Position numbers and translations under genes: made by a program. Positions 1 through 64,000 of a stretch of 64,000 nucleotides of DNA are shown here, piece after piece. The number at the start of each line of letters is the position of its first letter. Within the stretch, counting starts at the first letter, position 1. The stretch covers positions 372,001-436,000 of the forward strand of contig NZ_RBIM01000002.1 in NCBI RefSeq assembly GCF_003634045.1. Reading direction: 5' to 3'. The notes beneath the pieces were generated by a model. That model was not told the DNA's origin. It saw nothing but the letters and a program-made list of their open reading frames with translations, and made no database searches. Origin of the DNA: Maricaulis maris. GTDB lineage: Bacteria; Pseudomonadota; Alphaproteobacteria; Caulobacterales; Maricaulaceae.

Positions 1-1293
1 ATTGCGCCGACCCGCGAACTCGCCGCCCAGTGCGCCGAGAATTTCGAGACCTATTCCAAGGGGCAGCGGCTTTCGATGGCGCTGCTGATCGGCGGCGTCG
101 CCTTTGGCCCGCAAGAGGAAATCCTCAACAAGGGTGCCGACGTCCTGATTGCGACGCCGGGCCGCCTGCTTGACCATTTCGGTCGCGGCAAGCTCTTGAT
201 GACCGGCGTACAGATGCTGGTGGTCGATGAAGCCGACCGCATGCTGGACATGGGATTCATTCCCGACCTCGAAAAAATCTTCTCGCTGGTCCCGCCGCCG
301 CCGCGCCGCCAGACACTGTTCTTCTCGGCCACCATGCCGAAGGAGATCCAGAGCCTGGTCGACCGTTTCCTGCGCGATCCTGAGCGTGTCGAAGTGTCGC
401 GACCGGCCCAGACCGGCGCCAATATCACCCAATTGATGGTTCGCTTGACCGACAGCTCGGCCAAGGCCAAGCGCGCCGCCCTGCGGCTCGCCATGGCGCG
501 TGAAGGCGTCCGCAACGGCATCATTTTCTCGAACCGCAAGCGCGATGTTGACGTGGTTGCCCGCTCGCTGCAGCGCCACGGTTTCTCCGCCGCCCCGATC
601 CATGGTGACCTCGACCAGTCGGCACGCACCGCGACCCTGGCCGATTTCAAGGCCGGCACCCTGCGCTTCCTCGTCGCCTCGGATGTGGCCGCACGCGGCC
701 TCGACATTCCCGATGTCAGCCATGTGTTCAATTACGACATGCCGCATCACGCCGACGACTATGTCCACCGCATCGGTCGCACCGGCCGCGCCGGCAAATC
801 CGGCGAATCGATCACGATTTTTGCGCCCGGCGACGAAAAGTCGCTGTCGGCGGTGGTAAAGCTCATCAAGCAGGAGATTCCCGAGCTCACGCTTGATGGT
901 CTCAACGACGCGTCTTCCGACGTCGGCGCCGGCTCGTCCGGCGGACGGTCTTCGTCCGGTCGTGGTAGCACGCGCAAAGGTCCCGAGAGCTCCGGGCGAT
1001 CACGACGTTCGCGATCAGGCAAGTCCGAAACAGCCGAACAGCCTCCCGCGGACGCGCAACCGGCGTCGGCCGCCACGCCAAGCGAACCGGTTGAGTCTAC
1101 TAAAGAAACCAAGCCGGCATCCGCAACCGACAACCGCCCGCCCCGCGCCAAACGCAACACGGACGATGCAAGCGAAGGCCATCGCAGATCGTCGCGCAAG
1201 CCGGGTCAAAAACGAGAACGCGGCTCGGATTCGGACCGGTCCGTGGTCGGCTTCGGTGACCATGTTCCCAGCTTCATGAACGCTGACCGTTAG
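1..1293 (+). CDS. rhlE: DEAD-box RNA helicase, RhlE type (5' end missing)
   Basis: ATP-dependent RNA helicase of the DEAD-box family, likely acting in RNA decay or ribosome assembly. The reading frame is already open at base 1, so the N-terminus with the Q motif and Walker A lies outside the window; 430 residues are visible. In order: motif Ia PTRELA (residues 3-8), the DEAD box in VVDEADRMLDMGF (DEAD at 76-79), SAT motif III (109-111), the ARGLDIPD motif V region, and HRIGRTGR motif VI (256-263). After about residue 300 comes a low-complexity tail rich in Ser, Arg and Lys, typical of RhlE-like proteins and probably an RNA-binding extension. The helicase core is certain; RhlE rather than another DEAD-box subfamily is inferred from the motif context and basic tail. 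Confidence 0.93.
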   Translation: MAPTRELAAQCAENFETYSKGQRLSMALLIGGVAFGPQEEILNKGADVLIATPGRLLDHFGRGKLLMTGVQMLVVDEADRMLDMGFIPDLEKIFSLVPPPPRRQTLFFSATMPKEIQSLVDRFLRDPERVEVSRPAQTGANITQLMVRLTDSSAKAKRAALRLAMAREGVRNGIIFSNRKRDVDVVARSLQRHGFSAAPIHGDLDQSARTATLADFKAGTLRFLVASDVAARGLDIPDVSHVFNYDMPHHADDYVHRIGRTGRAGKSGESITIFAPGDEKSLSAVVKLIKQEIPELTLDGLNDASSDVGAGSSGGRSSSGRGSTRKGPESSGRSRRSRSGKSETAEQPPADAQPASAATPSEPVESTKETKPASATDNRPPRAKRNTDDASEGHRRSSRKPGQKRERGSDSDRSVVGFGDHVPSFMNADR

Positions 1294-1438
1294 GGGCGTC
1301 GGTTCGAAGTCAGTCCCCGACCGACGTGCAGTTGCTCATATTCCATGAGCGATTTTTACCACTTCTTTCCCTTTGCGGGGTAGCGTCCCCCTTAACCGCT
1401 GGGCGAAGTCATTCGCCTCCGCAGGAAAGGACTTTCTG

Positions 1439-2491
1439 GTGAACGGTCGACTGCTTGGAAAAGAAGGACGTGAGTTCGCGCTCAAAGCGCTTGATCTCAT
1501 GGATCAATTCGGCATCGCGCCGACCCCCGAGAATTACGCGGTGTGGGTCTGCTTCGCCAGTGACACCAATCCGGAGCTTTGCGAAACCCTGCGCGGTCAT
1601 GTTGAAGCCGGCGATGCCTTCAGCGAGACCCTGAACGCCGAATTGTTCGAGCAGTATTTCCAGTGGAAGGCTATCCAGGACGCGATTCTGGAGAGCGGTG
1701 GAGTCATGTGCCGCGAATTGGGCGCAGTCCAGGAAACGCTCGAAGCCGCCGAACGTGATACGCTTGCCTATGGCAAGGCCCTTGAAGGCGCCAGCCATGA
1801 ACTGATCGCCAGCCCTGATGCCCAAGGCATGAAACGTCTGGTCGAGGGCCTCGTCTCGGCGACCGCGCGCATGCAACGGCGCAGCCAGGCGTTGGAAGAT
1901 CGCCTGCAAGCGACCTCGAATGAAGTGACCCAGTTGCGCTCGCATCTGGAGAAAGTTCGCGAAGAAGCGATGACTGATGCCCTCACCGGCATCGCCAATC
2001 GCAAGCGGTTCGATGAAAGCCTGCGCCGCGCCCGCCGCGACGCCGAAACCAAGAAACAGCCGCTCAGCCTGATCCTGTGCGATATCGACTTCTTCAAACG
2101 CTTCAACGACACTTGGGGCCATCAGACTGGCGACCAGATCATCCGTTTCGTCGCGGGCTGCCTCACGCGTCATGCCGGAGAAGGCCATCTGGTCGCCCGT
2201 TATGGCGGCGAGGAATTCGGCATCGTGATGCCAAACACGGCGCCAAATGTCGCCGAACAAGTGGCCGAGAAAATTCGCAAGACGGTTGAGTCCAAGAAGC
2301 TCCTGCGCAAATCGACCAACGAAGACCTTGGCAATATCACCGTCTCGCTGGGCATTGCGACCTATCAGGATGGCGAGTCCATCGAAGAGCTTATCGAGCG
2401 TTCCGACACCAATCTCTACCGGTCCAAGACCGAGGGTCGAAATCGCACCACGGTCGATGACGGGCGCACGAATTCGCGCAGCGCTGCCTGA
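1439..2491 (+). CDS. GGDEF-domain diguanylate cyclase
   Basis: Predicted soluble diguanylate cyclase making c-di-GMP from two GTP. The GTG at 1439 is chosen because AGGAAAGG (1423-1430) lies 8 nt upstream; a TTG start at 1373 would add 22 residues without a ribosome site. The 350-residue product has an uncharacterised alpha-helical N-terminal region (about 1-140), a short coiled coil (about 143-178) and a C-terminal GGDEF domain opening with DALTGIANR (180-188). The active loop is RYGGEEF (GGEEF 256-260), so catalysis is expected. The RxxD inhibitory site seen just before this loop in PleD is absent (EGHL occupies that place). There is no membrane segment or recognisable sensor domain, so the input signal is unknown. 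Confidence 0.9.
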   Translation: MNGRLLGKEGREFALKALDLMDQFGIAPTPENYAVWVCFASDTNPELCETLRGHVEAGDAFSETLNAELFEQYFQWKAIQDAILESGGVMCRELGAVQETLEAAERDTLAYGKALEGASHELIASPDAQGMKRLVEGLVSATARMQRRSQALEDRLQATSNEVTQLRSHLEKVREEAMTDALTGIANRKRFDESLRRARRDAETKKQPLSLILCDIDFFKRFNDTWGHQTGDQIIRFVAGCLTRHAGEGHLVARYGGEEFGIVMPNTAPNVAEQVAEKIRKTVESKKLLRKSTNEDLGNITVSLGIATYQDGESIEELIERSDTNLYRSKTEGRNRTTVDDGRTNSRSAA

Positions 2492-2521
2492 CAGCGGCTT
2501 GCAGGAAGGGATTGAATGGTC

Positions 2522-2547
2522 AGACCGCCCTCGCCGGCGGTCTTTTC
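2522..2547. terminator. Rho-independent terminator between convergent genes
   Basis: Arms AGACCGCC (2522-2529) and GGCGGTCT (2536-2543) form a perfect 8-bp stem with a 6-nt loop, followed by a T run (2543-2546). It ends the GGDEF gene on the plus strand and lies 4 nt from the stop of the convergent glutathione transferase gene. Confidence 0.75.
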
Positions 2548-2550
2548 ATA

Positions 2551-3141
2551 TCAGGCACCGACAGGTGGTGGCGTCGCCTTGAAACTGGGCCGCGCCTCCC
2601 AGGCTTCGAGCAGGCTCTTCAGGTGTGGCCGCCCGGCACGCCACTGGCTCTCGGGATAGCGGAAATCCATGTAGGACAGCGCGACCGCCATGGTCAGCGG
2701 TCCCTGCGCCAAGGGCGTATCAAGCGCCCCGACGGCCATTTCCAATTCGTCGATTGCCCGCATGATGCCGCGCTCGCGCCGGCCGATCCAATAATCCGAT
2801 TGAATGCCCTCATCGCGAACCATCTCGACCCGACGGGCCACGGTCAGATCAAGCAGGCCATTGCCCAGCGCCTCAAGCCGTCGATCATTCCAGTCTCGCG
2901 GCCACGGATCACCCGCCTGTTCACACAGATAGTCGGCGATCAACGCGCTCTCGGTATAGGCTTGGCCGTCATCCAGGACCAGGCACGGCACCCGGCCGAG
3001 CGGATTTGCGGCCAAGAGTTCCGGGTCATCATCGAACGGATGTGACTCAATTTCCTCGACCTGGCCGTCCAACCCCAGCTCGCGCACCATGACACGGCAT
3101 TTGCGGGAGTATGGCGATGTCGTCGAGATAATGAGTTTCAT
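2551..3141 (-). CDS. Glutathione S-transferase family protein
   Basis: A 196-residue GST-fold protein. The thioredoxin-like N-terminal domain begins MKLIISTTSPYSRKCRV, where the serine/cysteine pair near residues 9-15 occupies the glutathione-activating position. NPLGRVPCL and YTESALIADYL form the conserved cis-proline and glutathione-binding segments. The rest is the all-helical C-terminal domain. The start at 3141 is preferred over an upstream in-frame ATG (3195) because AAGGAG sits in the last codons of the preceding sufA gene, implying translational coupling. It is the last gene of the SUF cluster transcript, which suggests, without proving, a role in thiol redox homeostasis. The substrate cannot be read from sequence. 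Confidence 0.9.
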   Translation of the reverse strand: MKLIISTTSPYSRKCRVMVRELGLDGQVEEIESHPFDDDPELLAANPLGRVPCLVLDDGQAYTESALIADYLCEQAGDPWPRDWNDRRLEALGNGLLDLTVARRVEMVRDEGIQSDYWIGRRERGIMRAIDELEMAVGALDTPLAQGPLTMAVALSYMDFRYPESQWRAGRPHLKSLLEAWEARPSFKATPPPVGA

Positions 3142-3146
3142 GCCGG

Positions 3147-3506
3147 TCAGATCTCCTTGACAGGAACAATCGTCACGCTTTCCCCACAGCCACAAGCGTC
3201 GGTCTGATTGGGGTTGTTGAACACGAATTTCGCATGAAGCGGCGTGATTTCATAGTCGATCTGTGTGCCGAGCAAAAACAGGAGCGCCTTCGACTCCAAC
3301 ACGATCTCAACACCCTGGTCCTCGACACGCTCGTCGAGGGGGCCCGGGGCCTCAACATACGCCATCTCGTATTCCATGCCGGCACAGCCGCCATTCTTGA
3401 CGCCGACACGCAGGAATCCGGCGCCACGTTGGACCATCAGCGCCTTGACGCGCTGGGCCGCCGCTTCACTCAGGGTAACGGCCTTGGGACGTTCACGCAC
3501 GGTCAC
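3147..3506 (-). CDS. sufA: A-type iron-sulfur carrier SufA/ErpA-like
   Basis: A 119-residue A-type carrier that receives iron-sulfur clusters from the SufBCD scaffold and passes them to apo-proteins. The three conserved ligand cysteines are present: Cys41 in GGCAGMEY, and Cys105 and Cys107 in the DACGCGES tail. The length matches the family (about 105-125). It starts 9 nt after the sufT stop and is followed 5 nt later by the GST gene whose ribosome site it contains. SufA, ErpA and IscA cannot be separated reliably by eye; the symbol reflects the SUF context. Confidence 0.93.
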   Translation of the reverse strand: MTVRERPKAVTLSEAAAQRVKALMVQRGAGFLRVGVKNGGCAGMEYEMAYVEAPGPLDERVEDQGVEIVLESKALLFLLGTQIDYEITPLHAKFVFNNPNQTDACGCGESVTIVPVKEI

Positions 3507-3515
3507 ATCAGTCTC

Positions 3516-3944
3516 CTAAAACATGTTGAGCGCGAGTCGCGCTTCATCAGACATGCGGTCGGGCGTCCAGGGCGGCTCGAAGGTCAGATCGACCAACGCC
3601 TTGCCCACCCCGTCGACCTTTTCGACCGCGTCCTGGACCCAGCCCGGCATCTCGCCGGCCACAGGACAGCCCGGCGCTGTCAGCGACATCTGGACCTTCA
3701 AGGTCCGGTCGTCTTCGAGGTCGACCTTGTAGATCAAACCCAGCTCATAGATGTCGACCGGGATTTCCGGATCATAGACCGTCTTGAGCGCTTCAACGAC
3801 GTCATCCGTGATCCGCGCCAACTCATCAGCGGGAATTGCCCCGGTGCCGTCGGCGGGGTGGCTGTCTGAGACAGCTGCATGGATGATCTCCGCTTCGGTG
3901 GGAGCGGACAGGTCAATCACATCGCGGTCGGTTCGTTCGGTCAT
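3516..3944 (-). CDS. sufT: SufT-type DUF59/MIP18 iron-sulfur maturation protein
   Basis: A 142-residue DUF59 (MIP18) protein that helps mature iron-sulfur proteins under iron limitation or oxidative stress. It has a polar N-terminal extension of about 40 residues, then the family signatures YDPEIPVDIYELGLIY and LTAPGCPVAGEMP; Cys93 is the conserved cysteine. An upstream in-frame ATG at 4085 would lie inside sufS and is rejected in favour of MTERTDRD at 3944, 8 nt after the sufS stop. This is the usual alphaproteobacterial position between sufS and sufA. Confidence 0.92.
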   Translation of the reverse strand: MTERTDRDVIDLSAPTEAEIIHAAVSDSHPADGTGAIPADELARITDDVVEALKTVYDPEIPVDIYELGLIYKVDLEDDRTLKVQMSLTAPGCPVAGEMPGWVQDAVEKVDGVGKALVDLTFEPPWTPDRMSDEARLALNMF

Positions 3945-3952
3945 GATAAGTC

Positions 3953-5194
3953 CTAGATGAGGAAGTCGCGGGCCTTTTTCAATGCGTCGACGAACGCATC
4001 GGCCTCTTCGATCGTGTTGTAGATGGCAAAACTGGCACGGGCGGTCGATGTCACGCCCATGCGCCGCATCAGCGGCTGAGCGCAATGATGGCCCGCGCGC
4101 ACCGCGACACCGTATTTGTCGAGTATCTGCGCCACATCATGCGGGTGGGCACCCTCCAGCGTGAAGGAGATGATCGCCCCCTTGTCCTGGGCGGTGCCGA
4201 CAAGCCGCAAGCCATCGATTTCTGCCAGACCGGTCATGGCCCGGTCCATCAGGGCGCGCTCATGCTCGAGCACCGCCAGGCGATTATGACGTTCCAGCCA
4301 GCGAATGGCGGCGCCCAGACCGATCGCATCGGCAATCGCCGGCGTGCCGGCCTCGAACTTGTGCGGCACATCGGCGAAGGTCACCCGATCCTCGAACACA
4401 TCGGCAATCATCTCGCCGCCGCCCATATAGGGGGGCAGACGGTCAAGCCAGTCGCCCTTGGCATAGAGCGCGCCGATGCCCGACGGGCCATAGAGCTTGT
4501 GACCGGTGAAGACGAAGAAATCACAATCCAGGGCCTGGACGTCGACCGGCAGGTGGACCGCCGATTGCGAGCCGTCCAGCAGCACCGGAACGTCATGCGT
4601 CTTGGCGATTTCGACGATCCGGGCAGCATCATTCACCGTACCGAGCACGTTCGACATATGGGTGATGGCGATCAGCTTGGTCTTCTCATTCACCATGTCT
4701 GCCAGCTGTGAATAGTCCAGCTCTCCGGCATCGGTGACCGGTGCCCAATGCAAGCTTAGGCCTTTGGAATCAGACAATAAGCGCCAAGGAACGATATTGG
4801 AGTGATGCTCCATCTGGGAGATGATGATCTCGTCGCCAGCACTCAGCAGCTGGCCGAAACTGTTGGTCACCAGATTGATCGCTTCGGTCGAACCGCGGGT
4901 GAAGACGATCTCTTCCGTGCTCGCCGCATTGAGGAAACGGCGGACATCCTCGCGCGATTTTTCGAACTCTTCCGTCGTCTCATTCGCCAGCGTATGCAGG
5001 CCGCGATGCACATTGGCGTACGAGGCGCGATAAACGCCGGCGACACTCTCGATCACGAATTCGGGCTTTTGGGCCGACGCCGCATTGTCGAGATAGCGCA
5101 GCGGATAGCCATTGATCTCGCGTTGCAGGATCGGGAATTCGGCGCGGATCGCGTCGATGTTCAACGGTGCCTCGATTGTGCTCTGCGCCGTCAT
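3953..5194 (-). CDS. sufS: Cysteine desulfurase SufS
   Basis: PLP-dependent class V aminotransferase-fold enzyme that converts cysteine to alanine and a protein-bound persulfide, supplying sulfur to SufBCD. Length is 413 residues, as expected for group II (SufS) desulfurases. The Schiff-base lysine is Lys233 in FTGHKLYGPSG and the persulfide cysteine is Cys371 in RAGHHCAQP, with the short group II loop. The ATG overlaps the sufD stop codon in an ATGA tetranucleotide, so the two are translationally coupled. No SufE gene is adjacent; the sulfur acceptor must be encoded elsewhere or replaced by another transfer protein. Confidence 0.96.
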   Translation of the reverse strand: MTAQSTIEAPLNIDAIRAEFPILQREINGYPLRYLDNAASAQKPEFVIESVAGVYRASYANVHRGLHTLANETTEEFEKSREDVRRFLNAASTEEIVFTRGSTEAINLVTNSFGQLLSAGDEIIISQMEHHSNIVPWRLLSDSKGLSLHWAPVTDAGELDYSQLADMVNEKTKLIAITHMSNVLGTVNDAARIVEIAKTHDVPVLLDGSQSAVHLPVDVQALDCDFFVFTGHKLYGPSGIGALYAKGDWLDRLPPYMGGGEMIADVFEDRVTFADVPHKFEAGTPAIADAIGLGAAIRWLERHNRLAVLEHERALMDRAMTGLAEIDGLRLVGTAQDKGAIISFTLEGAHPHDVAQILDKYGVAVRAGHHCAQPLMRRMGVTSTARASFAIYNTIEEADAFVDALKKARDFLI

Positions 5195-6219
5195 GTCAGC
5201 GCCCCCAAGCGGGTTCGCAGCCAGACCTTCAACTCATCACGCAGCGCTTCGTCGCGGACCATGTCGAGCGGTTCGGCCAGATAGCTCTCGATCAGAAGCG
5301 CCCGCGCCTTGGCTTCCGGCAGGCCGCGTTGGCGCATGTAAAAGAGCGCCGTTTCATCCAGCGTGCCGAGCGCATTGCCATGCGCGCACTGGACATCATC
5401 GGCGTAGATTTCCAGCTCCGGCTTGGCGTCGATCTCGGCTTTCTCCCCAAGCATCAAGGCCCGGTGCGTCATGCGCGCATCGGTCTGCTGTGCCGCGCGA
5501 TCGACGATGAATTTGCCCTGGAAAACCCCCTGTCCGCCGGAGGCGACGGCGCCCTTTACGAGCTGCGTCGTGATGCCGCCCGGGCCGGTGTGGTGAACGA
5601 CCGTCGTCGTATCGGCGTGGCGGCCGGCAGCGAGAATGTAGGCCCCACCAAGCTCGACCGAAGCGCCCTGCCCCGGATGTGCAATATGCGTCTCGTTGCG
5701 CGACAACTTGGCACCGCTGTCGATCAGCGTCTGGTTCAGCGTGGCACCTTCGTCCAGCGTGATCTCGGCCGAACCGATGAAGACGGCGCTCTCATGATGG
5801 TCGGCGACGACAATACGGTCGAGACGGCCACCGGCTTCAATCCGGACATTCAGGTGCCAATTTCCGAGCGCGCCGGCCTCACCGTGCAAGCGTTCGACAA
5901 GCGTCACGCTGGTACCGCCCGGAACGACCAGTTCGGCATCGCCGGCGCTGGCGCCTGCCGAAGCGCGCACAGCCAGCTCGATCCGGTCACCATCGGCCAA
6001 TTGAGCCAGCGCATCGAGGCCGGAGACAGTCAACGCACCAACGCCTGTCACGTCATTGGCGGCGCGGCGCAGGTCGGACCATTTCCACAGCTCGTGACGA
6101 CGTGTCGGCAGCCCGTCCTTGCGGGTAGTTTCGCGCAATTGCGCACGCCATCCGGTTGCACCATCCAATGCATCGATCAGGGCCTGCTCGGCCGGAATAT
6201 GGGACAGGGTCAAGCTCAT
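5191..6219 (-). CDS. sufD: Fe-S scaffold complex subunit SufD
   Basis: A 342-residue SufD protein, partner of SufB and SufC in the SufBC2D scaffold. It has the characteristic C-terminal beta-helix and the terminal motif around MRQRGLPEAKARALLIESYLAEPL, parallel to the [20 protein letters not shown] segment of SufB. The core stretch ending DDVQCAHGNALGTLDETALFYMRQRG contains the conserved His near the SufB-SufD interface. It is shorter than the E. coli homologue (about 420), the difference lying in the N-terminal helical part. It lies 3 nt downstream of sufC. Confidence 0.93.
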   Translation of the reverse strand: MSLTLSHIPAEQALIDALDGATGWRAQLRETTRKDGLPTRRHELWKWSDLRRAANDVTGVGALTVSGLDALAQLADGDRIELAVRASAGASAGDAELVVPGGTSVTLVERLHGEAGALGNWHLNVRIEAGGRLDRIVVADHHESAVFIGSAEITLDEGATLNQTLIDSGAKLSRNETHIAHPGQGASVELGGAYILAAGRHADTTTVVHHTGPGGITTQLVKGAVASGGQGVFQGKFIVDRAAQQTDARMTHRALMLGEKAEIDAKPELEIYADDVQCAHGNALGTLDETALFYMRQRGLPEAKARALLIESYLAEPLDMVRDEALRDELKVWLRTRLGALT

Positions 6220-6222
6220 GCC

Positions 6223-6993
6223 TCAGGCCGCCTCGCCGAGATATTTGTCATAGCCTTCGGCTTCCAGCTCGCGGGCCAGTTCCGGGCCGCCCGATTTGAC
6301 GATCCGGCCATCGGCCATGACATGGACGACATCCGGCGTGATGTGGTCCAAGAGGCGCTGATAATGGGTGATCACCAGCATGCCGCGATCGGGCGCCCGC
6401 AGCGCGTTGACGCCGTCGGAGACGATTTTCAGCGCGTCGATATCGAGGCCACTGTCGGTCTCGTCGAGGATGAGGAATTTCGGTTCCAGGACAAGCGCTT
6501 GGAGGATTTCCATGCGCTTTTTCTCACCCCCGGAAAAGCCGACATTGACCGGGCGTTTGAGCATGTCCATCGAGACATTCAGCTGTTTGGCCTTTTCCCG
6601 GATCAGCTTCATGAATTGAGGCGCCGAAACCTCCTCCTCGCCGCGCGTCGCACGCTGGGCGTTGAGCGCTTCCTTAAGGAAGGTGATAGTCGGAACCCCC
6701 GGAATTTCAACGGGATATTGGAAGGACAGGTAGAGACCCAAAGCGGCGCGTTCTTCCGGCGCCAGCGCGGCCAGATCCTCGCCGGCAAATTCCATCGACC
6801 CACCCGTGACCTCATAACCATCACGGCCTGTCAGCACATAGGAAAGCGTCGATTTGCCCGAACCGTTCGGCCCCATGATGGCATGCACCTCGCCCGCCGG
6901 CACGTCGAGCGACAAGCCTTTCAGGATCGGCTTTTCTTCCCCGTCCTGGGTCTCAACTTTGCAGCGAAGGTCTTGGATTTTCAGCATTGTCAT
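6223..6993 (-). CDS. sufC: Fe-S assembly ATPase SufC
   Basis: ABC-type ATPase of the SufBC2D complex; it powers cluster assembly and is not a transporter. The 256 residues carry Walker A GPNGSGKST (41-49), the Q-loop in LSFQYPVEIPG, the signature FSGGEKKR, Walker B with D-loop in LILDETDSGLD, and the switch His in VITHYQRLL. All are intact. Two close starts are possible (6993 and 6987); neither has a strong ribosome site. It is separated from sufB by three unrelated genes, an uncommon arrangement. Confidence 0.96.
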   Translation of the reverse strand: MTMLKIQDLRCKVETQDGEEKPILKGLSLDVPAGEVHAIMGPNGSGKSTLSYVLTGRDGYEVTGGSMEFAGEDLAALAPEERAALGLYLSFQYPVEIPGVPTITFLKEALNAQRATRGEEEVSAPQFMKLIREKAKQLNVSMDMLKRPVNVGFSGGEKKRMEILQALVLEPKFLILDETDSGLDIDALKIVSDGVNALRAPDRGMLVITHYQRLLDHITPDVVHVMADGRIVKSGGPELARELEAEGYDKYLGEAA

Positions 6994-7028
6994 GTCCGTC
7001 TCTTGTCGTCGGTGCAGCGGGATGCGGG

Positions 7029-7691
7029 TCAGTTGGCGAGACCCGCCTCGCAGTCGGCGGTGATCGTCGCAGCATCAAGGCCGCGGGCCATGACCCCCGA
7101 TCCGTCGGTGATGGTGCAGCTGCCGTCAGCGGCGTTGATCAACATCTCGTAGATGGGAACAAATCCATCAACATCAAGCAGTTGTGCGGTTTCGTAATAG
7201 GTGGCGGCGCTGTCGCGCGTTGTCGTGATGACCAGGCCGTCGCGCAGTTCGAAGGCATCGACACCAAATCCGCCTAGCTCGCCGGACGGGTAGTAGATGC
7301 CCGCCTCATCGGCCTGCCAGACATAGTAGTAGGTGTTCACATTGCCGGTGATGTAGGGGATGAAGAGTTCCGGCGCGCCATCCTCGTTGATATCGCGCAG
7401 GGCCGGCGCCGAAACGACGCTTTCAATGGTCAGCGGATCGGAGGCGTCGAGCAGTTCGCCGGTCATCGGATCGTGCTGGGTGAAGCTGAGAATCGACTCC
7501 CATTCACCTGTTTCATAAGCGAAATTTAGCAGGACGTCTGCCGGCATCAGGGCGCAGTCGACGGCCCCGGCGGAGCCGATTTCCAGCGTGTCGCACCAGG
7601 GCATGCCGTCGTCTGCATGGGTGAAGTCCTGGCCATGGGCGGCCGTCGCGACGAGACCTGCGACAAGCACCGCGGCGAGCCGGGTCATCAT
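7029..7691 (-). CDS. Secreted protein of unknown function with FG-GAP-like motif
   Basis: Not a recognised family. The product has a convincing signal peptide (MMTRLAAVLVAGLVATAAHGQ) followed by about 195 residues that are acidic and rich in beta-propensity stretches. One segment, RDINEDGAPELFIPYITG, resembles the calcium-binding loops of FG-GAP/VCBS repeats but does not recur clearly. Four cysteines (WCDTL, VDCAL, GSCTI, ADCEA) could form two periplasmic disulfides. The start is uncertain because the 5' end has many in-frame ATGs; 7691 is chosen for its short signal peptide and an AGGA just upstream, but starts up to 7766 are possible. It lies in line with the SUF genes, 35 nt before sufC, so it is probably co-transcribed. 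Function unknown. Confidence 0.7.
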   Translation of the reverse strand: MMTRLAAVLVAGLVATAAHGQDFTHADDGMPWCDTLEIGSAGAVDCALMPADVLLNFAYETGEWESILSFTQHDPMTGELLDASDPLTIESVVSAPALRDINEDGAPELFIPYITGNVNTYYYVWQADEAGIYYPSGELGGFGVDAFELRDGLVITTTRDSAATYYETAQLLDVDGFVPIYEMLINAADGSCTITDGSGVMARGLDAATITADCEAGLAN

Positions 7692-7769
7692 CGGGGTCAT
7701 CCTGGTGGCCATTGTGGTGATCATCGTCATCATCATCTTTCCCGCGTCATGGAGAGGCTGGCGCACGCG

Positions 7770-8264
7770 TCAGCCCTCGCCCTCCCAGTAGTCGACCGGT
7801 TCGGCGGCAAACGCGCGATGCCGGAAGGCCGGTTCATCACCATCGGCCTCGGACCAGCGCACGGCGCCGACCTTGTTGCTGTCCGGATATTCGACGACAT
7901 CAACCGGCTGCATTGTCGAGACGCAGATATATTTGAGATCGCCGGTACCGGTATTGACCAGCTGGTGCGCCACCTCGCGACCGCCGGTCGGCGCGGCCAG
8001 GACATGTCCGGCGCGCACGGTGTGACGTTCCTCGCCGAAGCGATAGGTGCCCTCACCTTCCAGGATGATGATGGCTTCCTCGATGGCGTGGTGATTGTGA
8101 TAGGGGAAAGCCGTCTTGCCGGGCGGCACGATGGTCAGGCAACAGCCCAGCTGTTGCAATCCGATCAACGGACCAAGCCGCGCCAAGTCGGCGGAAAAGG
8201 TCTCGCCATGCGCCAGGTTTTCCAGGGCGACATCGTCGATATGGGTGACGGGGGAGCGGGTCAC
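7770..8264 (-). CDS. Cupin-domain protein
   Basis: A 164-residue single-domain cupin. The first metal-binding motif is visible in PYHNHHAIEEAIIILEGEG (His56, His58, Glu62 or Glu63) and the second histidine lies in GREVAHQLVNTG (His100), so a metal site is likely intact. The C-terminal segment (VDVVEYPDSNKVGAVRW onwards) follows the pattern of cupins annotated as possible auxin-binding or sugar-isomerase-like proteins. The start overlaps the stop of the preceding gene (ATGA), so it is translated as part of the SUF transcript. No substrate can be inferred. Confidence 0.85.
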   Translation of the reverse strand: MTRSPVTHIDDVALENLAHGETFSADLARLGPLIGLQQLGCCLTIVPPGKTAFPYHNHHAIEEAIIILEGEGTYRFGEERHTVRAGHVLAAPTGGREVAHQLVNTGTGDLKYICVSTMQPVDVVEYPDSNKVGAVRWSEADGDEPAFRHRAFAAEPVDYWEGEG

Positions 8265-8623
8265 AGGTCAGCCTCGGTATACTGGGCGACAACCTCGATC
8301 TTGCCGACAATCGCCGCGTTGAAGGCATCTAGCTCTTCCGCCAGCACCCACAATTCCTCATGCATACCGCCCCCGACGATCTTGCGGTCATACTGATCTG
8401 ATACGTCGCGGCGCACGGCAAACCGCGTAACATAGCCAAGCTTGTCCGCGTTGTGCCGGACATTCCAGTCGCGCGCGATCTGGCGAGCATAGGCCTCATT
8501 CGTCACCGGATAGAAGATCGGTTGTTCGGGAAGACGCGGCGGAAAGGCCTGCCAGTCGGCAGCCTCTATCAGCGCCAGTTCCTTGGTGCCGACAGGCCGG
8601 TAAAGCGTGACCGTTTCACTCAT
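8261..8623 (-). CDS. Small conserved protein of unknown function between sufB and the cupin gene
   Basis: A 120-residue soluble protein beginning [21 protein letters not shown] recall similar proteins carrying the uninformative label ADP-ribosylation/crystallin J1; nothing here shows ADP-ribosyl hydrolase residues, so that label should not be trusted. Conserved-looking segments are WQAFPPRLPEQPIFYPVTNEAYA, followed by RQIARDWN. The ATG at 8623 shares one base with the sufB stop (TGATG); a GTG one codon earlier is also possible. Its end overlaps the cupin start, so it is coupled on both sides within the SUF cluster. Confidence 0.8.
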   Translation of the reverse strand: MSETVTLYRPVGTKELALIEAADWQAFPPRLPEQPIFYPVTNEAYARQIARDWNVRHNADKLGYVTRFAVRRDVSDQYDRKIVGGGMHEELWVLAEELDAFNAAIVGKIEVVAQYTEADL

Positions 8624-10098
8624 CACCCCACACTCCCCTCAAGGCTCACCTTGAGCAGCGCTTGCGCTTCCACCGCAAATTCCATCGGCAATTGCTGCAA
8701 CACATCACGGACGAAGCCATTCACCAGAAGCGCTGTGGCCGCCTCTTCGCCCAGCCCGCGCTGGCGGGCGTAGAAGAGCTGGTCCTCGGAGAGTTTGGTC
8801 GTCGTGGCCTCGTGCTCGAGCACGGCCTTGGGCGTCTTGCACTCGACATAAGGCACGGTGTGGGCGCCACACTGGTCACCGATCAACAGGCTGTCACACT
8901 GGGTGAAATTGCGCGCGCCCTCAGCCTTGCCGTGCACGGAGACAAGCCCGCGATAGGTCTGGTCGGAACGGCCGGCGGAAATGCCCTTGGAAATGATACG
9001 GCTGGTCGTGCCCTTGCCGAGATGGATCATCTTGGTGCCGGTATCGGCCTGCTGGCGACCATTGGTCACCGCGATCGAATAGAATTCACCGCGCGAATTA
9101 TCGCCGCGAAGGATGCAGGACGGGTATTTCCAGGTGATGGCGGAGCCGGTCTCGACCTGGGTCCAGGAGATCTTGGAATTCTTGCCGCGGCAATCGCCGC
9201 GCTTGGTGACGAAATTATAAACCCCACCCTTGCCGTTCTCATCCCCCGGCCACCAGTTCTGGACGGTGGAGTATTTGATCTCGGCATCGTCCAGCGCGAC
9301 CAGTTCGACCACGGCGGCATGGAGTTGGTTCTCGTCGCGCATCGGCGCCGTACAGCCCTCCAGATAGGACACGTAAGCGCCCTTGTCGGCGATGATCAGC
9401 GTGCGCTCGAACTGTCCGGTGCCTTGCGCATTCATGCGGAAATAGGTCGAGAGCTCCATCGGGCAGCGCACGCCTGGCGGGACATAGACGAAGGAGCCGT
9501 CCGAGAAGACGGCGGTGTTCAGCGTCGCAAAGAAATTGTCCGAGGCCGGCACGACCGAGCCAAGATATTTGCGGACAAGCTCGGGATGCTCGCGCAGGGC
9601 TTCGGAGATCGAGCAGAAGATCACCCCGGCCTTGGCCAACTCGGCCTTGAAGGTCGTGACCACCGACACGCTGTCGAAGACGGCATCAACTGCGACCCGG
9701 TTCTCCGAACCTTTGACGCCCAGCAGGACTTCCTGCTCCTTCAGCGAAATGCCCAGCTTGGCGAAATCGGCGAGGATTTCCTCGGGCACATCGTCAATGC
9801 TGTCATACTTCGCGCCGGCCTTGGGCTCGGCATAGTAGTGAATGTCCTGATAGTCGATCTTCGGATAATCGACCTTGGCCCATTCCGGCTCCTTCATCGC
9901 CTTGAAGCGTTCCAGGGCTTCCAGACGCCATTGCAGCATCCAGTCCGGCTCGCCTTTCTTGGCCGAGATGAGACGCACGGTCTCCTCGTTCAGCCCCTTG
10001 GGAGCGAGGTCCTGTTCGATGTCCGTCGTGAAACCGTACTTGTACTTGTCGGCTTCAAGCTTGCGAACGTCTTCAATGGTTTCCTTGACCGCAGCCAT
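8623..10098 (-). CDS. sufB: Fe-S scaffold protein SufB
   Basis: A 491-residue SufB, the core scaffold on which iron-sulfur clusters are built together with SufC and SufD. Family signatures are clear: [56 protein letters not shown], and the C-terminal [20 protein letters not shown]. The cysteine in [18 protein letters not shown] is at the position implicated in cluster assembly. It begins 17 nt downstream of the desulfurase gene and its stop overlaps the next start. Length and motifs indicate a complete protein. Confidence 0.97.
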
Positions 10099-10115
10099 GA
10101 TATCCTATCGCCTCT

Positions 10116-11264
10116 TCAGGCACTTGCTTTGAGTGTCGGGGAAATGCGCGCCAGAGCCGCCGACCACGCGTCGACGAAGGCGTCTGCATCATCCGGTTTC
10201 GAATTCCAACCCAGGCTTACACGCACAAAGCCCTGCGACGCCGCTTCGGGCAGGCCAAGCGCGGTGCCGACCTTCGAGCCTTTTGACGTGCCCGAGGAAC
10301 AGGCCGAGCCGGCGCTGATCGCAAAACCGGCCAGGTCGAGCGCCATGACCTGGGTCGCGCCGGGCCAGCCCGGCTGGCTCAGGCCGAGCGTGTTGGGCAA
10401 TCGCGGTGCCCCGGCACCGATCTCGATCAGATCCGGCGACACGGCCTTGAGCGCCGCCGCCATGCGATCACGGTGGATTGCCAGCGCCGCGAACGCGCCG
10501 AGCGAGGTGACCGCCTCATCGAGCGCTGTCGCCAGGCCGACAATGCCGGCCACGTTCAAAGTGCCGGCACGGCGGCCCTTTTCCTGGCCACCGCCATGAT
10601 GATGACGGGCCATCGGCGCATTACAGCTCGCCAATAATGCGCCAACACCCTGGGGGCCACCGAACTTGTGGGCCGAAATGGCCATGTAGTCGCAACCCAG
10701 ACCGGCGAAATCGACAGGGATCTTGCCCACCGCCTGGATGGCATCAACGACGCTCAACCCGCCTGCTTCGCGGATCAGTGGCGTTGCCGCGGCAACCGGC
10801 TGGATGGTGCCGATCTCATTGCTCGCCAGCATCATCGCCAAAACGGGCTTGCCGTCAGCCGGGGTCCAGCGTGACAAGCGCTCGACCAGCCAATCGACCT
10901 CGACAACACCTTGCGCATTGACCGGCCAAACCTCGACCGGCAGGCCGCTGGCCCGGGCCGTGGCCGCGACGGCTTCGTGTTCAATCGCAGTGACAATAAT
11001 CCGTCCGATCCCGCCACCGCTGATCGTCGCATGGATTGCCAGGTTGAGCGCCTCGGTGCCACCGGAGGTAAAAACAATGTCTTCGGGACGCGCACACAAT
11101 GCCTTGCCGACCTGACGACGCGCCGTCTCGACCCGCGCCAGGGCCGCTTGGCCATCAGCATGCACCGAGGACGGATTGCCGACACGGGTCATGATATCGG
11201 TCATCGCCGACACGGTGCCGGGCCGGACCGTCGTGGTCGCGTTATGATCAAGATAGGTGCGCAT
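10116..11264 (-). CDS. Cysteine desulfurase, IscS/NifS type
   Basis: A second cysteine desulfurase in the same cluster, of group I. The 382 residues show DHNATTTVRP at the N-terminus, the PLP lysine Lys200 in ISAHKFGGPQG and the catalytic cysteine Cys322 in the longer mobile loop SAGSACSSGTSKGS, the group I feature absent from SufS. It follows iscR by only 5 nt and precedes sufB by 17 nt. This iscR-desulfurase-sufB order is usual in alphaproteobacteria. Its partner could be SufBCD or tRNA thiolation enzymes; the sequence does not decide. Confidence 0.95.
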   Translation of the reverse strand: MRTYLDHNATTTVRPGTVSAMTDIMTRVGNPSSVHADGQAALARVETARRQVGKALCARPEDIVFTSGGTEALNLAIHATISGGGIGRIIVTAIEHEAVAATARASGLPVEVWPVNAQGVVEVDWLVERLSRWTPADGKPVLAMMLASNEIGTIQPVAAATPLIREAGGLSVVDAIQAVGKIPVDFAGLGCDYMAISAHKFGGPQGVGALLASCNAPMARHHHGGGQEKGRRAGTLNVAGIVGLATALDEAVTSLGAFAALAIHRDRMAAALKAVSPDLIEIGAGAPRLPNTLGLSQPGWPGATQVMALDLAGFAISAGSACSSGTSKGSKVGTALGLPEAASQGFVRVSLGWNSKPDDADAFVDAWSAALARISPTLKASA

Positions 11265-11269
11265 GAACT

Positions 11270-11758
11270 CTACTCAGCCGCGTGAATGTCGTCGGCAACA
11301 GCCGCTCTGGCAGGACGCTCGATCCGGCCCATGGCGCCTGACGCCGACCCAAACAGGCGACGCTCGAGTACGTCTTCCAGGGTGACCGAGGACAGGTAGA
11401 GATAGATGTGCCGACCCAGCTCATCCCACAGGTCGTGCGTGATGCAGCGGCGGCCATCGCTGAGACAGCCCTTGGCTTGCGAACAGCGCGTCGCACGCAG
11501 CGGCTCGTCGACGGCGAGGATGATGTCGGAAATCCGGATCTGGCCGGCGCCGCGGCTCAGCCGGTAACCACCGCCAGGTCCGCGAACCGAGGACACAATG
11601 TCCGCGCGGCGCAACTTGGCGAATAATTGCTCAAGATAAGACAGCGAGATTGACTGGCGCGACGCGATGTCACTCAGCGTCACCGGACCGGTGTCAGCGG
11701 CATCCGCCAAGTCGGCCATCGCCATGACGGCATAGCGACCTTTTGTGCTCAGCTTCAT
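11270..11758 (-). CDS. iscR: Rrf2-family iron-sulfur regulator IscR
   Basis: A 162-residue Rrf2-type repressor that senses iron-sulfur status. It has an N-terminal winged helix (MKLSTKGRYAVMAMADLA and the recognition region LSYLEQLFAKLRRADIVSSVRGPGGGYRL) and a complete [2Fe-2S] ligand set: Cys92, Cys98, Cys105 and His108, at almost the same spacing as E. coli IscR. GGAGG lies just before the ATG. As first gene of the cluster it almost certainly autoregulates and controls the downstream suf genes. The tail beyond about 140 is longer and less conserved. Confidence 0.95.
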   Translation of the reverse strand: MKLSTKGRYAVMAMADLADAADTGPVTLSDIASRQSISLSYLEQLFAKLRRADIVSSVRGPGGGYRLSRGAGQIRISDIILAVDEPLRATRCSQAKGCLSDGRRCITHDLWDELGRHIYLYLSSVTLEDVLERRLFGSASGAMGRIERPARAAVADDIHAAE

Positions 11759-11857
11759 GCGTTTACCTCCTTAAACACTCGCATCCGGCAGGCCGATCAT
11801 GCTAAGACCCGCCTTTCCGGAAGGGGGGCTGACCTCGATGCGAGGGACGCACGTCCA

Positions 11858-11884
11858 ATATCCGAGTGAATTAGTCAAGAATAT
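11858..11884. promoter_or_regulatory. Candidate IscR operator upstream of iscR
   Basis: An imperfect inverted repeat bounded by ATAT on both sides, with TTGACTAATTCACTC readable on the minus strand (centre near 11871), about 110 nt upstream of the iscR ATG. Its shape resembles the alphaproteobacterial IscR/Rrf2 sites I remember, and its place between iscR and the divergent hydrolase gene fits autoregulation. This is inference from position and symmetry, not a motif scan. Confidence 0.35.
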
Positions 11885-11968
11885 GGGCGCGCTTTTGTGC
11901 ACTTGCAACGGGCGAAATGCCGCATATTCACCAGACACAGACTTAGAGACCCAAAAAGGCGAGACTGA

Positions 11969-12652
11969 ATGCCTGATGTGATCATTCCCGGCCCGGCCGG
12001 CCGGCTTGAAGGGCGCTATAGCCCGAGCGAAGATCCTACCGCTCCGATTGCCCTGATTTTGCATGCCCATCCGCTGGGCGGCGGGCATATGGAAAACCCG
12101 TCCGTGGACATGATGTATGACGTGTTCCGCAAGCGCGGTTTCGCGACCCTACGGTTCAATTTCCGCGGCGTCGGGCGCTCCCAGGGCAGCTATGACCAGG
12201 GGCTTGGCGAACTCTCGGACGCCGCCACTGTTCTCGACTGGGTCCAGGGCTATAACCAAGGTGCGCGCTTTTGCTGGGTCGCCGGGCATTCCTTCGGTGC
12301 CTGGGTCGGCATGCAGCTTCTGATGCGCCGCCCGGAGATTGCCGGCTTCGTCTCGGTCGCCCCGCCGACCAACATGTATGACTTCACCTTCCTGGCGCCC
12401 TGCCCGGCTTCCGGCATCATCGTGCACGGCGCGGCCGACAAGATCGTGCCGCCGGATGATGTCGAACGCGTGATGTCGAAAGTCCGTGTCCAGAAGGGTA
12501 TCGAGATCACAACGGAGGTCGTGCCGGACGCCAATCACCTCTTCTCCGAACATCTCGACGTGCTGGAAAAGCATATCGAAACCTATCTCGAAAGCCGGCT
12601 GCCGCTGGTCGAGAAGGAGCGTTCGGAACGCACGATCACCGGCAAACGCTGA
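11969..12652 (+). CDS. Alpha/beta hydrolase (dienelactone-hydrolase-like)
   Basis: A 227-residue cytosolic alpha/beta hydrolase. The nucleophile elbow is GHSFG, the acid is likely Asp in HGAADKIVPPDD and the base His in DANHLFSEH, giving a complete Ser-Asp-His triad. HAHPLGGGHMENP is the oxyanion-side motif found in the COG2945 group of small conserved hydrolases. It is divergent from iscR and followed by a strong terminator, so it is monocistronic. The natural substrate is unknown; esterase activity is the safe prediction. Confidence 0.88.
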   Translation: MPDVIIPGPAGRLEGRYSPSEDPTAPIALILHAHPLGGGHMENPSVDMMYDVFRKRGFATLRFNFRGVGRSQGSYDQGLGELSDAATVLDWVQGYNQGARFCWVAGHSFGAWVGMQLLMRRPEIAGFVSVAPPTNMYDFTFLAPCPASGIIVHGAADKIVPPDDVERVMSKVRVQKGIEITTEVVPDANHLFSEHLDVLEKHIETYLESRLPLVEKERSERTITGKR

Positions 12653-12675
12653 GCGTGACAGCGCCCTGATTGAAC

Positions 12676-12705
12676 AAAGCCCCGGCCGATCGGTCGGGGC
12701 TTTTT
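12676..12705 (+). terminator. Rho-independent terminator after the hydrolase gene
   Basis: Stem AAAGCCCCG (12676-12684) with CGGGGCTTT (12695-12703), extended by three inner pairs around a GATC loop, then a T run to 12705. The A tract on the other side may let it also serve the convergent anmK gene. Confidence 0.88.
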
Positions 12706-12714
12706 CATTGCCCC

Positions 12715-13818
12715 CTAGGGGTCGGCGCGCCGGCCGCCGCAGACCGGCTCGCTGGCACCGGTCGTTGAGGGCAGGCTTGTCGGCAGACCGGAATCAACGC
12801 GCGCGGCCAGCCAGGCAAAAGCCTCGGCTTCCAGCAGGTCTCCCCGCCAGCCCACAGCTTCCACCGGCTCCTGCACCAGGCCGGTCGCCTCACCGAGCGC
12901 CGCCATCAAGACCGGATTGTGACGACCTCCCCCGGTGACCAGAACACGTTCGGGTCGGCCCAGAGCGGCAATCGCGTCGGCAACAGTCCGTGCCGTAAAC
13001 GCAGTGAGGGTCGCGGCGCCGTCTTCGGCAGCAAGGTCAAGCACCGGGTCGAGCGTAAAATCCCAGCGGTCGAGCGATTTCGGCGGTTTCAGCGCGAAGA
13101 AGGGATGCGTCATCAGGACGTCGAGCGCTGCCTGATCGATCAGGCCCCGCGCCGCCAGCTTGCCGCCATGATCATAAGCCTGTCCGACCATGCGATGACA
13201 CCAGGCGTCGATCAGGCCGTTGGCCGGTCCGGTGTCGAACGCGACGGGATCCGCATCAGGCGCGAGCCAGGTCACATTGGCGACGCCGCCCAGATTGAGC
13301 ACGGCGAGCGGCCGTGTCAGCCCTGACTGGCGCGCCAGTGCATCATGATAGAGCGTGGCCAGAGGCGCACCCTGTCCGCCCTTGACCATGTCGGCGGAGC
13401 GGAAATCATGGATCACCGAGATGCCGGTGGCCCGCGCCAAAGCCGGACCATCGCCGATCTGCAGCGTCTGACCGTTGGCGCCGGCGGCCGGCGCCTTGTG
13501 AAGCACGGTCTGGCCGTGAAAGCCGAGCAGATCGATATCCGCTGCCGCCAGGCCAGCGGCATCCAATACCCGCTGGACGGCGAGACTATGGCGCAGGGTC
13601 AGAACGCGTTCGGCGGCACCGAAATCCGGCCTGGGACCAACAAATCCCCACGCCAACGCGCGATCAACCGCGTCCTGCAGGATAGCCCGGTCATTGTCGG
13701 AATAGGCCTGGGTTTCGCCGGGGCCGAAACGGGCGATCCGGTCGCCATCCGTCTCGATCAGGGCGGCGTCGATTCCGTCGAGCGAGGTCCCGCTCATCAA
13801 GCCGATGATCCGTTTCAT
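12715..13818 (-). CDS. anmK: Anhydro-N-acetylmuramic acid kinase
   Basis: A 367-residue kinase that phosphorylates and opens 1,6-anhydro-MurNAc released during cell-wall turnover, giving MurNAc-6-phosphate. The N-terminal [17 protein letters not shown] phosphate loop, [12 protein letters not shown], the GDGPALA segment, the [12 protein letters not shown] motif, [11 protein letters not shown] and the C-terminal [11 protein letters not shown] are all present. The length is normal. It is divergent from tyrS (63-nt gap). It fits the several murein enzymes in this window but is not in an operon with them. No MurQ etherase gene is nearby. Confidence 0.96.
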
Positions 13819-13881
13819 GCAAGCCCCCTCTTTTCCCGGCGCTCCAGTCGACCTAGAAGCGTCCTATCAGGAGACATCTTC

Positions 13882-15129
13882 ATGAGTGATTACAAGTCCC
13901 AGCTGGTGCGCGATCTCGTTGAACGCGGCTATCTCAACCAGGCCACCGACATTGACGGTCTCGACAAGGCCGCCAGCGAAGGCGTGGTGACGGGCTATAT
14001 CGGCTTTGACGCGACGGCAACCAGCCTGCATGTCGGCTCACTCGTGCAGATCATGATGTTGCGCCGCATCCAGCAGGCCGGCCACAAGCCGATCATCCTG
14101 ATGGGCGGCGGCACCACCAAGATCGGCGACCCGTCGGGCAAGGACAAGTCGCGCTCCATGCTCACCGACGAGGCCATCAACACCAATATCGACGGCATCC
14201 TGCAGGCCTTCCGGCCGCTGGTGCAGATCGGCGATGGCCCGACCGATGCCGTGCTGGTCAATAATGACGAATGGCTGTCGGAGTTCGGCTATATCGACTT
14301 CCTGCGCAAATTCGGGCCGCATTTCACCATCAACCGGATGATGACCTTTGACTCGGTCAAGCTGCGCCTCGACCGCGAACAGCCGCTCACCTTTCTGGAA
14401 TTCAACTACATGCTGCTGCAGGCGGTCGATTTCCTCGAACTGAACCGGCGCTATGGCTGTACGCTGCAGCTCGGCGGCGGCGATCAGTGGGGCAATATCA
14501 TCAATGGCGTCGAACTGTGCCGCCGGGTCGACCAGAAAGAGGTCTACGGCTTCACCACGCCGCTGATCACCACCGCCTCCGGCGCCAAGATGGGCAAGAC
14601 GGCAGACGGCGCGGTCTGGCTCAATGCCGATATGCTCAGCGCCTATGAGTACTGGCAGTTCTGGCGCAATACCGAAGATGCCGATGTCGGTCGCTTCCTG
14701 CGCCTGTTCACCGATCTGCCGCTGGACGAAATCGCCGATCTGGAAGCGCTCGAAGGAGCCCGGATCAATGATGCCAAAGTCCGTCTCGCCAATGAGGCAA
14801 CGGCCCTGCTGCACGGTGTGGACGCGTCGCGCGCTGCCGAGGAGACAGCCCGCCAGACCTTCGCCCAGGGCGGCGTCGGCGCGGCACTACCGACGATCGA
14901 GTTCGGCGGACTGGACAGCGGCGACGTCTTGTTGATCAGCCTGTTCATCGCCGCCGAGCTGGCATCGTCGAACGGAGAAATGCGCCGCCACATCAAGGCC
15001 GGTGCGGCCAAGGTCAATGACAAGCCGCTGACCGACCCGTTCGCCAAGGCCAGCTCTGCCGATCTGGTCGATGGCGCCATCAAGCTGTCGATCGGGAAAA
15101 AGCGCCACGCCCTCGCCAAGCCAGCCTGA
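13882..15129 (+). CDS. tyrS: Tyrosyl-tRNA synthetase
   Basis: Class Ic aminoacyl-tRNA synthetase of 415 residues. The start at 13882 is supported by AGGAG 8 nt upstream. The HIGH-like motif is HVGS in SLHVGSLVQ, the KMSKS-like motif is KMGKT in [11 protein letters not shown], and the tyrosine-pocket segment [12 protein letters not shown] is intact. The C-terminal S4 RNA-binding domain includes [17 protein letters not shown]. Everything indicates a functional single-copy housekeeping enzyme. Confidence 0.97.
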
Positions 15130-15134
15130 CGGGA

Positions 15135-18100
15135 TCAGTTCTCGCCGGAATCTGTGTCGGGATCAGGGTCGGGGTCAGCGGATTCGGATCCAGACTCCGG
15201 TTCGACGGGTGCGGCCTCGTCCTCACGGGCACGGTCACGCGCCGCGCGCTCAGCCGCCGTGCCTTCGAACATGCGCCGCAACACACCCGGTGCCAGCGCC
15301 GAGAGCGGATTGGCGAAGACGGTCAGACTGTCGAACGGGCCTTCCACCGAATAGGTGATGCCGATCACCCCCTCGCCCGGCCGCGACACCAGCACCTCGC
15401 CGATGATCGGCAAGCCACCGAACAGGGAATTGATCACGTAGGACGGGGCGAGATTGCCATCGATGGCGGCATGACTGTCGGCAAAGTCGATGGTGCCCGC
15501 CCCGGTCACGCCCAGCGCACTGCCGCGGGCCCGCCCCTCGCCGATGGTCAGCAGCCCGTCTTCATAGGCGATATCGGCATCAACCGCGTCAAAGCTGATC
15601 CCCTCGCCATTGAGCAAGGCGCCAAGGCCCTGGAAGGAGCCGGCCGCCAGAATGCGGGCGAGCACAGGAACCTGGACCAGGGTCAGGTCACGCACTTCAA
15701 CGCGCGCCGTCAGCGGTCCTTCCGTACCCAGTGGCGGCGCACTGCCGAGCACCGAGACCTGACCACCGAGGGCATAACCCTCAATGCCAAGCAGGGCTGA
15801 TATCCGTTCCAGCGATTGCGCCTCGATGCGGAAATCACGCGGACCGCCGGCCTCGCTCGCGCCAAAGGAGGCCTGGAAGGGCCCATCCATCGCATTGCCT
15901 GATACGGACACCGCCCGGATACCGGCGGCTTCGCTACGCCAGATCAGGTTGAACTGATCGAGCACGCTCTGTTCGGACAGGATGAGGCGTCCGACATCGA
16001 CCTGCAACGACAGCGGCAGAGTGATCCCGCCTTCACCGCCAAGCGAGGTGATGTGCGGCATGATCGAGCTGATATCGGCATACTGTCCCGCCAGACGCAC
16101 CCGCAGCGCTTGCTCGGCGTCGAGGGCCGGCGTGACCTGTCCGGTCAAGTCCATCAGCCCTTCGACGAAAAGCCGGTCCACCGTGACATTTTCCAGCCCG
16201 CCGGCCGCACCAATCAAGGCTGATGCTTCCAACCCCGCGCCGGCCGCAGCAAGCCGGATGGCACCAAGTTCATAACCCCCAACATCCCGACGGACGAGAT
16301 TGAGCGAGGCGCTGCCCGGCGCGCCCGCCTCCTTCGCCCACAATCCACCCGGCGCCTCGATCAGCGCGTCAACCAGATCGGCCTCGATAGCGACCGAGCG
16401 AAAGTCGAGCCCGTCCGACACCGCCTCGGCAGCGATCCGGATCGAGCCGTCGAAATAACGGCGCGCCGGCATGTTGAACCGGTCCAGCGTGCGGGCATTG
16501 ATGACCGCTTCCAGTCCGATCCGGGTCGACGCCTCGCCATCAGCCAGGCCGAATGTCTCACGCCAATCGATCTGCACGGGCGCGTCGAAAAGTCGGGCCG
16601 TGCCGGATGCCTGCAACCCGTCCTGGTCGGCGGAAATATCGACCTCGCCGCCGCTGATCGCATAATCGGTTCCGGGAATATCGAGCGAGGCATTCGAGAA
16701 ATGCCCGGTGATGACAAAGGGAATGTCCTCCGGCGCGACCTCGGTCAGCATGGCGCGACTGATCTCGAACCGCATCTCGCCATCGCCGCCGATTTGCGCC
16801 GGATCGAGCCCGTAATCTGAAACGAGGTAGAGCGGCTCCTCGTCAATCAGCGCCAATATGTCCGAGCCCCGGCCACGTGCCACACCGCCATAGCGCGCCA
16901 TGGCACCTTTCGGGTTGAGGCGCGGCAGGTCGACAAAGCCCTCGCTGATCACAAGATCCCCGATCCGGCCACGATCCATCTGCACTTCGAAGGAATTGCC
17001 GTGCAGAGTCGCCGAGCCGCGCCCCTCAGTGATCGGCGTCATTGTCGAAATGTAGCGGACATGCGCGTCCTCAAAATCGAAACTCAAACGCATGCGGTCG
17101 TCGTCGAGCCGCCCCTCGTCAATTGCCGAGGCCGGCAGATCGAGGAAGAAGCGGGCGTTGAAAAACCGCCCGCCCAGAATGCCTTCGCTGACCCAGGTCC
17201 GACCGCCATCCGCGAGTTCGACCGGCCAATAAGCGAGCACAGTCTGAGGTTGGATATCGCCGGTGATCGGCCCTTCCAGCTGCATGTTGGGCAGCCAGCT
17301 GCCATCCGGGCGCTGCTCCAGCTGCAAACCACCGCTGAGTTCGGCCCGAATGGTGTCGATCTCGAGATCGAGATGGTCGAACATCACCGCAAACTCATCA
17401 AGGCGGATTTCCCCGGACGCGGCCAGGAGCTCCCATGTCGGCACTCGTTCGAAAACGGGCCCGATATCGACAAAGCCCTCTCCGATAGCCAGATCAAACC
17501 GCGCCCGAGTCGGCAACACGCCTTCATAATCACCGATATCGGTCAGCTGCCCTTCAATCGAAGCGGCAAAAAGGTCTGAGCGGACCCGGCCGGAATGCAG
17601 CGTCAGCTCGCGCAGGACCGGATCGAAACTGGCATAGAGATTGGCGCCTTCAAACGCATGCATCTCGCCATCGACCAGTATCCCGCCTTCGCCAATATCC
17701 AACTGCAACGAGGCCGTGCGTATCCCGCTGTCGCGGGTCGCATCGATCACCAGGTTCAGATCGATCGGGGCGTCCAGCGCCCGCAGTGCGGAAGCGGGAC
17801 CGGTGTCCGGCAGGATACCGGCCGGGGACAATCCCTCAAAGCTGGCCTCCAGCAACAGGCTTTCAAGATTATTGCCGGCCCGCAATCGTAGCGCCACTGG
17901 CGCAAACCCCGATGGCGTCGCCAATTGCCCGTCGATCTCGGCCAGTATCCGGTTATCGTCGCGGTCGAAGACGACCCCGGCCGAATCGACAAACCAGGCC
18001 AGACCCACAACGTCATCAACCACGCGCACTGCGGCATTCGACACATTGACCCGCCGCAAGCGACCCAGTTGCGCCGGCGCTTCCGGTCCGGACAGGATTT

Positions 18101-18596
18101 CAAACAGGGAGGCGCTGTCATCGCCGCCGCGCGCCGGTTGCCGCGCCGTCGCCGCCACCCGTTCAACACCGCCGAGTCCCGCCCCCACCGCGCCGTCGGC
18201 GCGACGCACGACGGACACCGACCCGCCATCAATTGTCAGCTCAATCGGTTCAACCCGGCCGAAGATCAAGGCATCGGCCGCCAGTCCCGCTTCGATACGC
18301 GGCGCCCGGCTGACCACCTCACCGGACGCTTCCGCCACGGTCACATCCGTCGCGACCAGCACAATGGTACGCGACGACGGTTCAAATCGCGCCTGCAGCG
18401 CTCCCAACGCCACGACCTCGCCTTCAAAGGCGCTGGCCAGCATGGCCTGGGCATCCTCACGCAGGAATTCCAATTCGACCGGACCTGATGACAGGCGCCA
18501 CAGCACGAATCCGATCGCGAAAATGCTCAGGGCCAGCAGCGCCGCCACGGCTTCGAGCAGGTAGATCAACGTCCATTTGACGGATTTGCGCAGCAT
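15135..18596 (-). CDS. Large AsmA/YhdP-like (DUF3971) envelope protein
   Basis: A 1153-residue protein with one N-terminal membrane segment (about 10-34, LIYLLEAVAALLALSIFAIGF) and a very long periplasmic part made of repeating beta strands. This is the architecture of YhdP/AsmA-family proteins, thought to form hydrophobic grooves carrying phospholipids between inner and outer membranes. A DUF3971-type middle region and an AsmA-like C-terminal region (around GRARGSALGVTGAGTIDFAD) are recognisable. The extreme C-terminus is acidic and disordered, with Asp-Pro repeats. It is convergent with tyrS (5-nt gap) and divergent from the peroxiredoxin gene. The family call is firm; the lipid-transport role is by homology. 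Confidence 0.85.
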   Translation of the reverse strand: MLRKSVKWTLIYLLEAVAALLALSIFAIGFVLWRLSSGPVELEFLREDAQAMLASAFEGEVVALGALQARFEPSSRTIVLVATDVTVAEASGEVVSRAPRIEAGLAADALIFGRVEPIELTIDGGSVSVVRRADGAVGAGLGGVERVAATARQPARGGDDSASLFEILSGPEAPAQLGRLRRVNVSNAAVRVVDDVVGLAWFVDSAGVVFDRDDNRILAEIDGQLATPSGFAPVALRLRAGNNLESLLLEASFEGLSPAGILPDTGPASALRALDAPIDLNLVIDATRDSGIRTASLQLDIGEGGILVDGEMHAFEGANLYASFDPVLRELTLHSGRVRSDLFAASIEGQLTDIGDYEGVLPTRARFDLAIGEGFVDIGPVFERVPTWELLAASGEIRLDEFAVMFDHLDLEIDTIRAELSGGLQLEQRPDGSWLPNMQLEGPITGDIQPQTVLAYWPVELADGGRTWVSEGILGGRFFNARFFLDLPASAIDEGRLDDDRMRLSFDFEDAHVRYISTMTPITEGRGSATLHGNSFEVQMDRGRIGDLVISEGFVDLPRLNPKGAMARYGGVARGRGSDILALIDEEPLYLVSDYGLDPAQIGGDGEMRFEISRAMLTEVAPEDIPFVITGHFSNASLDIPGTDYAISGGEVDISADQDGLQASGTARLFDAPVQIDWRETFGLADGEASTRIGLEAVINARTLDRFNMPARRYFDGSIRIAAEAVSDGLDFRSVAIEADLVDALIEAPGGLWAKEAGAPGSASLNLVRRDVGGYELGAIRLAAAGAGLEASALIGAAGGLENVTVDRLFVEGLMDLTGQVTPALDAEQALRVRLAGQYADISSIMPHITSLGGEGGITLPLSLQVDVGRLILSEQSVLDQFNLIWRSEAAGIRAVSVSGNAMDGPFQASFGASEAGGPRDFRIEAQSLERISALLGIEGYALGGQVSVLGSAPPLGTEGPLTARVEVRDLTLVQVPVLARILAAGSFQGLGALLNGEGISFDAVDADIAYEDGLLTIGEGRARGSALGVTGAGTIDFADSHAAIDGNLAPSYVINSLFGGLPIIGEVLVSRPGEGVIGITYSVEGPFDSLTVFANPLSALAPGVLRRMFEGTAAERAARDRAREDEAAPVEPESGSESADPDPDPDTDSGEN

Positions 18597-18699
18597 TCAG
18601 ACCGGCCTTCCCGCAGTCCGCACACTGGACGTGGCGGCCCGGAACCGCACATTACACGGCAAGACAAGCCATGCAGGCGAAACCAGACAGGGAAATGAC

Positions 18700-19170
18700 A
18701 TGAGTGAACTCAAAACCGGCGACCTTGCTCCGACTTTCAAACTGCCCGCCGATGGCGGTGACGAGATCGACCTCGCAAACCTGCGCGGCCAGATCGTCGT
18801 CCTCTATATGTATCCCAAGGACGACACCCCCGGCTGTACCACAGAAGCCCTCGATTTCACGGCGGCAAGCGCGGCTTTTGCCAATGCCGGCGCAGTCGTC
18901 ATCGGCCTGTCCAAGGATAGCGTCAAAAGACATGACAATTTCAAGGCCAAACATGGGTTGCAGGTGCGTCTGGTCTCGGACCCGGAGGGCGAGACCATTG
19001 AAGCCTACGGGTCCTGGGTGCTCAAAAAACTCTATGGGCGCGAATATATGGGCATTGATCGCTCAACCTTTCTGATCGATCGCGAAGGCCGGATTGCCCG
19101 TATCTGGCACAAGGTCAAAGTGAAAGGTCATGTCGATGAGGTCATCGGGGCCGTGCGCGAACTTGGCTGA
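18700..19170 (+). CDS. bcp: Thioredoxin-dependent peroxiredoxin, BCP/PrxQ family
   Basis: A 156-residue peroxiredoxin reducing hydrogen peroxide and organic hydroperoxides. The peroxidatic cysteine is Cys46 in DDTPGCTTEALDF, with the supporting Pro and Thr. The resolving cysteine usually five residues later is replaced by Leu51 and no other cysteine exists, so this is a one-cysteine form needing an external thiol. The start at 18700 (MSELKTGDLAPTF) follows a GGGAAATGAC leader; a longer in-frame version would begin inside the oppositely oriented AsmA-like gene. It overlaps the next gene by up to 41 nt. Confidence 0.93.
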   Translation: MSELKTGDLAPTFKLPADGGDEIDLANLRGQIVVLYMYPKDDTPGCTTEALDFTAASAAFANAGAVVIGLSKDSVKRHDNFKAKHGLQVRLVSDPEGETIEAYGSWVLKKLYGREYMGIDRSTFLIDREGRIARIWHKVKVKGHVDEVIGAVRELG

Positions 19171-19978
19171 CGCAGGCGACATTCTGACCCTGGCCCGCAG
19201 CGTGTTGGCGACGGCATCGCCGGACGCCAAGGCGGACCGGGCCCGCGAGGTGGCTGCGCTTTGGCGAGCCGGCCGGGCGCCACTGCCAATGCAGGGCGTC
19301 ATTCCGGCCGATCACCCGGCCAGGCCGGACCGCCCCCGGCTTGTCGCCCCGGCCGATGTCCCGCGGCGGCGGTTGAACAGCCCGGCCGGACGGGTGGCCT
19401 TGCTGCACGCCGTCGCCCATATCGAGTTCAACGCCATTGATCTCGCCTTCGACATGCTGGCCCGCTATGCCCTCGACGACGCGCTGGCCGACGAGGCCCG
19501 CACGGCCTTTATTGATGACTGGATCGGTGTCGGCGACGACGAGGCTCGCCATTTTCGCCTCATTACCGGACGCTTGGCCGAACTCGGCGCCGGCTACGGT
19601 GATTTTCCGGCCCATAGCGGGTTGTGGGACGCGGCGATGGCAACGCGCGATTCGCTGGCCGGCCGCCTCGCCGTCGCGCCGCTCGTGCTGGAGGCCCGCG
19701 GGCTGGATGTGACACCCGGCATGATCAACCGGCTCGTCTCTGCCGGGGACACGGTCAGTGCCGACTGCCTGCGGACGATCTACACCGAGGAAATCGGTCA
19801 TGTCGCCGCCGGAGCGCGCTGGTTTCGCCACGTTGCGGCGCGCGCTGGCGAGGATCCGGTGACCTGGTTCCAAGCTCTTGTACGCAAACACTTCAGTAGT
19901 GGTTTGAAACCGCCCTTCAACGCCGAGGCGCGGTTGCGCGCCGATCTGCCGCCCGAATTTTACGAGACGCTGATATAG
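19130..19978 (+). CDS. Ferritin-like DUF455 protein
   Basis: A DUF455 protein, a member of the ferritin-like superfamily with a probable di-iron or metal site. Helical segments carry the expected carboxylate/histidine pattern: HAVAHIEFNAIDLAFDM, DDEARHFRLI and YTEEIGHVAAGARWF. The first ATG at 19130 overlaps the peroxiredoxin gene by 41 nt; a TTG at 19163 with an 8-nt overlap is an alternative, because the first dozen residues look non-conserved. Linkage to a peroxiredoxin suggests peroxide or iron handling, an inference only. The enzymatic reaction of the family is not established. Confidence 0.88.
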   Translation: MSMRSSGPCANLADAGDILTLARSVLATASPDAKADRAREVAALWRAGRAPLPMQGVIPADHPARPDRPRLVAPADVPRRRLNSPAGRVALLHAVAHIEFNAIDLAFDMLARYALDDALADEARTAFIDDWIGVGDDEARHFRLITGRLAELGAGYGDFPAHSGLWDAAMATRDSLAGRLAVAPLVLEARGLDVTPGMINRLVSAGDTVSADCLRTIYTEEIGHVAAGARWFRHVAARAGEDPVTWFQALVRKHFSSGLKPPFNAEARLRADLPPEFYETLI

Positions 19979-20079
19979 TCCGGCGCATCTCTTGCATCGG
20001 ACTTGTTGATATTGGGGCCGGTTTTGTGTCACATGCTCGCCTTGGGGCCCGGGGCAATCAGAACAGAGCGGCGTACTGC

Positions 20080-21321
20080 ATGTTCACAAGAGTGAAAGAA
20101 GCTGTTTGGGGAACGGCTGAGCGCTGGTTTCCGGACCGGCAGATCTACCATCGGTCCGATGGTCAGGTTCGCTATTTTGCGATCTCCACCACAGTCCAGA
20201 TTTCAGCCCTGCTTGGCGCGACCGTCCTTGCCGGCTGGCTTTGCTTCTCAACCGTCTCCGTTGCCTTCCATGGCCAAGCCATGGCGGCCAAGGAAGACGA
20301 GATTGAGCGTGAGCGTCTCGAATCACACCGCCTCGTCGCCGAAGCACGTGCTACCGAGGCGACGGCCATCTCGCTGATGGAATCGCGGATGGAGGAATTC
20401 GACCGCACCGCCTACGAGTTCCAGATGCGCCACGAAACGCTGCGTCAGCTGGTCGAATTTGCCGAACAATTGACCGGTCAGGAGATGGAGCCATCCCCTG
20501 CCCTTGCCGATGGCCGTGTCCTGATGGCCGCCACACCGGCCGATCCGACACCGCGCGAAGCCCGTGATCCACTGATCGCAATCGCTGCGACCGTGTCCGG
20601 AGAGCCAGAAGACCAAATCAGTTATCTGATGGGCGAACAGGACAGCGTGCTGGCCCAGGCCGAGGATGCGACCGAAGCCCGCCTGCAAAACCTGCGCGCC
20701 GTGCTGCGGCTGACAGGCCTCAACCTGGAAGACGTAATCGCCGAAAATCGCGACAGCGCCGAGACCGGTGGCCCGTTCATTCCGATTTCCGAATCCGGTG
20801 CCTTTGCCTCATCGTCGGTGAATATCGACCAAGCTTTCTCCAGCCGGATTGCGCGCATCGCGTCACGCCTTCTGGAAGTGGAAGAACTGGAAGATTTTGT
20901 CGAGGCTGGCCCGCTGGGCGCACCCGTCGGTGACACTTATCGCCAGACCAGTGATTTCGGGGTCCGGATCGATCCGTTCAATGGTCGTCCAACCTCCCAC
21001 CGCGGCATGGACTTCGCCGCCTATCGCCGCGCACCGATCGAAGCAACGGGGCCGGGCCGGGTTATTTACGCCGGCTGGCGGGGCGGCTATGGTCGTTGCG
21101 TGGAGATTGATCATGGTTACGGCTTCGTGACCCGTTACGGTCACCTCCACGAAATCGACGTGCGGCGTGGTGATACAGTCGAACGCGGTCAGCGTATCGG
21201 GGGGATGGGGTCCACGGGACGCAGTACGGCCACGCACCTGCACTATGAAATCTGGTATAACGGATCGGCAATCGATCCTGAGCGTTTATTGAGAGCTGGC
21301 CAATATGTTCAACAAGGGTAA
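20080..21321 (+). CDS. Membrane-anchored M23 peptidoglycan endopeptidase (LmdC-like)
   Basis: A 413-residue bitopic protein: short cytoplasmic tail, one membrane segment (near residues 37-60, ISALLGATVLAGWLCFSTVSV), a periplasmic coiled coil (about 70-140) and a C-terminal LytM/M23 domain. The zinc residues are present in HRGMDFA (His and Asp) and HLHYE (last His), with YGHLHEI carrying another conserved His, so it should be an active endopeptidase cutting peptide crosslinks. The ATG at 20080 is preferred to an earlier in-frame start at 20026 because the upstream part is non-conserved. It overlaps the bactofilin gene by 17 nt, a pairing known from budding alphaproteobacteria where bactofilin positions such a hydrolase. 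Confidence 0.9.
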   Translation: MFTRVKEAVWGTAERWFPDRQIYHRSDGQVRYFAISTTVQISALLGATVLAGWLCFSTVSVAFHGQAMAAKEDEIERERLESHRLVAEARATEATAISLMESRMEEFDRTAYEFQMRHETLRQLVEFAEQLTGQEMEPSPALADGRVLMAATPADPTPREARDPLIAIAATVSGEPEDQISYLMGEQDSVLAQAEDATEARLQNLRAVLRLTGLNLEDVIAENRDSAETGGPFIPISESGAFASSSVNIDQAFSSRIARIASRLLEVEELEDFVEAGPLGAPVGDTYRQTSDFGVRIDPFNGRPTSHRGMDFAAYRRAPIEATGPGRVIYAGWRGGYGRCVEIDHGYGFVTRYGHLHEIDVRRGDTVERGQRIGGMGSTGRSTATHLHYEIWYNGSAIDPERLLRAGQYVQQG

Positions 21322-21856
21322 CAAAGACTCTTCGTCTCCCGAGACCGGTGCGTACAGCGCCCCCCCGAAAAGGACCGCCATGAAATCGAAAGCCCCCTCC
21401 ATTCTTTCCGGTGATCTCGTTCTGACCGGTACGATCGTTTCCGACGGTGAAATCCAACTGGATGGCACGGTCGATGGCGATATCCGCGCGGGCTCGCTGA
21501 TCATTGGCGAAGACGCAACCGTGTCCGGCGAAGTCCAGGCTGAGACCGTTGTCATCCGTGGCCGCGTCACCGGCAGTGTTCGCGCCCGTCAGGTACAGCT
21601 TGCCTCGACAGCACGGATCGAGGGCGACATCGTCCATGCTGCCCTGTCCGTGGAAAGCGGTGCTTTCTTCGATGGTCATTGCCGCCACTCCTCCGATCCG
21701 CTGAAAGATAGCGGCGGCGCCAAACCGGCTGCCAAGGACAATGGCGTGAAGGCTGAGCCTGCCGCCAAAGCCGACAGCAAGCCGCCGGCACCCAGCAAGG
21801 CCCAGGACCCGCTCGGTTCGCTGGAGCCACCGGTCGCGAGCAAGTCCGGCTTCTAG
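21305..21856 (+). CDS. Bactofilin
   Basis: A 183-residue bactofilin, a nucleotide-independent cytoskeletal polymer subunit. The central beta-helix core (about residues 33-130) shows the regular short repeats, e.g. SGDLVLTGTIVSDGEIQLDG and GDIRAGSLIIGEDATVSG. The N-terminal tail, beginning MFNKGNKDSS, is a probable membrane-targeting segment and the C-terminal tail is Lys/Pro/Ala-rich. It begins inside the M23 gene (17-nt overlap), implying coupled synthesis, and is followed by a strong terminator. It probably forms a membrane-associated patch that localises the M23 enzyme at sites of curved growth. Confidence 0.94.
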   Translation: MFNKGNKDSSSPETGAYSAPPKRTAMKSKAPSILSGDLVLTGTIVSDGEIQLDGTVDGDIRAGSLIIGEDATVSGEVQAETVVIRGRVTGSVRARQVQLASTARIEGDIVHAALSVESGAFFDGHCRHSSDPLKDSGGAKPAAKDNGVKAEPAAKADSKPPAPSKAQDPLGSLEPPVASKSGF

Positions 21857-21880
21857 CCAAAATCGACACCGATCATGAAA

Positions 21881-21910
21881 ACCGGCGCTCCATCCGAGCG
21901 CCGGTTTTTT
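21881..21910 (+). terminator. Rho-independent terminator after bactofilin
   Basis: Perfect 10-bp stem ACCGGCGCTC (21881-21890) and GAGCGCCGGT (21896-21905), loop CATCC, then a six-T run. Confidence 0.93.
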
Positions 21911-22011
21911 GTGCGCGTGACCACGAGCCGTGTCTCGCCGTTACATTTAGCACTATTTTACAACAACTTGACCCGTAGCTAGCGCATACCCTTCACAGCC
22001 CACGCGTTTCG

Positions 22012-22044
22012 CACAGACAAGTTTGCAATATAAACTTGTCTGTG
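22012..22044. promoter_or_regulatory. 33-bp perfect inverted repeat, probable repressor operator
   Basis: Arms CACAGACAAGTTT (22012-22024) and AAACTTGTCTGTG (22032-22044) are exact reverse complements around GCAATAT. The right half begins inside a possible -10 element TATAAA (22029-22034), 36 nt before the acyltransferase ATG. The size and symmetry are those of a TetR-type operator. There is no T run, so it is not a terminator. Confidence 0.6.
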
Positions 22045-22079
22045 GTACATGATCGGCAACTCACAAACCGGAGCCCTTC

Positions 22080-23297
22080 ATGCCCCTCTCGCCTTCACCC
22101 CGAATTCACGCGCTCGACGCGGTGCGTGCACTCGCCCTCTTTCTCGGCGTGGTGCTGCACGCTTCCATGTCCTTCATTCCCGGAATTCCGATCTGGATCG
22201 TCCAGGATAGCCAAGCCACGGCCGGGTTCAGCCTTGGCTTTTTTGTTCCGCACATTTTCCGGATGGTCCTGTTCTTCATGATTGCCGGCTACTTCGCCCA
22301 CATGGCGCTGGGACGACGCGGCATTCTCGGCCTCGCCCTCGACCGCGCCAAACGCATTGCCCTGCCACTGGCGGCCTTGTGGATGCCCATCTTCGCCCTG
22401 ATTGTGACGGTGGTAATCTGGGGCGCCATCAAGGCGAATGGCGGCGAAGCGCCGCAGCAGGAAACCCCGCCACTGACCGCGCAGAATTTCCCACTGACCC
22501 ATCTGTGGTTCCTCTACATGCTGGTGATTTTCAACGCCGTCTCCCTGCCGCTGACAGCGCTGGTGCGCCTGATCGACCGTTCGGACCTGAGTGGCAAACT
22601 GATTGATGCCATAACCGGTCTTCTGGCCCGAACCCCGCTCGGCACCCTTCTGCTCGCAGCTCCGCTGGCGATTTGGTTCATCACAACCCCGATGTGGATG
22701 AGCTGGTTCGGCATTCCGACACCGGATACCGGTCTTCTCCCCAATACCGGCGCGCTGATCGCCTATGGCACGGCGTTCGCCGCCGGCTGGGCCGCCCATC
22801 GCTGCAGCGATCTCGTGCTGACGGCCTGGAAGCGTGCCTGGCACATCAATCTTGGCATCGCCATCGCGCTGACGACCTGGCTGGTCATGGAACTTGGCAT
22901 GACGCCGAATTTCACCCCGGTCGGTCCGGGCATGGACCGGCTGCCCGTCGCGGCAGCCTATACACTGGCGATCTGGACATGGACATTCGGCCTGACCGGC
23001 GCAGCCCTGGTGATCTTCTCGCGCGAGAACAGGGTCTGGCGTTATCTGGCGGACGCGTCCTACTGGGTCTATCTGATGCACTTGCCGCTGGTGATGGCGC
23101 TGCAGGTCGCCCTGTCCGATGTCGCACTTCCGGGGCTGGTCAAACTGCCCCTGATCCTGGCGATCAGCTTTGCCATCCTGCTCGGGACCTATCAGTTGAT
23201 CGTCCGGCATACCTGGATCGGTGGTTGGCTGAATGGGCGGCGGGCCAGCAAGGTCCGCTCGGAAGACGCGCGCATACCCGCTGATGCATCCGCGTGA
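22080..23297 (+). CDS. Acyltransferase-3 family membrane protein (OpgC/MdoC-like)
   Basis: A 405-residue integral membrane protein with about ten hydrophobic segments and the acyltransferase-3 fold. The N-terminal RIHALDAVRALALFLGVVLHASMSF holds the conserved Asp, Arg and His, and the C-terminal part has the family pattern SYWVYLMHLPLV. Members transfer acetyl, succinyl or other acyl groups to surface glycans, lipids or periplasmic glucans. The nearest group by motif is the OpgC/MdoC-like set; the acceptor is unknown. Expression is probably controlled through the inverted repeat at 22012-22044. Confidence 0.85.
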   Translation: MPLSPSPRIHALDAVRALALFLGVVLHASMSFIPGIPIWIVQDSQATAGFSLGFFVPHIFRMVLFFMIAGYFAHMALGRRGILGLALDRAKRIALPLAALWMPIFALIVTVVIWGAIKANGGEAPQQETPPLTAQNFPLTHLWFLYMLVIFNAVSLPLTALVRLIDRSDLSGKLIDAITGLLARTPLGTLLLAAPLAIWFITTPMWMSWFGIPTPDTGLLPNTGALIAYGTAFAAGWAAHRCSDLVLTAWKRAWHINLGIAIALTTWLVMELGMTPNFTPVGPGMDRLPVAAAYTLAIWTWTFGLTGAALVIFSRENRVWRYLADASYWVYLMHLPLVMALQVALSDVALPGLVKLPLILAISFAILLGTYQLIVRHTWIGGWLNGRRASKVRSEDARIPADASA

Positions 23298-23311
23298 ATC
23301 AAGACATAGTG

Positions 23312-23338
23312 CCGGCGCGCCCGCTTTGGGCGCGCCGG
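23312..23338. repeat. GC-rich intergenic inverted repeat
   Basis: CCGGCGCGCCC (23312-23322) and GGGCGCGCCGG (23328-23338) with a GCTTT loop form a very stable 11-bp hairpin between the acyltransferase stop and the next gene. There is no T run downstream, so it is more likely a transcript-stabilising or partial-attenuating hairpin than a classical terminator. Confidence 0.6.
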
Positions 23339-23357
23339 AATTCGTCCGAGGAAGCCC

Positions 23358-23978
23358 ATGACCGATGAACTCGCAACAGCCCGCGCCGATCTCGCTTTCC
23401 TGCGAACACTTGCCGAGGGCGACCCGCGCCCTTCGGCAGGTGCCGGCCTGTTGCTGATGTCGGCCGGACTCCTTTACGGGCTTGAAACACTCATCCATTG
23501 GGTCGGTATCAGCGACCTTGTTACCTTGCCGGGCTGGGTCCATCTGACGGCCGCGGTTGGCGCGACCGGCGGCTTCATGCTCGCGCTTGTCATCATACTC
23601 TGGATGGATCGCAAGCAGCCGACCGGAACAGCAATGCGCAAGGCCTATGAGACCGCGTTCCAGGCGGCCGGGCTGGCCAATCTCGCCATGGTCTTCGTAT
23701 TCGGATTCAACGCATTCAAGACCGAGAACTTCGCGCTCTGGCTCTACTATATACCCGTCGTTTTCGCCCTGCAGGGCGCGGCCTGGTTTGTCGCCGCCCG
23801 TGTCCAGAAACGTCTTTGGTATGGCGTTGTGGCGATCGGTTGGTACCTGGCCGCCGCAGCGCTCGGCCTGACGATGGGCTCGCCCGGCCTGTTCAATCTG
23901 GTCACATCGGTGGCCCTGTTCGGGCTGATGGCCGTACCGGGGTTCGTGATGTGGCGGTTGTCCCGCGCCGCAGACTGA
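23358..23978 (+). CDS. Six-helix membrane protein of unknown function
   Basis: A 206-residue protein with an N-terminal soluble stretch (about 1-25, MTDELATARADLAFLRTLAEG) and roughly six hydrophobic segments. I do not recognise a named domain. The RTLAEGDPRP-type N-terminus and even helix spacing resemble small membrane proteins found beside winged-helix regulators in alphaproteobacteria. The regulator gene starts 10 nt after its stop, so the two form a transcription unit. No catalytic motif is visible. Confidence 0.8.
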   Translation: MTDELATARADLAFLRTLAEGDPRPSAGAGLLLMSAGLLYGLETLIHWVGISDLVTLPGWVHLTAAVGATGGFMLALVIILWMDRKQPTGTAMRKAYETAFQAAGLANLAMVFVFGFNAFKTENFALWLYYIPVVFALQGAAWFVAARVQKRLWYGVVAIGWYLAAAALGLTMGSPGLFNLVTSVALFGLMAVPGFVMWRLSRAAD

Positions 23979-23988
23979 CAGGTCTGCG

Positions 23989-24312
23989 ATGAGCACGCCC
24001 CCGATCGGCCAGATCGACGAGATCATCCACGGACGGCTAAGGCTCGGCGTGATGACCTATCTCGCCCAAGCCGAAGCCGCCGACTTCAACGAATTGAAAA
24101 CTGCACTGGGCGCGACCCAGGGCAATCTCTCGGTCCATCTTCGCAAGCTCGAAGAAGCCGGATATGTCACCATCGAGAAAAGTTTTCTCGATCGCAAACC
24201 CTTGACGCGCGTGCGAATTTCGAAGTCCGGCCGGGCCGCATTCGGCCGCTATGTCGACGCCATGGCGAACCTGCTCGGACGCCTGGACGGGACCGACAAG
24301 GCGGGAGGCTAG
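23989..24312 (+). CDS. Winged-helix transcriptional regulator
   Basis: A 107-residue DNA-binding protein with the ArsR/MarR-like winged helix of the HTH_34 type. [28 protein letters not shown] leads into the recognition helix [17 protein letters not shown] and a wing with [15 protein letters not shown]. There is no ligand-binding domain or metal-binding cysteine set. It is co-transcribed with the six-helix membrane protein upstream, which it probably regulates or which may sequester it. Its TAG stop interlocks with the prfB stop in CTAG. Confidence 0.9.
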
Positions 24313-25437
24313 GCCTCCTCCTCGTCCCCGCCAACACGAGCTGCCAGGGCTGCGGCCATGAACGCGTCGAGATCGCCGTCGAGCACACCGCCGGTGTTCG
24401 ACGTCTCCACATTGGTCCGCAGGTCCTTGACCATCTGATAGGGCTGCAGGACGTAGGAGCGGATCTGGTGACCCCAGCCAATCTCACTCTTGCTGTCGGC
24501 TTCGGCCTGGGCCGCGGCTTCGCGGCGCTGCAGCTCGATCTCGTAGACACGCGCCCGCAACATGTCCCAGGCCTGCGTCCGGTTCTTGTGCTGCGAGCGG
24601 TCATTTTGACACTGCACGACGACCGCTTTTTCCTCGCCTGGCATGTCATAGGTCAGGCGGACGGCACTGTCGGTCTTGTTGATGTGCTGACCACCGGCGC
24701 CAGAGGCACGATAGGTGTCGGTGCGCACTTTCGAGACATCAATATCGACCTCGATTGCATCATCGATCTGCGGATAGACGCCGACGGAGGAGAAGCTGGT
24801 ATGGCGGCGGGCGCTTGAATCAAACGGCGATATCCGCACCAGGCGATGTACGCCGGCCTCGGTCTTCAGCCAGCCATAGGCATTCTCGCCCTTGACCAGG
24901 ATGGTGGTGGATTTCAGACCCGCCTCCTCGCCGGCCTGCTCTTCCATCGTTTCCACTTTGTAGCCATGCGCATTCGCCCAGCGTGAATACATGCGCGCCA
25001 GCATGGCGGCCCAGTCCTGGCTTTCCGTACCACCGGCGCCGGAATGGATTTCAACGAAGGCGTCATTGCCGTCGGCCTCGCCGGAGAGCAGCGTCTCCAG
25101 CTGGGCGCGGCGCATGCGCTCACCGAGATGGCCGAGGCCGGCGACGGCCTCCTCGATCATGTCGGCATCGTCTTCCATCTCGGCCAGCTCGATGATTTCG
25201 AGACTGTCGGAGAGTTCCTGCTCGGCCTCGATCACGGTCTTGATCGCCGCGTCGAGCCGGTTGCGTTCGCGCATCAGGACCTGCGCCTGCTGCGGCTGGT
25301 TCCAGAAGTCGGGGTCTTCCGACTTCGCATTCAGTTCATCGAGACGTTTCTGGGCTGTATCCCAGTCAAAGACGCCTCCTCAGCAGGCCAACTGCCTGCT
25401 GGATTTCGTCGGACAGGGTCTGGATGTCTGCACGCAT
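24309..25437 (-). CDS. prfB: Peptide chain release factor 2, with programmed +1 frameshift
   Basis: Release factor recognising UAA/UGA. Translation starts at the ATG at 25437 and meets an in-frame TGA after 23 codons (25366-25368). A +1 shift at CTT-TGA continues in the frame running to 24309, giving 375 residues. Upstream of the shift is a Shine-Dalgarno-like AGGAGG (25375-25380), three bases before CTT: the standard RF2 autoregulatory site. After the shift comes [15 protein letters not shown]. The SPF codon-recognition motif is at 203-205 and the catalytic GGQ at 248-250, close to the E. coli positions. A prediction starting at 25274 would miss the first 54 residues. Low RF2 favours shifting and so raises synthesis. 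Confidence 0.95.
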
Positions 25438-25479
25438 GGGCGTTCAATCCTGCGATTCTTCAAACCGGTTGCTCACAAG

Positions 25480-25508
25480 GGGATAATCAGCACGCGCGCC
25501 TCAGACAA
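25480..25508 (-). promoter_or_regulatory. Candidate prfB promoter
   Basis: On the minus strand, TTGTCT (25503-25508) and TATCCC (25480-25485) are separated by 17 nt, about 43 nt upstream of the prfB ATG, in the gap after the PBP1a gene. Moderate match to a sigma-70-type promoter. Confidence 0.35.
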
Positions 25509-25539
25509 GCCGTGGCCGCACTGACGGTCGGAACCGTAC

Positions 25540-28041
25540 TCAGTACAGGCCGCCCAGCTCATCGTCGGGTTCATCATCTTGCGAATCCGGCTCATCGAGC
25601 AGGAAGGCAAGCGGATCATCACTGACCGAATCGCGGGCAAAGCTGAGACCACTTTCCACTTCATCGGTCTGGCGTGACGGCTCGGTACCCGGGCGGAAAG
25701 CCTCCAGAATCACCCCGGATTGGCCCAGAATACCGGGCTCTCCATTGAGACGATTGATCGGCACAAGCCGCACACCCGGCGGTACCCGGAACGGCGCGAC
25801 GGGATAACCCTCAAGCGCGACTTCCAGGAAGTCGCGGGCGATCGGCGCCGCGACTTGGCCGCCAGCCTCGCCGGAGCCCAGCTGATAGGGTGTGTCGAAG
25901 CCTACATAAACACCGACCACGAGGTCCGGCCCGAACCCCATGAACCAGGCATCGCGGAAATCATTGGTCGTGCCGGTCTTGCCAGCCAGCGTCCAGGGCA
26001 GCGAGCGAAGCGCCGTACCGGTGCCGCGCTGCACGGCTCCTTCGAGCATGTTCACCACTTGATAGGCCGTCACCGGATCAACGACTTCCTCACGGGTTTC
26101 CGGGAAGAGCGGTTCGAGCACGGCTGAGCGATCCCACTCTTCAGCATCGCAGGTGTCGCAGGGCAGCACTTCGTGGGCAAAGATCGTGGCGCCGGTACGG
26201 TCCTGGACCCGGTCGATAATGGTCGGTTCGACGCGGCGGCCACCATTGACCATGGTCGCATAGGCGGAAACGAGGCGGTAAAGCGTCGTTTCCCCGGCCC
26301 CGAGCGACATTGCCAGCACCGGTTCCATTTCGTCATAAATCCCGAAACGCGTGCCATAGTCGACGATCGGCGCCATGCCCATTTCCTGGGCCAGCCGGAC
26401 CGTCATGACGTTGCGCGACAGCTCCAGGCCGAGCCGCAGGGTCGACATGCCATAATAGCGTTCCGAATAGTTGGACGGCATGTAAAAGCGCTCGTCCGGC
26501 CCGCCGGAGGCGATGAAGGGCGCGTCCAGGATCAGGCTGGCCGGCGTGTAGCCATTGTCCAACGCCGAGGCGTAGACGAAGGGCTTGAAAGCCGAGCCCG
26601 GCTGACGCCGCGCCTGGGTGGCGCGGTTGAACTGGCTGTGCTGGAAGGAATAACCACCGACCATCGCCAGCACACGACCGGTGTGTGGATCCATAGCCAT
26701 GATACCGCCATTGATCCCCGGCACCTGACGCAGCCCATACTGGCCGTCGCTGAAGCCTTCCTGGTCGGCAATGCTGGCCACCAGGATCACATCACCCGGG
26801 TTCAACACCTCCGAGGGACGGCTGACCGGCGGTCCGATCTCGCCATCAGGTAGGGTTTCGCGGGCCCATTCCAGCGCCGACATCGGGATCGAGCCTTCCT
26901 CGCCGTTGAGGAAGCCGATGCGAGCTGCATCTGCAGTGGTCTCCAGAACGACCGCTTGCAGCCAACCCTCGTCGAGGTCACGCGGGATATCGGCGGCGGC
27001 CAGGCGCTCGACCCAGCCCTCGCCCAATTCGATATTCGACAAGGCGCCGCGATAGCCATGGCGGCGATCATAGGCCTCCAGCCCATTGCGCAGGGCGGCG
27101 CGGGCCGCGAGCTGCATGCGCGTGTCGAGTGTCGTCCGGATCGACAGCCCACCATCATAAAGCTCGTCCTCGCCATAGAGGGAGAAGACTTCGCGGCGGA
27201 CATTCTCGACGAAATACTCGGCCGCCGTATAAGTGGCACCTGACAGGCGGTCGACGGTTTCCAGCGGCCGGGCCATGGCCTCGCGCGCGGCGTCCTCGGT
27301 CACAAAACCGTTCTCGGCCATGCGTGAGAGCACCCAGTTGCGGCGCTCGATGGCGGCGTCGTGATGACGATCCGGGTGATAATTGGCCGGTCCCTTGGGC
27401 AGGGCCGCCAGATAGGCGATCTCGTGCAACTCGAGCTCGTCGAGCGAGCGTCCGAAATAGTTCAGCGCCGCCGCAGCTACGCCATAGGCGCGGTTTCCGA
27501 GGTAAATCTCGTTGAGATAGAGTTCGAGGATCTGGTCCTTGGTAAAGGCGCGCTCGATGCGCCGCGACAACACCATTTCACGGACCTTGCGCTCAAGGCG
27601 CTGCTCGCTGGAGAGCAGGAAATTCTTGGCAACCTGCTGGGTGATCGTCGACGCGCCTTCCAGACGGCGCCCCTGCAACACGTTGGAGATATTGGACAGG
27701 CCGGCGCGGATGATGCCGCGAAAGTCCAGGCCGCCATGTTCGTAGAAATTCTTGTCTTCGGCCGAGATGAAGGCATGCACCACATTCTGCGGAATATTGG
27801 CGATCGGCACGAAGACACGGTGTTCGCGCGCATATTCCGCTATCAACAGGCCATCACCAGCATGAACACGGCTCATGATCGGCGGCTCATACTCGGCGAG
27901 CTGCTGATAGTCCGGCAGGTCATCGGTCACGCGGACGACATAGATGGCGACGGCGATGAAGCCGATAACAGCCAGCACCGCAGCCGCGATACTGCCCCAG
28001 AGAGCTGTCCGCAAAACATTACGCAAGGTGAAGAGTTTCAT
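25540..28041 (-). CDS. mrcA: Penicillin-binding protein 1A, bifunctional transglycosylase/transpeptidase
   Basis: A class A PBP of 833 residues polymerising and crosslinking peptidoglycan. It has an N-terminal membrane anchor (about 10-36). The glycosyltransferase domain carries the catalytic Glu95 in EDKNFYEHGG and the STITQQVAKNFLL motif. An inserted OB-like region follows, then the transpeptidase with S483-x-x-K486 in QPGSAFKPF, SRN in ELSRNVMTVRL, and KTG at 688-690. The ATG at 28041 has GAGGGCAG in front and gives the typical PBP1A N-terminus. It lies 108 nt downstream of the amidase gene on the same strand, so the two are likely co-expressed. The C-terminal 70 residues are acidic and disordered. 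Confidence 0.95.
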   Translation of the reverse strand: MKLFTLRNVLRTALWGSIAAAVLAVIGFIAVAIYVVRVTDDLPDYQQLAEYEPPIMSRVHAGDGLLIAEYAREHRVFVPIANIPQNVVHAFISAEDKNFYEHGGLDFRGIIRAGLSNISNVLQGRRLEGASTITQQVAKNFLLSSEQRLERKVREMVLSRRIERAFTKDQILELYLNEIYLGNRAYGVAAAALNYFGRSLDELELHEIAYLAALPKGPANYHPDRHHDAAIERRNWVLSRMAENGFVTEDAAREAMARPLETVDRLSGATYTAAEYFVENVRREVFSLYGEDELYDGGLSIRTTLDTRMQLAARAALRNGLEAYDRRHGYRGALSNIELGEGWVERLAAADIPRDLDEGWLQAVVLETTADAARIGFLNGEEGSIPMSALEWARETLPDGEIGPPVSRPSEVLNPGDVILVASIADQEGFSDGQYGLRQVPGINGGIMAMDPHTGRVLAMVGGYSFQHSQFNRATQARRQPGSAFKPFVYASALDNGYTPASLILDAPFIASGGPDERFYMPSNYSERYYGMSTLRLGLELSRNVMTVRLAQEMGMAPIVDYGTRFGIYDEMEPVLAMSLGAGETTLYRLVSAYATMVNGGRRVEPTIIDRVQDRTGATIFAHEVLPCDTCDAEEWDRSAVLEPLFPETREEVVDPVTAYQVVNMLEGAVQRGTGTALRSLPWTLAGKTGTTNDFRDAWFMGFGPDLVVGVYVGFDTPYQLGSGEAGGQVAAPIARDFLEVALEGYPVAPFRVPPGVRLVPINRLNGEPGILGQSGVILEAFRPGTEPSRQTDEVESGLSFARDSVSDDPLAFLLDEPDSQDDEPDDELGGLY

Positions 28042-28149
28042 TCTGCCCTCTGGCTGCAACCCGACCGTTCGACCTCCAGGTCAGACGCGCCGTTCCAGCA
28101 TGACTCCGAGGCGGCATTATGGCCGCGCTCGGCAACAGATTAAAGGGAG

Positions 28150-29361
28150 TCAGCGTGCCGGAAGTGCGATCATGTCCCGATCCGCGAAGATTTCATCACC
28201 GCGGTTAGTGAAATAATCGTCGATCCCGCTCACAATGGCACTCATCTGGCGGCGTCGGAAACTCGCCGATGTCAGATTGGCCTCGTCCGTCCGATTGGTC
28301 AGGAAACCCATCTCGACAAGGACTGCAGGCACGCGCGAGTCGAGCAATACGAACAGGTTGGCCTGACGATGCGGATTGGCCAGCAAGGGCCCCTCCGACG
28401 AAAGGTGCTCCAGCAGGACTTCGGCAAAGGCCGACGACTGGTTGCGTTTCTCGCGCAGTTCCAGTTCAACCAGGATATTGTTCACATCCACTTGCGAGGT
28501 GTGGTTCGCGCCTTCGCGGGCACGCTGACGGGCACGGTTCTCGGCTCGGTCATTGAGCGTATAGACCGCAGCGCCCCGCACGTTCGAATTCTGGGAAGAA
28601 TCGGAGTGCAGGGAGATGAAGAGGTCCGCTCTGGCTTCCGCCATGACACCGACACGTTGTTCCCAGGACGGGTAGACGTCGCGATCACGCGTCAGCAGGA
28701 CTTCATAATTGCCCGTCGCCTCGAGCTGGCGGCGCAGTTCGCGGGCGGCTTCCAGCGCGACATCGGCCTCATGGGTCCCGTGGATCCCGAGCGAACCCGG
28801 ATCACGGCCGCCATGGCCGGGATCCACGACGATCACGCGGCGTTCGCGCTGCGGCGGCACGTAAACGGCCTCGACGCGTTCGGCGATCAGCGAATCAAGT
28901 GAGACGGCGCGGGTATGATCGAAGCCCGATGCGGTCTGGAAACTGCCTTCGCTCGCCCGTTCCATGTCGATCACCAGCCGGTGATTGCCACCGGGTGTCG
29001 CCGGATCGAGCGCGAACTGGTTGACGATGACCGCGGGATGGTCGAGTTCGAAAACGACGCGGGAGCTGGACACCGAATTGTCAAAGAAGCGGAAGGCATC
29101 GACCAGCCCGTGCCCGACGCCCTCTCCAGACGCCAGATTGGCAACCGACCAGCGCGCCTGCGGCAAGTCCACGACCAGACGATCAGAGAGGCCATCTAGC
29201 GTGAAAGCGCGGAACTCGGCCGGTTCCGAGATCTCGATCACAACCCGCGTCGTGGCGACATCCACGCCAAAACGCACATCCCGGACCTCCTGGTCCGCGA
29301 GACCGGGACTGGACAGTGCCAGAACCGACGACAACGCCATCAAAAACTGTTGAACCCGCAT
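28150..29361 (-). CDS. N-acetylmuramoyl-L-alanine amidase (AmiC/AmiA family)
   Basis: A 403-residue periplasmic amidase splitting the stem peptide from MurNAc, usually at the division site. It has a signal peptide (MRVQQFLMALSSVLALSSPGLADQ), an AMIN domain for septal targeting (about 25-140) and a C-terminal Amidase_3 zinc domain (about 175-400). Zinc ligands are visible in VVDPGHGGRDPG (His), the Glu in EADVALEAAREL and FISLHSDSS (His); the catalytic Glu lies in VEMGFLTN. The ATG at 29361 gives an exact signal peptide; the open frame continues upstream without conserved sequence. It forms a unit with the PBP1A gene downstream. Confidence 0.94.
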   Translation of the reverse strand: MRVQQFLMALSSVLALSSPGLADQEVRDVRFGVDVATTRVVIEISEPAEFRAFTLDGLSDRLVVDLPQARWSVANLASGEGVGHGLVDAFRFFDNSVSSSRVVFELDHPAVIVNQFALDPATPGGNHRLVIDMERASEGSFQTASGFDHTRAVSLDSLIAERVEAVYVPPQRERRVIVVDPGHGGRDPGSLGIHGTHEADVALEAARELRRQLEATGNYEVLLTRDRDVYPSWEQRVGVMAEARADLFISLHSDSSQNSNVRGAAVYTLNDRAENRARQRAREGANHTSQVDVNNILVELELREKRNQSSAFAEVLLEHLSSEGPLLANPHRQANLFVLLDSRVPAVLVEMGFLTNRTDEANLTSASFRRRQMSAIVSGIDDYFTNRGDEIFADRDMIALPAR

Positions 29362-29835
29362 CACTACACCATCGCACACACCGTGATTCTGTCCACGGCT
29401 TTTGCGTAACCATAGGGCACGGAGCTTGACGTTTGGTTGATGCCGGGCCGAATTTCTTTGCCCGCCTCGCCTACGGCGCGAAAGCCTTTTCTTCCGCATT
29501 CGAATGTTGCATGTTGCCAAGGCCTTGGCGACGCACCACCGGATATGCCGGTCGAGTGCGGCAGCCAGGCGCGAAGCGGCTGGGCTAATACGGCCTGCCA
29601 ACACGCTTATCGTCGCCCCGGTCCGACCGAAAAATTGCCGGGGCCCCGACCGCCGCGTCCTCCCGTAACGGAGCGGGACGCTAATGGTAACTGCCGATGC
29701 GCAGGGAGCGCCTGATGCCCAGAGCACTGAAAACAGGCCGCACCCCGTCCATCTCGCCCCCGCCGCCACTCTCTTCCTTGTCCCGCCGACTGGCAGGAAA
29801 CAGGCGATTGTGCGCGGGTGCAGGAGACGACTTTA
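29362..29835. other. Intergenic region between divergent amidase and RNase E genes
   Basis: 474 nt without a supported gene. It must hold both promoters and probably a long rne leader. A stem GCCCCGG (29615-29621)/CCGGGGC (29638-29644) could fold in the rne leader. I see no convincing -35/-10 pair and no small ORF with a ribosome site. Confidence 0.5.
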
Positions 29836-32484
29836 ATGTCCAAGAAAATGCTGATCGATGCAGGTCATCCCGAGGAGACCCGCGTCGTCGTACTCGACGG
29901 TTCGAAAGTTGAGGATTTTGACTTCGAAGCGGCTGCCCGCCGCCCTATCCGTGGAAATATCTATCTCGCCAAGGTAACGCGGGTCGAACCCTCGTTGCAG
30001 GCGGCGTTTGTGGAGTACGGCGGCAATCGCCACGGCTTCCTCGCTTTCAACGAGATCCATCCGGATTACTACCAGATTCCCTATGAGGACCGCGTGGCCC
30101 TCGCCGAGGAGGAAGCTTCGGCGGCCGACGAGGACGAGGACGAGGCGGAAGATGCCAAGGCGGAAGCCGCCCCGGCCACCGACACCGCGTCCGATGACGC
30201 GGATGGTGAGGGTGAGGCCGAAGCGCCTGAAACCATTGGCGATGACAGCGAAGAAGACGATATCAGCGACCAGCAGGCCGCGCGCCGCCGTCGCCAGATG
30301 TTCCGCAAATACAAGATCCAGGAAGTCATCAAGCGGCGCCAGATCCTGCTGGTCCAGGTTGCCAAGGAAGAACGTGGCAACAAGGGCGCCGCACTGACGA
30401 CCTATCTCTCGCTTGCCGGCCGTTATTGCGTGCTGATGCCGAACACGCCGCGCGGCGGCGGCATTTCCCGCAAGATCTCCAACGCGTCTGACCGCAAGCG
30501 TCTGAAGTCTGTGGTCTCCGAGCTGGAATTGCCCAAGGGTGTCGGCCTCATCATCCGCACGGCCGGTGCCTCGCGCACCAAGACCGAGATCAAGCGCGAT
30601 GCCGACTATCTCCTGCGTCTGTGGACGAATATCCGCGAACTGACCCTGAACTCGGTCGCCCCTTCCCTGATTTACGAGGAAGGCAATCTGGTCAAACGGG
30701 TGATTCGCGATCTCTACGACAAGGAGATCGACTGCGTGCAGGTGGAAGGCGAAGAAGCCTACAAGGAGGCGAAAGCCTTCATGAAGATGTTGATGCCGAG
30801 CCATGCCAAGAAGGTGCAGCACTACAAGGAAACCGTGCCGCTCTTCCTGCGCCATCAGTGCGAAGCCCAGCTTGAAGCGATCTATTCGCCTGTCGCCCCG
30901 CTCAAATCCGGCGGCTATCTGGTCATCAACCCCACCGAGGCCCTGGTCTCGATCGATGTGAACTCGGGCAAGTCGACCCGGGAACGCAATATCGAGGCAA
31001 CCGCGCTCAAGACCAATCTGGAAGCGGCAGCCGAAGCGGCACGTCAGATGCGCCTGCGTGACCTTGCCGGCCTGATCGTCATCGACTTCATCGACATGGA
31101 CGAGAGCCGGAACAACCGCGCTGTCGAAAAGAAGATGAAGGACATGCTGAAGCGTGATCGCGCCCGCCTGCAGGTGGGACGCATCTCGCAATTCGGCCTG
31201 ATGGAGATTTCGCGCCAGCGCCGCCGCACCAGCCTGCTGGAAGGCTCCACGACGACCTGCCCGACCTGTAAAGGCACCGGTCATCTACGCTCGACCGAAT
31301 CGAGCGCCCTGGTCGCCCTGCGTGGTCTTGAGAAAGAAGGCACGCGTGGTCGCGCCAAGCGGATCCGCATTTCGGTTCCGACGGCCGTTGCCATCTACCT
31401 GCTCAACGACAAGCGCGATCATCTGTTGATGATCGAACAACGCTTCTCGATGAATGTGCTCGTCACGGCGGACGACACCATCCTGGCGCCGGAATTCACC
31501 ATTGAAGCGCTGGAGAACCGCGAGCCGGGTGAAGAACTGACGATCGCGCCGCTTTCCGTCGAATCGATCGAGGAAATCGAAATCCCTGACGTTCCGGATG
31601 AGGACGAAGCGGAGAATGACGAGGAGAGCCGCGAAGCCTCCGGTGGCCGGCGCCGTCGTCGGCGCCGTCGTCGCAAACCGTCTTCCGATGACACCGCAGC
31701 GGCGATGGAAGTCGTCAAGGTGGAAGGCGATGACAGCGATGAGGACGGCAGCGCCGACGAGGGCGACAGCCCGCGTGACGCCGCCGGTGAGGATGGCGAT
31801 GACCAACCACGCCGCCGTCGTCGCCGGGGTCGCCGCGGTGGCCGCGGTCGTCGCCGGACCGAGGACGAGGCGAATACGGACGAGACGAACACCGACAACG
31901 CTGCATCGGGCGCAGACGAGGTGACCAGCGAAGCCGCGGCCGCCGCAGCTGAGCCGGACGCCGAGCCGACCGCTGAAGCCGCCGCTGTCGAAGCCGCCCC
32001 TATCGAAGAAAAGCCGAAGCGCCGCCGCACCCCGCGGCGCAAGCCCGCAGCGGCCGACAGCGAACCCGCTTCCGATGCGGTCGAGCCGCCGGCCGAAGCC
32101 GCGGCAGTCGAAGCGACCACCGAAGAGGCCCCGAAAAAGCGGACACGTCGTCCGCGCAAAAAGGCGGCTGATACGGCGACGGAGGCTCCGGCAACCGAGG
32201 CCCCTGCTGACGAACCGGCCGCAGAGCCGGTTGCCGAAGAGGCGCCCAAGCCCAAGCGTCGGACCCGTCGCAAAAAAGCCGATGAAGCGCCAGCCGAGCC
32301 GGTCGCCGAAGCGGCCGAACCGGAGGTCGCTGCCGAACCCGCCGCCGATGCGACGGAATCCGGCGACGAAACACGTGATAGCGAAACGAAGACCGACAAG
32401 GCCGACACCACGAAACCCGCCGACGAAGATGGCAAGTCCAAGCGTCGCGGCTGGTGGAACCGGACCGGCCTGTTCGGGAACTAA
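29836..32484 (+). CDS. rne: Ribonuclease E
   Basis: An 882-residue endoribonuclease for mRNA decay and rRNA/tRNA maturation; likely organiser of an RNA degradosome. AGGAGA (29822-29827) precedes the ATG at 29836. The S1 domain (starting about residue 35) is interrupted near 95-150 by an acidic Asp/Glu/Ala insertion, as in other alphaproteobacteria. The catalytic DNase I-like region contains SIDVNSGKSTRE (about 372) and VIDFIDMDESRNNR (about 415), and the zinc-link CPTC motif follows near 475. From about 590 the protein is disordered, with arginine blocks and Ala/Glu/Pro repeats carrying KRRTRRKK-type motifs. This tail would bind RNA and partner enzymes such as the RhlE-type helicase. It ends in WWNRTGLFGN. 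Confidence 0.96.
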   Translation: MSKKMLIDAGHPEETRVVVLDGSKVEDFDFEAAARRPIRGNIYLAKVTRVEPSLQAAFVEYGGNRHGFLAFNEIHPDYYQIPYEDRVALAEEEASAADEDEDEAEDAKAEAAPATDTASDDADGEGEAEAPETIGDDSEEDDISDQQAARRRRQMFRKYKIQEVIKRRQILLVQVAKEERGNKGAALTTYLSLAGRYCVLMPNTPRGGGISRKISNASDRKRLKSVVSELELPKGVGLIIRTAGASRTKTEIKRDADYLLRLWTNIRELTLNSVAPSLIYEEGNLVKRVIRDLYDKEIDCVQVEGEEAYKEAKAFMKMLMPSHAKKVQHYKETVPLFLRHQCEAQLEAIYSPVAPLKSGGYLVINPTEALVSIDVNSGKSTRERNIEATALKTNLEAAAEAARQMRLRDLAGLIVIDFIDMDESRNNRAVEKKMKDMLKRDRARLQVGRISQFGLMEISRQRRRTSLLEGSTTTCPTCKGTGHLRSTESSALVALRGLEKEGTRGRAKRIRISVPTAVAIYLLNDKRDHLLMIEQRFSMNVLVTADDTILAPEFTIEALENREPGEELTIAPLSVESIEEIEIPDVPDEDEAENDEESREASGGRRRRRRRRRKPSSDDTAAAMEVVKVEGDDSDEDGSADEGDSPRDAAGEDGDDQPRRRRRRGRRGGRGRRRTEDEANTDETNTDNAASGADEVTSEAAAAAAEPDAEPTAEAAAVEAAPIEEKPKRRRTPRRKPAAADSEPASDAVEPPAEAAAVEATTEEAPKKRTRRPRKKAADTATEAPATEAPADEPAAEPVAEEAPKPKRRTRRKKADEAPAEPVAEAAEPEVAAEPAADATESGDETRDSETKTDKADTTKPADEDGKSKRRGWWNRTGLFGN

Positions 32485-32493
32485 CCAGAACAA

Positions 32494-32520
32494 GGGTTGC
32501 CCGGCCTGTCCGGGCAACCC
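32494..32520 (+). terminator. Hairpin between rne and the M48 protease gene
   Basis: Perfect 11-bp stem GGGTTGCCCGG (32494-32504)/CCGGGCAACCC (32510-32520) with loop CCTGT. It is followed by ATCTTGG rather than a T run, so termination may be partial. Confidence 0.5.
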
Positions 32521-32593
32521 ATCTTGGTCATGGTGGCGTCTTGGGGTGACGCTGCTATCATGGGCCGAGCGGGGGCCGATCAGTGGAGGCAGG

Positions 32594-33955
32594 ATGTCGA
32601 TCCTGAAAACCGTCGCCACAGCCTGCGTTCTTGCTGTGGCCACACAAGCGTCCAGCCTGGGTCAGTCCTTGATCCGGGACACGGAAATCGAGCATATGCT
32701 GCGCGATTACTCCGATCCCATTCTCGAAGCCGCCGGACTGGTGCCGGCTGATGTCGATCTCTATATCGTGGCCGACCCGGAACTGAACGCCTTTGTGACC
32801 GGCGGCCAGAACATCTTCCTGCATACCGGGATCATTCTGGAATCAGAAACACCCAACCAGCTCAAGGGCGTGATCGCGCACGAGGCCGGCCATATCTCCG
32901 GCGCCCACCTGGCGCGCGTTGGCGACGGCATTTCGGCGGCCCAGGCCCCGATGTTCGTCAGTCTCGGCCTCGGCGTGCTTGCGGCACTGGCTGGCGAAGG
33001 CGGCGCGGCCGGTGCCCTGCTCGCCTCGTCGCAACAGTTCGGCGCCCTCTCCTTCATGACCTATAGCCGCGCCCAGGAAGCCTCTGCCGACCAGGCCGGC
33101 CTGCAATTTCTCGAAGCCAGCGGCCAGTCCGGCGAAGGGCTCGTGCAGTTTTTCGAGCGCTTCCGCTATCAGGAAGTCATGTCGAACGCGCGCCGCTATC
33201 CCTATTTCCGCTCACACCCCCTGTCGTCGGAACGGATCGCCAATCTGCGCGGCGGTGCCAGTGAGTCGCCCTTTTACGATGTTCAGGACAGCCCCGAGGA
33301 AATGGCCCGGCTCGCCCGTATCCAGGGCAAGATCTACGGCTTCCTCGCTGAGCCGGAATTCGTGTTCTACCGCTACCCTGAGAGCGACCAATCGCTGCCG
33401 GCACGCTATGCCCGGGCCGTCGCCCACTATCACGACGCCCGTCTTGATCGCGCCCTGTCGGAAATCCAGGGCCTGCTCGATGAAGAGCCGGAGAATCCGT
33501 ATTTCCATGAGCTGCACGGCCAGATGCTGTTCGAGAGCGGGCATGCCGACGAGGCCATCGCGCCCCACGCCCGGTCGGTTGAACTGGAGCCCACCGCGCC
33601 GCTGCTGCGGGTCAATCTCGCCATCGCCATGATCGCAACCGACAATCCGGACCATCTTGAAGAGGCCGCCCAGCATCTGCGGGTCGCACTGGATATCGAG
33701 CCTGACAATGGCTTTGCCTGGTACCAGCTCTCGATCATTCACGAGCGCAATGGTGACACCGCCCTCGCCCAGCTGGCCATCGCCGAACAATCCTATGCGG
33801 CCGGCAACCGACCGCGCGCCCACCAATTTGCGTCGCGGGCCCGGACGTCGCTGGAAGTTGGCACGCCGGCCTGGGTTCGGGCCACCGAGATCGAGGCCGT
33901 GTCTGTGCCGAGCGAGGCGGAGCTTCGCCAAGCGCGCCGTCAGCGCCGCAACTGA
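32594..33955 (+). CDS. Periplasmic M48 metalloprotease with TPR repeats (BepA-like)
   Basis: A 453-residue exported protease. Signal peptide MSILKTVATACVLAVATQASS, then an M48 domain with the zinc motif HEAGH in VIAHEAGHISGAHLARVGDG and the third ligand region EASADQAGLQFL, then C-terminal tetratricopeptide repeats (about 300-430). This is the layout of E. coli BepA, which degrades stalled outer-membrane proteins and helps LptD assembly. The start at 32594 follows GGAGG (32585-32589) and gives a clean signal peptide. The downstream COG3146 gene follows after 11 nt. Confidence 0.9.
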   Translation: MSILKTVATACVLAVATQASSLGQSLIRDTEIEHMLRDYSDPILEAAGLVPADVDLYIVADPELNAFVTGGQNIFLHTGIILESETPNQLKGVIAHEAGHISGAHLARVGDGISAAQAPMFVSLGLGVLAALAGEGGAAGALLASSQQFGALSFMTYSRAQEASADQAGLQFLEASGQSGEGLVQFFERFRYQEVMSNARRYPYFRSHPLSSERIANLRGGASESPFYDVQDSPEEMARLARIQGKIYGFLAEPEFVFYRYPESDQSLPARYARAVAHYHDARLDRALSEIQGLLDEEPENPYFHELHGQMLFESGHADEAIAPHARSVELEPTAPLLRVNLAIAMIATDNPDHLEEAAQHLRVALDIEPDNGFAWYQLSIIHERNGDTALAQLAIAEQSYAAGNRPRAHQFASRARTSLEVGTPAWVRATEIEAVSVPSEAELRQARRQRRN

Positions 33956-33966
33956 TCGGTCCGACG

Positions 33967-35151
33967 ATGGCGCCTCCCCCGGCGGATGATGGCGATCAGT
34001 CTCTGGCGGTCACCGTGCAGCCGGTTGCCGGTCTGGGCGATGTGCCGCGTGATGACTGGGACCGGTTGGCCAATCCGCCCGGCGCCGAGTTCGACCCTTT
34101 CCTGAGTTGGGATTTCCTGGAAGCGCTCGAGGCCAGCGGCTGCGTCGGCGCCGAGACCGGCTGGGAAGCCCGCCATCTGCTCGCCCGCGATGCCATGGGC
34201 AAGCTGGTCGGCGCCGTGCCGCTCTATTTGAAATCGCATTCCATGGGCGAATATGTGTTCGATCACGCTTGGGCAGACGCCTATGAGCGGGCCGGCGGTC
34301 GCTATTATCCCAAACTCCTGACCGCCATCCCCTTCTCGCCGGTCACCGGTCGCCGCATCCTGGCCGACAGCCCGGCCCTGCGACAGGCCCTCACCCGTAC
34401 CTGCTGTGACCTGGCGACGCGTTGGGGTGTGTCCGGCTGGCATGTGAATTTCCCCGGCGAAGCCGAAGCAGATGAATTGCACGCCAGCGGCCTGCTGCCG
34501 CGCCTCGACCGGCAATATATTTGGTCGAACCGCGGCTATAGAGACTATGACGACTTCCTCGCCGACTTGTCCTCACGCAAACGCAAGGCCTTGCGCAAGG
34601 AACGCGCCGCCGCCCAGGACGGTCTCACGATCGAACACCTGACCGGCGAACAGCTGTGCCCTGAACACTGGGACGTGTTTTATGCCTGTTATCAGGAAAC
34701 CGGCGCCCGCAAATGGGGCTATCCCTATCTCAATCGCGATTTCTTCGACCGGCTGCATCAACGTCTCGCCGACCGTGTCCTGCTGGTCATGGCCAAGAAG
34801 GATGGACGCTATATCGCGGCCGCACTCAACCTGATCGGCTCACACGCGCTCTACGGTCGATATTGGGGCAAGCTGGAGGACCATCCCTTCCTGCACTTCG
34901 AGCTGTGCTACCACCAAGCCATTGACGCCGCGATGGCACGCGGGCTGCAACGCGTCGAGGCTGGCGCCCAGGGCGAGCACAAGCTGGCCCGCGGCTATCG
35001 TCCCCAGCCGGTCCGCTCAGCCCATTTCATCACCAATGAAGGCTTCCGGAATGCCGTGGCGCAGTATCTCGACCAGGAACGGGCCGCTGTCGCAACCGAC
35101 ATCCAGCTTCAAGACGCAGACAGCCCGTTTCGCAAGGACCAGCCGCGCTAG
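33967..35151 (+). CDS. GNAT/FemAB-like acyltransferase (COG3146, DUF482)
   Basis: A 394-residue protein of the COG3146 group, related to peptidyl-transferring GNAT/FemAB enzymes. Family features are DPFLSWDFLEALEASG near the start, VPLYLKSHSMGEYVFDHAWADAY, the LSSRKRKALRKERAAA basic segment and AGAQGEHKLARGY in the C-terminal half. No signal peptide or membrane helix is present, so it is cytoplasmic. It lies 11 nt after the M48 gene and is likely co-transcribed. The substrate is not established; a cell-wall-related aminoacyl transfer is often assumed but unproven. Confidence 0.87.
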   Translation: MAPPPADDGDQSLAVTVQPVAGLGDVPRDDWDRLANPPGAEFDPFLSWDFLEALEASGCVGAETGWEARHLLARDAMGKLVGAVPLYLKSHSMGEYVFDHAWADAYERAGGRYYPKLLTAIPFSPVTGRRILADSPALRQALTRTCCDLATRWGVSGWHVNFPGEAEADELHASGLLPRLDRQYIWSNRGYRDYDDFLADLSSRKRKALRKERAAAQDGLTIEHLTGEQLCPEHWDVFYACYQETGARKWGYPYLNRDFFDRLHQRLADRVLLVMAKKDGRYIAAALNLIGSHALYGRYWGKLEDHPFLHFELCYHQAIDAAMARGLQRVEAGAQGEHKLARGYRPQPVRSAHFITNEGFRNAVAQYLDQERAAVATDIQLQDADSPFRKDQPR

Positions 35152-35210
35152 CGGCATCCGCTTTTGTTTGAACGGGTGAATCGCTCCAGTCTCGAATTGG
35201 GGGATTGAAT

Positions 35211-36098
35211 GTGACGACATCAAGCTTGATCCGTCGCGCGCTGGCGCTGGTATTCCTGACCGCTTTGGTGATCGGGGGCAGCGGTGCCTTCTTTGCGCTG
35301 CAGGCACGCGCCTTCGACGAGGCCACGCGCGAATCGCGCCTTTTGCTGGCGACTGCCCAGGCTATCCGCGCCTACACATCTGACCAGGTCGCACCGCTGG
35401 CCTACACAGCGTCGAGCGACACCTTTCATCCGGAAACGGTGCCGTCATTCGCGGCGCAAACAGTCTTCGCCGAAGTTTCCAGCGCCGACCTTGCCTATAC
35501 CTATCGCGAGGTCGCCCTTAACCCGACCAGCCCCACCGACCGGCCGGTTCCGTTCGAAACCGAATTGATCAACGCCTTTCGTCAGGATGACGCCCTGACC
35601 GAGCGGTCCGGCCGCTGGCGCCGCGGCGGACATGAACTGTTCTACCTGGCCCGTCCAATCCGGATCGAACAGGAAGCCTGTCTGAGCTGCCACAGCACGC
35701 CCGACCAAGCGCCGCCCGCCATGGTCGAACGCTATGGCACTGAGAACGGGTTCGGATGGCAGATGGGCGAGACCATCGGCCTGCAGATCGTGACCGTGCC
35801 GATCGAACAGGAAATGCGCGGCATGTTCGAACTGGTGCTGGCACTGGGCACCGGCCTGCTTGTCATCTTCCTGGCCGGATACGCCGCGACATCAAACACC
35901 ATCAATCGTCAGCTCGTCGTCCCGCTGCAGGCACTGACCGCGCGGGCTGAAGATGTCTCGGTTGGTATTGATGACGGCACGCCCCTGCCCGACGACGGTG
36001 CAAGCGAACTCAAACGACTGTCGGCAAGCATCGAACGCCTCCGACGCAGCCTTCGCCGCGCACTTGCCGACCGAAACGACCACGAGGGGCAGGCGTAA
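35211..36098 (+). CDS. Membrane sensor with Tll0287-like (DUF3365) haem-type domain and HAMP
   Basis: A 295-residue protein: membrane segment 11-30, periplasmic Tll0287-like domain (about 35-200), second membrane segment 207-228, then a HAMP-like linker (about 229-282) ending the protein. The periplasmic domain contains CLSCH (157-161), a CxxCH motif for covalent haem c, together with RPIRIEQEACLSCH and the downstream PPAMVERYG typical of the family. No kinase, cyclase or methyl-accepting domain follows, so the output must go to a partner. The GTG at 35211 with GGGGA in front is chosen over TTG at 35205. Its stop overlaps the ATG of the mechanosensitive channel (TAATG), making the channel the obvious partner. 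Confidence 0.85.
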   Translation: MTTSSLIRRALALVFLTALVIGGSGAFFALQARAFDEATRESRLLLATAQAIRAYTSDQVAPLAYTASSDTFHPETVPSFAAQTVFAEVSSADLAYTYREVALNPTSPTDRPVPFETELINAFRQDDALTERSGRWRRGGHELFYLARPIRIEQEACLSCHSTPDQAPPAMVERYGTENGFGWQMGETIGLQIVTVPIEQEMRGMFELVLALGTGLLVIFLAGYAATSNTINRQLVVPLQALTARAEDVSVGIDDGTPLPDDGASELKRLSASIERLRRSLRRALADRNDHEGQA

Positions 36099-37630
36099 TG
36101 TTCCGCCTCGCACTGCTCGCCTTCATGACCTTGCTCGCCTGGGTCGTGCACGCTTGGGTGGGTAGCAATCTTCTCTTCGCAGACACCGAATTGCCGGGCC
36201 TGATCAAACTGACCGCCGGCGCGCTGACCGCGCTTCTCGTGACTTTCATCCTGGTCGGCATCATCCTCGAGATCGGCCTGCGCCAAAGCCTGCGGATCGA
36301 GCCCGTCGGCGCCCAGCGTGTCGTGATTTTCATAATCGTCACTTTCGCTATCAGCGCCATCGCGCTCAAGCTGATGGGCTTCGACATCACAACGATCCTA
36401 ACCACCTCGGCCTTGCTGACCGCCATTATCGGGTTCGCGCTTCAACCGACACTGGGCGGGCTTTTTTCTGGTATCGCCCTGCAGCTCGACAGCCATCTCA
36501 AACCCGGTGACGGCATCCGCTACAAGGGTGAGAACGTCAAAATCGAGTCCATGAACTGGCGGTCAGTAGTGGGCCGCAAGCGCGACGAAACGCTGATCAT
36601 CATTCCCAATTCCAGCCTCGCGGGCGAACCGGTCGAGATTTATCCCAATGATCGACCGGTCTGGAGCATTTGCCGGTTTTCCGCCCCGATGAACTGGCCA
36701 CCACAATTCATCTCAGATCTCGTGCGCCGTGCTGTTGCCGACCTCGACTATGTCGACGCAGCGGCCCCTGTCATGGTTCTACCGGAGTCGGAAAACGCCG
36801 AAGATGGTCAGATCGGGTATCGCGTGCGCTACAAGGTCGCGTACTATTTCGAGACCCCCGAACTGGACTGCGAAGTCCTTCGCCGACTGTGGTATTGCTT
36901 CCAGCGCGAGGGGATTCCGCTCACCGCATCGCGCCTGTTGCCAGCCTCACTCCGTGAACGCCGCAGCGACATGCAAGTCTGGCCCGGGGGTGCGACACCG
37001 GAAACACTCCTTTGCGCGTTGGCTGCAAACGCCGGACATTCGCTGACCGAGGCCGAGCACGACCAGCTGGCCCATGCCTTGAGCAACCATGCCCGCATTC
37101 TCCTGTTCGGACCGAATGAGCGCATCGCCCTGCCTGCCGGTCTTGCGCCCGGCCCGCTCCTGCTGGTCGCCGGCTCCGTTCATGGTCAAGAACGCGGCTT
37201 CTCGGAACGACGCATGGTCGGTGATCTTCCTCCCCAAGGCTCGGCACGGCACTACTACCAGCGCCTGTCACCGAACGCCGTCATGCACCAGATGGCCGTC
37301 CTGCTGGCCGATCAGATTGGCCCCTATGCCGAGCGCGTTGTGAGCCAAGCGGCGATCAAGGCGCCATGCCTGCCAAGCGCCGCGATCCAGTGCGCCGCGC
37401 ATATCGACGACGCGCAAGACCGGGCCGCTTTCCTTGCCGTCGCCAACGCGTTGATCCAGACGTCCGACATCGACAAGATCGTCTTCACCACAGCGCCGGG
37501 CGTTGCGGGAACGACCGTGGCGATGCCGGCCTGCCGCGCCGTCGACGAAGCTGTCTTCCTGGCGCTTGATCCGGCCGCCGTCTGCGCATTTGATGCGATA
37601 TCTCCCCGCTTGCTGACACCACGGAGCTGA
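36098..37630 (+). CDS. MscS-family mechanosensitive channel with C-terminal extension
   Basis: A 510-residue inner-membrane protein. About four membrane segments occupy the first 140 residues; the pore-lining helix and the start of the beta domain are readable in TAIIGFALQPTLGGLFSGIA and LKPGDGIRYKGENVKIESMNWRS. The MscS cytoplasmic domain runs to about 290. The last 200 residues are not part of ordinary MscS; the stretch LLFGPNERIALPAG to LLLVAGSVHG has the spacing of a degenerate cyclic-nucleotide-binding beta roll, as in gated MscS relatives. It shares one base with the haem-type sensor gene. The channel call is secure; gating by a ligand or by the sensor is inference. Confidence 0.87.
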   Translation: MFRLALLAFMTLLAWVVHAWVGSNLLFADTELPGLIKLTAGALTALLVTFILVGIILEIGLRQSLRIEPVGAQRVVIFIIVTFAISAIALKLMGFDITTILTTSALLTAIIGFALQPTLGGLFSGIALQLDSHLKPGDGIRYKGENVKIESMNWRSVVGRKRDETLIIIPNSSLAGEPVEIYPNDRPVWSICRFSAPMNWPPQFISDLVRRAVADLDYVDAAAPVMVLPESENAEDGQIGYRVRYKVAYYFETPELDCEVLRRLWYCFQREGIPLTASRLLPASLRERRSDMQVWPGGATPETLLCALAANAGHSLTEAEHDQLAHALSNHARILLFGPNERIALPAGLAPGPLLLVAGSVHGQERGFSERRMVGDLPPQGSARHYYQRLSPNAVMHQMAVLLADQIGPYAERVVSQAAIKAPCLPSAAIQCAAHIDDAQDRAAFLAVANALIQTSDIDKIVFTTAPGVAGTTVAMPACRAVDEAVFLALDPAAVCAFDAISPRLLTPRS

Positions 37631-37634
37631 CCCC

Positions 37635-38072
37635 ATGAGCCTCGACGGCGACTATGATCCGGACAATATTTTCGCAAAAATCCTCAAGGGGGAACTGCCC
37701 TGCGTGAAGGTCTATGAGGACGAACACATCTTGTCCTTCATGGATATTTTCCCGCAGGCGCCGGGCCATGTCCTGGTGGTGCCGCGCGAACCGGTTCGCA
37801 ATGCGCTGGAAATGACGGATGGCGCCCTTCAGGCTGCCATCGTGCGGGTCAAGCGGATCGCCAATGCGGTCAAGACGGCGCTGGCGCCGGATGGCATCAT
37901 ACTGACCCAGTTCAACGGCGCGCCGGCCGGCCAGACAGTGTTTCACGTCCATTTCCACATCATCCCGCGCCATGAGGGCGTCGCGCTGGGCGCTCATGGT
38001 GGCGGACAGGCGGATATGGAGGTTCTGAAAGATCAGGCCGCCCGGATTGCGGCCGCTATCGAACACCCCTGA
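37635..38072 (+). CDS. HIT-family nucleotide hydrolase/transferase
   Basis: A 145-residue HIT-domain protein with the histidine triad HVHFH in AGQTVFHVHFHIIPRHEG and the conserved N-terminal FAKILKGELPCVKVYEDE. The Hint branch typically hydrolyses adenosine phosphoramidates and lysyl-AMP. It begins 4 nt after the channel gene stop, so it is the third gene of that transcription unit, although HIT genes commonly attach to unrelated operons. Confidence 0.94.
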   Translation: MSLDGDYDPDNIFAKILKGELPCVKVYEDEHILSFMDIFPQAPGHVLVVPREPVRNALEMTDGALQAAIVRVKRIANAVKTALAPDGIILTQFNGAPAGQTVFHVHFHIIPRHEGVALGAHGGGQADMEVLKDQAARIAAAIEHP

Positions 38073-38096
38073 TTACGGCCACCGACCGGGCAAGGG

Positions 38097-38510
38097 TCAG
38101 CGCAATCGGCCTTCAAAAGTCAGGAAGACCAGCATGGCGATGATCGCGCCCTGCAGGGTGAAGGAAAACAGCGTCCAGGCGTCCACATTCACCATCGTTG
38201 AAAACAGGTTGTTGCTGCCCATGATCACCCATTCGGCACGATCCAGGACAAAAGACAGGACAAAGGCGGGCAAGGCCCATCGTTTCCCCCGCAATACCAG
38301 CACCAGGGTCACCAGATTCATGACAACATGAGAGAAGAACAACACTTCCTGCGTCAAGGTCAGGCTCTGGACGAAGGCCGCCGCCAGCGCCGCATCCGGC
38401 CAAAGCCCGATGCGTGCTGAAATGTCATTGATCGCCCAATAGCCACCATAAGCCACCTGAACCGACAGGAGGCCGATGAGAATATAATAGGGGGTGTCGC
38501 GGCGCGTCAT
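38097..38510 (-). CDS. Small four-helix membrane protein, function unknown
   Basis: A 137-residue hydrophobic protein with four predicted membrane segments, starting MTRRDTPYYILIGLLSVQVAYGG. AAGGACC lies just before the ATG at 38510. No named domain recognised. It is convergent with the HIT gene (24-nt gap) and downstream of recQ on the same strand. Confidence 0.7.
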   Translation of the reverse strand: MTRRDTPYYILIGLLSVQVAYGGYWAINDISARIGLWPDAALAAAFVQSLTLTQEVLFFSHVVMNLVTLVLVLRGKRWALPAFVLSFVLDRAEWVIMGSNNLFSTMVNVDAWTLFSFTLQGAIIAMLVFLTFEGRLR

Positions 38511-38613
38511 CCAGGTCCTTCGCCCAAAAGCCACCCGACGCGGCAACGCCGGTAACATCCTAATCATCCATGAAACCGGCAGTGAGTCATCCGCTTGCCG
38601 CACAATCACGCCA

Positions 38614-40416
38614 TCAACCGAGTGCCCGGAGCACACCGAGAAAGCGCTCGCCGAAAGTCTCCAGTTTCTTGGGGCCGACGCCGTTGACCGCCGCCATTTC
38701 ATCCAGTGAACGCGGCTGCAGATGCGCCATGTCGATCAAAGTCGCATCGGAAAACACCACATAAGCCGGCACGTTGCGCTCGGCCGCCAGCTCGCGGCGA
38801 AGTGCCTTGAGCGCCGCCAACACATCCGCATCGACATTTGCCGCCGCAGCCTCGATCATTTTTTTGGGCCGCTTGGACGATGACGCCTTGGCAGTGATCT
38901 CGCGAATGGCAACCGTCTGCTCGCCCTTCAGGACCGCGCGGGCATCGGAAGTCAATTTGAGCGCGCCATAGCCCTGGATGTCGATCTCCAGCAATCCGGA
39001 CGCCACGCATTGACGGACCAAGCCCTGCCAGAAGGGTTTGGGACGCTCGGCGCCAACGCCATGGGTCGGCAAGTTGTCATGACCGCGTGCCCGGATCTTC
39101 TCGGTATCGGCGCCGCGCAGGACATCGATGACATGCGCCGTGCCGAAACTCTCGCCGGTCCGCACAATGGCCGAAAATAGCATCTGGGCCTCCCGCGTGC
39201 CGTCGATCAGGGTTGGCGGGTCGAGGCAGAGGTCGCAATTGCCGCACGGCTTGCCGCCCGTTTCACCGAAATAGGCGAGCAAGGACAGGCGGCGACACCG
39301 GGTCGCCTCGCAATAGGCCAGAAGGCTGTCAAGGCGCTTGTGCTCGCGGCGGCGATGACCGTCATCCTCACCATCCTGGTCGATGAATTGCCGACGCATG
39401 CGCGCATCGGAGAGACCATAGAGCATCATCGCCTCAGCCGGCTGACCATCGCGACCGGCACGGCCGATTTCCTGGTAGTATGCCTCCATCGAGCCGGGCA
39501 TGTGGAGATGGAAGACATAGCGGATATCCGGCTTGTCGATGCCCATGCCGAAAGCGATCGTAGCCACCATGACGACCGCCTCTTCGGCCATGAATCGCTC
39601 CTGGTTCTCGCGCCGGACCTCTGGCGCCAGTCCGGCATGATAGGGCAAGGCGTGATAACCCTCCGCCCGCAGCAGCGTTGCAACTTCCTCTGTCGATTTT
39701 CGCGACAGGCAATAAACGATGCCGGAAACGCCACGCCGACCGTCGAGAAAGTCCAGCAATTGCGCTTTCCAGCCGGATTTCGGTGCCACCGAGAGCGTCA
39801 GATTGGGTCGGTCAAACCCATGCACGACGATCTCACCGCCCGCCCCGAACAGTTTGGCCGCGATATCGGCCCGGGTCGCCTCGTCGGCCGTCGCCGTGAA
39901 GGCCGCCAGCCGGGCCGTGGGGAAGCGCTCCCGCAGATGGCAGAGATCCTCGTATTCCGGTCGGAAGCTGGCGCCCCATTTGGAGATGCAATGGGCCTCG
40001 TCGACCACGAACATGGCCGGTCCGACCGTGTCCAGCGCCGCCAGCATGCGGCCGGTCATCAGCCGCTCTGGCGACAGGTATAACAGGCGTATCTCGCCTG
40101 ATTGCACCCGGCGCCAATCCTCGACATTGGCGCCGCGGTCGCGTCCGGAGTGGATGGCCGCGGCAGCAACGCCATTCGCCTGCAGGGCAGCAACCTGATC
40201 GTCCATCAAGGCCGTCAGCGGCGAGATCACCACCGTCAACCCGTCGAGGATCAGGGCCGGCACCTGATAGCAGATCGACTTGCCGGCACCGGTTGGCATG
40301 ACACACAGGGTCGGACGGCCGGCCAGGATATGGTCAACAATGTCGGCCTGGCCGGGCCGAAAACCGGGGAAGCCGAATGTGGCACGAAGGACAGCATCTG
40401 GGCTGGGCTGCGTCAT
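38614..40416 (-). CDS. recQ: ATP-dependent DNA helicase RecQ
   Basis: A 600-residue RecQ helicase. Motif 0/I region FGFPGFRPGQADIV and PTGAGKSICYQ, DEAH box in FVVDEAHCISKWG, and the C-terminal helicase half with FGMGIDKPDIRYV and QEIGRAGRDG are intact. The RecQ-specific zinc site is present (cysteines in the YCEATRC segment and in CGNCDLC), followed by the winged-helix RQC region and an HRDC domain (about 525-600) that helps bind DNA. The ATG at 40416 (MTQPSPDAVL) is preferred to an upstream in-frame ATG lacking family similarity. It works in recombinational repair and replication restart. Confidence 0.96.
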   Translation of the reverse strand: MTQPSPDAVLRATFGFPGFRPGQADIVDHILAGRPTLCVMPTGAGKSICYQVPALILDGLTVVISPLTALMDDQVAALQANGVAAAAIHSGRDRGANVEDWRRVQSGEIRLLYLSPERLMTGRMLAALDTVGPAMFVVDEAHCISKWGASFRPEYEDLCHLRERFPTARLAAFTATADEATRADIAAKLFGAGGEIVVHGFDRPNLTLSVAPKSGWKAQLLDFLDGRRGVSGIVYCLSRKSTEEVATLLRAEGYHALPYHAGLAPEVRRENQERFMAEEAVVMVATIAFGMGIDKPDIRYVFHLHMPGSMEAYYQEIGRAGRDGQPAEAMMLYGLSDARMRRQFIDQDGEDDGHRRREHKRLDSLLAYCEATRCRRLSLLAYFGETGGKPCGNCDLCLDPPTLIDGTREAQMLFSAIVRTGESFGTAHVIDVLRGADTEKIRARGHDNLPTHGVGAERPKPFWQGLVRQCVASGLLEIDIQGYGALKLTSDARAVLKGEQTVAIREITAKASSSKRPKKMIEAAAANVDADVLAALKALRRELAAERNVPAYVVFSDATLIDMAHLQPRSLDEMAAVNGVGPKKLETFGERFLGVLRALG

Positions 40417-40543
40417 GAAATTCCGGTCCCGCTGGCGTCGCCCTGTTCTGGGCGAATTCGGGCGGCGCTTCAATGAACACCTCGCACCTTGCCGCCTCCG
40501 GGCGGCGCCGGCTGGCGCTGATCGCGGTTCGCCAGGGAAGCAC

Positions 40544-40573
40544 TTGGCAAAAATGACAACTAACAACTATATT
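40544..40573 (+). promoter_or_regulatory. Candidate promoter of the GlxA-type regulator, possibly leaderless
   Basis: TTGGCA (40544-40549), an 18-nt spacer, and TATATT (40568-40573). The ATG at 40580 lies 7 nt past the -10 element, where transcription would begin, and no ribosome site is visible before it. Confidence 0.5.
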
Positions 40574-40579
40574 TCGCCA

Positions 40580-41545
40580 ATGACTGACACAAGAACCATA
40601 TATTTCGCGACCTTCCCGGGTGCCGAATTGCTTGACATAGCCGGGCCGGCCGCGGTGTTCACAGCTGCCAACCAACTCTCGGGAAGACCGCTTTACCGCG
40701 TCGACGTCATCGCACTACCAAGTGGCGAGATTGACCATGGTGGCGGGCTGGGCCTGACCGCCCGGGCGATCGTCGACATAATACCGGGTCCGGCGGACAC
40801 GCTGGTGGTGGCCGGCGGCTATGAGGCCGAGATCACACGGGCGGTCGCCGACACAGGCCTGCTCGCCGGACTCGGCCGGATCGCACGCCAATTCGGCCGG
40901 ATCGGTTCGGTATGCAGCGGTACCTTCCTGCTGGCCGCAGCCGGAATCATCACCGACCAGCGTGTCGCCACGCACTGGCGCGGCGCGCCGCGGCTCGCGG
41001 CCCGTTTTCCGGGCCTCACCGTCGATCCGGATGCGCTCTACGTGCGGGACGGCGATATCTGGACCTCGGCTGGCGTGACAACCGGGATCGATCTGGCCCT
41101 GGCAATGCTGGAGGCCGATCATGGCCGGGCCCTGAAGACACGGGTGGCGCGCGAACTGGTGGTCTATGCGCACCGCCCCGGTCACCAGTCGCAATTCTCC
41201 GATGTCCTCGATGCCCAGACCCGGGCCGGAGATCGCTATGGCGCATTGATCGACTGGATGCAGGACCGCCTTGACCAGCCCCTGAAAGTCGCCGACCTGG
41301 CCGCCTATTGCGGCCAGACCGAACGGACCTTCCACCGCCGGTTCAGCGCCGCCTCGGGCATGCCGCCTGCACGCTTTGTCGAAACCCTGCGCATGAAGCA
41401 TGGCCGCGACCTTCTGGAAGCCGGCCTTGCGGTCAAACAAGTCGCCGGGCGCTGCGGCTTCCGGTCGGAAGCCGCATTCCGGACCGCATTCCGCCAGCAC
41501 TTCGGCGTGGCACCGGGCCAGCATGCCCGCATGTTGGCGGTCTAG
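40580..41545 (+). CDS. GlxA-type AraC-family regulator with DJ-1/PfpI domain
   Basis: A 321-residue regulator. The N-terminal half (1-180) is a class I glutamine-amidotransferase/DJ-1-like domain with the cysteine elbow in IGSVCSGTFLLAAAGI; the C-terminal half is an AraC DNA-binding domain with two helix-turn-helices (LKVADLAAYCGQTERTFHRRF and VKQVAGRCGFRSEAAFRTAFR). Members often control amino-acid, quaternary-amine or aldehyde-related genes. The start at 40580 is used; an ATG at 40553 in frame is possible. It is convergent with the DUF2306 gene, their stops interlocking in CTAG. Confidence 0.92.
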   Translation: MTDTRTIYFATFPGAELLDIAGPAAVFTAANQLSGRPLYRVDVIALPSGEIDHGGGLGLTARAIVDIIPGPADTLVVAGGYEAEITRAVADTGLLAGLGRIARQFGRIGSVCSGTFLLAAAGIITDQRVATHWRGAPRLAARFPGLTVDPDALYVRDGDIWTSAGVTTGIDLALAMLEADHGRALKTRVARELVVYAHRPGHQSQFSDVLDAQTRAGDRYGALIDWMQDRLDQPLKVADLAAYCGQTERTFHRRFSAASGMPPARFVETLRMKHGRDLLEAGLAVKQVAGRCGFRSEAAFRTAFRQHFGVAPGQHARMLAV

Positions 41546-42369
41546 ATCAGGATATTGGGCGACCACATCATCATCCAGGCCCCAAACAGGCCCAGCGCGG
41601 TGATGCCGCCGCAGACCAGGATCAAGCCCGCCACGCCAAGCTTGAAAGGCGCCGAGCGGCTGTCCCGCGCCTTTTGGTAAACTTCCAGCACGATAAGCGG
41701 TACGAGGAAGGCCAGATACGGGACAAGGATATCCGTGGGGCCATCCAAGGTCCGGCGCATGCCCGCTCCGCCACTGGCGATGGCCCAGGCCATATAGGCC
41801 ACTCGGATGAACCAGACACCGCTGACTACGACGAAAAGGCGCATCGCCCAGCGCCGGTGCAGATCGATCCTGCGTGCCATCGCGTGGCGCAGGGTGAAGG
41901 TCGCAGTGACCAAAATCAGCAAACCGTCAATCGTTGTCCCGAGGGCCGCCCAATCGTTCAAACGGGTCCCACGCACCCAGATCAGGAGAATACCGCCGAT
42001 CGCCAAGAATACCGCCACCGAGATATAGGCGCGGCCGGTCCAGCGATGGAAGGCGGGAAACTTGCGCCGGATCATGGGCAGGAGCTGGATCACGCCGGCC
42101 GCACTGACAAGGGCCGCAAGCAGGACATGGGAGATGAAACCGAGATTTCCCAGCCAGTCACCCTGAACATACCCCTCAATCAGACCGGTCTCGTTCCAGC
42201 GTGAATAATCGCCGGACGCCGTGCGCGGAATATAGGCGCCCAGAATATAATAGGTGAACAGCCACTGGCCGGCAGCGGCGATGGTGAACCACAGGACACC
42301 GCTGCCCTGGAGCAGGCTCTGCGGTGTGACGCGTCGGCGCCGCGATGGCGCAGCGACGGAATCGGACAT
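41542..42369 (-). CDS. DUF2306 membrane protein
   Basis: A 275-residue membrane protein with about seven hydrophobic segments and the DUF2306 pattern: FHRWTGRAYISVAVFLAIGG, then LRHAMARRIDLHRRWAMRLFVVVSG with conserved histidines that could bind haem or metal as in cytochrome b561-like folds. Function is unestablished. It is divergent from a membrane AraC-type regulator gene (202-nt gap containing an 18-bp palindrome), so that regulator probably controls it. Confidence 0.87.
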   Translation of the reverse strand: MSDSVAAPSRRRRVTPQSLLQGSGVLWFTIAAAGQWLFTYYILGAYIPRTASGDYSRWNETGLIEGYVQGDWLGNLGFISHVLLAALVSAAGVIQLLPMIRRKFPAFHRWTGRAYISVAVFLAIGGILLIWVRGTRLNDWAALGTTIDGLLILVTATFTLRHAMARRIDLHRRWAMRLFVVVSGVWFIRVAYMAWAIASGGAGMRRTLDGPTDILVPYLAFLVPLIVLEVYQKARDSRSAPFKLGVAGLILVCGGITALGLFGAWMMMWSPNILI

Positions 42370-42452
42370 GATCTAGCCTTTCACTTCGAGTACAAGCGAT
42401 CGCGAACTTCCGCGACCACGCCACACTCTTCACGCCTAACCGCACCCGTCTC

Positions 42453-42470
42453 GCCGATTTGGAAATCGGC
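42453..42470. promoter_or_regulatory. 18-bp palindrome between DUF2306 and AraC-type genes
   Basis: GCCGATTT (42453-42460) and AAATCGGC (42463-42470) are exact reverse complements around GG, located between the two divergent starts. It could be an operator serving both promoters. Confidence 0.4.
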
Positions 42471-42571
42471 CAGATATTTTGATTGCGGCGGCAGCGGGTT
42501 TGATCATGGCCCGAAATATGCGACACAGAGCCTTGCGCTCGGGGGCGCCCGATTTCAGGAGATATGGTCCG

Positions 42572-43702
42572 ATGCTGGAATTCGCGGGCGCCGTCAAACT
42601 CACCTTCTCCGCCGCCGCGATCGTCTCGATCCTGGCCGTCCTCACTGTGCGTCAACGCAGCGGTCTCCAGATCGCTTGGGCGATTTTCTGTGCCGGTCTC
42701 GCCGCGGTGATGATACGCGACGTCTTTCCCGATTATACCGGCCCCTTCGCCGCCATTCTCGCGATCACCGGATGCGCCAGCTGCAGCTGTTTCTGGCTGG
42801 TCTCGCGCGGCATCTTCCGGGCGGATGTTGGCTTCGGCTTGCCGCAGGCGATTCTTGTCGGCGGCATTTTCGCACCGTCCGTGATCAATCAGTTGCTGGT
42901 AGGCGCGTCGGCCGAGCAGATCATCGGGGATGCCGGACTGACCGCCGTCCTCGCCGCCACGAGCAGTTTCCAGTCCATGCTGAGTTCAACCGTTCTGGTC
43001 CTCGCTTTCTGGGAGGGTATACGCAGCTGGACGAAGAGCGAGCCGCCCGCCGAACGGCGCCTGCGGATCGGATTCCTCGCCAGCTATGGCACCTGTGTCT
43101 CGGTCTGCGTCATGTTGCTCGATCATGGCGACACGACGCGCTTCGACGCCGGTACGATTGCTCTCGCACAAGCACTCTGTGCGCTCCTGATCTTCGTCGC
43201 CGCCGGGTTTGCCGTGGTCTGGCGCCAGCGCCATCCATTGCCTGTCGCTGCCAACGACACGGAACGCATGACGTCGCGGGCCGCCAGCGACAGCGCGCCA
43301 AGCGCCGAGGAACGAGCCTTGGGACAATGGGTGCGCCAGAGGGTTGAGGCGGACCGGCTCTTCCTCGATCCGGACCTCAAGGTTGCCACCCTCGCCCGGC
43401 GCCTGCGTGAACCGGACTACCGGGTCAGCCGAGCCATCACGCTCGGACTCGGTGAGCGCAATTTCAACCGCTTCATCAATCGTTACCGGATCGATCATGC
43501 CTCCGCGCTGTTGTCTGATCCGGCGCAGGCCGAGGCCAGTATTCTCGACATCGCCCTAGAGAGCGGTTTTGCCTCGATCGGCCCGTTCAACCGGGCCTTC
43601 AAGGAACAAACCGGCCTGACTCCACGGGCCTTCCGGCAGCATGGCCCCGGCCCGAAACCCGGCTGCGGAATCGCGCCTGCCGAACGGGCTGCAACGTCCT
43701 GA
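42572..43702 (+). CDS. Membrane-bound AraC-family transcriptional regulator
   Basis: A 376-residue protein with about seven membrane segments in residues 1-225 and a cytoplasmic AraC helix-turn-helix domain (about 275-355): LKVATLARRLREPDYRVSRAIT and DIALESGFASIGPFNRAFKEQTGLTPRAFR. The start at 42572 has AGGAGA (42557-42562) nine nt upstream; an earlier in-frame ATG (42479) lacks such a site. The membrane part probably senses an envelope or small-molecule signal. It is divergent from the DUF2306 gene, the likely target. Confidence 0.9.
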   Translation: MLEFAGAVKLTFSAAAIVSILAVLTVRQRSGLQIAWAIFCAGLAAVMIRDVFPDYTGPFAAILAITGCASCSCFWLVSRGIFRADVGFGLPQAILVGGIFAPSVINQLLVGASAEQIIGDAGLTAVLAATSSFQSMLSSTVLVLAFWEGIRSWTKSEPPAERRLRIGFLASYGTCVSVCVMLLDHGDTTRFDAGTIALAQALCALLIFVAAGFAVVWRQRHPLPVAANDTERMTSRAASDSAPSAEERALGQWVRQRVEADRLFLDPDLKVATLARRLREPDYRVSRAITLGLGERNFNRFINRYRIDHASALLSDPAQAEASILDIALESGFASIGPFNRAFKEQTGLTPRAFRQHGPGPKPGCGIAPAERAATS

Positions 43703-43728
43703 ATTCAGCCGGCGAGCCATTCGAACAC

Positions 43729-43758
43729 AAAAACGGCGCCCCGCGGGGCGCCGTTTTT
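43729..43758. terminator. Bidirectional Rho-independent terminator
   Basis: A perfect 30-bp palindrome: AAAAACGGCGCCCCG (43729-43743) followed directly by its reverse complement ending in five T (43754-43758). It serves the AraC-type gene on the plus strand and clpA on the minus strand. Confidence 0.92.
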
Positions 43759-43779
43759 CATTGAACCGGAAGGTGAGGA

Positions 43780-46089
43780 TCAGACCTCTTCCTTCTTGTC
43801 CTTTTTCTTGGCATTGCGCGGCAGGAGCCGGTCGCCGGGCGTGACATGGAAGTCCAGCCGGTTGCTGTCGGCCTCGTCGACATCAACCTTGACCAGACCA
43901 CCCTTCTTGAGCTCGCCAAACAGGATCTGGTCGGCCAGGGGCTTCTTTATGTGCTCCTGGATGACCCGGGCCAGCGGACGGGCGCCGAAGCGGCTGTCAT
44001 AGCCGCGCTCAGCCAGCCAGGCGGTAGCATCGGCGGTCAGTTCGAAGGTCACGCCGCGATCAATGAGCTGGGCTTCCAGCTGCAGCACGAACTTCTCGAC
44101 CACACGACCGATGGACTCCGGCGACAACGGCGCGAAGGGAATGACGGCGTCGAGGCGATTGCGGAATTCCGGCGTGAACAGGCGTTCGACTGCCTTGTCC
44201 GCTTCATCGGTCTTTTTGCCGCGACCAAAGCCGATCGATTCCTTTTGCGCGTCGGAGGCGCCCGCATTGGTCGTCATCACGAGGATGACATTGCGGAAAT
44301 CGACCTTCTTGCCGTTGGTATCGGTCAGCGTGCCATTGTCCATGACCTGCAGGAGGATGTTGAACAGGTCCGGGTGCGCCTTCTCAATTTCGTCGAGCAG
44401 CAGGACCGAGTGCGGGTGCTGATCGACGCCATCGGTCAACAGGCCGCCCTGGTCGAAACCGACATAGCCCGGAGGCGCGCCGATCAGACGGGAGACGGCG
44501 TGCCGCTCCATGTATTCCGACATGTCGAAACGCTGCAGTTCGACGCCAAGCGTATCGGCCAGCTGCTTGGTGACCTCGGTCTTGCCGACACCCGTGGGGC
44601 CGGAGAAGAGGTAGCAGCCGATCGGCTTGTTCGGCTCGCGCAGGCCGGCCCGCGACAGCTTGATGGCCGTGGCCAGCTGGTCGATGGCTTCGTCCTGGCC
44701 AAACACGGTGTGCTTGAGATCGGTTTCGAGATTGCGCAGCGACTGCTCGTCATCCTTGGACACCGTTTTCGGCGGGATGCGGGCCATGGTGGCAACAATG
44801 CCCTCGACTTCTTTCACGCCGATCGTCTTCTTGCGCTTGGACACGGGCTGCAACCGCATTTGCGCACCGGCCTCGTCGATCACATCGATCGCCTTGTCCG
44901 GCAATTTGCGGTCGCCCATATAGCGCGAGGAGAGTTCGACGGCCGATTTCAGCGCCTCATTAGTGAAGCGGACATCGTGGAAGTCCTCGAAATAGGATTT
45001 CAGCCCCTGCAGGATCTTGATCGCATCCGGCACCGACGGCTCGGGCACATCGATCTTCTGGAAGCGGCGGACAAGCGCCCTGTCCTTCTCGAAATGCTGG
45101 CGATATTCCTTGTAGGTCGTTGAGCCCATGCAGCGCAGGCTGCCCGATTGCAGGGCCGGCTTGAGCAGGTTGGACGCATCCATGGCGCCGCCGGACGTCG
45201 CCCCGGCACCGATGACGGTGTGGATCTCGTCGATGAAGAGGACGGCATTGTCCTTTTCCTCGAGTTCCTTGACGACCTGTTTCACACGCTCTTCGAAATC
45301 ACCGCGATAGCGGGTCCCGGCGAGCAAGGAGCCCATGTCGAGCGAATAAATGGTGGCCCCGGCCAGCACATCGGGAACCTGGTCCTCGATGATCTTGCGG
45401 GCAATACCCTCGGCAATGGCGGTCTTGCCAACGCCCGGATCACCAACCAGCAGCGGGTTGTTCTTGCGACGACGGCACAGGACCTGGACGCAACGCTCGA
45501 CTTCAGCATCACGACCGATCAGCGGATCGACGCCGCCCTTGCGGGCTTTTTCGTTGAGGTTGACCGTATAGGCGGTCAGCGCATCGCCATCCTTTTGCGG
45601 CTCTTCTGCCGGTTCAGCTCCGCGCACAGCGCGCTCTTCCGAAGCACCCGGCTTGCGACCGATGCCGTGCGAGATGAAATTCACCGCGTCGTAGCGGGTC
45701 ATGTCGCGCTCGGCGAGGAAATAGGCCGCATGGCTTTCACGCTCGGCGAACAAGGCCACCAGGACATTGGCCCCTGTCACTTCCTCGCGCCCCGCGTTCT
45801 GGACGTGGATCACCGCCCGCTGAATGACGCGCTGGAAGCCGGCCGTCGGCTTGGCGTCCTCCTCGTCATCAACGACGAGTTCAGTGAGTTCATTGTCCAC
45901 ATATTCGGTCAGGGTCGCCCGAAGTTCATCAAGATCAACGTCGCAGGCTTTCATCACAGCCGCGCCGTCCTGATCATCCACAAGAGCAAGAAGGAGATGC
46001 TCCAGGGTCGCAAATTCATGCCCACGCTCATTGGCGTATCCCAGAGCGCGGTGCAGGCTGTCTTCCAAGTCTGAAGAGAATGAGGGCAC
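43780..46089 (-). CDS. clpA: ATP-dependent Clp protease ATP-binding subunit ClpA
   Basis: A 769-residue AAA+ unfoldase feeding substrates to ClpP. It has an N-terminal double Clp repeat domain (about 1-145), first AAA+ domain with GDPGVGKTAIAEG and Walker B FIDEIHTVIGAG, and second AAA+ domain with GPTGVGKTEVTKQ and LLDEIEKAHPD. There is no ClpB-type middle coiled coil. The start is GTG at 46089 (VPSFSSDLEDSLHRAL, matching known ClpA N-termini) or the GTG one codon earlier; AAGGA lies in front. It follows the clpS stop by 1-4 nt, so adaptor and unfoldase are coupled. Confidence 0.96.
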   Translation of the reverse strand: MPSFSSDLEDSLHRALGYANERGHEFATLEHLLLALVDDQDGAAVMKACDVDLDELRATLTEYVDNELTELVVDDEEDAKPTAGFQRVIQRAVIHVQNAGREEVTGANVLVALFAERESHAAYFLAERDMTRYDAVNFISHGIGRKPGASEERAVRGAEPAEEPQKDGDALTAYTVNLNEKARKGGVDPLIGRDAEVERCVQVLCRRRKNNPLLVGDPGVGKTAIAEGIARKIIEDQVPDVLAGATIYSLDMGSLLAGTRYRGDFEERVKQVVKELEEKDNAVLFIDEIHTVIGAGATSGGAMDASNLLKPALQSGSLRCMGSTTYKEYRQHFEKDRALVRRFQKIDVPEPSVPDAIKILQGLKSYFEDFHDVRFTNEALKSAVELSSRYMGDRKLPDKAIDVIDEAGAQMRLQPVSKRKKTIGVKEVEGIVATMARIPPKTVSKDDEQSLRNLETDLKHTVFGQDEAIDQLATAIKLSRAGLREPNKPIGCYLFSGPTGVGKTEVTKQLADTLGVELQRFDMSEYMERHAVSRLIGAPPGYVGFDQGGLLTDGVDQHPHSVLLLDEIEKAHPDLFNILLQVMDNGTLTDTNGKKVDFRNVILVMTTNAGASDAQKESIGFGRGKKTDEADKAVERLFTPEFRNRLDAVIPFAPLSPESIGRVVEKFVLQLEAQLIDRGVTFELTADATAWLAERGYDSRFGARPLARVIQEHIKKPLADQILFGELKKGGLVKVDVDEADSNRLDFHVTPGDRLLPRNAKKKDKKEEV

Positions 46090-46093
46090 CACT

Positions 46094-46423
46094 CTATTCC
46101 TTTTCCATTGTGCACTGCAGCGGGTGTTGAGCCCGCCGTGCGGCGTCCATGACCTGGGCTACCTTTGTCTCGGCAACCTCATACGTGTACACGCCGCACA
46201 TACCGACACCGTTCTGATGAACATGCAGCATGATTCGCGCTGCATCCTCGGGCGACTTCCGGAAAATTCGGACGAGAACCTCGACCACGAATTCCATCGG
46301 CGTGTAGTCATCATTGAGTAGCAAAACACGGTAAAGCGAAGGTTTCTTGGTCGCCGGCCGGGTCTTTGTCGCGAGGCCAGTTTCCTCTTCTACGCCGGTA
46401 TCGTCATGTTTTCGTTCGGTCAT
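46094..46423 (-). CDS. clpS: ClpA adaptor ClpS
   Basis: A 109-residue adaptor delivering N-degron substrates to ClpAP. The disordered N-terminal tail (about 1-28) inserts into ClpA; the folded domain has [20 protein letters not shown], whose Asn-Asp-Asp and hydrophobic pocket bind destabilising N-terminal residues, and [16 protein letters not shown]. It is first in the clpS-clpA unit. Confidence 0.96.
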
Positions 46424-46465
46424 ATTTTAAACGTGCTCGAATATTACTTCGCTACTCATCGGCAC

Positions 46466-46494
46466 AGATAGGAATCCTTGCCGGACTTGGAAAG
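46466..46494 (-). promoter_or_regulatory. Candidate heat-shock (RpoH-type) promoter for clpS-clpA
   Basis: On the minus strand, CTTT (46491-46494), an 18-nt spacer and CCTATCT (46466-46472), about 43 nt before the clpS ATG. CCTATCT matches the alphaproteobacterial sigma-32 -10 pattern CYTATnT; the -35 CTTT has one mismatch to CTTG. Confidence 0.35.
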
Positions 46495-46769
46495 AGACGC
46501 TCCGCAGCGCCGTCAGGACACAAGAATAACACGCCCAGCAAATTCTTGCTTCCCGTTTCACCGCGTTCAGCCTAAAAAGGCGCACCCCGTTCATATCGGG
46601 GATCCACCGGAACCATCCCGAAATCACCACGGGCCCGGTCGGGGAGGACGCCAGCGTTTCGTCCAGCAGCCGGAAAACCGGCGCCGGAACGCACCGGACC
46701 GAAAGGTGCTCGCACCCCAGGTCCCAAGACGGCCACAAGGCCACACCGTCTCGACGAGGCGACGCCGAC

Positions 46770-46802
46770 AAAAAAAGGGCCCGGTGACTAATCACCGGGC
46801 CC
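46770..46802 (-). terminator. Rho-independent terminator after the phasin gene
   Basis: Perfect 11-bp stem GGGCCCGGTGA (46777-46787)/TCACCGGGCCC (46792-46802), loop of four, with a seven-A tract (46770-46776) that is a T run on the minus strand. Confidence 0.95.
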
Positions 46803-46843
46803 AGTCGGGGAGGAAAATACCAAAACTGGTCAGTTCACAAGGT

Positions 46844-47551
46844 TCAGCGCTGAGCCTGTGCGAACTCCATGGCGGCCGCGACGCGATCGTTCAGCGGCTT
46901 CACCGAATTCTTGAACAGGTCGGAGAACAGGTCCGAGGTCTTGTTGATCTCGGCGAGATAATTGTCCATGGCCGACTTGGTGAATTCGGACTGGATCTCG
47001 AACACTTCCTGGACCGACTTGGCGGAGGCGAACTTCTTCGTCGCAGCAACACCGTCTTCCATCGCCGATTTGGCATAGGTCACGGCGTTCGTGTTGGCGG
47101 TTTCAAAGCCCTTGCCGGCCACGGTCGCGGAAGCGATCAGGGCGTCGACAGTCTCTTTCTGGAAATTGCTGGCCTCGGTAACCGATTTCAGCGTCTTCTC
47201 GAAACCTTCCTTGAGCGCGTCATTGCTCGCGGCGGTCATGCTCTCAATGGTGTCATTCATGGCAAAGCTCTTTGTGGTGCGGGCAGCGGGTTTGGCTTTC
47301 GAGGCCGGCTTGGCTGCCTTGGGGGCGGGTTGGGACGGCGCGGATTTGACTTTCGCCGTCGACGTCTTCGGCGCGGCCTTCTTGGCTTTCGCCGGCTTGG
47401 CGGTCGTCGCCTTTGCCGGTTTGGCCGGGCTCGCCGTTGCAGTCGTCTTCACCGGCGCCACGGTCTGCGACACAATGCGGGGCGCGCTCGGGGCAGTCGC
47501 TTTGGCAGCGGCCGCTTTCGTTTCGGTGGAAGTTTTCTCGACGTCGCTCAT
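46844..47551 (-). CDS. Phasin with histone-like Lys/Ala/Pro-rich N-terminus
   Basis: A 235-residue granule-associated protein. The C-terminal part (about 95-235) is a phasin domain: amphipathic helices such as NDTIESMTAASNDALKEGFEK and SVQEVFEIQSEFTKSAMDNY that coat polyhydroxyalkanoate granules. The N-terminal 95 residues are low complexity, rich in Lys, Ala, Pro and Thr, with AKPAKA-type repeats like histone H1 tails. Such tails in PhaF/PhaM-type phasins bind DNA and link granules to the nucleoid; here the tail is N-terminal. ATG at 47551 is chosen (a GTG precedes it). No other PHA genes lie in the window. Strong terminator downstream. Confidence 0.88.
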   Translation of the reverse strand: MSDVEKTSTETKAAAAKATAPSAPRIVSQTVAPVKTTATASPAKPAKATTAKPAKAKKAAPKTSTAKVKSAPSQPAPKAAKPASKAKPAARTTKSFAMNDTIESMTAASNDALKEGFEKTLKSVTEASNFQKETVDALIASATVAGKGFETANTNAVTYAKSAMEDGVAATKKFASAKSVQEVFEIQSEFTKSAMDNYLAEINKTSDLFSDLFKNSVKPLNDRVAAAMEFAQAQR

Positions 47552-47607
47552 CACGGGTCACTGTCTGGTTGCTAAACTTGCTGCGGAAGCTCTTCGCAGT
47601 CGCAATA

Positions 47608-47635
47608 TAAATACCACACTCCCGGCCGGGGTCAA
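47608..47635 (-). promoter_or_regulatory. Candidate phasin promoter
   Basis: Minus strand TTGACC (47630-47635), a 16-nt spacer and TATTTA (47608-47613), about 57 nt upstream of the phasin ATG. Confidence 0.45.
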
Positions 47636-47643
47636 GGAAATTA

Positions 47644-47658
47644 TTGTGCACCGCACAA
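47644..47658. promoter_or_regulatory. Palindrome TTGTGC-N3-GCACAA upstream of the phasin gene
   Basis: TTGTGC (47644-47649) and GCACAA (47653-47658) around ACC, just upstream of the phasin -35 element. The TGC-N3-GCA core resembles operators I recall for PhaR, the granule-sensing repressor of phasin genes. Confidence 0.45.
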
Positions 47659-47699
47659 AACATATCTGATGACCACGGGCAGGCCTTAACCCGCTGGCA

Positions 47700-49028
47700 A
47701 TGAGCACGCGTCAGGCTGCCCGCATGATCACTGCAACCCGCCTTCTCGCCCTGACCGTCGGCCTTGCCCTCTCTGGCCTGTCCGCGCCTGCCCACGCGAA
47801 CAATTCGCGCTATGCCGCCTTTGTGGTCGACGAGAATACCGGCGTCGTGCTCCATTCCCGGCGTTCCGACGCGGAGCGCTATCCGGCCTCGCTGACCAAG
47901 ATGATGACGCTCTACATGCTGTTCGAGGCTCTCGAGACCGGTGAAATCGGCCTCAATGACCCGATCCGTGTGTCCGCGAACGCATCGAATGCCAGCCCGT
48001 CACGCCTCGGACTAAGCGCCGGCGACACGATTTCGGCCGAAAACGCGATCCGCGCCCTCGTGGTGAAAAGCGCCAATGATGTGGCGGTGGCCGTCGGCGA
48101 ACGCCTAGGTGGGGGCGAAAGCCGCTTCGGTGAGCTGATGACCGCCCGCGCGGCCGAGCTCGGCCTGACCCATACCACCTTTCGCAACGCCTCCGGCCTG
48201 CCCAATTCGCGGCAGACAACGACGGCGCGCGACATGGCCCGGCTGGCGATCGCATTGCACCGGGATTTTCCGCAATACTTCGACTATTTCAACGAAGAGA
48301 GATTCACCTGGAACGGTCGCACCTACCGCAACCATAATTCACTGGTTGGACGGGTTCGTGGCGTGGATGGACTCAAAACCGGCTATATTCGTGCCTCCGG
48401 CTTCAATGTCGTCGTATCGGCCGAGCGGGGCGATCACCGCCTGATCACCGTAATCATGGGCGGACCAAGCGCCGCCGCCCGCGACGCCCATGCCGAAGAG
48501 CTCATCGAAGCCGCCTTCGCAACGCTGGAACAGCGACAGGATACGCGCTTGTTCGCCGCCCTCTCCTCACCGCGCATCAACCCCGTGCGACAGCAGGATC
48601 TGATCGCCCGAGACGTCGCCGCCCTGCACCTGGACGAGCCGACCGAAATGGGTTCCGCCAATCCACCACCCTCGGTGCAGATCGTCCTCGCCGATGAAGA
48701 CGAAATGCGCCTCGAACCGCTCGCGCCAGCCCGCCTCGATGCACCGACAAGCCGCCCATCGGCCGAGCCGAGCCTGATCCGCGGCGCCTGGTCGATCCAG
48801 GTCGGCGCCTACAACACCGCCGACGCGGCGCAAGACCGCCTCGCCGAAGTGGCCATCTTCTCCGGCGCCCTCGACGCCGCTCAGCCGGCCGCACGGGCCG
48901 TTACGATCAGCGGTGACCGCCTCTGGCGGGCGCGTTTCGAAGCCCTGACCGAAGACGAAGCCCGGCTCGCCTGCCGCGAGCTGAGTGCCCGCGACCATCC
49001 TTGTTTCGCGGTCGCGCCGGGACGATAA
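47700..49028 (+). CDS. D-alanyl-D-alanine carboxypeptidase with SPOR domain
   Basis: A 442-residue low-molecular-mass PBP (peptidase S11) trimming the terminal D-Ala from peptidoglycan stems. Signal peptide near 9-33 (ATRLLALTVGLALSGLSAPAHA), catalytic S64-x-x-K67 in YPASLTKMM, SAN in VKSANDVAVAV and KTG in DGLKTGYIRASG. After a variable linker the C-terminus (about 365-440) is a SPOR domain (WSIQVGAYNTADAAQDRLAE), which binds denuded septal glycan and suggests division-site activity. It is divergent from the phasin gene (148-nt gap). Confidence 0.94.
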   Translation: MSTRQAARMITATRLLALTVGLALSGLSAPAHANNSRYAAFVVDENTGVVLHSRRSDAERYPASLTKMMTLYMLFEALETGEIGLNDPIRVSANASNASPSRLGLSAGDTISAENAIRALVVKSANDVAVAVGERLGGGESRFGELMTARAAELGLTHTTFRNASGLPNSRQTTTARDMARLAIALHRDFPQYFDYFNEERFTWNGRTYRNHNSLVGRVRGVDGLKTGYIRASGFNVVVSAERGDHRLITVIMGGPSAAARDAHAEELIEAAFATLEQRQDTRLFAALSSPRINPVRQQDLIARDVAALHLDEPTEMGSANPPPSVQIVLADEDEMRLEPLAPARLDAPTSRPSAEPSLIRGAWSIQVGAYNTADAAQDRLAEVAIFSGALDAAQPAARAVTISGDRLWRARFEALTEDEARLACRELSARDHPCFAVAPGR

Positions 49029-49091
49029 CTCCACACATCGACGCTACGGTTCGGCGCGCATATGCGCGTCGGACTGGAATCCTTCGGTCGG

Positions 49092-49120
49092 TTGACACAA
49101 CCTTTCCGCTCGAACACTTT
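49092..49120 (+). promoter_or_regulatory. Candidate topA promoter
   Basis: TTGACA (49092-49097), 17-nt spacer, CACTTT (49115-49120), 57 nt before the topA ATG. Consensus -35, weak -10. Confidence 0.45.
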
Positions 49121-49176
49121 CGCGCGCCTTGGCCGCTGCCTGGCGGTCCCTGCCTCATGTCTGGAACCAAGCACCG

Positions 49177-51822
49177 ATGAATGTTGTCGTCGTAGAATCC
49201 CCGGCCAAAGCCAAAACCATCAATAAATATCTCGGCGCGGACTACACCGTTCTGGCCAGTTTCGGACATGTCCGTGACCTGCCGCCCAAGGATGGCTCGG
49301 TGAAGCCGGATGAAGATTTCGCGATGGCCTGGGAGATCGACACCGCCTCGGCCAAGCGCGTCAAGGCAATCGCCGATGCGGTACGCGAGTCCGACCGCCT
49401 GATCCTCGCCACTGACCCGGATCGCGAAGGTGAGGCGATTTCCTGGCACTTGCTGGAAGCGCTGCAAAAGCGCCGCGTCCTGAAGGATGTCGTTGTCCAG
49501 CGCGTGGCTTTCAACGCGATCACCAAACCGGCCATCCTGGAAGCGATGGCGCATCCGCGTGCCGTCGACATGGAGCTGGTCAATGCCTATCTGGCGCGCC
49601 GGGCGCTGGACTATCTGGTCGGCTTCACCCTGTCGCCGGTTCTGTGGCGCAAACTGCCGGGTTCGCGTTCGGCCGGACGGGTGCAGTCGGTCGCCCTGCG
49701 GCTTATCTGTGACCGCGAGCTGGAGATCGAAAAATTCCGCTCCGAGGAATACTGGACGGTTGATGCCGACCTGACGGCGAATTCCGACAATTTCCGGGCC
49801 AAGCTGGTGACGCTCGACGGCAAGAAATTGCAAAAGCTGTCGATCAAGGACCGCGCCAGCGCCAATGCCGCCGTTGACGCGATCAACGCGGCCAGCCTGT
49901 CCATCACCGGCGTTGAAGCCAAGCCGGCCAAACGCAACCCGCCACCGCCCTTCACCACCTCGACGCTGCAGCAGGAAGCGGCACGCAAGCTGGGCTTTTC
50001 CGCCACCCGCACCATGCAAACGGCGCAGAAACTCTATGAAGGTGTCACGATCGGTGGCGAGACCACCGGTCTGATCACCTATATGCGGACCGACGGCGTT
50101 TCCATGGTTCCCGAGGCGATCAGCCAGGCCCGCGACGTGATCAGCAAGGAGCACGGTTCGCTCTACGTGCCGTCGGCGCCGCGCATGTACGCCACCAAGG
50201 CCAAGAACGCCCAGGAAGCGCACGAGGCAATCCGCCCCACCAGCTTCGCGCGCCTGCCCGAGAAAATGTCGCTGGACCAAGATATGGCCCGCCTTTACCA
50301 GCTGATCTGGCGCCGCGCCGTTGCCAGCCAGATGGAGAGCGCCCGCTTCGAGCGCACCACGGTGGACATCACCTCCTCTGACCAGAAAACCGCCCTGCGG
50401 GCCGTCGGCACCGTGCAGCTGTTTGACGGTTTCCTGGCGCTCTACCAGGAGGGGCGCGACGATGAAGAGGATGAGGGCGAAAACCGCCTGCCCAAGCTGA
50501 GCCAGGGCGCCGCCGCGACCGTCGGCAAGACCCATGCGGACCAGCACTTCACCCAGCCGCCGCCGCGCTTTACCGAGGCCTCCCTGGTCAAGCGGATGGA
50601 AGAGCTCGGCATCGGTCGCCCCTCGACCTATGCCTCGACACTGCAGGTCCTGCGCGACCGCGACTATGTCCAGATGGACAAGAACCGCTTCAACCCGCTC
50701 GACAAGGGTCGGGTTGTCATCGCCTTCCTCGAGAACTTCTTCGCCCGCTATGTCGAGTATGACTTCACGGCGGCGCTGGAAGGTCAGCTCGACAAGGTCT
50801 CGGCTGGCGAACTCGACTGGAAACAGCTGCTGCGTGATTTCTGGACCGATTTCCGCGCTGCCGTCGACGAGATCGGCGAGCTCCGCATCACCAATGTACT
50901 GGACGCCCTCAACGAAGCGCTCGCCCCGCACATCTTCCCGGAGAAGGAAGACGGCACCGATCCGCGTCTCTGCCCGTCCTGCGGCGAAGGCACGCTCAGC
51001 CTGCGTCTCGGCAAGTTCGGCGCCTTCCTCGGTTGCTCCAACCATCCCGATTGTTCCTTCACCCGCCAGATGAGTCCTCCGGGCGAGGACGACGTGCAGG
51101 GCGACCGGGTGATCTGTGTCCATCCGGAGACCGGCAAGGATGTCGAGCTCAAGAATGGCCGTTTTGGCTGGTATCTGCAGATGCAGCTCGATGGCGAGGA
51201 CAAGCCGAAACGCTCCTCCATTCCCAAGGGCTGGGACGCCGCAACCCTGACCGAGGAACAGGCGATCAAGCTGATCGACCTGCCGCGTACGGTCGGCGAG
51301 CACCCGGATGATGGCCAGCCGATCACGGCCAATATCGGTCGCTACGGCCCTTATGTTCATCACGACAAGACCTACGCCAATATTCCGTCGGTCGAGGACG
51401 TGTTCGAGATCGGCGTCAATCGCGCCATCTCGGTCATCGCCGACAAACGTGCCAATGGCGGCCGTCGCGGCGGCACGGCCACGGCGCTCAAGGAGCTGGG
51501 CGAGCATGACGGCAAGCCGGTCCGCATCATGTCGGGCCGCTATGGGCCCTATGTGAAGTATGAAAAGGTCAATGCCACCCTGCCCAAGGACACCGACCCG
51601 GAAAGCGTGACGCTGGAACAGGCGATGGAATGGGTCGAGGCCAAGGCCGCCAAGGGCGGCAAGAAAAAGGCTCCGGCGAAGAAGAAGGCTCCGGCCAAAA
51701 AGCCGGCTGCCAAGAAGACCACGGCGAAAAAGCCCGCTGCCAAGAAAACCGCGGCCAAGAAAACCGCGGCCAAGAAGCCGGCCGCGAAAAAGCCGGCAAC
51801 AGCCAAAGCCAAGGCGGAATAG
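49177..51822 (+). CDS. topA: DNA topoisomerase I
   Basis: An 881-residue type IA topoisomerase relaxing negative supercoils. Toprim domain with VVVESPAKAKTINKYL at the N-terminus and ATDPDREGEAISWH; catalytic Tyr302 in GLITYMRTDGVSM; then zinc-ribbon repeats (one with CPSCGEGTLSLRLGKFGAFLGC) and several TOPRIM C-terminal-like repeats of the RYGPY type. The last 55 residues are a Lys/Ala/Pro tail (KKTAAKK-type repeats) that probably aids DNA binding and processivity. The start at 49177 gives the canonical N-terminus. rnr follows after 5 nt. Confidence 0.97.
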   Translation: MNVVVVESPAKAKTINKYLGADYTVLASFGHVRDLPPKDGSVKPDEDFAMAWEIDTASAKRVKAIADAVRESDRLILATDPDREGEAISWHLLEALQKRRVLKDVVVQRVAFNAITKPAILEAMAHPRAVDMELVNAYLARRALDYLVGFTLSPVLWRKLPGSRSAGRVQSVALRLICDRELEIEKFRSEEYWTVDADLTANSDNFRAKLVTLDGKKLQKLSIKDRASANAAVDAINAASLSITGVEAKPAKRNPPPPFTTSTLQQEAARKLGFSATRTMQTAQKLYEGVTIGGETTGLITYMRTDGVSMVPEAISQARDVISKEHGSLYVPSAPRMYATKAKNAQEAHEAIRPTSFARLPEKMSLDQDMARLYQLIWRRAVASQMESARFERTTVDITSSDQKTALRAVGTVQLFDGFLALYQEGRDDEEDEGENRLPKLSQGAAATVGKTHADQHFTQPPPRFTEASLVKRMEELGIGRPSTYASTLQVLRDRDYVQMDKNRFNPLDKGRVVIAFLENFFARYVEYDFTAALEGQLDKVSAGELDWKQLLRDFWTDFRAAVDEIGELRITNVLDALNEALAPHIFPEKEDGTDPRLCPSCGEGTLSLRLGKFGAFLGCSNHPDCSFTRQMSPPGEDDVQGDRVICVHPETGKDVELKNGRFGWYLQMQLDGEDKPKRSSIPKGWDAATLTEEQAIKLIDLPRTVGEHPDDGQPITANIGRYGPYVHHDKTYANIPSVEDVFEIGVNRAISVIADKRANGGRRGGTATALKELGEHDGKPVRIMSGRYGPYVKYEKVNATLPKDTDPESVTLEQAMEWVEAKAAKGGKKKAPAKKKAPAKKPAAKKTTAKKPAAKKTAAKKTAAKKPAAKKPATAKAKAE

Positions 51823-51827
51823 ATCCG

Positions 51828-54092
51828 ATGGCCGGCGAGACAGAGTTTGATGCCGGCCTCACCCGCGAGGCGGTCGTGGAGGCTGTCCGCGCCGGCGGTG
51901 GTGAATACGGCAAGCGGGAGCTGGCGCGCGAACTGGCGCTCAAAGGCAGCGATGCCAAACGCGCCCTCAAGGATGCCCTGGTCGCGCTGACCGAAGACGG
52001 CACGATCACCCGCTCAAACGGCAAGACCTATGCTCTGCCCGGCGCCCTGCCCGCTGTCACCGTGGTGCAGCTGATCGGGCGCGACAATGATGGCGAACTG
52101 CTGGCCGAGCCGGTCCGTCCGGACCGCGCGGCCCCGCTGATCCGCCTGGCGCCGGGCGAAGGCGCGGGCGGCAAGGGCACGCCGGCGATCGGCATTGGCG
52201 ACAAGGCGCTGGTCCGGCTCGCCTTGCAGGAGGATGGCAGTTATGAGGCCCGGCTGATCAAAAAACTCGGCCAAAGCGCCCACAAGCTTCTGTGCGTGCT
52301 GAGGAAACCGCAATCCGGCCCGTTCCGTCTGCTGCCGGTCGATCGGCGTTCGCGGCATGAACTGGTTCCGGCCAAGGGCGAGGCCGAAAAAGCCCGCGAT
52401 GGCGATCTCGTGCTGTGCCAGATCGCCAAGGAGCGGCGGCACGGCTTGAAGACGGCGGAGATCATCGAGGTCATCGGCGACGCCAATGCGCCTGGCGCCG
52501 GCAGCATCATCGCGCTCTACTCACACGGCGTCCCACAGGGCTTTGCCGAGGCCGAACAGCGTGAGGCCGATGAGGCGCCGCTCGCCAAGCCGGGCAAGCG
52601 CGACGATCTGCGGCCCCTGCCGCTCATCACCATCGATCCCGACGACGCCAAGGACCATGACGACGCGATCTGGGCCGAAGCGGATGCCGACCCGAAAAAT
52701 CCCGGCGGCTGGCAGGTCATCGTCGCGATCGCCGATGTCGCCGCCTATGTGACGCCCGGCGGCGCGCTCGACCGCGGCGCCTTCAAGCGTGGCAATTCGG
52801 TCTATCTGCCCGACCGGGTCGTGCCGATGCTGCCGGAACGCCTGTCCAATGATCTGTGTTCCCTGCGCGAAAAGGAAGACCGCCCCTGTCTCGCCGTGCG
52901 CATGGTGTTCGACAAGGACGGCAACAAGCGCTCTCACCGCTTCCTGCGCGGCTGGATGCGCTCGGCCGCGAAACTGTCCTACACCCAGGCCCAGGCGGCG
53001 ATTGACGGTCAGGATGGCGGCCCTGCCAATGCCCTGCTCGACGCCGTGCTCAAACCGCTCTGGGGCGCCTATTTCGCCTGCCGCGAAGCGCGCAATCGCC
53101 GCGAACCGCTCGAGATCGACGCGCCGGAACGCCGGGTTCGTGTCGGTGAAAACGGCAAGGTTCTGGCCATCGAAACCCGCCAGCGCTTTGACGCCCACAA
53201 GCTGGTCGAGGAGTTCATGATCCAGGCCAATGTCTGCGCCGCAGAAAGCCTGGAGGAAAAACACGTCCCGCTGATCTACCGCGTCCACGAACCACCTTCG
53301 CGCGAAAAGATTGATGCACTGGCCGATTTCCTGCCGACCGTCGGGCTGAAATGGACGCGCGGCGACAAGGTCGCGACCGGGCGTTTCAACCAGCTGCTGA
53401 AGCAGGCGAAAACGTCCGAGCACTGCGAGACGATCAACGAGGTGGTGCTGCGCAGCCAGTCGCAGGCGGTCTACGATACCCAGAACCAGGGCCATTTCGG
53501 TCTCAACCTGCAGCGCTATGGCCACTTCACCTCGCCGATCCGGCGCTATGCCGACCTCACCGTCCACCGCGCCCTGATCCGCGCCCTCAAGCTCGGGGAT
53601 GATGGTCAGTCGGATGAAGAACGCAGTCGCCTGACCGTGATTGCCGAAGAGATCACCCATGCCGAGCGCCGCGCAATGGCGGCCGAGCGCGATGCCGTCG
53701 ACCGTTTCATCGCCGCCTATCTGGCCGACAAGGTCGGGGCGGAGTTTGATGGCCGCATAACCGGCGTCACCCGTTTTGGCTGTTTTGTCCGTCTCAACGA
53801 GACCGGCGCCGACGGGCTGGTTCCGATCTCGCGATTGGGCGAGGAACGCTTCGAGCATGATGAGCGCGCCCACGCGCTGATCGGCTTGCAGACCGGCTCG
53901 CGTTTCCGTCTCGGCATGCCCGTTACCGTGCGTATCGACGAAGCCACACCGGTCACCGGCGGGCTGCTGCTGGACATGCTGACCGAGCCGGAAAAGGGCG
54001 ACCGCCCCAATCGCCGCAATCGCGGCCGCACCGGGGGACCGCCAAATGGCAAGCGCTCGGGCAGACCTTGGAAGAAGGGGCGACGCCGGTGA
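51828..54092 (+). CDS. rnr: Ribonuclease R
   Basis: A 754-residue 3'-5' exoribonuclease of the RNB family, degrading structured RNA. An N-terminal winged-helix region (1-70), cold-shock domains, the RNB catalytic domain starting at LITIDPDDAKDHDDAIW with the metal-binding aspartates, and a C-terminal S1 domain (FDGRITGVTRFGCFVRLNETGADGLVPISRLG) are all visible. The tail is Arg/Gly/Lys-rich. It starts 5 nt after topA with its ribosome site within the topA end, and overlaps the NUDIX gene by 4 nt, so topA-rnr-nudix form one unit. Confidence 0.95.
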   Translation: MAGETEFDAGLTREAVVEAVRAGGGEYGKRELARELALKGSDAKRALKDALVALTEDGTITRSNGKTYALPGALPAVTVVQLIGRDNDGELLAEPVRPDRAAPLIRLAPGEGAGGKGTPAIGIGDKALVRLALQEDGSYEARLIKKLGQSAHKLLCVLRKPQSGPFRLLPVDRRSRHELVPAKGEAEKARDGDLVLCQIAKERRHGLKTAEIIEVIGDANAPGAGSIIALYSHGVPQGFAEAEQREADEAPLAKPGKRDDLRPLPLITIDPDDAKDHDDAIWAEADADPKNPGGWQVIVAIADVAAYVTPGGALDRGAFKRGNSVYLPDRVVPMLPERLSNDLCSLREKEDRPCLAVRMVFDKDGNKRSHRFLRGWMRSAAKLSYTQAQAAIDGQDGGPANALLDAVLKPLWGAYFACREARNRREPLEIDAPERRVRVGENGKVLAIETRQRFDAHKLVEEFMIQANVCAAESLEEKHVPLIYRVHEPPSREKIDALADFLPTVGLKWTRGDKVATGRFNQLLKQAKTSEHCETINEVVLRSQSQAVYDTQNQGHFGLNLQRYGHFTSPIRRYADLTVHRALIRALKLGDDGQSDEERSRLTVIAEEITHAERRAMAAERDAVDRFIAAYLADKVGAEFDGRITGVTRFGCFVRLNETGADGLVPISRLGEERFEHDERAHALIGLQTGSRFRLGMPVTVRIDEATPVTGGLLLDMLTEPEKGDRPNRRNRGRTGGPPNGKRSGRPWKKGRRR

Positions 54093-54769
54093 GTGATGAG
54101 CGACACCGCAAGGACGTCAAACCGATGCGCCCCCGCCTTGCCGCCTCGCTGATCCTGACCCGGCGCGAGGGCGAACGGGTTGATGTGTTGATGGGGCGCC
54201 GCTCCGCCAAACATGTCTTCATGCCGAACAAATACGTCTTCCCGGGCGGACGGGTTGATCGGGCTGACAGCACAGCGCCGCTGGCGCGCGATCTCGACGG
54301 CCGTGTGCTCGACATCATGACCCGCAGCCTTGATGCCCGCCGCGCCCGCGCCGCCGCTGCCGCTGCCGTGCGGGAAACCGCCGAGGAAACCGGCCTGCTG
54401 ATCGCCCGCGAGGCGCCGGTAGCCAGCCGTCATGCCAATTGGCAGCCTTTCCGCCGCGCCGGCGCCGCACCGGATCTGGCACCGCTGAAACTGATCACCC
54501 GCGCCATCACGCCGCCGGGCCGGACCCGCCGCTTCGATACCTGGTTCTTCACCGTTGACGCCTCGGCCCTGCTGGACGACCGCGCGCCCAAGCCGAGCGC
54601 CGAGCTGGAAGACGTGCAATGGGTCACCCTCGCCGACGCCCGCGATCTCGACCTGCCCTTCGTGACCCATTTCGTGTTGGATGAACTCAAGCGCGTCCAG
54701 CCGCCCGCCCCTGAACATCCGCGCTGCATGCGGGCGGTGCGCGGCAGGATGGTGATCGCGGACCTGTGA
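54089..54769 (+). CDS. NUDIX hydrolase with insertion in the Nudix box
   Basis: A 226-residue NUDIX protein hydrolysing a nucleoside-diphosphate-linked substrate. The catalytic helix AAVRETAEETGLL matches the REUXEEXGU part of the Nudix box, but the glycine half (FPGGRVDRADS) is separated from it by about 35 extra residues, as in NUDT19-like CoA pyrophosphatases. The GTG start overlaps the rnr stop in GTGA. By this architecture a CoA or acyl-CoA diphosphatase is the best guess, without proof. Confidence 0.88.
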   Translation: MSDERHRKDVKPMRPRLAASLILTRREGERVDVLMGRRSAKHVFMPNKYVFPGGRVDRADSTAPLARDLDGRVLDIMTRSLDARRARAAAAAAVRETAEETGLLIAREAPVASRHANWQPFRRAGAAPDLAPLKLITRAITPPGRTRRFDTWFFTVDASALLDDRAPKPSAELEDVQWVTLADARDLDLPFVTHFVLDELKRVQPPAPEHPRCMRAVRGRMVIADL

Positions 54770-54818
54770 CCGGATCCGGCAGGAGACGCGGTCACGACGC
54801 GGCGCTATAGAGCACCGC

Positions 54819-55997
54819 ATGACCAATCCGCTCACCGATCCCCGCTTTGCCAACAACCGCTCGCTGATCGCCTCGATCTGCTGTGCGGCGGTGTGCGGGA
54901 TTGTGTTCGGACTTTCCATGCCGCTGGTCTCGCTGCGGCTGGAGGGCATGACATCATCCGGTCTGATTGTCGGCCTCAACGGCGCCGCTGCGGCCTTCTC
55001 GACCCTTGTGATGGCCCCGATCGTACCGCGCCTCCTGTCGCTGGTTCCCGGGCGGGTGCTGATCGTGGTCAGCCTGCTCTGTGCCGGCGCCCTGCACGCC
55101 CTCTTCCCGGTGTTTGAAACGGTGCCGGCCTGGTTTGTCCTGCGTTTCGTGATGGGCAGTTTCATGACCGTGGTCTTCGTGGTCTCGGAAACCTGGATCA
55201 ACCAGATCGCCACGCCGATGCGCCGGGCCACAATCCTGGGCGTCTACGGCACGGTCCTGTCCGGCGGTTTCGGGGTCGGCGCCTTTCTGTTCGGCCAATT
55301 GGGCACCAGTGGCGATGCCGGCTTCTATGCCGGCGGGCTGATCTTCCTGATCGGCGCCTTGCCGATCATTCTGTTGCAAGGCCCCGCCGCGCAAGCTCCG
55401 GGCAAGGACGAAGCCTCGCCTACTGCCATCCTGAACGCGGCCCGGCTGGCCCCGGCAGCGATCGGCGCTGCGCTGGCCTTCGGAGCGCTGGAAACCGTGC
55501 TCTTCTCCATGGCCCCGGTTTACGGCGACCGGCTGCTGCTCAGCGATGCTGGCATCTCGATGGTCGCCATGGCCGCCGCGGCCGGCGCGCTGGCTTTCCA
55601 GATCCCGCTGGGATGGATCGCCGACAAGACCGACCGCCGCGAAGCGCTGAAATGGATCGCCACCACCGCCGCCATCACCCCGCTCGCAATCTGGGCCGTG
55701 GGCGATTATCTGCCCGGCATGATGTTGCTCTTTTTCATCCAGGCCGGCGTTGCCAGCGGTCTTTACACGGTCGGCCTGGCCCTGGTCGGCGAGCGCTTCT
55801 CCGGTGGCGCCATTGCGGCGGCCAATGCCGCCTTCATTTTCGCCTACGGCACCGGCTCCCTGTTCGGCCCTCCCGCCTCCGGCATCGCCATGGACGGGCT
55901 CGGACCGCACGGGCTGATGATCGTCATGGCAATGATTGCTGCGATCTATGCAGCGCTGGTCTGGGTGCGTGCAGCCCCGACAGACGCGGACAGTTGA
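54819..55997 (+). CDS. Major facilitator superfamily transporter
   Basis: A 392-residue MFS protein with twelve hydrophobic segments in two halves. Between helices 2 and 3 the motif A-like loop is weak (PRLLSLVPGR), but the second-half copy WIADKTDRREAL is good. MFS_1-type proteins of this size with SETWINQIATPMRRATILG after helix 4 are often annotated YcaD-like. The substrate and direction of transport are unknown. It stands alone between the NUDIX gene and rpmG. Confidence 0.88.
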   Translation: MTNPLTDPRFANNRSLIASICCAAVCGIVFGLSMPLVSLRLEGMTSSGLIVGLNGAAAAFSTLVMAPIVPRLLSLVPGRVLIVVSLLCAGALHALFPVFETVPAWFVLRFVMGSFMTVVFVVSETWINQIATPMRRATILGVYGTVLSGGFGVGAFLFGQLGTSGDAGFYAGGLIFLIGALPIILLQGPAAQAPGKDEASPTAILNAARLAPAAIGAALAFGALETVLFSMAPVYGDRLLLSDAGISMVAMAAAAGALAFQIPLGWIADKTDRREALKWIATTAAITPLAIWAVGDYLPGMMLLFFIQAGVASGLYTVGLALVGERFSGGAIAAANAAFIFAYGTGSLFGPPASGIAMDGLGPHGLMIVMAMIAAIYAALVWVRAAPTDADS

Positions 55998-56087
55998 CAG
56001 CGGCGCTGCCGTGCGTATGTTCGCGCGCTCTCGCGTCGGCATGGGGCCGTATGCGCGCACACTCACAGCACCAGGACATTTAGAGCC

Positions 56088-56255
56088 ATGGCGAAGCCGA
56101 CAACCATCAAGATCCGCCTGAACTCCACGGCTGGTACGGGTTACTTCTACGTGACGAAGAAGAATGCGCGCACCATGACCGAGAAGCTCGTACTGAAAAA
56201 GTACGACCCGGTCGCTCGCAAGCACGTCGATTTCAAGGAAGCGAAAATCAAGTAG
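56088..56255 (+). CDS. rpmG: 50S ribosomal protein L33
   Basis: A 55-residue L33, starting [20 protein letters not shown] and continuing with [35 protein letters not shown]. It is the cysteine-free (zinc-independent) form, having no CxxC pairs. AGGA lies 12 nt before the ATG. It is a monocistronic gene between the MFS transporter and the convergent pleD, with no strong terminator visible. Confidence 0.96.
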
Positions 56256-56304
56256 GACGGTTTTCCGTTCGAACGGTTATCCCCGCTCGACCATCAAGTT
56301 TTTA

Positions 56305-57669
56305 TCAGGCCGCGGCATTGTCCGCGGCCTGTACTTGATTCCGGCCTGAATTCTTGGCGGCGTAGAGCGCCTCATCGGCCCGGCGCAAAAGCGCGTCCAG
56401 CCCTTCACCGCGCTGGGCCTGAGCCACGCCGATGCTCACGGTCACCGGAACACGCCCACCATCCTTGAGCTTGAATCCGCTCTCCGCGACAGCAGAGCGC
56501 AGGCGTTCGGCCGCGATGCGCGCCTCGGCCATGCCCGCGCCCGGCATCACGACGACGAACTCCTCGCCCCCGTAACGCGCCGCCAGGTCCAGCGCCCGCA
56601 AGCCCTGCAGCAGACGGGCAGAAAAATCGCGAAGAACAATATCGCCGGCCTCATGGCCGTGGCTGTCATTGATCTGTTTGAAATGGTCGATATCGGCCAG
56701 CAAGAGAGACACCGGCGCACCGCCATTGCTCGCACTGTCCATCGCCTGGCGCAAACGCGAAGAAATATAGCGGCGATTATGCAGGCCGGTCAGCGGATCG
56801 GTGACGGCCAGCTCCATGCCTTCATCGAGATGCGAGCGGAGCTGGTCGGCATAGCGTTTACGGCGCAGCTGGGTGCGCGCTCGCGCCGCCAGCTCTCCGG
56901 CATCAACCGGACGGTGGATGATGTCATTGACGCCGAGATCGAGCGCCCGGACAGCATGATGGACATCATCCGGTTGTACGACGGCCAGAATGGGTAATTG
57001 CCGGGTCGCGGCGTCCGAACGGACACGCGCACACAAGCGCAGGCCGTCATAATCTGTGGCTGTGAGATCGACGATCAACAGATCCGCCTCATCCCGGGTT
57101 GCGGCGATAGCGGCAGCCGGGTCGTGGATCTGACGGACATCGGCCTGGGCCGGCATGGCAGCAGCGTAACGTCCGGTCGCACGCGGATCCGCGCTGACGA
57201 TCACAATCCGGGACGCGGCATCAATGTCATCGTGCATGTCGCCGGCAAAACCCGACATCGCCGAGTTCGATTCGCGATAGCGCAACTCGTCCAGCACCGC
57301 CTTCAGCCGCAACAGGCTGCGCACGCGGGCAAACATGGTGACATCATCGATCGGCTTGGTGAGAAAGTCATCGGCCCCGGCCTCGAGGCCTCGTATCCGG
57401 TCTTCGCGCTGATCCAAAGCGGTCACCATCACCACCGGAATATGGCGCGTCGACGTGTCGTCCTTGAGTTTGGAGCAGGTCTGATACCCGTCCATCACCG
57501 GCATCATCACATCGAGGAGAATGAGGTCGGGTTGCTCTGCCTTGGCCACCGCAATGGCATCTTCGCCATTGGTCGCCGTACAGACATCGAAATATTCGGC
57601 TTGCAGTCGCGCTTCAAGCAGCCGGACATTGGCGGCTTGATCATCAACGACGAGAATACGCGCACTCAT
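56305..57669 (-). CDS. pleD: Response regulator diguanylate cyclase PleD
   Basis: A 454-residue PleD: two receiver domains and a C-terminal GGDEF domain. The first receiver has the phospho-acceptor Asp53 (LILLDVMMP) and the Lys in FLTKPIDD; the second (about 152-275) acts as a dimerisation adaptor. The active loop is RYGGEEFVV, and the allosteric RxxD inhibitory site (RALD) precedes it, so product inhibition is expected. In Caulobacter PleD drives the swarmer-to-stalked transition through c-di-GMP. It lies 12 nt downstream of divK. Confidence 0.96.
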   Translation of the reverse strand: MSARILVVDDQAANVRLLEARLQAEYFDVCTATNGEDAIAVAKAEQPDLILLDVMMPVMDGYQTCSKLKDDTSTRHIPVVMVTALDQREDRIRGLEAGADDFLTKPIDDVTMFARVRSLLRLKAVLDELRYRESNSAMSGFAGDMHDDIDAASRIVIVSADPRATGRYAAAMPAQADVRQIHDPAAAIAATRDEADLLIVDLTATDYDGLRLCARVRSDAATRQLPILAVVQPDDVHHAVRALDLGVNDIIHRPVDAGELAARARTQLRRKRYADQLRSHLDEGMELAVTDPLTGLHNRRYISSRLRQAMDSASNGGAPVSLLLADIDHFKQINDSHGHEAGDIVLRDFSARLLQGLRALDLAARYGGEEFVVVMPGAGMAEARIAAERLRSAVAESGFKLKDGGRVPVTVSIGVAQAQRGEGLDALLRRADEALYAAKNSGRNQVQAADNAAA

Positions 57670-57681
57670 CGACGATCACCC

Positions 57682-58047
57682 CTAGTCGAGAAACTGACGA
57701 ACGGTCTCGATAAACGTGGCCACGGTAATCGGCTTGGACAGATAGGCTTCGCAACCGCCCTCACGGATGCGTTCCTCATCCCCCTTCATGGCGAATGCCG
57801 TGACAGCCACCACCGGTATCGCCGCCAGGCTGTCGTCATCCTTGAGCCATTTGGTGACTTCAAGGCCGGACACTTCCGGCAGCTGGATGTCCATGAGAAT
57901 CAGGTCGGGCGTGTGTTCGCGCGCCATTTCGAGTGCCTTGAAGCCGTCCTTGGTCTGCAAGGTCTCATAGCCATGAGCCTCGAGCAGATCGTTGAACAGC
58001 TTCATGTTCAACTCGTTGTCTTCGACAATCAGGACCTTTTTGGGCAT
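57682..58047 (-). CDS. divK: Single-domain response regulator DivK
   Basis: A 121-residue receiver protein nearly identical in pattern to Caulobacter Div[19 protein letters not shown], Asp53 in [30 protein letters not shown] and SKPIT. It controls cell polarity and division timing by modulating the DivJ/PleC/DivL-CckA pathway. The start at 58047 is the conserved one; the open frame upstream is non-conserved. divK-pleD is the standard operon. Confidence 0.97.
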
Positions 58048-58239
58048 GACCTGCAGCATGTCGGTGACGCGCTTCCCGTTGTTTGCACGTATTTTATCGT
58101 GCTTGTTGAACCCCACCTGCACTAAACCCGATTTTCCTTAACCAACCATGAGTCAAAGGCCACTTTTCGGGCGTTTCGGAACAAGATAAGAACAAAAGCG
58201 GCCGAAAAAAGTATACGCCATGCGGGAGGGGACGACAGG

Positions 58240-59151
58240 ATGAATCGAATCGGCATCGACCTCGGTGGCACCAAAATCGAAACCCGTCTGTTTTCCCGGC
58301 ACGGAACGGAGTTGGCCCGCGAGCGCCTGGCCACGCCGCGCGACCCGGACGGCACGATCATCGCCATCCGCGACCTGGTCGTGCGACTTGAGGCCGCCCA
58401 CGGTCCGGCCCGCGTCGGCCTCGCCCATCCCGGATCGATCAGCCCGGCCACCGGGTTGATGCGAAACGCCAATTCGGTCTGGCTCAATGACCGCCCCTTC
58501 CGTGATGACTTGTCGGCAGCGCTCGATCGACCGGTTCGCAGCGCCAATGACGCCAATTGTTTTGCCCTGTCCGAGGCCCGCGACGGGGCCGGCCGTGACG
58601 GTCGGGTCATCTTCGGCGTCATCCTGGGCACTGGCGTCGGCGGCGGTGTGGTCGTCAACGGGCGACTGCTCGACGGCGCCCAGGGCATTGCCGGCGAGTG
58701 GGGTCACAATCCCCTGCCCTGGCCGCGCCAGGATGAACTCGCCCCGCCCGCCTGCTGGTGCGGCAAGACCGGCTGCCTGGAAAGCTGGGTCTCCGGCCCC
58801 GGCCTGGCGGCGGACCATGCCCGGCGGCATGGTGGCAATCTGGCGGCGAATGCCATTTTCGACGCGGCGTCAGGCGGCGATGCGGCGGCAGCGGACAGCG
58901 TTGACCGGCATGCCAACCGATTGGCCCGCGGGCTGGCGACCATCGTCAATATTCTCGATCCCGACATCATCGTGCTTGGCGGCGGCGTGTCGAACGCGCC
59001 CGGCCTGTGCGAGCGGGTCAGCGCTGCCCTGCCCGACTGGATATTCTCCGATGTGTGCCGGACGCGGATCGTCCGTCACGAACATGGCGACGCCTCCGGT
59101 GTCCGCGGTGCGGCCTGGCTGTGGCCGGCGGATGAAAGCGGCGCGCCATGA
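58240..59151 (+). CDS. ROK-family sugar kinase (fructokinase/GlcNAc kinase type)
   Basis: A 303-residue ROK kinase. ATP-binding IDLGGTKIETRLF at the N-terminus, the catalytic Asp in SANDANCFALSEA, GVILGTGVGGGVVVNGRLLDGAQGIAGEWGH, and the zinc-binding CWCGKTGCLESWVSGPGL are intact, so it should be active. ROK members with this zinc site phosphorylate fructose, glucose, mannose or N-acetylglucosamine; the exact sugar is not decided. The ribosome site is AGGGG region before 58240. Its end overlaps dinB by 4 nt. Confidence 0.92.
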   Translation: MNRIGIDLGGTKIETRLFSRHGTELARERLATPRDPDGTIIAIRDLVVRLEAAHGPARVGLAHPGSISPATGLMRNANSVWLNDRPFRDDLSAALDRPVRSANDANCFALSEARDGAGRDGRVIFGVILGTGVGGGVVVNGRLLDGAQGIAGEWGHNPLPWPRQDELAPPACWCGKTGCLESWVSGPGLAADHARRHGGNLAANAIFDAASGGDAAAADSVDRHANRLARGLATIVNILDPDIIVLGGGVSNAPGLCERVSAALPDWIFSDVCRTRIVRHEHGDASGVRGAAWLWPADESGAP

Positions 59152-60449
59152 GCGAGCCGGGCTATTGCCGCGCCTGTCTGACACCGCTTCCCGAGCAGGC
59201 CGATTCCTGTCCGGCCTGTGGCAGTCACAAACTGCTACGCCATGCCGAACTGGACACGCTGTCGATCGCCCATATCGATTGCGATGCCTTTTTCGCGGCG
59301 ATAGAGAAGCGCGACAATCCCGAGCTTGAGGACAAGCCGGTCATCATCGGTGGCCGGCAGCGCGGCGTGGTCTCGACCTGTTGCTACATCGCCCGACTCT
59401 ATGGCGTGCATTCGGCGATGCCGATGTTCAAAGCGCTCAAGGCTTGCCCGGACGCCGTGGTCGTCCGGCCGGAGCATGGCAAATACACGCGTGAGGGCTA
59501 TCGCATCCGCGACATGATGAAGGATATCACCCCGCTGGTGGAACCGCTTTCGATCGATGAGGCCTTCCTCGATCTCTCGGGCACGTCACGCCTGCACGGC
59601 TCACCGCCGGCGCTCACCCTGCTGCGCTTGCAGCGGCGAATCGAGGAGACGGTCGGGATCACGGTCTCGGTCGGCCTGTCCTTCAACAAATTTCTCGCCA
59701 AAACCGCCTCCGATCTCGACAAGCCGAACGGGTTTGCCGTGATCGGTGAGGCCGAAGCCCTGGACTTCCTGGCGCCGCGCCCGGTGCGCTCGATCTATGG
59801 CGTCGGACCGGCCTTTGCCGCCAAGCTGGAACGCGACGGTATCCGCACGCTGGCCGATATCCGCCGCCAGGGCGACAAGCGCATGGCCGACCGCTATGGC
59901 GATATGGGTTATCATCTCTCGCGCCTGTCGCGCGGCGAGGATCGGCGCAAAGTCTCGCCCGAGCGCGAGCGCAAGAGCGTGTCCTCGGAAACCACGTTCA
60001 ACGCCGATCATGATGATCGTGAAACGCTGGAGAAACATCTCTGGCGGCTGAGCGTGAAAGTCGCCGACCAGATGAAGGCCAAGGGCGTGTCCGGCCAGGT
60101 GATCACGCTGAAGCTCAAAACCTCGGACTTTCGCTCCCGCACCCGGCGACGCACCCTCAACGAACCCAGCCAGCTGGCCGACACCCTGTTCCGGGTCGGC
60201 CGGCAATTGCTGGCGCCCGAGATAGACGGCACGCGCTTCCGGCTGATCGGGATCGGCTTTTCAGGCCTGCGCGACGCGGTCGGCGATGCCGGCGACCTGC
60301 TCGACCCGCAGGCCATCCGTCGCGCCACCGCCGAACGGGCGATGGACAAGGCACGCGAGAAATTCGGCAGCGATGCGGTGATGAAAGGTCGCGGCCTCAG
60401 TTCGAAGCCGAAGCCGAAGCCGAAGTCGAAACCTGATCAAACTGATTAA
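59148..60449 (+). CDS. dinB: DNA polymerase IV with N-terminal zinc-ribbon
   Basis: A 433-residue Y-family polymerase. A short zinc ribbon (YCRACLTP and SCPACGSH, cysteines near 7, 10, 21, 24) precedes the palm, IAHIDCDAFFAAIEKRDNPEL, with the first catalytic Asp; the other two carboxylates are in PLSIDEAFLDLSG. The helix-hairpin-helix segment (SIYGVGPAFAAKL) and little-finger domain (VKVADQMKAKGVSGQVITLKLK) follow. The C-terminus ends in Lys/Pro repeats and I see no clear clamp-binding QxxLF motif. This zinc-ribbon form is a recurring alphaproteobacterial variant. Overlapping ATGA with the ROK kinase gene. Confidence 0.94.
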   Translation: MSEPGYCRACLTPLPEQADSCPACGSHKLLRHAELDTLSIAHIDCDAFFAAIEKRDNPELEDKPVIIGGRQRGVVSTCCYIARLYGVHSAMPMFKALKACPDAVVVRPEHGKYTREGYRIRDMMKDITPLVEPLSIDEAFLDLSGTSRLHGSPPALTLLRLQRRIEETVGITVSVGLSFNKFLAKTASDLDKPNGFAVIGEAEALDFLAPRPVRSIYGVGPAFAAKLERDGIRTLADIRRQGDKRMADRYGDMGYHLSRLSRGEDRRKVSPERERKSVSSETTFNADHDDRETLEKHLWRLSVKVADQMKAKGVSGQVITLKLKTSDFRSRTRRRTLNEPSQLADTLFRVGRQLLAPEIDGTRFRLIGIGFSGLRDAVGDAGDLLDPQAIRRATAERAMDKAREKFGSDAVMKGRGLSSKPKPKPKSKPDQTD

Positions 60450-61048
60450 TCAGAGATAGCGTTCACGCTGGCGCATTGACCACTATATGCGGCTTCGTAT
60501 GTCGCGCCGAAACACCGAACCAATTTGTCGACCACGTTCAAATTTAGCGGCCAAGTTGGAACGGGATGGTCTGGGTAGAGTCGCTCGAAACGTTCGATAG
60601 CCGCCTCGAACCCCTCAGGAGGGGGAAGGTCCGCGAGCTCATCCCGCGCTGCTTGGAGAGCGGCACGATCATGTTGAAGGAAGGCTATCGTTGCCTCCGC
60701 GTAGTGCCGATCAGCAGTACCGCTTTCTCGCGTATCGAACGTCGCGCGAAACAAGTTGATGGCAGCGCTATAGTCGCCCGCATACGCTCGCATCTGCCCT
60801 TCGTGCCACTCGAGGCGACTCGTGGATTCTAGCCCGAGGTCGTCAAGATTGGCTTGTTTGTAGTTCGATATCAGATTGGCGGCCTCTAGATAGCACCCCT
60901 CCCGTGCCACGCCGCGCCATCCGGCTTCAGACTGATCAAACTCTTGAAACCCCAGTTCCAACGCCTCATACCTCGGCTCCATGCAAGGCACATTTGGCCC
61001 CGTCGATTGCGTCACCAACACTGCTGCAACAACTTGAATGACGTTCAC
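60446..61048 (-). CDS. Orphan exported protein with TPR-like repeats, low GC
   Basis: About 200 residues; I do not recognise a family. The GTG at 61048 has GGGAGG six nt upstream and is preferred to an ATG at 61081. The N-terminus (VNVIQVVAAVLVTQSTG) is a weak signal peptide. The body consists of helical pairs such as GYTDYSAAIN-like alternations (AYAGDYSAAINLFRATFD, HYAEATIAFLQHDRAALQAARDELA) typical of tetratricopeptide repeats. GC counted by hand over three 60-nt lines is about 52-57%, below the roughly 62-70% of neighbouring lines in dinB, suggesting recent acquisition. Convergent with dinB; stops overlap in TTAA. Confidence 0.65.
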   Translation of the reverse strand: MNVIQVVAAVLVTQSTGPNVPCMEPRYEALELGFQEFDQSEAGWRGVAREGCYLEAANLISNYKQANLDDLGLESTSRLEWHEGQMRAYAGDYSAAINLFRATFDTRESGTADRHYAEATIAFLQHDRAALQAARDELADLPPPEGFEAAIERFERLYPDHPVPTWPLNLNVVDKLVRCFGATYEAAYSGQCASVNAISD

Positions 61049-61102
61049 AATACGCCTCCCGGAGAAACTGCATGAAGGCATGTCAGGACACGCAACGCAA
61101 CC

Positions 61103-61969
61103 CTAACGCGCAAATCCATCAAACCAGTTGAAGACCAGCGGCCAGAAGCCGGCCGCATCGCGCTTGAACGCCCCATGATGGTCCACCCGCTGCGCCCCGA
61201 TATCGGCCGGGTCGAGGCGCAGATGCTCGGACGGCGCGTTCGGGTAGTGCTTCAGCAGGTCTTCAGCCGAGCGTCGGGCACAGAGGCGATCATCGGAAAA
61301 CGTCCAGGAGCGGATCGGAGCTGTCACGGTATCAAAACCGTGTGGCGTCAGCTGATCGAGGAAAGCACCGAAATAGTCCGGCTTCGAGGCCCATTGCCGC
61401 CATTGCAGGAAAACATCGCGCGGCAGGGCTGTCCCGCCCCAAATGCCACCGGCCGGGATGTGTCCGGTCAGGGCGAGGCAGGCCGGGCCATACAAGAGCC
61501 AGAACATCAGCGCCGAGGGGCGATAAGACAGCTCATGGGCGCCCCAATAACCCGTCCCGACCGTGATGAAGGCATGGGCGCTGACCCGGTCTGCATTGTC
61601 GGCAAAGCCGACCAGATGTCCGCCCACCGAGTGACCAACCGCAAAGACCGGTCCGCCCGGCACCAGGCCTGCGACGCGATCCAACGCGGCGGAATAATCA
61701 AGCCGGCCCCAATCAACGATATCCGCCTTGAAACCCCGCATCTGCTTGGGCGCCGAACCGCCGATACCGCGATAATCATAGATCAGGCTGGCATAGCCGC
61801 GTTCAGCCCCCGCCAGGGCGAGGCGGCGATAGAGGCCCTTGGGAAAGCCGGTCCCGGACGAGATCAGGACCGCGGCACGCGGATTGTCCGGTGCGATGAT
61901 CCTGCCGGACAGCGAATAGCCGTCGCGGGCATCGAATCGGATCTCGTCTTCATGGATCAGGGTCATCAT
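61103..61969 (-). CDS. Alpha/beta-fold hydrolase
   Basis: A 288-residue alpha/beta hydrolase. The nucleophile elbow is GHSVGGHLVG; the oxyanion region SSGTGFPKGLYRRLA and YDYRGIGGS are typical of the group. The acid may be Asp in FSDDRLCA and the base His in VDHHGAFKRD near the C-terminus. It belongs to the COG4757-like predicted alpha/beta hydrolases. No signal peptide. It is divergent from ridA with a 104-nt gap. Substrate unknown. Confidence 0.87.
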   Translation of the reverse strand: MMTLIHEDEIRFDARDGYSLSGRIIAPDNPRAAVLISSGTGFPKGLYRRLALAGAERGYASLIYDYRGIGGSAPKQMRGFKADIVDWGRLDYSAALDRVAGLVPGGPVFAVGHSVGGHLVGFADNADRVSAHAFITVGTGYWGAHELSYRPSALMFWLLYGPACLALTGHIPAGGIWGGTALPRDVFLQWRQWASKPDYFGAFLDQLTPHGFDTVTAPIRSWTFSDDRLCARRSAEDLLKHYPNAPSEHLRLDPADIGAQRVDHHGAFKRDAAGFWPLVFNWFDGFAR

Positions 61970-62073
61970 CCATCCACCATGCCGGATGACGCGCGCGTCA
62001 AGTCAAGCGTGCAGATTGCATGAGGCCGATACGCCGCTAATCTCCGCCGCGAACCCACAGTCTGGAGCCTGAC

Positions 62074-62535
62074 ATGCCCGCCATCGACACCCGCCTCGCC
62101 GAGCTTGGAATCACCCTGCCGGAACCGGTCGCCCCGGTCGCCAATTATGTGCCCTTCGTGCAGAGCGGCAGCCAGATCTTCATTTCCGGCCAGGTCTCGA
62201 TCGGCCCGGACGGGCTGGTGAAGGGAACGCTTGGCAGCGATATGGACGTTGCGGCCGGCCAGGCCGCAGCGCGCCTGTGCGCCATCAATCTCATCGCCCA
62301 GCTGAAAGCCGCCTGCGGCGGCGACCTGTCGCGGGTGAAGCGGGTTGTGAAGCTTGGCGGCTTTGTTGCGGCGGTACCGGGCTTCACCGACATTCCCATG
62401 GTCATCAATGGCTGTTCCGACCTGATGGTCGAGGTCTTCGGCGATGCTGGCCGTCATGCCCGCTCGGCGGTCTCCTGTCCCGCCCTGCCGCTGGGCGCCG
62501 CGGTCGAGGTCGACGCTGTGATCGAGATCGTCTGA
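62074..62535 (+). CDS. RidA-family protein (enamine/imine deaminase)
   Basis: A 153-residue RidA/YjgF/YER057c-type protein. FISGQVSIGPDG, a GQAAARLCAINLIAQLKAACGGDLSRVKRVVK helix and the C-terminal GRHARSAVSCPALPLGAAVEVDAVIEI are characteristic, the Arg in HARSAV being the substrate-carboxylate ligand. This longer form is of the cd02199 (YjgH-like) kind, so imine deaminase activity is less certain than for short RidA. It overlaps the cupin gene by one base (TGATG). Confidence 0.93.
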   Translation: MPAIDTRLAELGITLPEPVAPVANYVPFVQSGSQIFISGQVSIGPDGLVKGTLGSDMDVAAGQAAARLCAINLIAQLKAACGGDLSRVKRVVKLGGFVAAVPGFTDIPMVINGCSDLMVEVFGDAGRHARSAVSCPALPLGAAVEVDAVIEIV

Positions 62536-62846
62536 TGAAACGCCTCCGCGCCCGCGACTTTACCGCGGACAGGGCCTGGGGCGCAGAGCGCCTTGCGCTG
62601 TTCGGCTCAACCGGCGTTAGCCTGCACTGGACTGATCGCCCCTATCGCTGGCACCGCAATACCGGCGACGAAGTCTTCGTGGTGCTCGATGGCCGGGTCG
62701 AGATGAAATATCGCGAGGGCGGCGAAGAAAAGTCCATGCAGCTCGAGGCCGGCGACGCGTTGACCATCGGCGATGGTGAGGAGCATGTCGCCCACCCCGT
62801 CGGCGAAGCGCGCATCCTCGTGATCGAGGATATCGGCAGCGAGTGA
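62535..62846 (+). CDS. Small cupin protein coupled to RidA
   Basis: A 103-residue cupin beginning MKRLRARDFTADRAWGAERLALFG. The first motif is WHRNTGDEVFVVLDGRVEMKY, with one histidine in place of the usual HxH and a following Asp-Glu; the second is DGEEHVAHPVGEARILVIED. Metal binding is plausible but the first motif is atypical. It is translationally coupled to the ridA-type gene. Function unknown. Confidence 0.85.
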   Translation: MKRLRARDFTADRAWGAERLALFGSTGVSLHWTDRPYRWHRNTGDEVFVVLDGRVEMKYREGGEEKSMQLEAGDALTIGDGEEHVAHPVGEARILVIEDIGSE

Positions 62847-62893
62847 TACCCGCGATCCGACCAGGATGTGACTTTCGATGGGCGACAGGCCGG

Positions 62894-63334
62894 TCAGGAC
62901 ATGTATCGGCCGGCGGCGCTCTCGGCTTCCGCTGACCGATCGTTTCGCCACAGCTGCGACATGGCCAGGGCGGCAAACAGGGAAAATGCCAGGATCAATG
63001 TGTAGCGCCAGTGCCAACCTCCGATGTCCGGTTGGACAATGACCCAGGCATTGGCGGCCAGGTCACTGACCAATACGGCCAAGCCCACCAACAAGCCGAC
63101 GCGGCGGCGGAACAGGACAAGCGTCGCGACGAGGAAGTCGAGTGGCAAGAGTGCCGTGAAATAGGCATTCAGAAGAATTGGTACATGGGTGTAGGGCAAC
63201 CATCCCCACTGAACGACGTCGATGAGGTGAGAACTGCCCCCCACAACGAAACCGACGACCCAAACCGCAACGATAAGGCGACGCCAAAAACCGGACCCGC
63301 TTACCTGCCCCTGATGCACCATGGATCGCCCCAT
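62894..63334 (-). CDS. Small four-helix membrane protein, function unknown
   Basis: About 146 residues with four hydrophobic segments, e.g. LIVAVWVVGFVVGGSSHLID, FTALLPLDFLVATLVLF and YTLILAFSLFAALAMSQL. The N-terminus is uncertain; 63334 (MGRSMVHQGQ) and 63322 are both possible. I recognise no family. Convergent with the small cupin gene and divergent from the DsbA-like gene. Confidence 0.68.
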   Translation of the reverse strand: MGRSMVHQGQVSGSGFWRRLIVAVWVVGFVVGGSSHLIDVVQWGWLPYTHVPILLNAYFTALLPLDFLVATLVLFRRRVGLLVGLAVLVSDLAANAWVIVQPDIGGWHWRYTLILAFSLFAALAMSQLWRNDRSAEAESAAGRYMS

Positions 63335-63462
63335 ACCCCGAATCCCGACTTCCAAGCCCGCATCACTCCAACAAGATCGTGACCACCTCAACCGCAGCAC
63401 CCCCTCGAAAGATGCGTCGGTCCGGGCTAACTAGTCGGCAACAAGGCAAAAGGATGAGATTC

Positions 63463-64000
63463 ATGTATCGACTGTTCGCCATCGTCGCGGCGTCAATTGC
63501 CCTTCTCGGCTGCCAGCAGCCGGCCGCTTCCGCCCAGCTGAACGACACAGCACGCGACGAAGTGCGCGAGATTGTCCGCGACTACATCCTGGAAAATCCG
63601 GAGATCATCGAAGAAGCCCTGATCGAGCTGCAGCGGCGCGCCCGGGCCCGTGAAATGCAGGCCGTCTATGACGCCGTCGCTGCCAACAGCGAAGCGATTT
63701 TCAACGACGCCCGTGACCCGCGTCTCGGCCCCGATGATGCCGACGTCGTGATCATCGAATTCATGGACTACAAGTGCTCCTATTGCCGTGTGGCTGCGGC
63801 CTGGGTGGAAGACGTTCGCGAGCAATATGGCGACCGCGTCCAGATCGTGTTCAAGGAATATCCGATCCTCGGCGATGACTCGATCGAGGCGGCCCGCGCC
63901 GCACTCGCAGCGCTGCGTCAGGGTGAAGAGGTCTACGCCGCTTTCCATCTCGCCATGGTGCGCTCGTCCGGCCCGCTGCCTTCGGCCCGCATCGACCAGC
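63463..64000 (+). CDS. DsbA-family thioredoxin-fold protein (3' end missing)
   Basis: A periplasmic thiol-disulfide protein cut by the window edge; 179 codons are seen. The N-terminus MYRLFAIVAASIALLGCQQP is either a lipoprotein signal with lipobox LLGC or a type I signal cleaved after ASA. Residues about 26-75 form an alpha-helical region (EVREIVRDYILENPEIIEEA) found in Com1-like DsbA proteins, then the thioredoxin fold begins with VIIEFMDYKCSYCRV, whose CxxC (Cys-Ser-Tyr-Cys) is the active site. An ATG at 63454 in frame is possible; AAAGGA at 63448-63453 is better spaced for 63463. It probably supplies oxidising power to envelope proteins. Confidence 0.9.
   Translation, partial: MYRLFAIVAASIALLGCQQPAASAQLNDTARDEVREIVRDYILENPEIIEEALIELQRRARAREMQAVYDAVAANSEAIFNDARDPRLGPDDADVVIIEFMDYKCSYCRVAAAWVEDVREQYGDRVQIVFKEYPILGDDSIEAARAALAALRQGEEVYAAFHLAMVRSSGPLPSARIDQ

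Follow-up and report, generated by a model that had tools for sequence, protein, structure and literature searches.

The archaeal receptor Af1503, whose only cytosolic part is a HAMP domain, shows translational coupling with Af1502, a STAC protein of four helices, the first two of them connected by an LGPx(x)A motif, as set out in the sections of the source drawn on here (PMC4834066). In the SLC5-STAC histidine kinases CbrA and CrbS a small four-helix domain lies between membrane input and signalling output, according to the portion of that account used here (PMC13022988). Among haem sensors, the P. azotoformans protein WP_033902098 is reported, in the cited sections of a study of sCache_heme proteins, to bind NO tightly (PMC12889525). 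A search for its gene neighbourhood in 25 genomes of one genus and 248 genomes of one family, presumably Pseudomonadaceae, gave no match, a negative that carries no weight. The same sections cover sCache_heme fusions and stand-alone forms, whereas the locus described here is a sensor-channel gene pair; they name no partner gene for sCache_heme proteins, and the words 'mscs' and 'operon' have no occurrence in the text of the paper (PMC12889525). A further point of comparison is given by the bCNG channels, in which an MscS module is followed by a beta-roll derived from a cyclic-nucleotide-binding domain (CNBD).

The window analysed here is a 64,000-nucleotide stretch of Maricaulis maris DNA, and all of the features discussed lie on its forward strand. 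The sensor gene (35211..36098) runs from a GTG at 35211 to a TAA ending at 36098 and encodes 295 amino acids. Its product comprises a first membrane helix (35235..35306, residues 9-32, a hydropathy peak), a periplasmic Tll0287/sCache_heme domain (35304..35801, residues 32-197, PF11845, E 1.8e-39), a second membrane helix (35811..35894, residues 201-228, also a hydropathy peak) and a diverged, terminal HAMP domain (35901..36056, residues 231-282) scoring 27.7 bits for PF00672 against a cut-off of 25 and lacking the DE[IFLV] signature. Nothing C-terminal of the HAMP domain matched any family, and no histidine kinase output was found there. The initial annotation had described a Tll0287/DUF3365 protein with a CLSCH motif, two helices, a terminal HAMP-like linker and no output, and these assignments were borne out. 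In the sections cited, WP_033902098 has the same architecture, running from a CXXCH-bearing Cache domain over two membrane helices to HAMP (PMC12889525).

The CLSCH motif (35679..35693, residues 157-161), a putative c-type haem attachment site, holds the only cysteines of the window sensor. CXXCH was present in all 81 sensors compared (80 related loci and the window), and none of the 81 had another cysteine within 125 amino acids upstream. The sensor of locus L081, which has CATCY in place of CXXCH, was excluded from query alignments. The position of CLSCH within PF11845 predicts a haem-carrying sensor, and the presence of CcmB in the genome makes haem c maturation plausible. With its membrane helices, a HAMP just above the cut-off and no distal Cys ligand, the protein shows the features of the signalling form of sCache_heme, and its ligand is probably NO or redox.

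The stop codon of the sensor gene shares one base with the start codon of the next gene (TAATG, 36096..36100; TAA 36096-36098, ATG 36098-36100), exactly as first annotated. This second gene (36098..37630, ATG at 36098, 510 amino acids) encodes an MscS-type channel with a STAC-like domain in its C-terminal part. PF00924 was matched at residues 120-179 (E 3.8e-9). Residues 1-279 form the MscS module (36098..36934), delimited by structure matches to solved MscS and YnaI; for this region the AlphaFold2 model of the channel gave a best Foldseek E of 4.6e-13 against solved MscS-family structures, and VIA comparison with solved MscS/YnaI gave a best Z of 12.5. The beta-domain and the MscS fold were thus both found, in keeping with membership of the MscS superfamily.

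Seventeen complete sensor-channel pairs were recovered, mostly from Alpha- and Betaproteobacteria. They are the pair in the window, that of L035, and those of 15 channel-type loci from the set of 80, which contains 16 such loci; the remaining one (L100) ends within the channel gene. All 17 pairs are co-stranded, with gaps of -41 to +16 nt at the start codons chosen here. Conservation of the neighbourhood beyond close relatives, which the initial annotation had set as the check that could refute its proposal, was therefore observed. Channel-paired sensors formed a single clade (18 of 18, support 100/99), and sensor and channel trees were correlated at r 0.94, a value equalled in none of 2000 permutations. 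The two genes share a joint descent, as their co-diversifying trees demonstrate. Chance adjacency was ruled out by the recurring pairs, the single sensor clade and the tree correlation.

Eighteen further genomes of the genus were searched, and the pair was found in none. One of these has a PF11845 match, in a different and longer frame (830 amino acids), and the channel matches listed for them span part of the MscS module only. Inheritance within the genus as the sole route was rejected on this search, and the missing pair requires either transfer or repeated loss. A scan of viral contigs matched 21 stretches, and tblastn showed none of these to be a relative.

The pairing is best explained by a feature in the C-terminal approximately 230 residues of the channel, absent from the initial annotation. 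This region contains a domain of about 60 residues with an IGPxA motif, placed inside a degenerate cyclic-nucleotide-binding domain. In the window the insert occupies 37271..37456 (residues 392-453) according to HMM matches and AlphaFold2. Modelled alone it reached a pLDDT of 95.8, with predicted helices at 5-20, 24-34, 38-46 and 52-66 in model numbering and IGPYA (37316-37330) at 20-24. The model thus predicts the STAC hallmark, four helices with an LGPx(x)A-type motif joining helices 1 and 2. Among 63 copies of the domain no Pfam or NCBIfam match recurred; weak matches were scattered, each in at most two of the 63 (best E 0.007 for Pfam and 0.0037 for NCBIfam), and the window copy matched SecDF_P1_head at E 0.017, below the cut-off of that family. 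The domain was therefore treated as absent from both collections. An HMM built from the domains of non-channel effectors only scored 26.9 bits on the window channel, 24.5 on L035 and at least 20.1 in 14 of the 15 remaining complete paired channels, L139 giving 13.6. Among 37 MscS frames lacking a sensor the score was at most 1.7 bits (19 frames being reported at all), and 340 shuffles gave at most 5.3 bits.

The insert is flanked by the halves of a degenerate cNMP-binding-like beta-roll, the first at 37085..37243 (residues 330-382, with model strands from 332) and the second at 37466..37600 (residues 457-501), which has no phosphate-binding cassette. When the 17 channels were aligned by hhalign to the CNBDs of six bCNG sequences, every one carrying PF00027, half 1 matched at P 5.4e-6 and half 2 at P 4.8e-5; both aligned in order with the insert between them at a joint P of 3.8e-9. 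The alignment score was 56.3, whereas 60 column shuffles never exceeded 13.4. PF00027 was not found by Pfam in the window channel. As judged from these alignments, the C-terminal region of the channel is a CNBD descendant interrupted by a STAC-like insert. The same descent is what one would expect if the protein were still a cyclic-nucleotide-gated MscS channel of the bCNG kind, its insertion structural and the sensor of little importance. That alternative is very unlikely, since the cassette GE...R[ST]A was found downstream of the inserted domain in 0/17 paired channels, as opposed to five of six unpaired bCNG relatives with PF00027, and since the sensor and channel trees agree. A stricter cassette pattern occurred in a single paired channel of the 17, that of L035, where it lies at residue 327, ahead of the inserted domain. 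The window channel accordingly differs from the bCNG channels in having a CNBD that is split by a STAC-like domain and is without the nucleotide cassette.

The distribution of the domain was followed in 80 loci, the top-ranking ones by similarity to the window sensor among at least 574 relatives; these are near relatives rather than the whole PF11845 family. A gene with the IGPxA domain lay downstream of the sensor in 75 of these 80 loci, 74 by HMM and one (L155) by eye. Four of the five loci lacking it are contig ends; at L129 no domain gene was present within 3.6 kb downstream of the sensor. Downstream frames of L105 (which has an unread base), L123, L155 and L165 were assigned by a three-forward-frame scan or by eye, and L034 and L095, apparently one record, were counted once. 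Pfam scanning of 74 effectors, with L100, L105, L114, L129, L150 and L161 omitted, gave 50 kinases, 15 MscS channels, six cyclases and one TIR protein, together with L166, which has both kinase and cyclase. The effectors carrying the domain are therefore Ser/Thr kinases, MscS channels, nucleotidyl cyclases and a TIR protein, and the constant element among them is the domain, not the enzyme type. In the kinases the domain is located at the C-terminus.

In a class-level survey of 385 genomes the domain was found in nine genes of seven genomes, all nine adjoining a sensor of this type. As 20 stretches were fetched from 74 PF11845 places, many of them in longer frames, this count runs from domain to sensor and not fully from sensor to domain. 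In a phylum-level survey of 398 genomes, overlapping the class set, all five strong domain genes adjoined a sensor; matches between E 2.1e-4 and 0.05 were treated as noise, and five such weaker matches, on inspection, had no sensor beside them. No more than 16 candidates were scored in each genome, and weak copies could therefore escape these searches. Of 11 matching plasmid records eight were examined, comprising five of the eight proteobacterial records and three cyanobacterial ones; a cyanobacterial plasmid sensor, ending after HAMP by eye, had no adjoining domain gene.

These associations bear on whether the two proteins act on one another at all. Overlapping genes also fit plain co-expression from a common operon for nitrosative or redox stress, in which sensor and effector never touch and the domain binds a third partner such as a lipid, a nucleotide or a protein; occurrence of the domain at kinase C-termini, and the degenerate HAMP of channel-type sensors, agree with this too. 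We regard co-transcription alone as unlikely, given that the domain rather than the enzyme is what the effector genes have in common, that its strong copies occurred only beside these sensors in the 385 and 398 genomes sampled, and that the sensors possess no other output. We favour instead, with moderate confidence, a split receptor-effector system in which a HAMP-ended haem sensor signals to an exchangeable effector, in this case the channel, through a docking domain that the effector carries.

Signals could also run the other way: the state of the channel in membrane and cytoplasm would act on the haem protein, for instance by anchoring it or by feeding tension into a redox protein, so that the sensor would be the effector. 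Redox roles have been proposed for stand-alone sCache_heme proteins, although, according to the cited sections of the same source, a member with HAMP binds NO in the manner of the signalling type (PMC12889525). Kinase, cyclase and TIR partners resemble outputs rather than inputs, and the redox-type distal Cys ligand is absent from 81/81 sensors, which makes this reversal highly improbable.

Within the split receptor-effector system, the initial annotation had assigned control of the channel to HAMP movement. The conserved pair and the output-less sensor stand, while the pairing proves to be one branch of a larger system. As the coupling element, HAMP is above the cut-off in the window, whereas the channel-paired sensor of L034 scored 23.0 bits, below the cut-off of 25, and that of L079 gave no HAMP match in the PF00672 scan. 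Five scanned kinase-paired sensors scored 39 to 53 bits. DE[IFLV] was found within the last 75 residues in none of 18 channel-paired sensors, compared with 58 of 64 others. Because HAMP is weak or diverged in channel-paired sensors, a normal HAMP may not be what makes the contact in the channel branch. As kinases, cyclases and the TIR protein share the domain of the channel, coupling more probably involves the cytoplasmic end of the sensor and this shared domain than HAMP and the pore. HAMP domains are dimeric and MscS channels heptameric; the resulting stoichiometry is awkward and counts against the split receptor-effector reading, as do L129 and the cyanobacterial plasmid sensor, both without a domain gene nearby.

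Like Af1503 and Af1502, the locus combines a HAMP-only receptor with a directly coupled gene product containing four helices and an [L/I]GPx(x)A motif; Af1502 is a stand-alone protein of 68 residues in the sections of the source used here (PMC4834066), whereas the present domain forms part of a larger channel or enzyme and its partner sensor is of the c-haem Cache type. Coupling of the gene to a HAMP-only receptor of the Af1503 type was found, with a sensor above the HAMP cut-off in the window, although the sensors of L034 and L079 do not pass that cut-off. The domain profile matched Af1502 at E 0.063 over 24 residues, below significance, and among solved structures it ranked behind two UTP-glucose uridylyltransferases (E 0.0044 and 0.024), in which the match was confined to the second half of the domain. 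Since these outrank Af1502, the link to Af1502 is not supportable by sequence alone. Compared by VIA with the Af1502 fold, the domain gave a Z of 5.1 and an rmsd of 2.9 over 61 residues, sixth among the matches listed, the others reaching at most 6.9, so that the fold similarity is not distinctive. The domain resembles STAC as represented by Af1502, and these comparisons are no more than suggestive of STAC membership.

CbrA and CrbS differ from the window system in being single polypeptides with transporter input, rather than separate sensor and channel genes, on the portion of the source cited (PMC13022988). The setting that gave STAC its name, an SLC5 transporter leading to two-component domains, was not encountered among the effectors, where kinase, MscS, cyclase and TIR were found instead. 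On the STAC region of CbrA/CrbS the native domain profile scored at most 10.6 bits, not a convincing match. The idea that this region is a circular permutation of the present domain was considered and not retained, the permuted profile scoring 12.6 bits and an arbitrary-order control 21.3 bits on the same CrbS-like protein. The 12.6-bit match, in one CrbS-like protein, covered nearly the whole permuted profile.

In the proposed mechanism, the periplasmic c-haem Cache would perceive NO or redox, and a conformational change would travel through membrane helix 2 to the terminal HAMP region. Having no output of its own, the sensor would then address a separately encoded effector via the four-helix STAC-like docking domain. 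In the channel, this domain would have split the former CNBD, with loss of the nucleotide cassette, and gating would have switched from nucleotide control to control by the adjacent haem sensor. In the sister systems the docking domain would place a Ser/Thr kinase, cyclase or TIR protein under a like sensor. We infer the physical contact of sensor and domain, the ligand, and the direction and sign of gating.

Whether the locus represents a novel bacterial signalling class, in which HAMP-ended c-haem receptors act in trans on the docking domain of exchangeable effectors and the window branch is an MscS channel operated by a receptor and gated by NO or redox, is evenly balanced. No description of a mechanosensitive-type channel controlled by a distinct gas or redox receptor was found in the openly licensed literature. 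Af1503 is said to have long been the structural model of HAMP. Apart from the coupled STAC protein, the sections of the source used here give it no output (PMC4834066), and the present scheme, if true, would hint at the output still missing from the picture of archaeal HAMP-only receptors, Af1503 included. The Af1503 layout is found again in bacteria, where the outputs can be measured as current, phosphorylation and cyclic nucleotide, so that in-trans signalling by such receptors is directly testable. If the scheme is true, insertion of the docking domain into the CNBD created the channel of the window branch, which would be a ligand-gated channel re-wired by a docking domain inserted into its ligand-binding domain. 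More broadly, the shared domain suggests modular signalling, in which a sensor is combined with an exchangeable responder.

The sensor gene (35211-36098, + strand) opens with GTG and encodes 295 residues in a genome of 3.57 Mb. A match to PF11845 (Tll0287/DUF3365) spans residues 32-197 (E 1.8e-39), and HAMP was detected at residues 231-282 with 27.7 bits against a cut-off of 25; a family scan of the protein yielded no match C-terminal of HAMP. Both of its two cysteines lie within CLSCH. The initial annotation had described just such a DUF3365 sensor with CLSCH, two membrane helices and a terminal HAMP-like linker but no output domain, and had placed a one-base overlap between its stop and the start of an MscS-family gene. 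Both features are present: the final base of the TAA stop is the first base of the ATG of the channel gene (36098-37630, + strand; 510 residues, MscS beta-domain E 3.8e-9). An AlphaFold2 model of the whole channel had a mean pLDDT of 77.7, with residues 1-279 resembling solved MscS and YnaI structures (Foldseek E 4.6e-13; best VIA Z 12.5).

The sensor-channel pair is conserved, yet plain vertical descent does not account for its spread. It was not found in the 18 other genomes of the genus searched, one of which held a PF11845 match, in a different frame of 830 residues; the channel matches listed for these genomes covered part of the MscS module only. Arrival of the pair at 35211-37630 by horizontal transfer, or repeated loss within the genus, is therefore probable. 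Across 385 genomes of the class, two other proteins aligned with the greater part of the channel, at 31% identity for L034 and 28% for L035, both with a sensor relative directly upstream. A scan of a species-genome collection returned at least 574 sensor relatives, of which the best 80 loci were analysed. The next gene was an MscS channel in 16 of these 80, one ending at a contig edge, and by record title and family these are Alpha- and Betaproteobacteria except L158, titled only Proteobacteria. The 17 complete pairs, including the window and L035 and counting L034 and L095 once as apparently one record, are each encoded on one strand with gaps of -41 to +16 nt.

Most of the other loci among the best 80 had a gene of another type downstream of the sensor. 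Pfam analysis of 74 downstream proteins identified 50 with a protein kinase, 15 with an MscS beta-domain, six with a nucleotidyl cyclase and one with a TIR domain, the protein of L166 matching both kinase and cyclase. Common to the downstream proteins is a domain of approximately 60 residues with an IGPxA motif, in one to three copies each. Comparison of 63 copies with Pfam and NCBIfam gave only weak and sporadic matches, each confined to at most two copies. In 74 of the best 80 loci the domain was located after the sensor by scanning the three forward frames, and recognition by eye at L155, with a corrected stop, raised this to 75; four of the remaining five contigs stop 340 to 1003 nt past the sensor, leaving L129 as a true exception. 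An HMM built from non-channel effectors only scored the window channel at 26.9 bits and that of L035 at 24.5; in the other 15 complete pairs, 14 channels reached 20.1 bits or above and the weakest, L139, 13.6. Among 37 sensor-less MscS frames, 19 were reported with a maximum of 1.7 bits, and 340 shuffled sequences reached at most 5.3 bits. By profile comparison, the channel and the non-channel effectors thus carry one common domain.

In the 385 class genomes, sampled regardless of sensor, the domain occurred in nine genes of seven genomes, each adjoining a sensor of this type; 20 of the 74 PF11845 places in these genomes were examined for a neighbouring domain gene. Within 398 genomes of the phylum, a set overlapping the former, all five strong domain genes adjoined a sensor, as did none of five weak matches examined. 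Five of eight proteobacterial plasmid records with a match were examined, and in all five the gene after the sensor was annotated as a serine/threonine-protein kinase and carried the domain. A cyanobacterial plasmid sensor ending, by eye, after HAMP had no adjoining domain gene.

Several loci show individual variations. The kinase-paired sensor L081 (4650-5747), one of those beside the nine domain genes of the class genomes, has CATCY in place of CXXCH, lacking the histidine, and is possibly a haem-less derivative. In Massilia arenosa (L151, 2642-3322) a haem sensor precedes a TIR protein with a STAC-like domain, a hint that haem might govern an NAD-related or immune-like output. Myxococcaceae effectors L143 (4264-6009) and L157 (7881-9623) carry three domain copies each; that of L143 has no Pfam match and by eye resembles a degenerate cyclase. 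Four of five kinase-type plasmid pairs examined (L220, L221, L225, L226) adjoin type VI secretion genes (tssB/tssC/hcp, tssM/tagF/tssH, tagF/tssM), and a Caballeronia plasmid pair also has a PP2C phosphatase beside them, as if the haem sensor fed kinase-phosphatase control of secretion. A TssF-like frame, named by eye, lies upstream of the pair in L077 (551-2410). Several kinase-type sensors directly follow a gene for a caspase-like secreted protein that terminates in a peptidoglycan-binding region, likewise named by eye (L074 3493-4548; L076 3073-4377; L077 3501-4748; L081 5513-7678), and a peptidoglycan-binding protein is annotated at the corresponding position in L219.

In the channel model, beta-roll strands (332-363) are followed by four helices (392-453) and further strands (462-490). 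With the helices removed, the C-termini of the 17 paired channels aligned to the cyclic-nucleotide-binding domains of six PF00027-bearing MscS relatives (P 3.8e-9; score 56.3 against a column-shuffle maximum of 13.4), and the flanking halves aligned separately to successive parts (P 5.4e-6 and 4.8e-5). The nucleotide cassette GE...R[ST]A downstream of the inserted domain was found in none of the 17 paired channels compared with five of the six relatives. The four-helix domain therefore seems to interrupt what was once a nucleotide-binding domain and no longer looks capable of holding nucleotide.

Modelled alone, the domain formed four helices (mean pLDDT 95.8) with IGPYA linking helices 1 and 2. 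PMC4834066 describes the STAC protein Af1502 as four helices, the first two linked by LGPx(x)A, and its gene as translationally coupled to that of the receptor Af1503, whose cytosolic portion consists of HAMP alone; domain type and genetic layout both recur in the window pair. However, the sequence match to Af1502 was below significance (E 0.063), the fold match (Z 5.1, rmsd 2.9 over 61 residues) was not distinctive, other rows reaching 6.9, and the SLC5 and two-component context that gave STAC its name is missing at the sensor loci. The label STAC-like, rather than STAC, was adopted for these reasons. Among the top fold matches are helices at the C-termini of two AAA+ proteins, CbbQ (Z 6.9) and NorQ (Z 6.7), which may reflect no more than a common four-helix arrangement.

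The 18 channel-paired sensors (the 17 complete pairs and L100, whose contig ends inside the channel gene) all fell on one side of a branch with support 100/99, recovered in 200 of 200 bootstrap trees; with partner labels shuffled, a mean of 16.4 changes was needed. Sensor and channel trees agreed: over 136 distances from 17 pairs r was 0.94, a value reached in 0 of 2000 permutations. Such agreement would be expected if the two members of a pair move and diversify together, although common ancestry alone also lifts r. A DE[IFLV] signature near the sensor end was absent from all 18, compared with its presence in 58 of 64 other sensors. HAMP scores of channel-paired sensors were low (window 27.7 bits, L034 23.0, L079 no match) against 39 to 53 bits for five kinase-paired sensors scanned. 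The cytoplasmic end of the sensor therefore records the partner type. Judged by these scores, the end in the channel branch is no longer typical HAMP, representing either specialisation or evidence against a normal HAMP mechanism.

DUF3365 is placed among c-haem Cache domains in PMC12889525. For a P. azotoformans protein that has HAMP and two membrane helices, that paper describes tight NO binding and no stable complex with oxygen; the behaviour of a stand-alone protein with Cys/His-ligated haem was closer to that of a redox protein. CXXCH was present in all 81 sensors compared, none with a further cysteine within 125 residues upstream, in keeping with the signalling type. A gene for CcmB in the genome makes haem c maturation plausible. 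By analogy, the window sensor may perceive NO or redox. On a Kovacikia minuta plasmid (L223, 3953-5530), sCache_heme-HAMP is fused to a seemingly intact (by eye) cyclic-nucleotide-binding domain, a single-protein parallel to the split system.

Relatives are known separately for the sensor, the HAMP-only layout, the STAC-like fold and the bCNG channel. In the open-licence literature searched, no account was found that combines them, that has exchangeable effectors with a common IGPxA domain, or that places a channel under a HAMP-ended haem receptor. We propose that haem ligation or a redox change would act on the Cache domain, the signal passing through the second membrane helix to the HAMP region; steps as far as HAMP follow from known families. 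The HAMP region would then contact the STAC-like domain on the cytoplasmic side of the channel, a contact suggested by the constancy with which the domain accompanies the sensor across unrelated effectors, and gating would be altered. The two genes very probably constitute one functional unit, and on balance we lean towards direct coupling of sensor and channel through the STAC-like domain.
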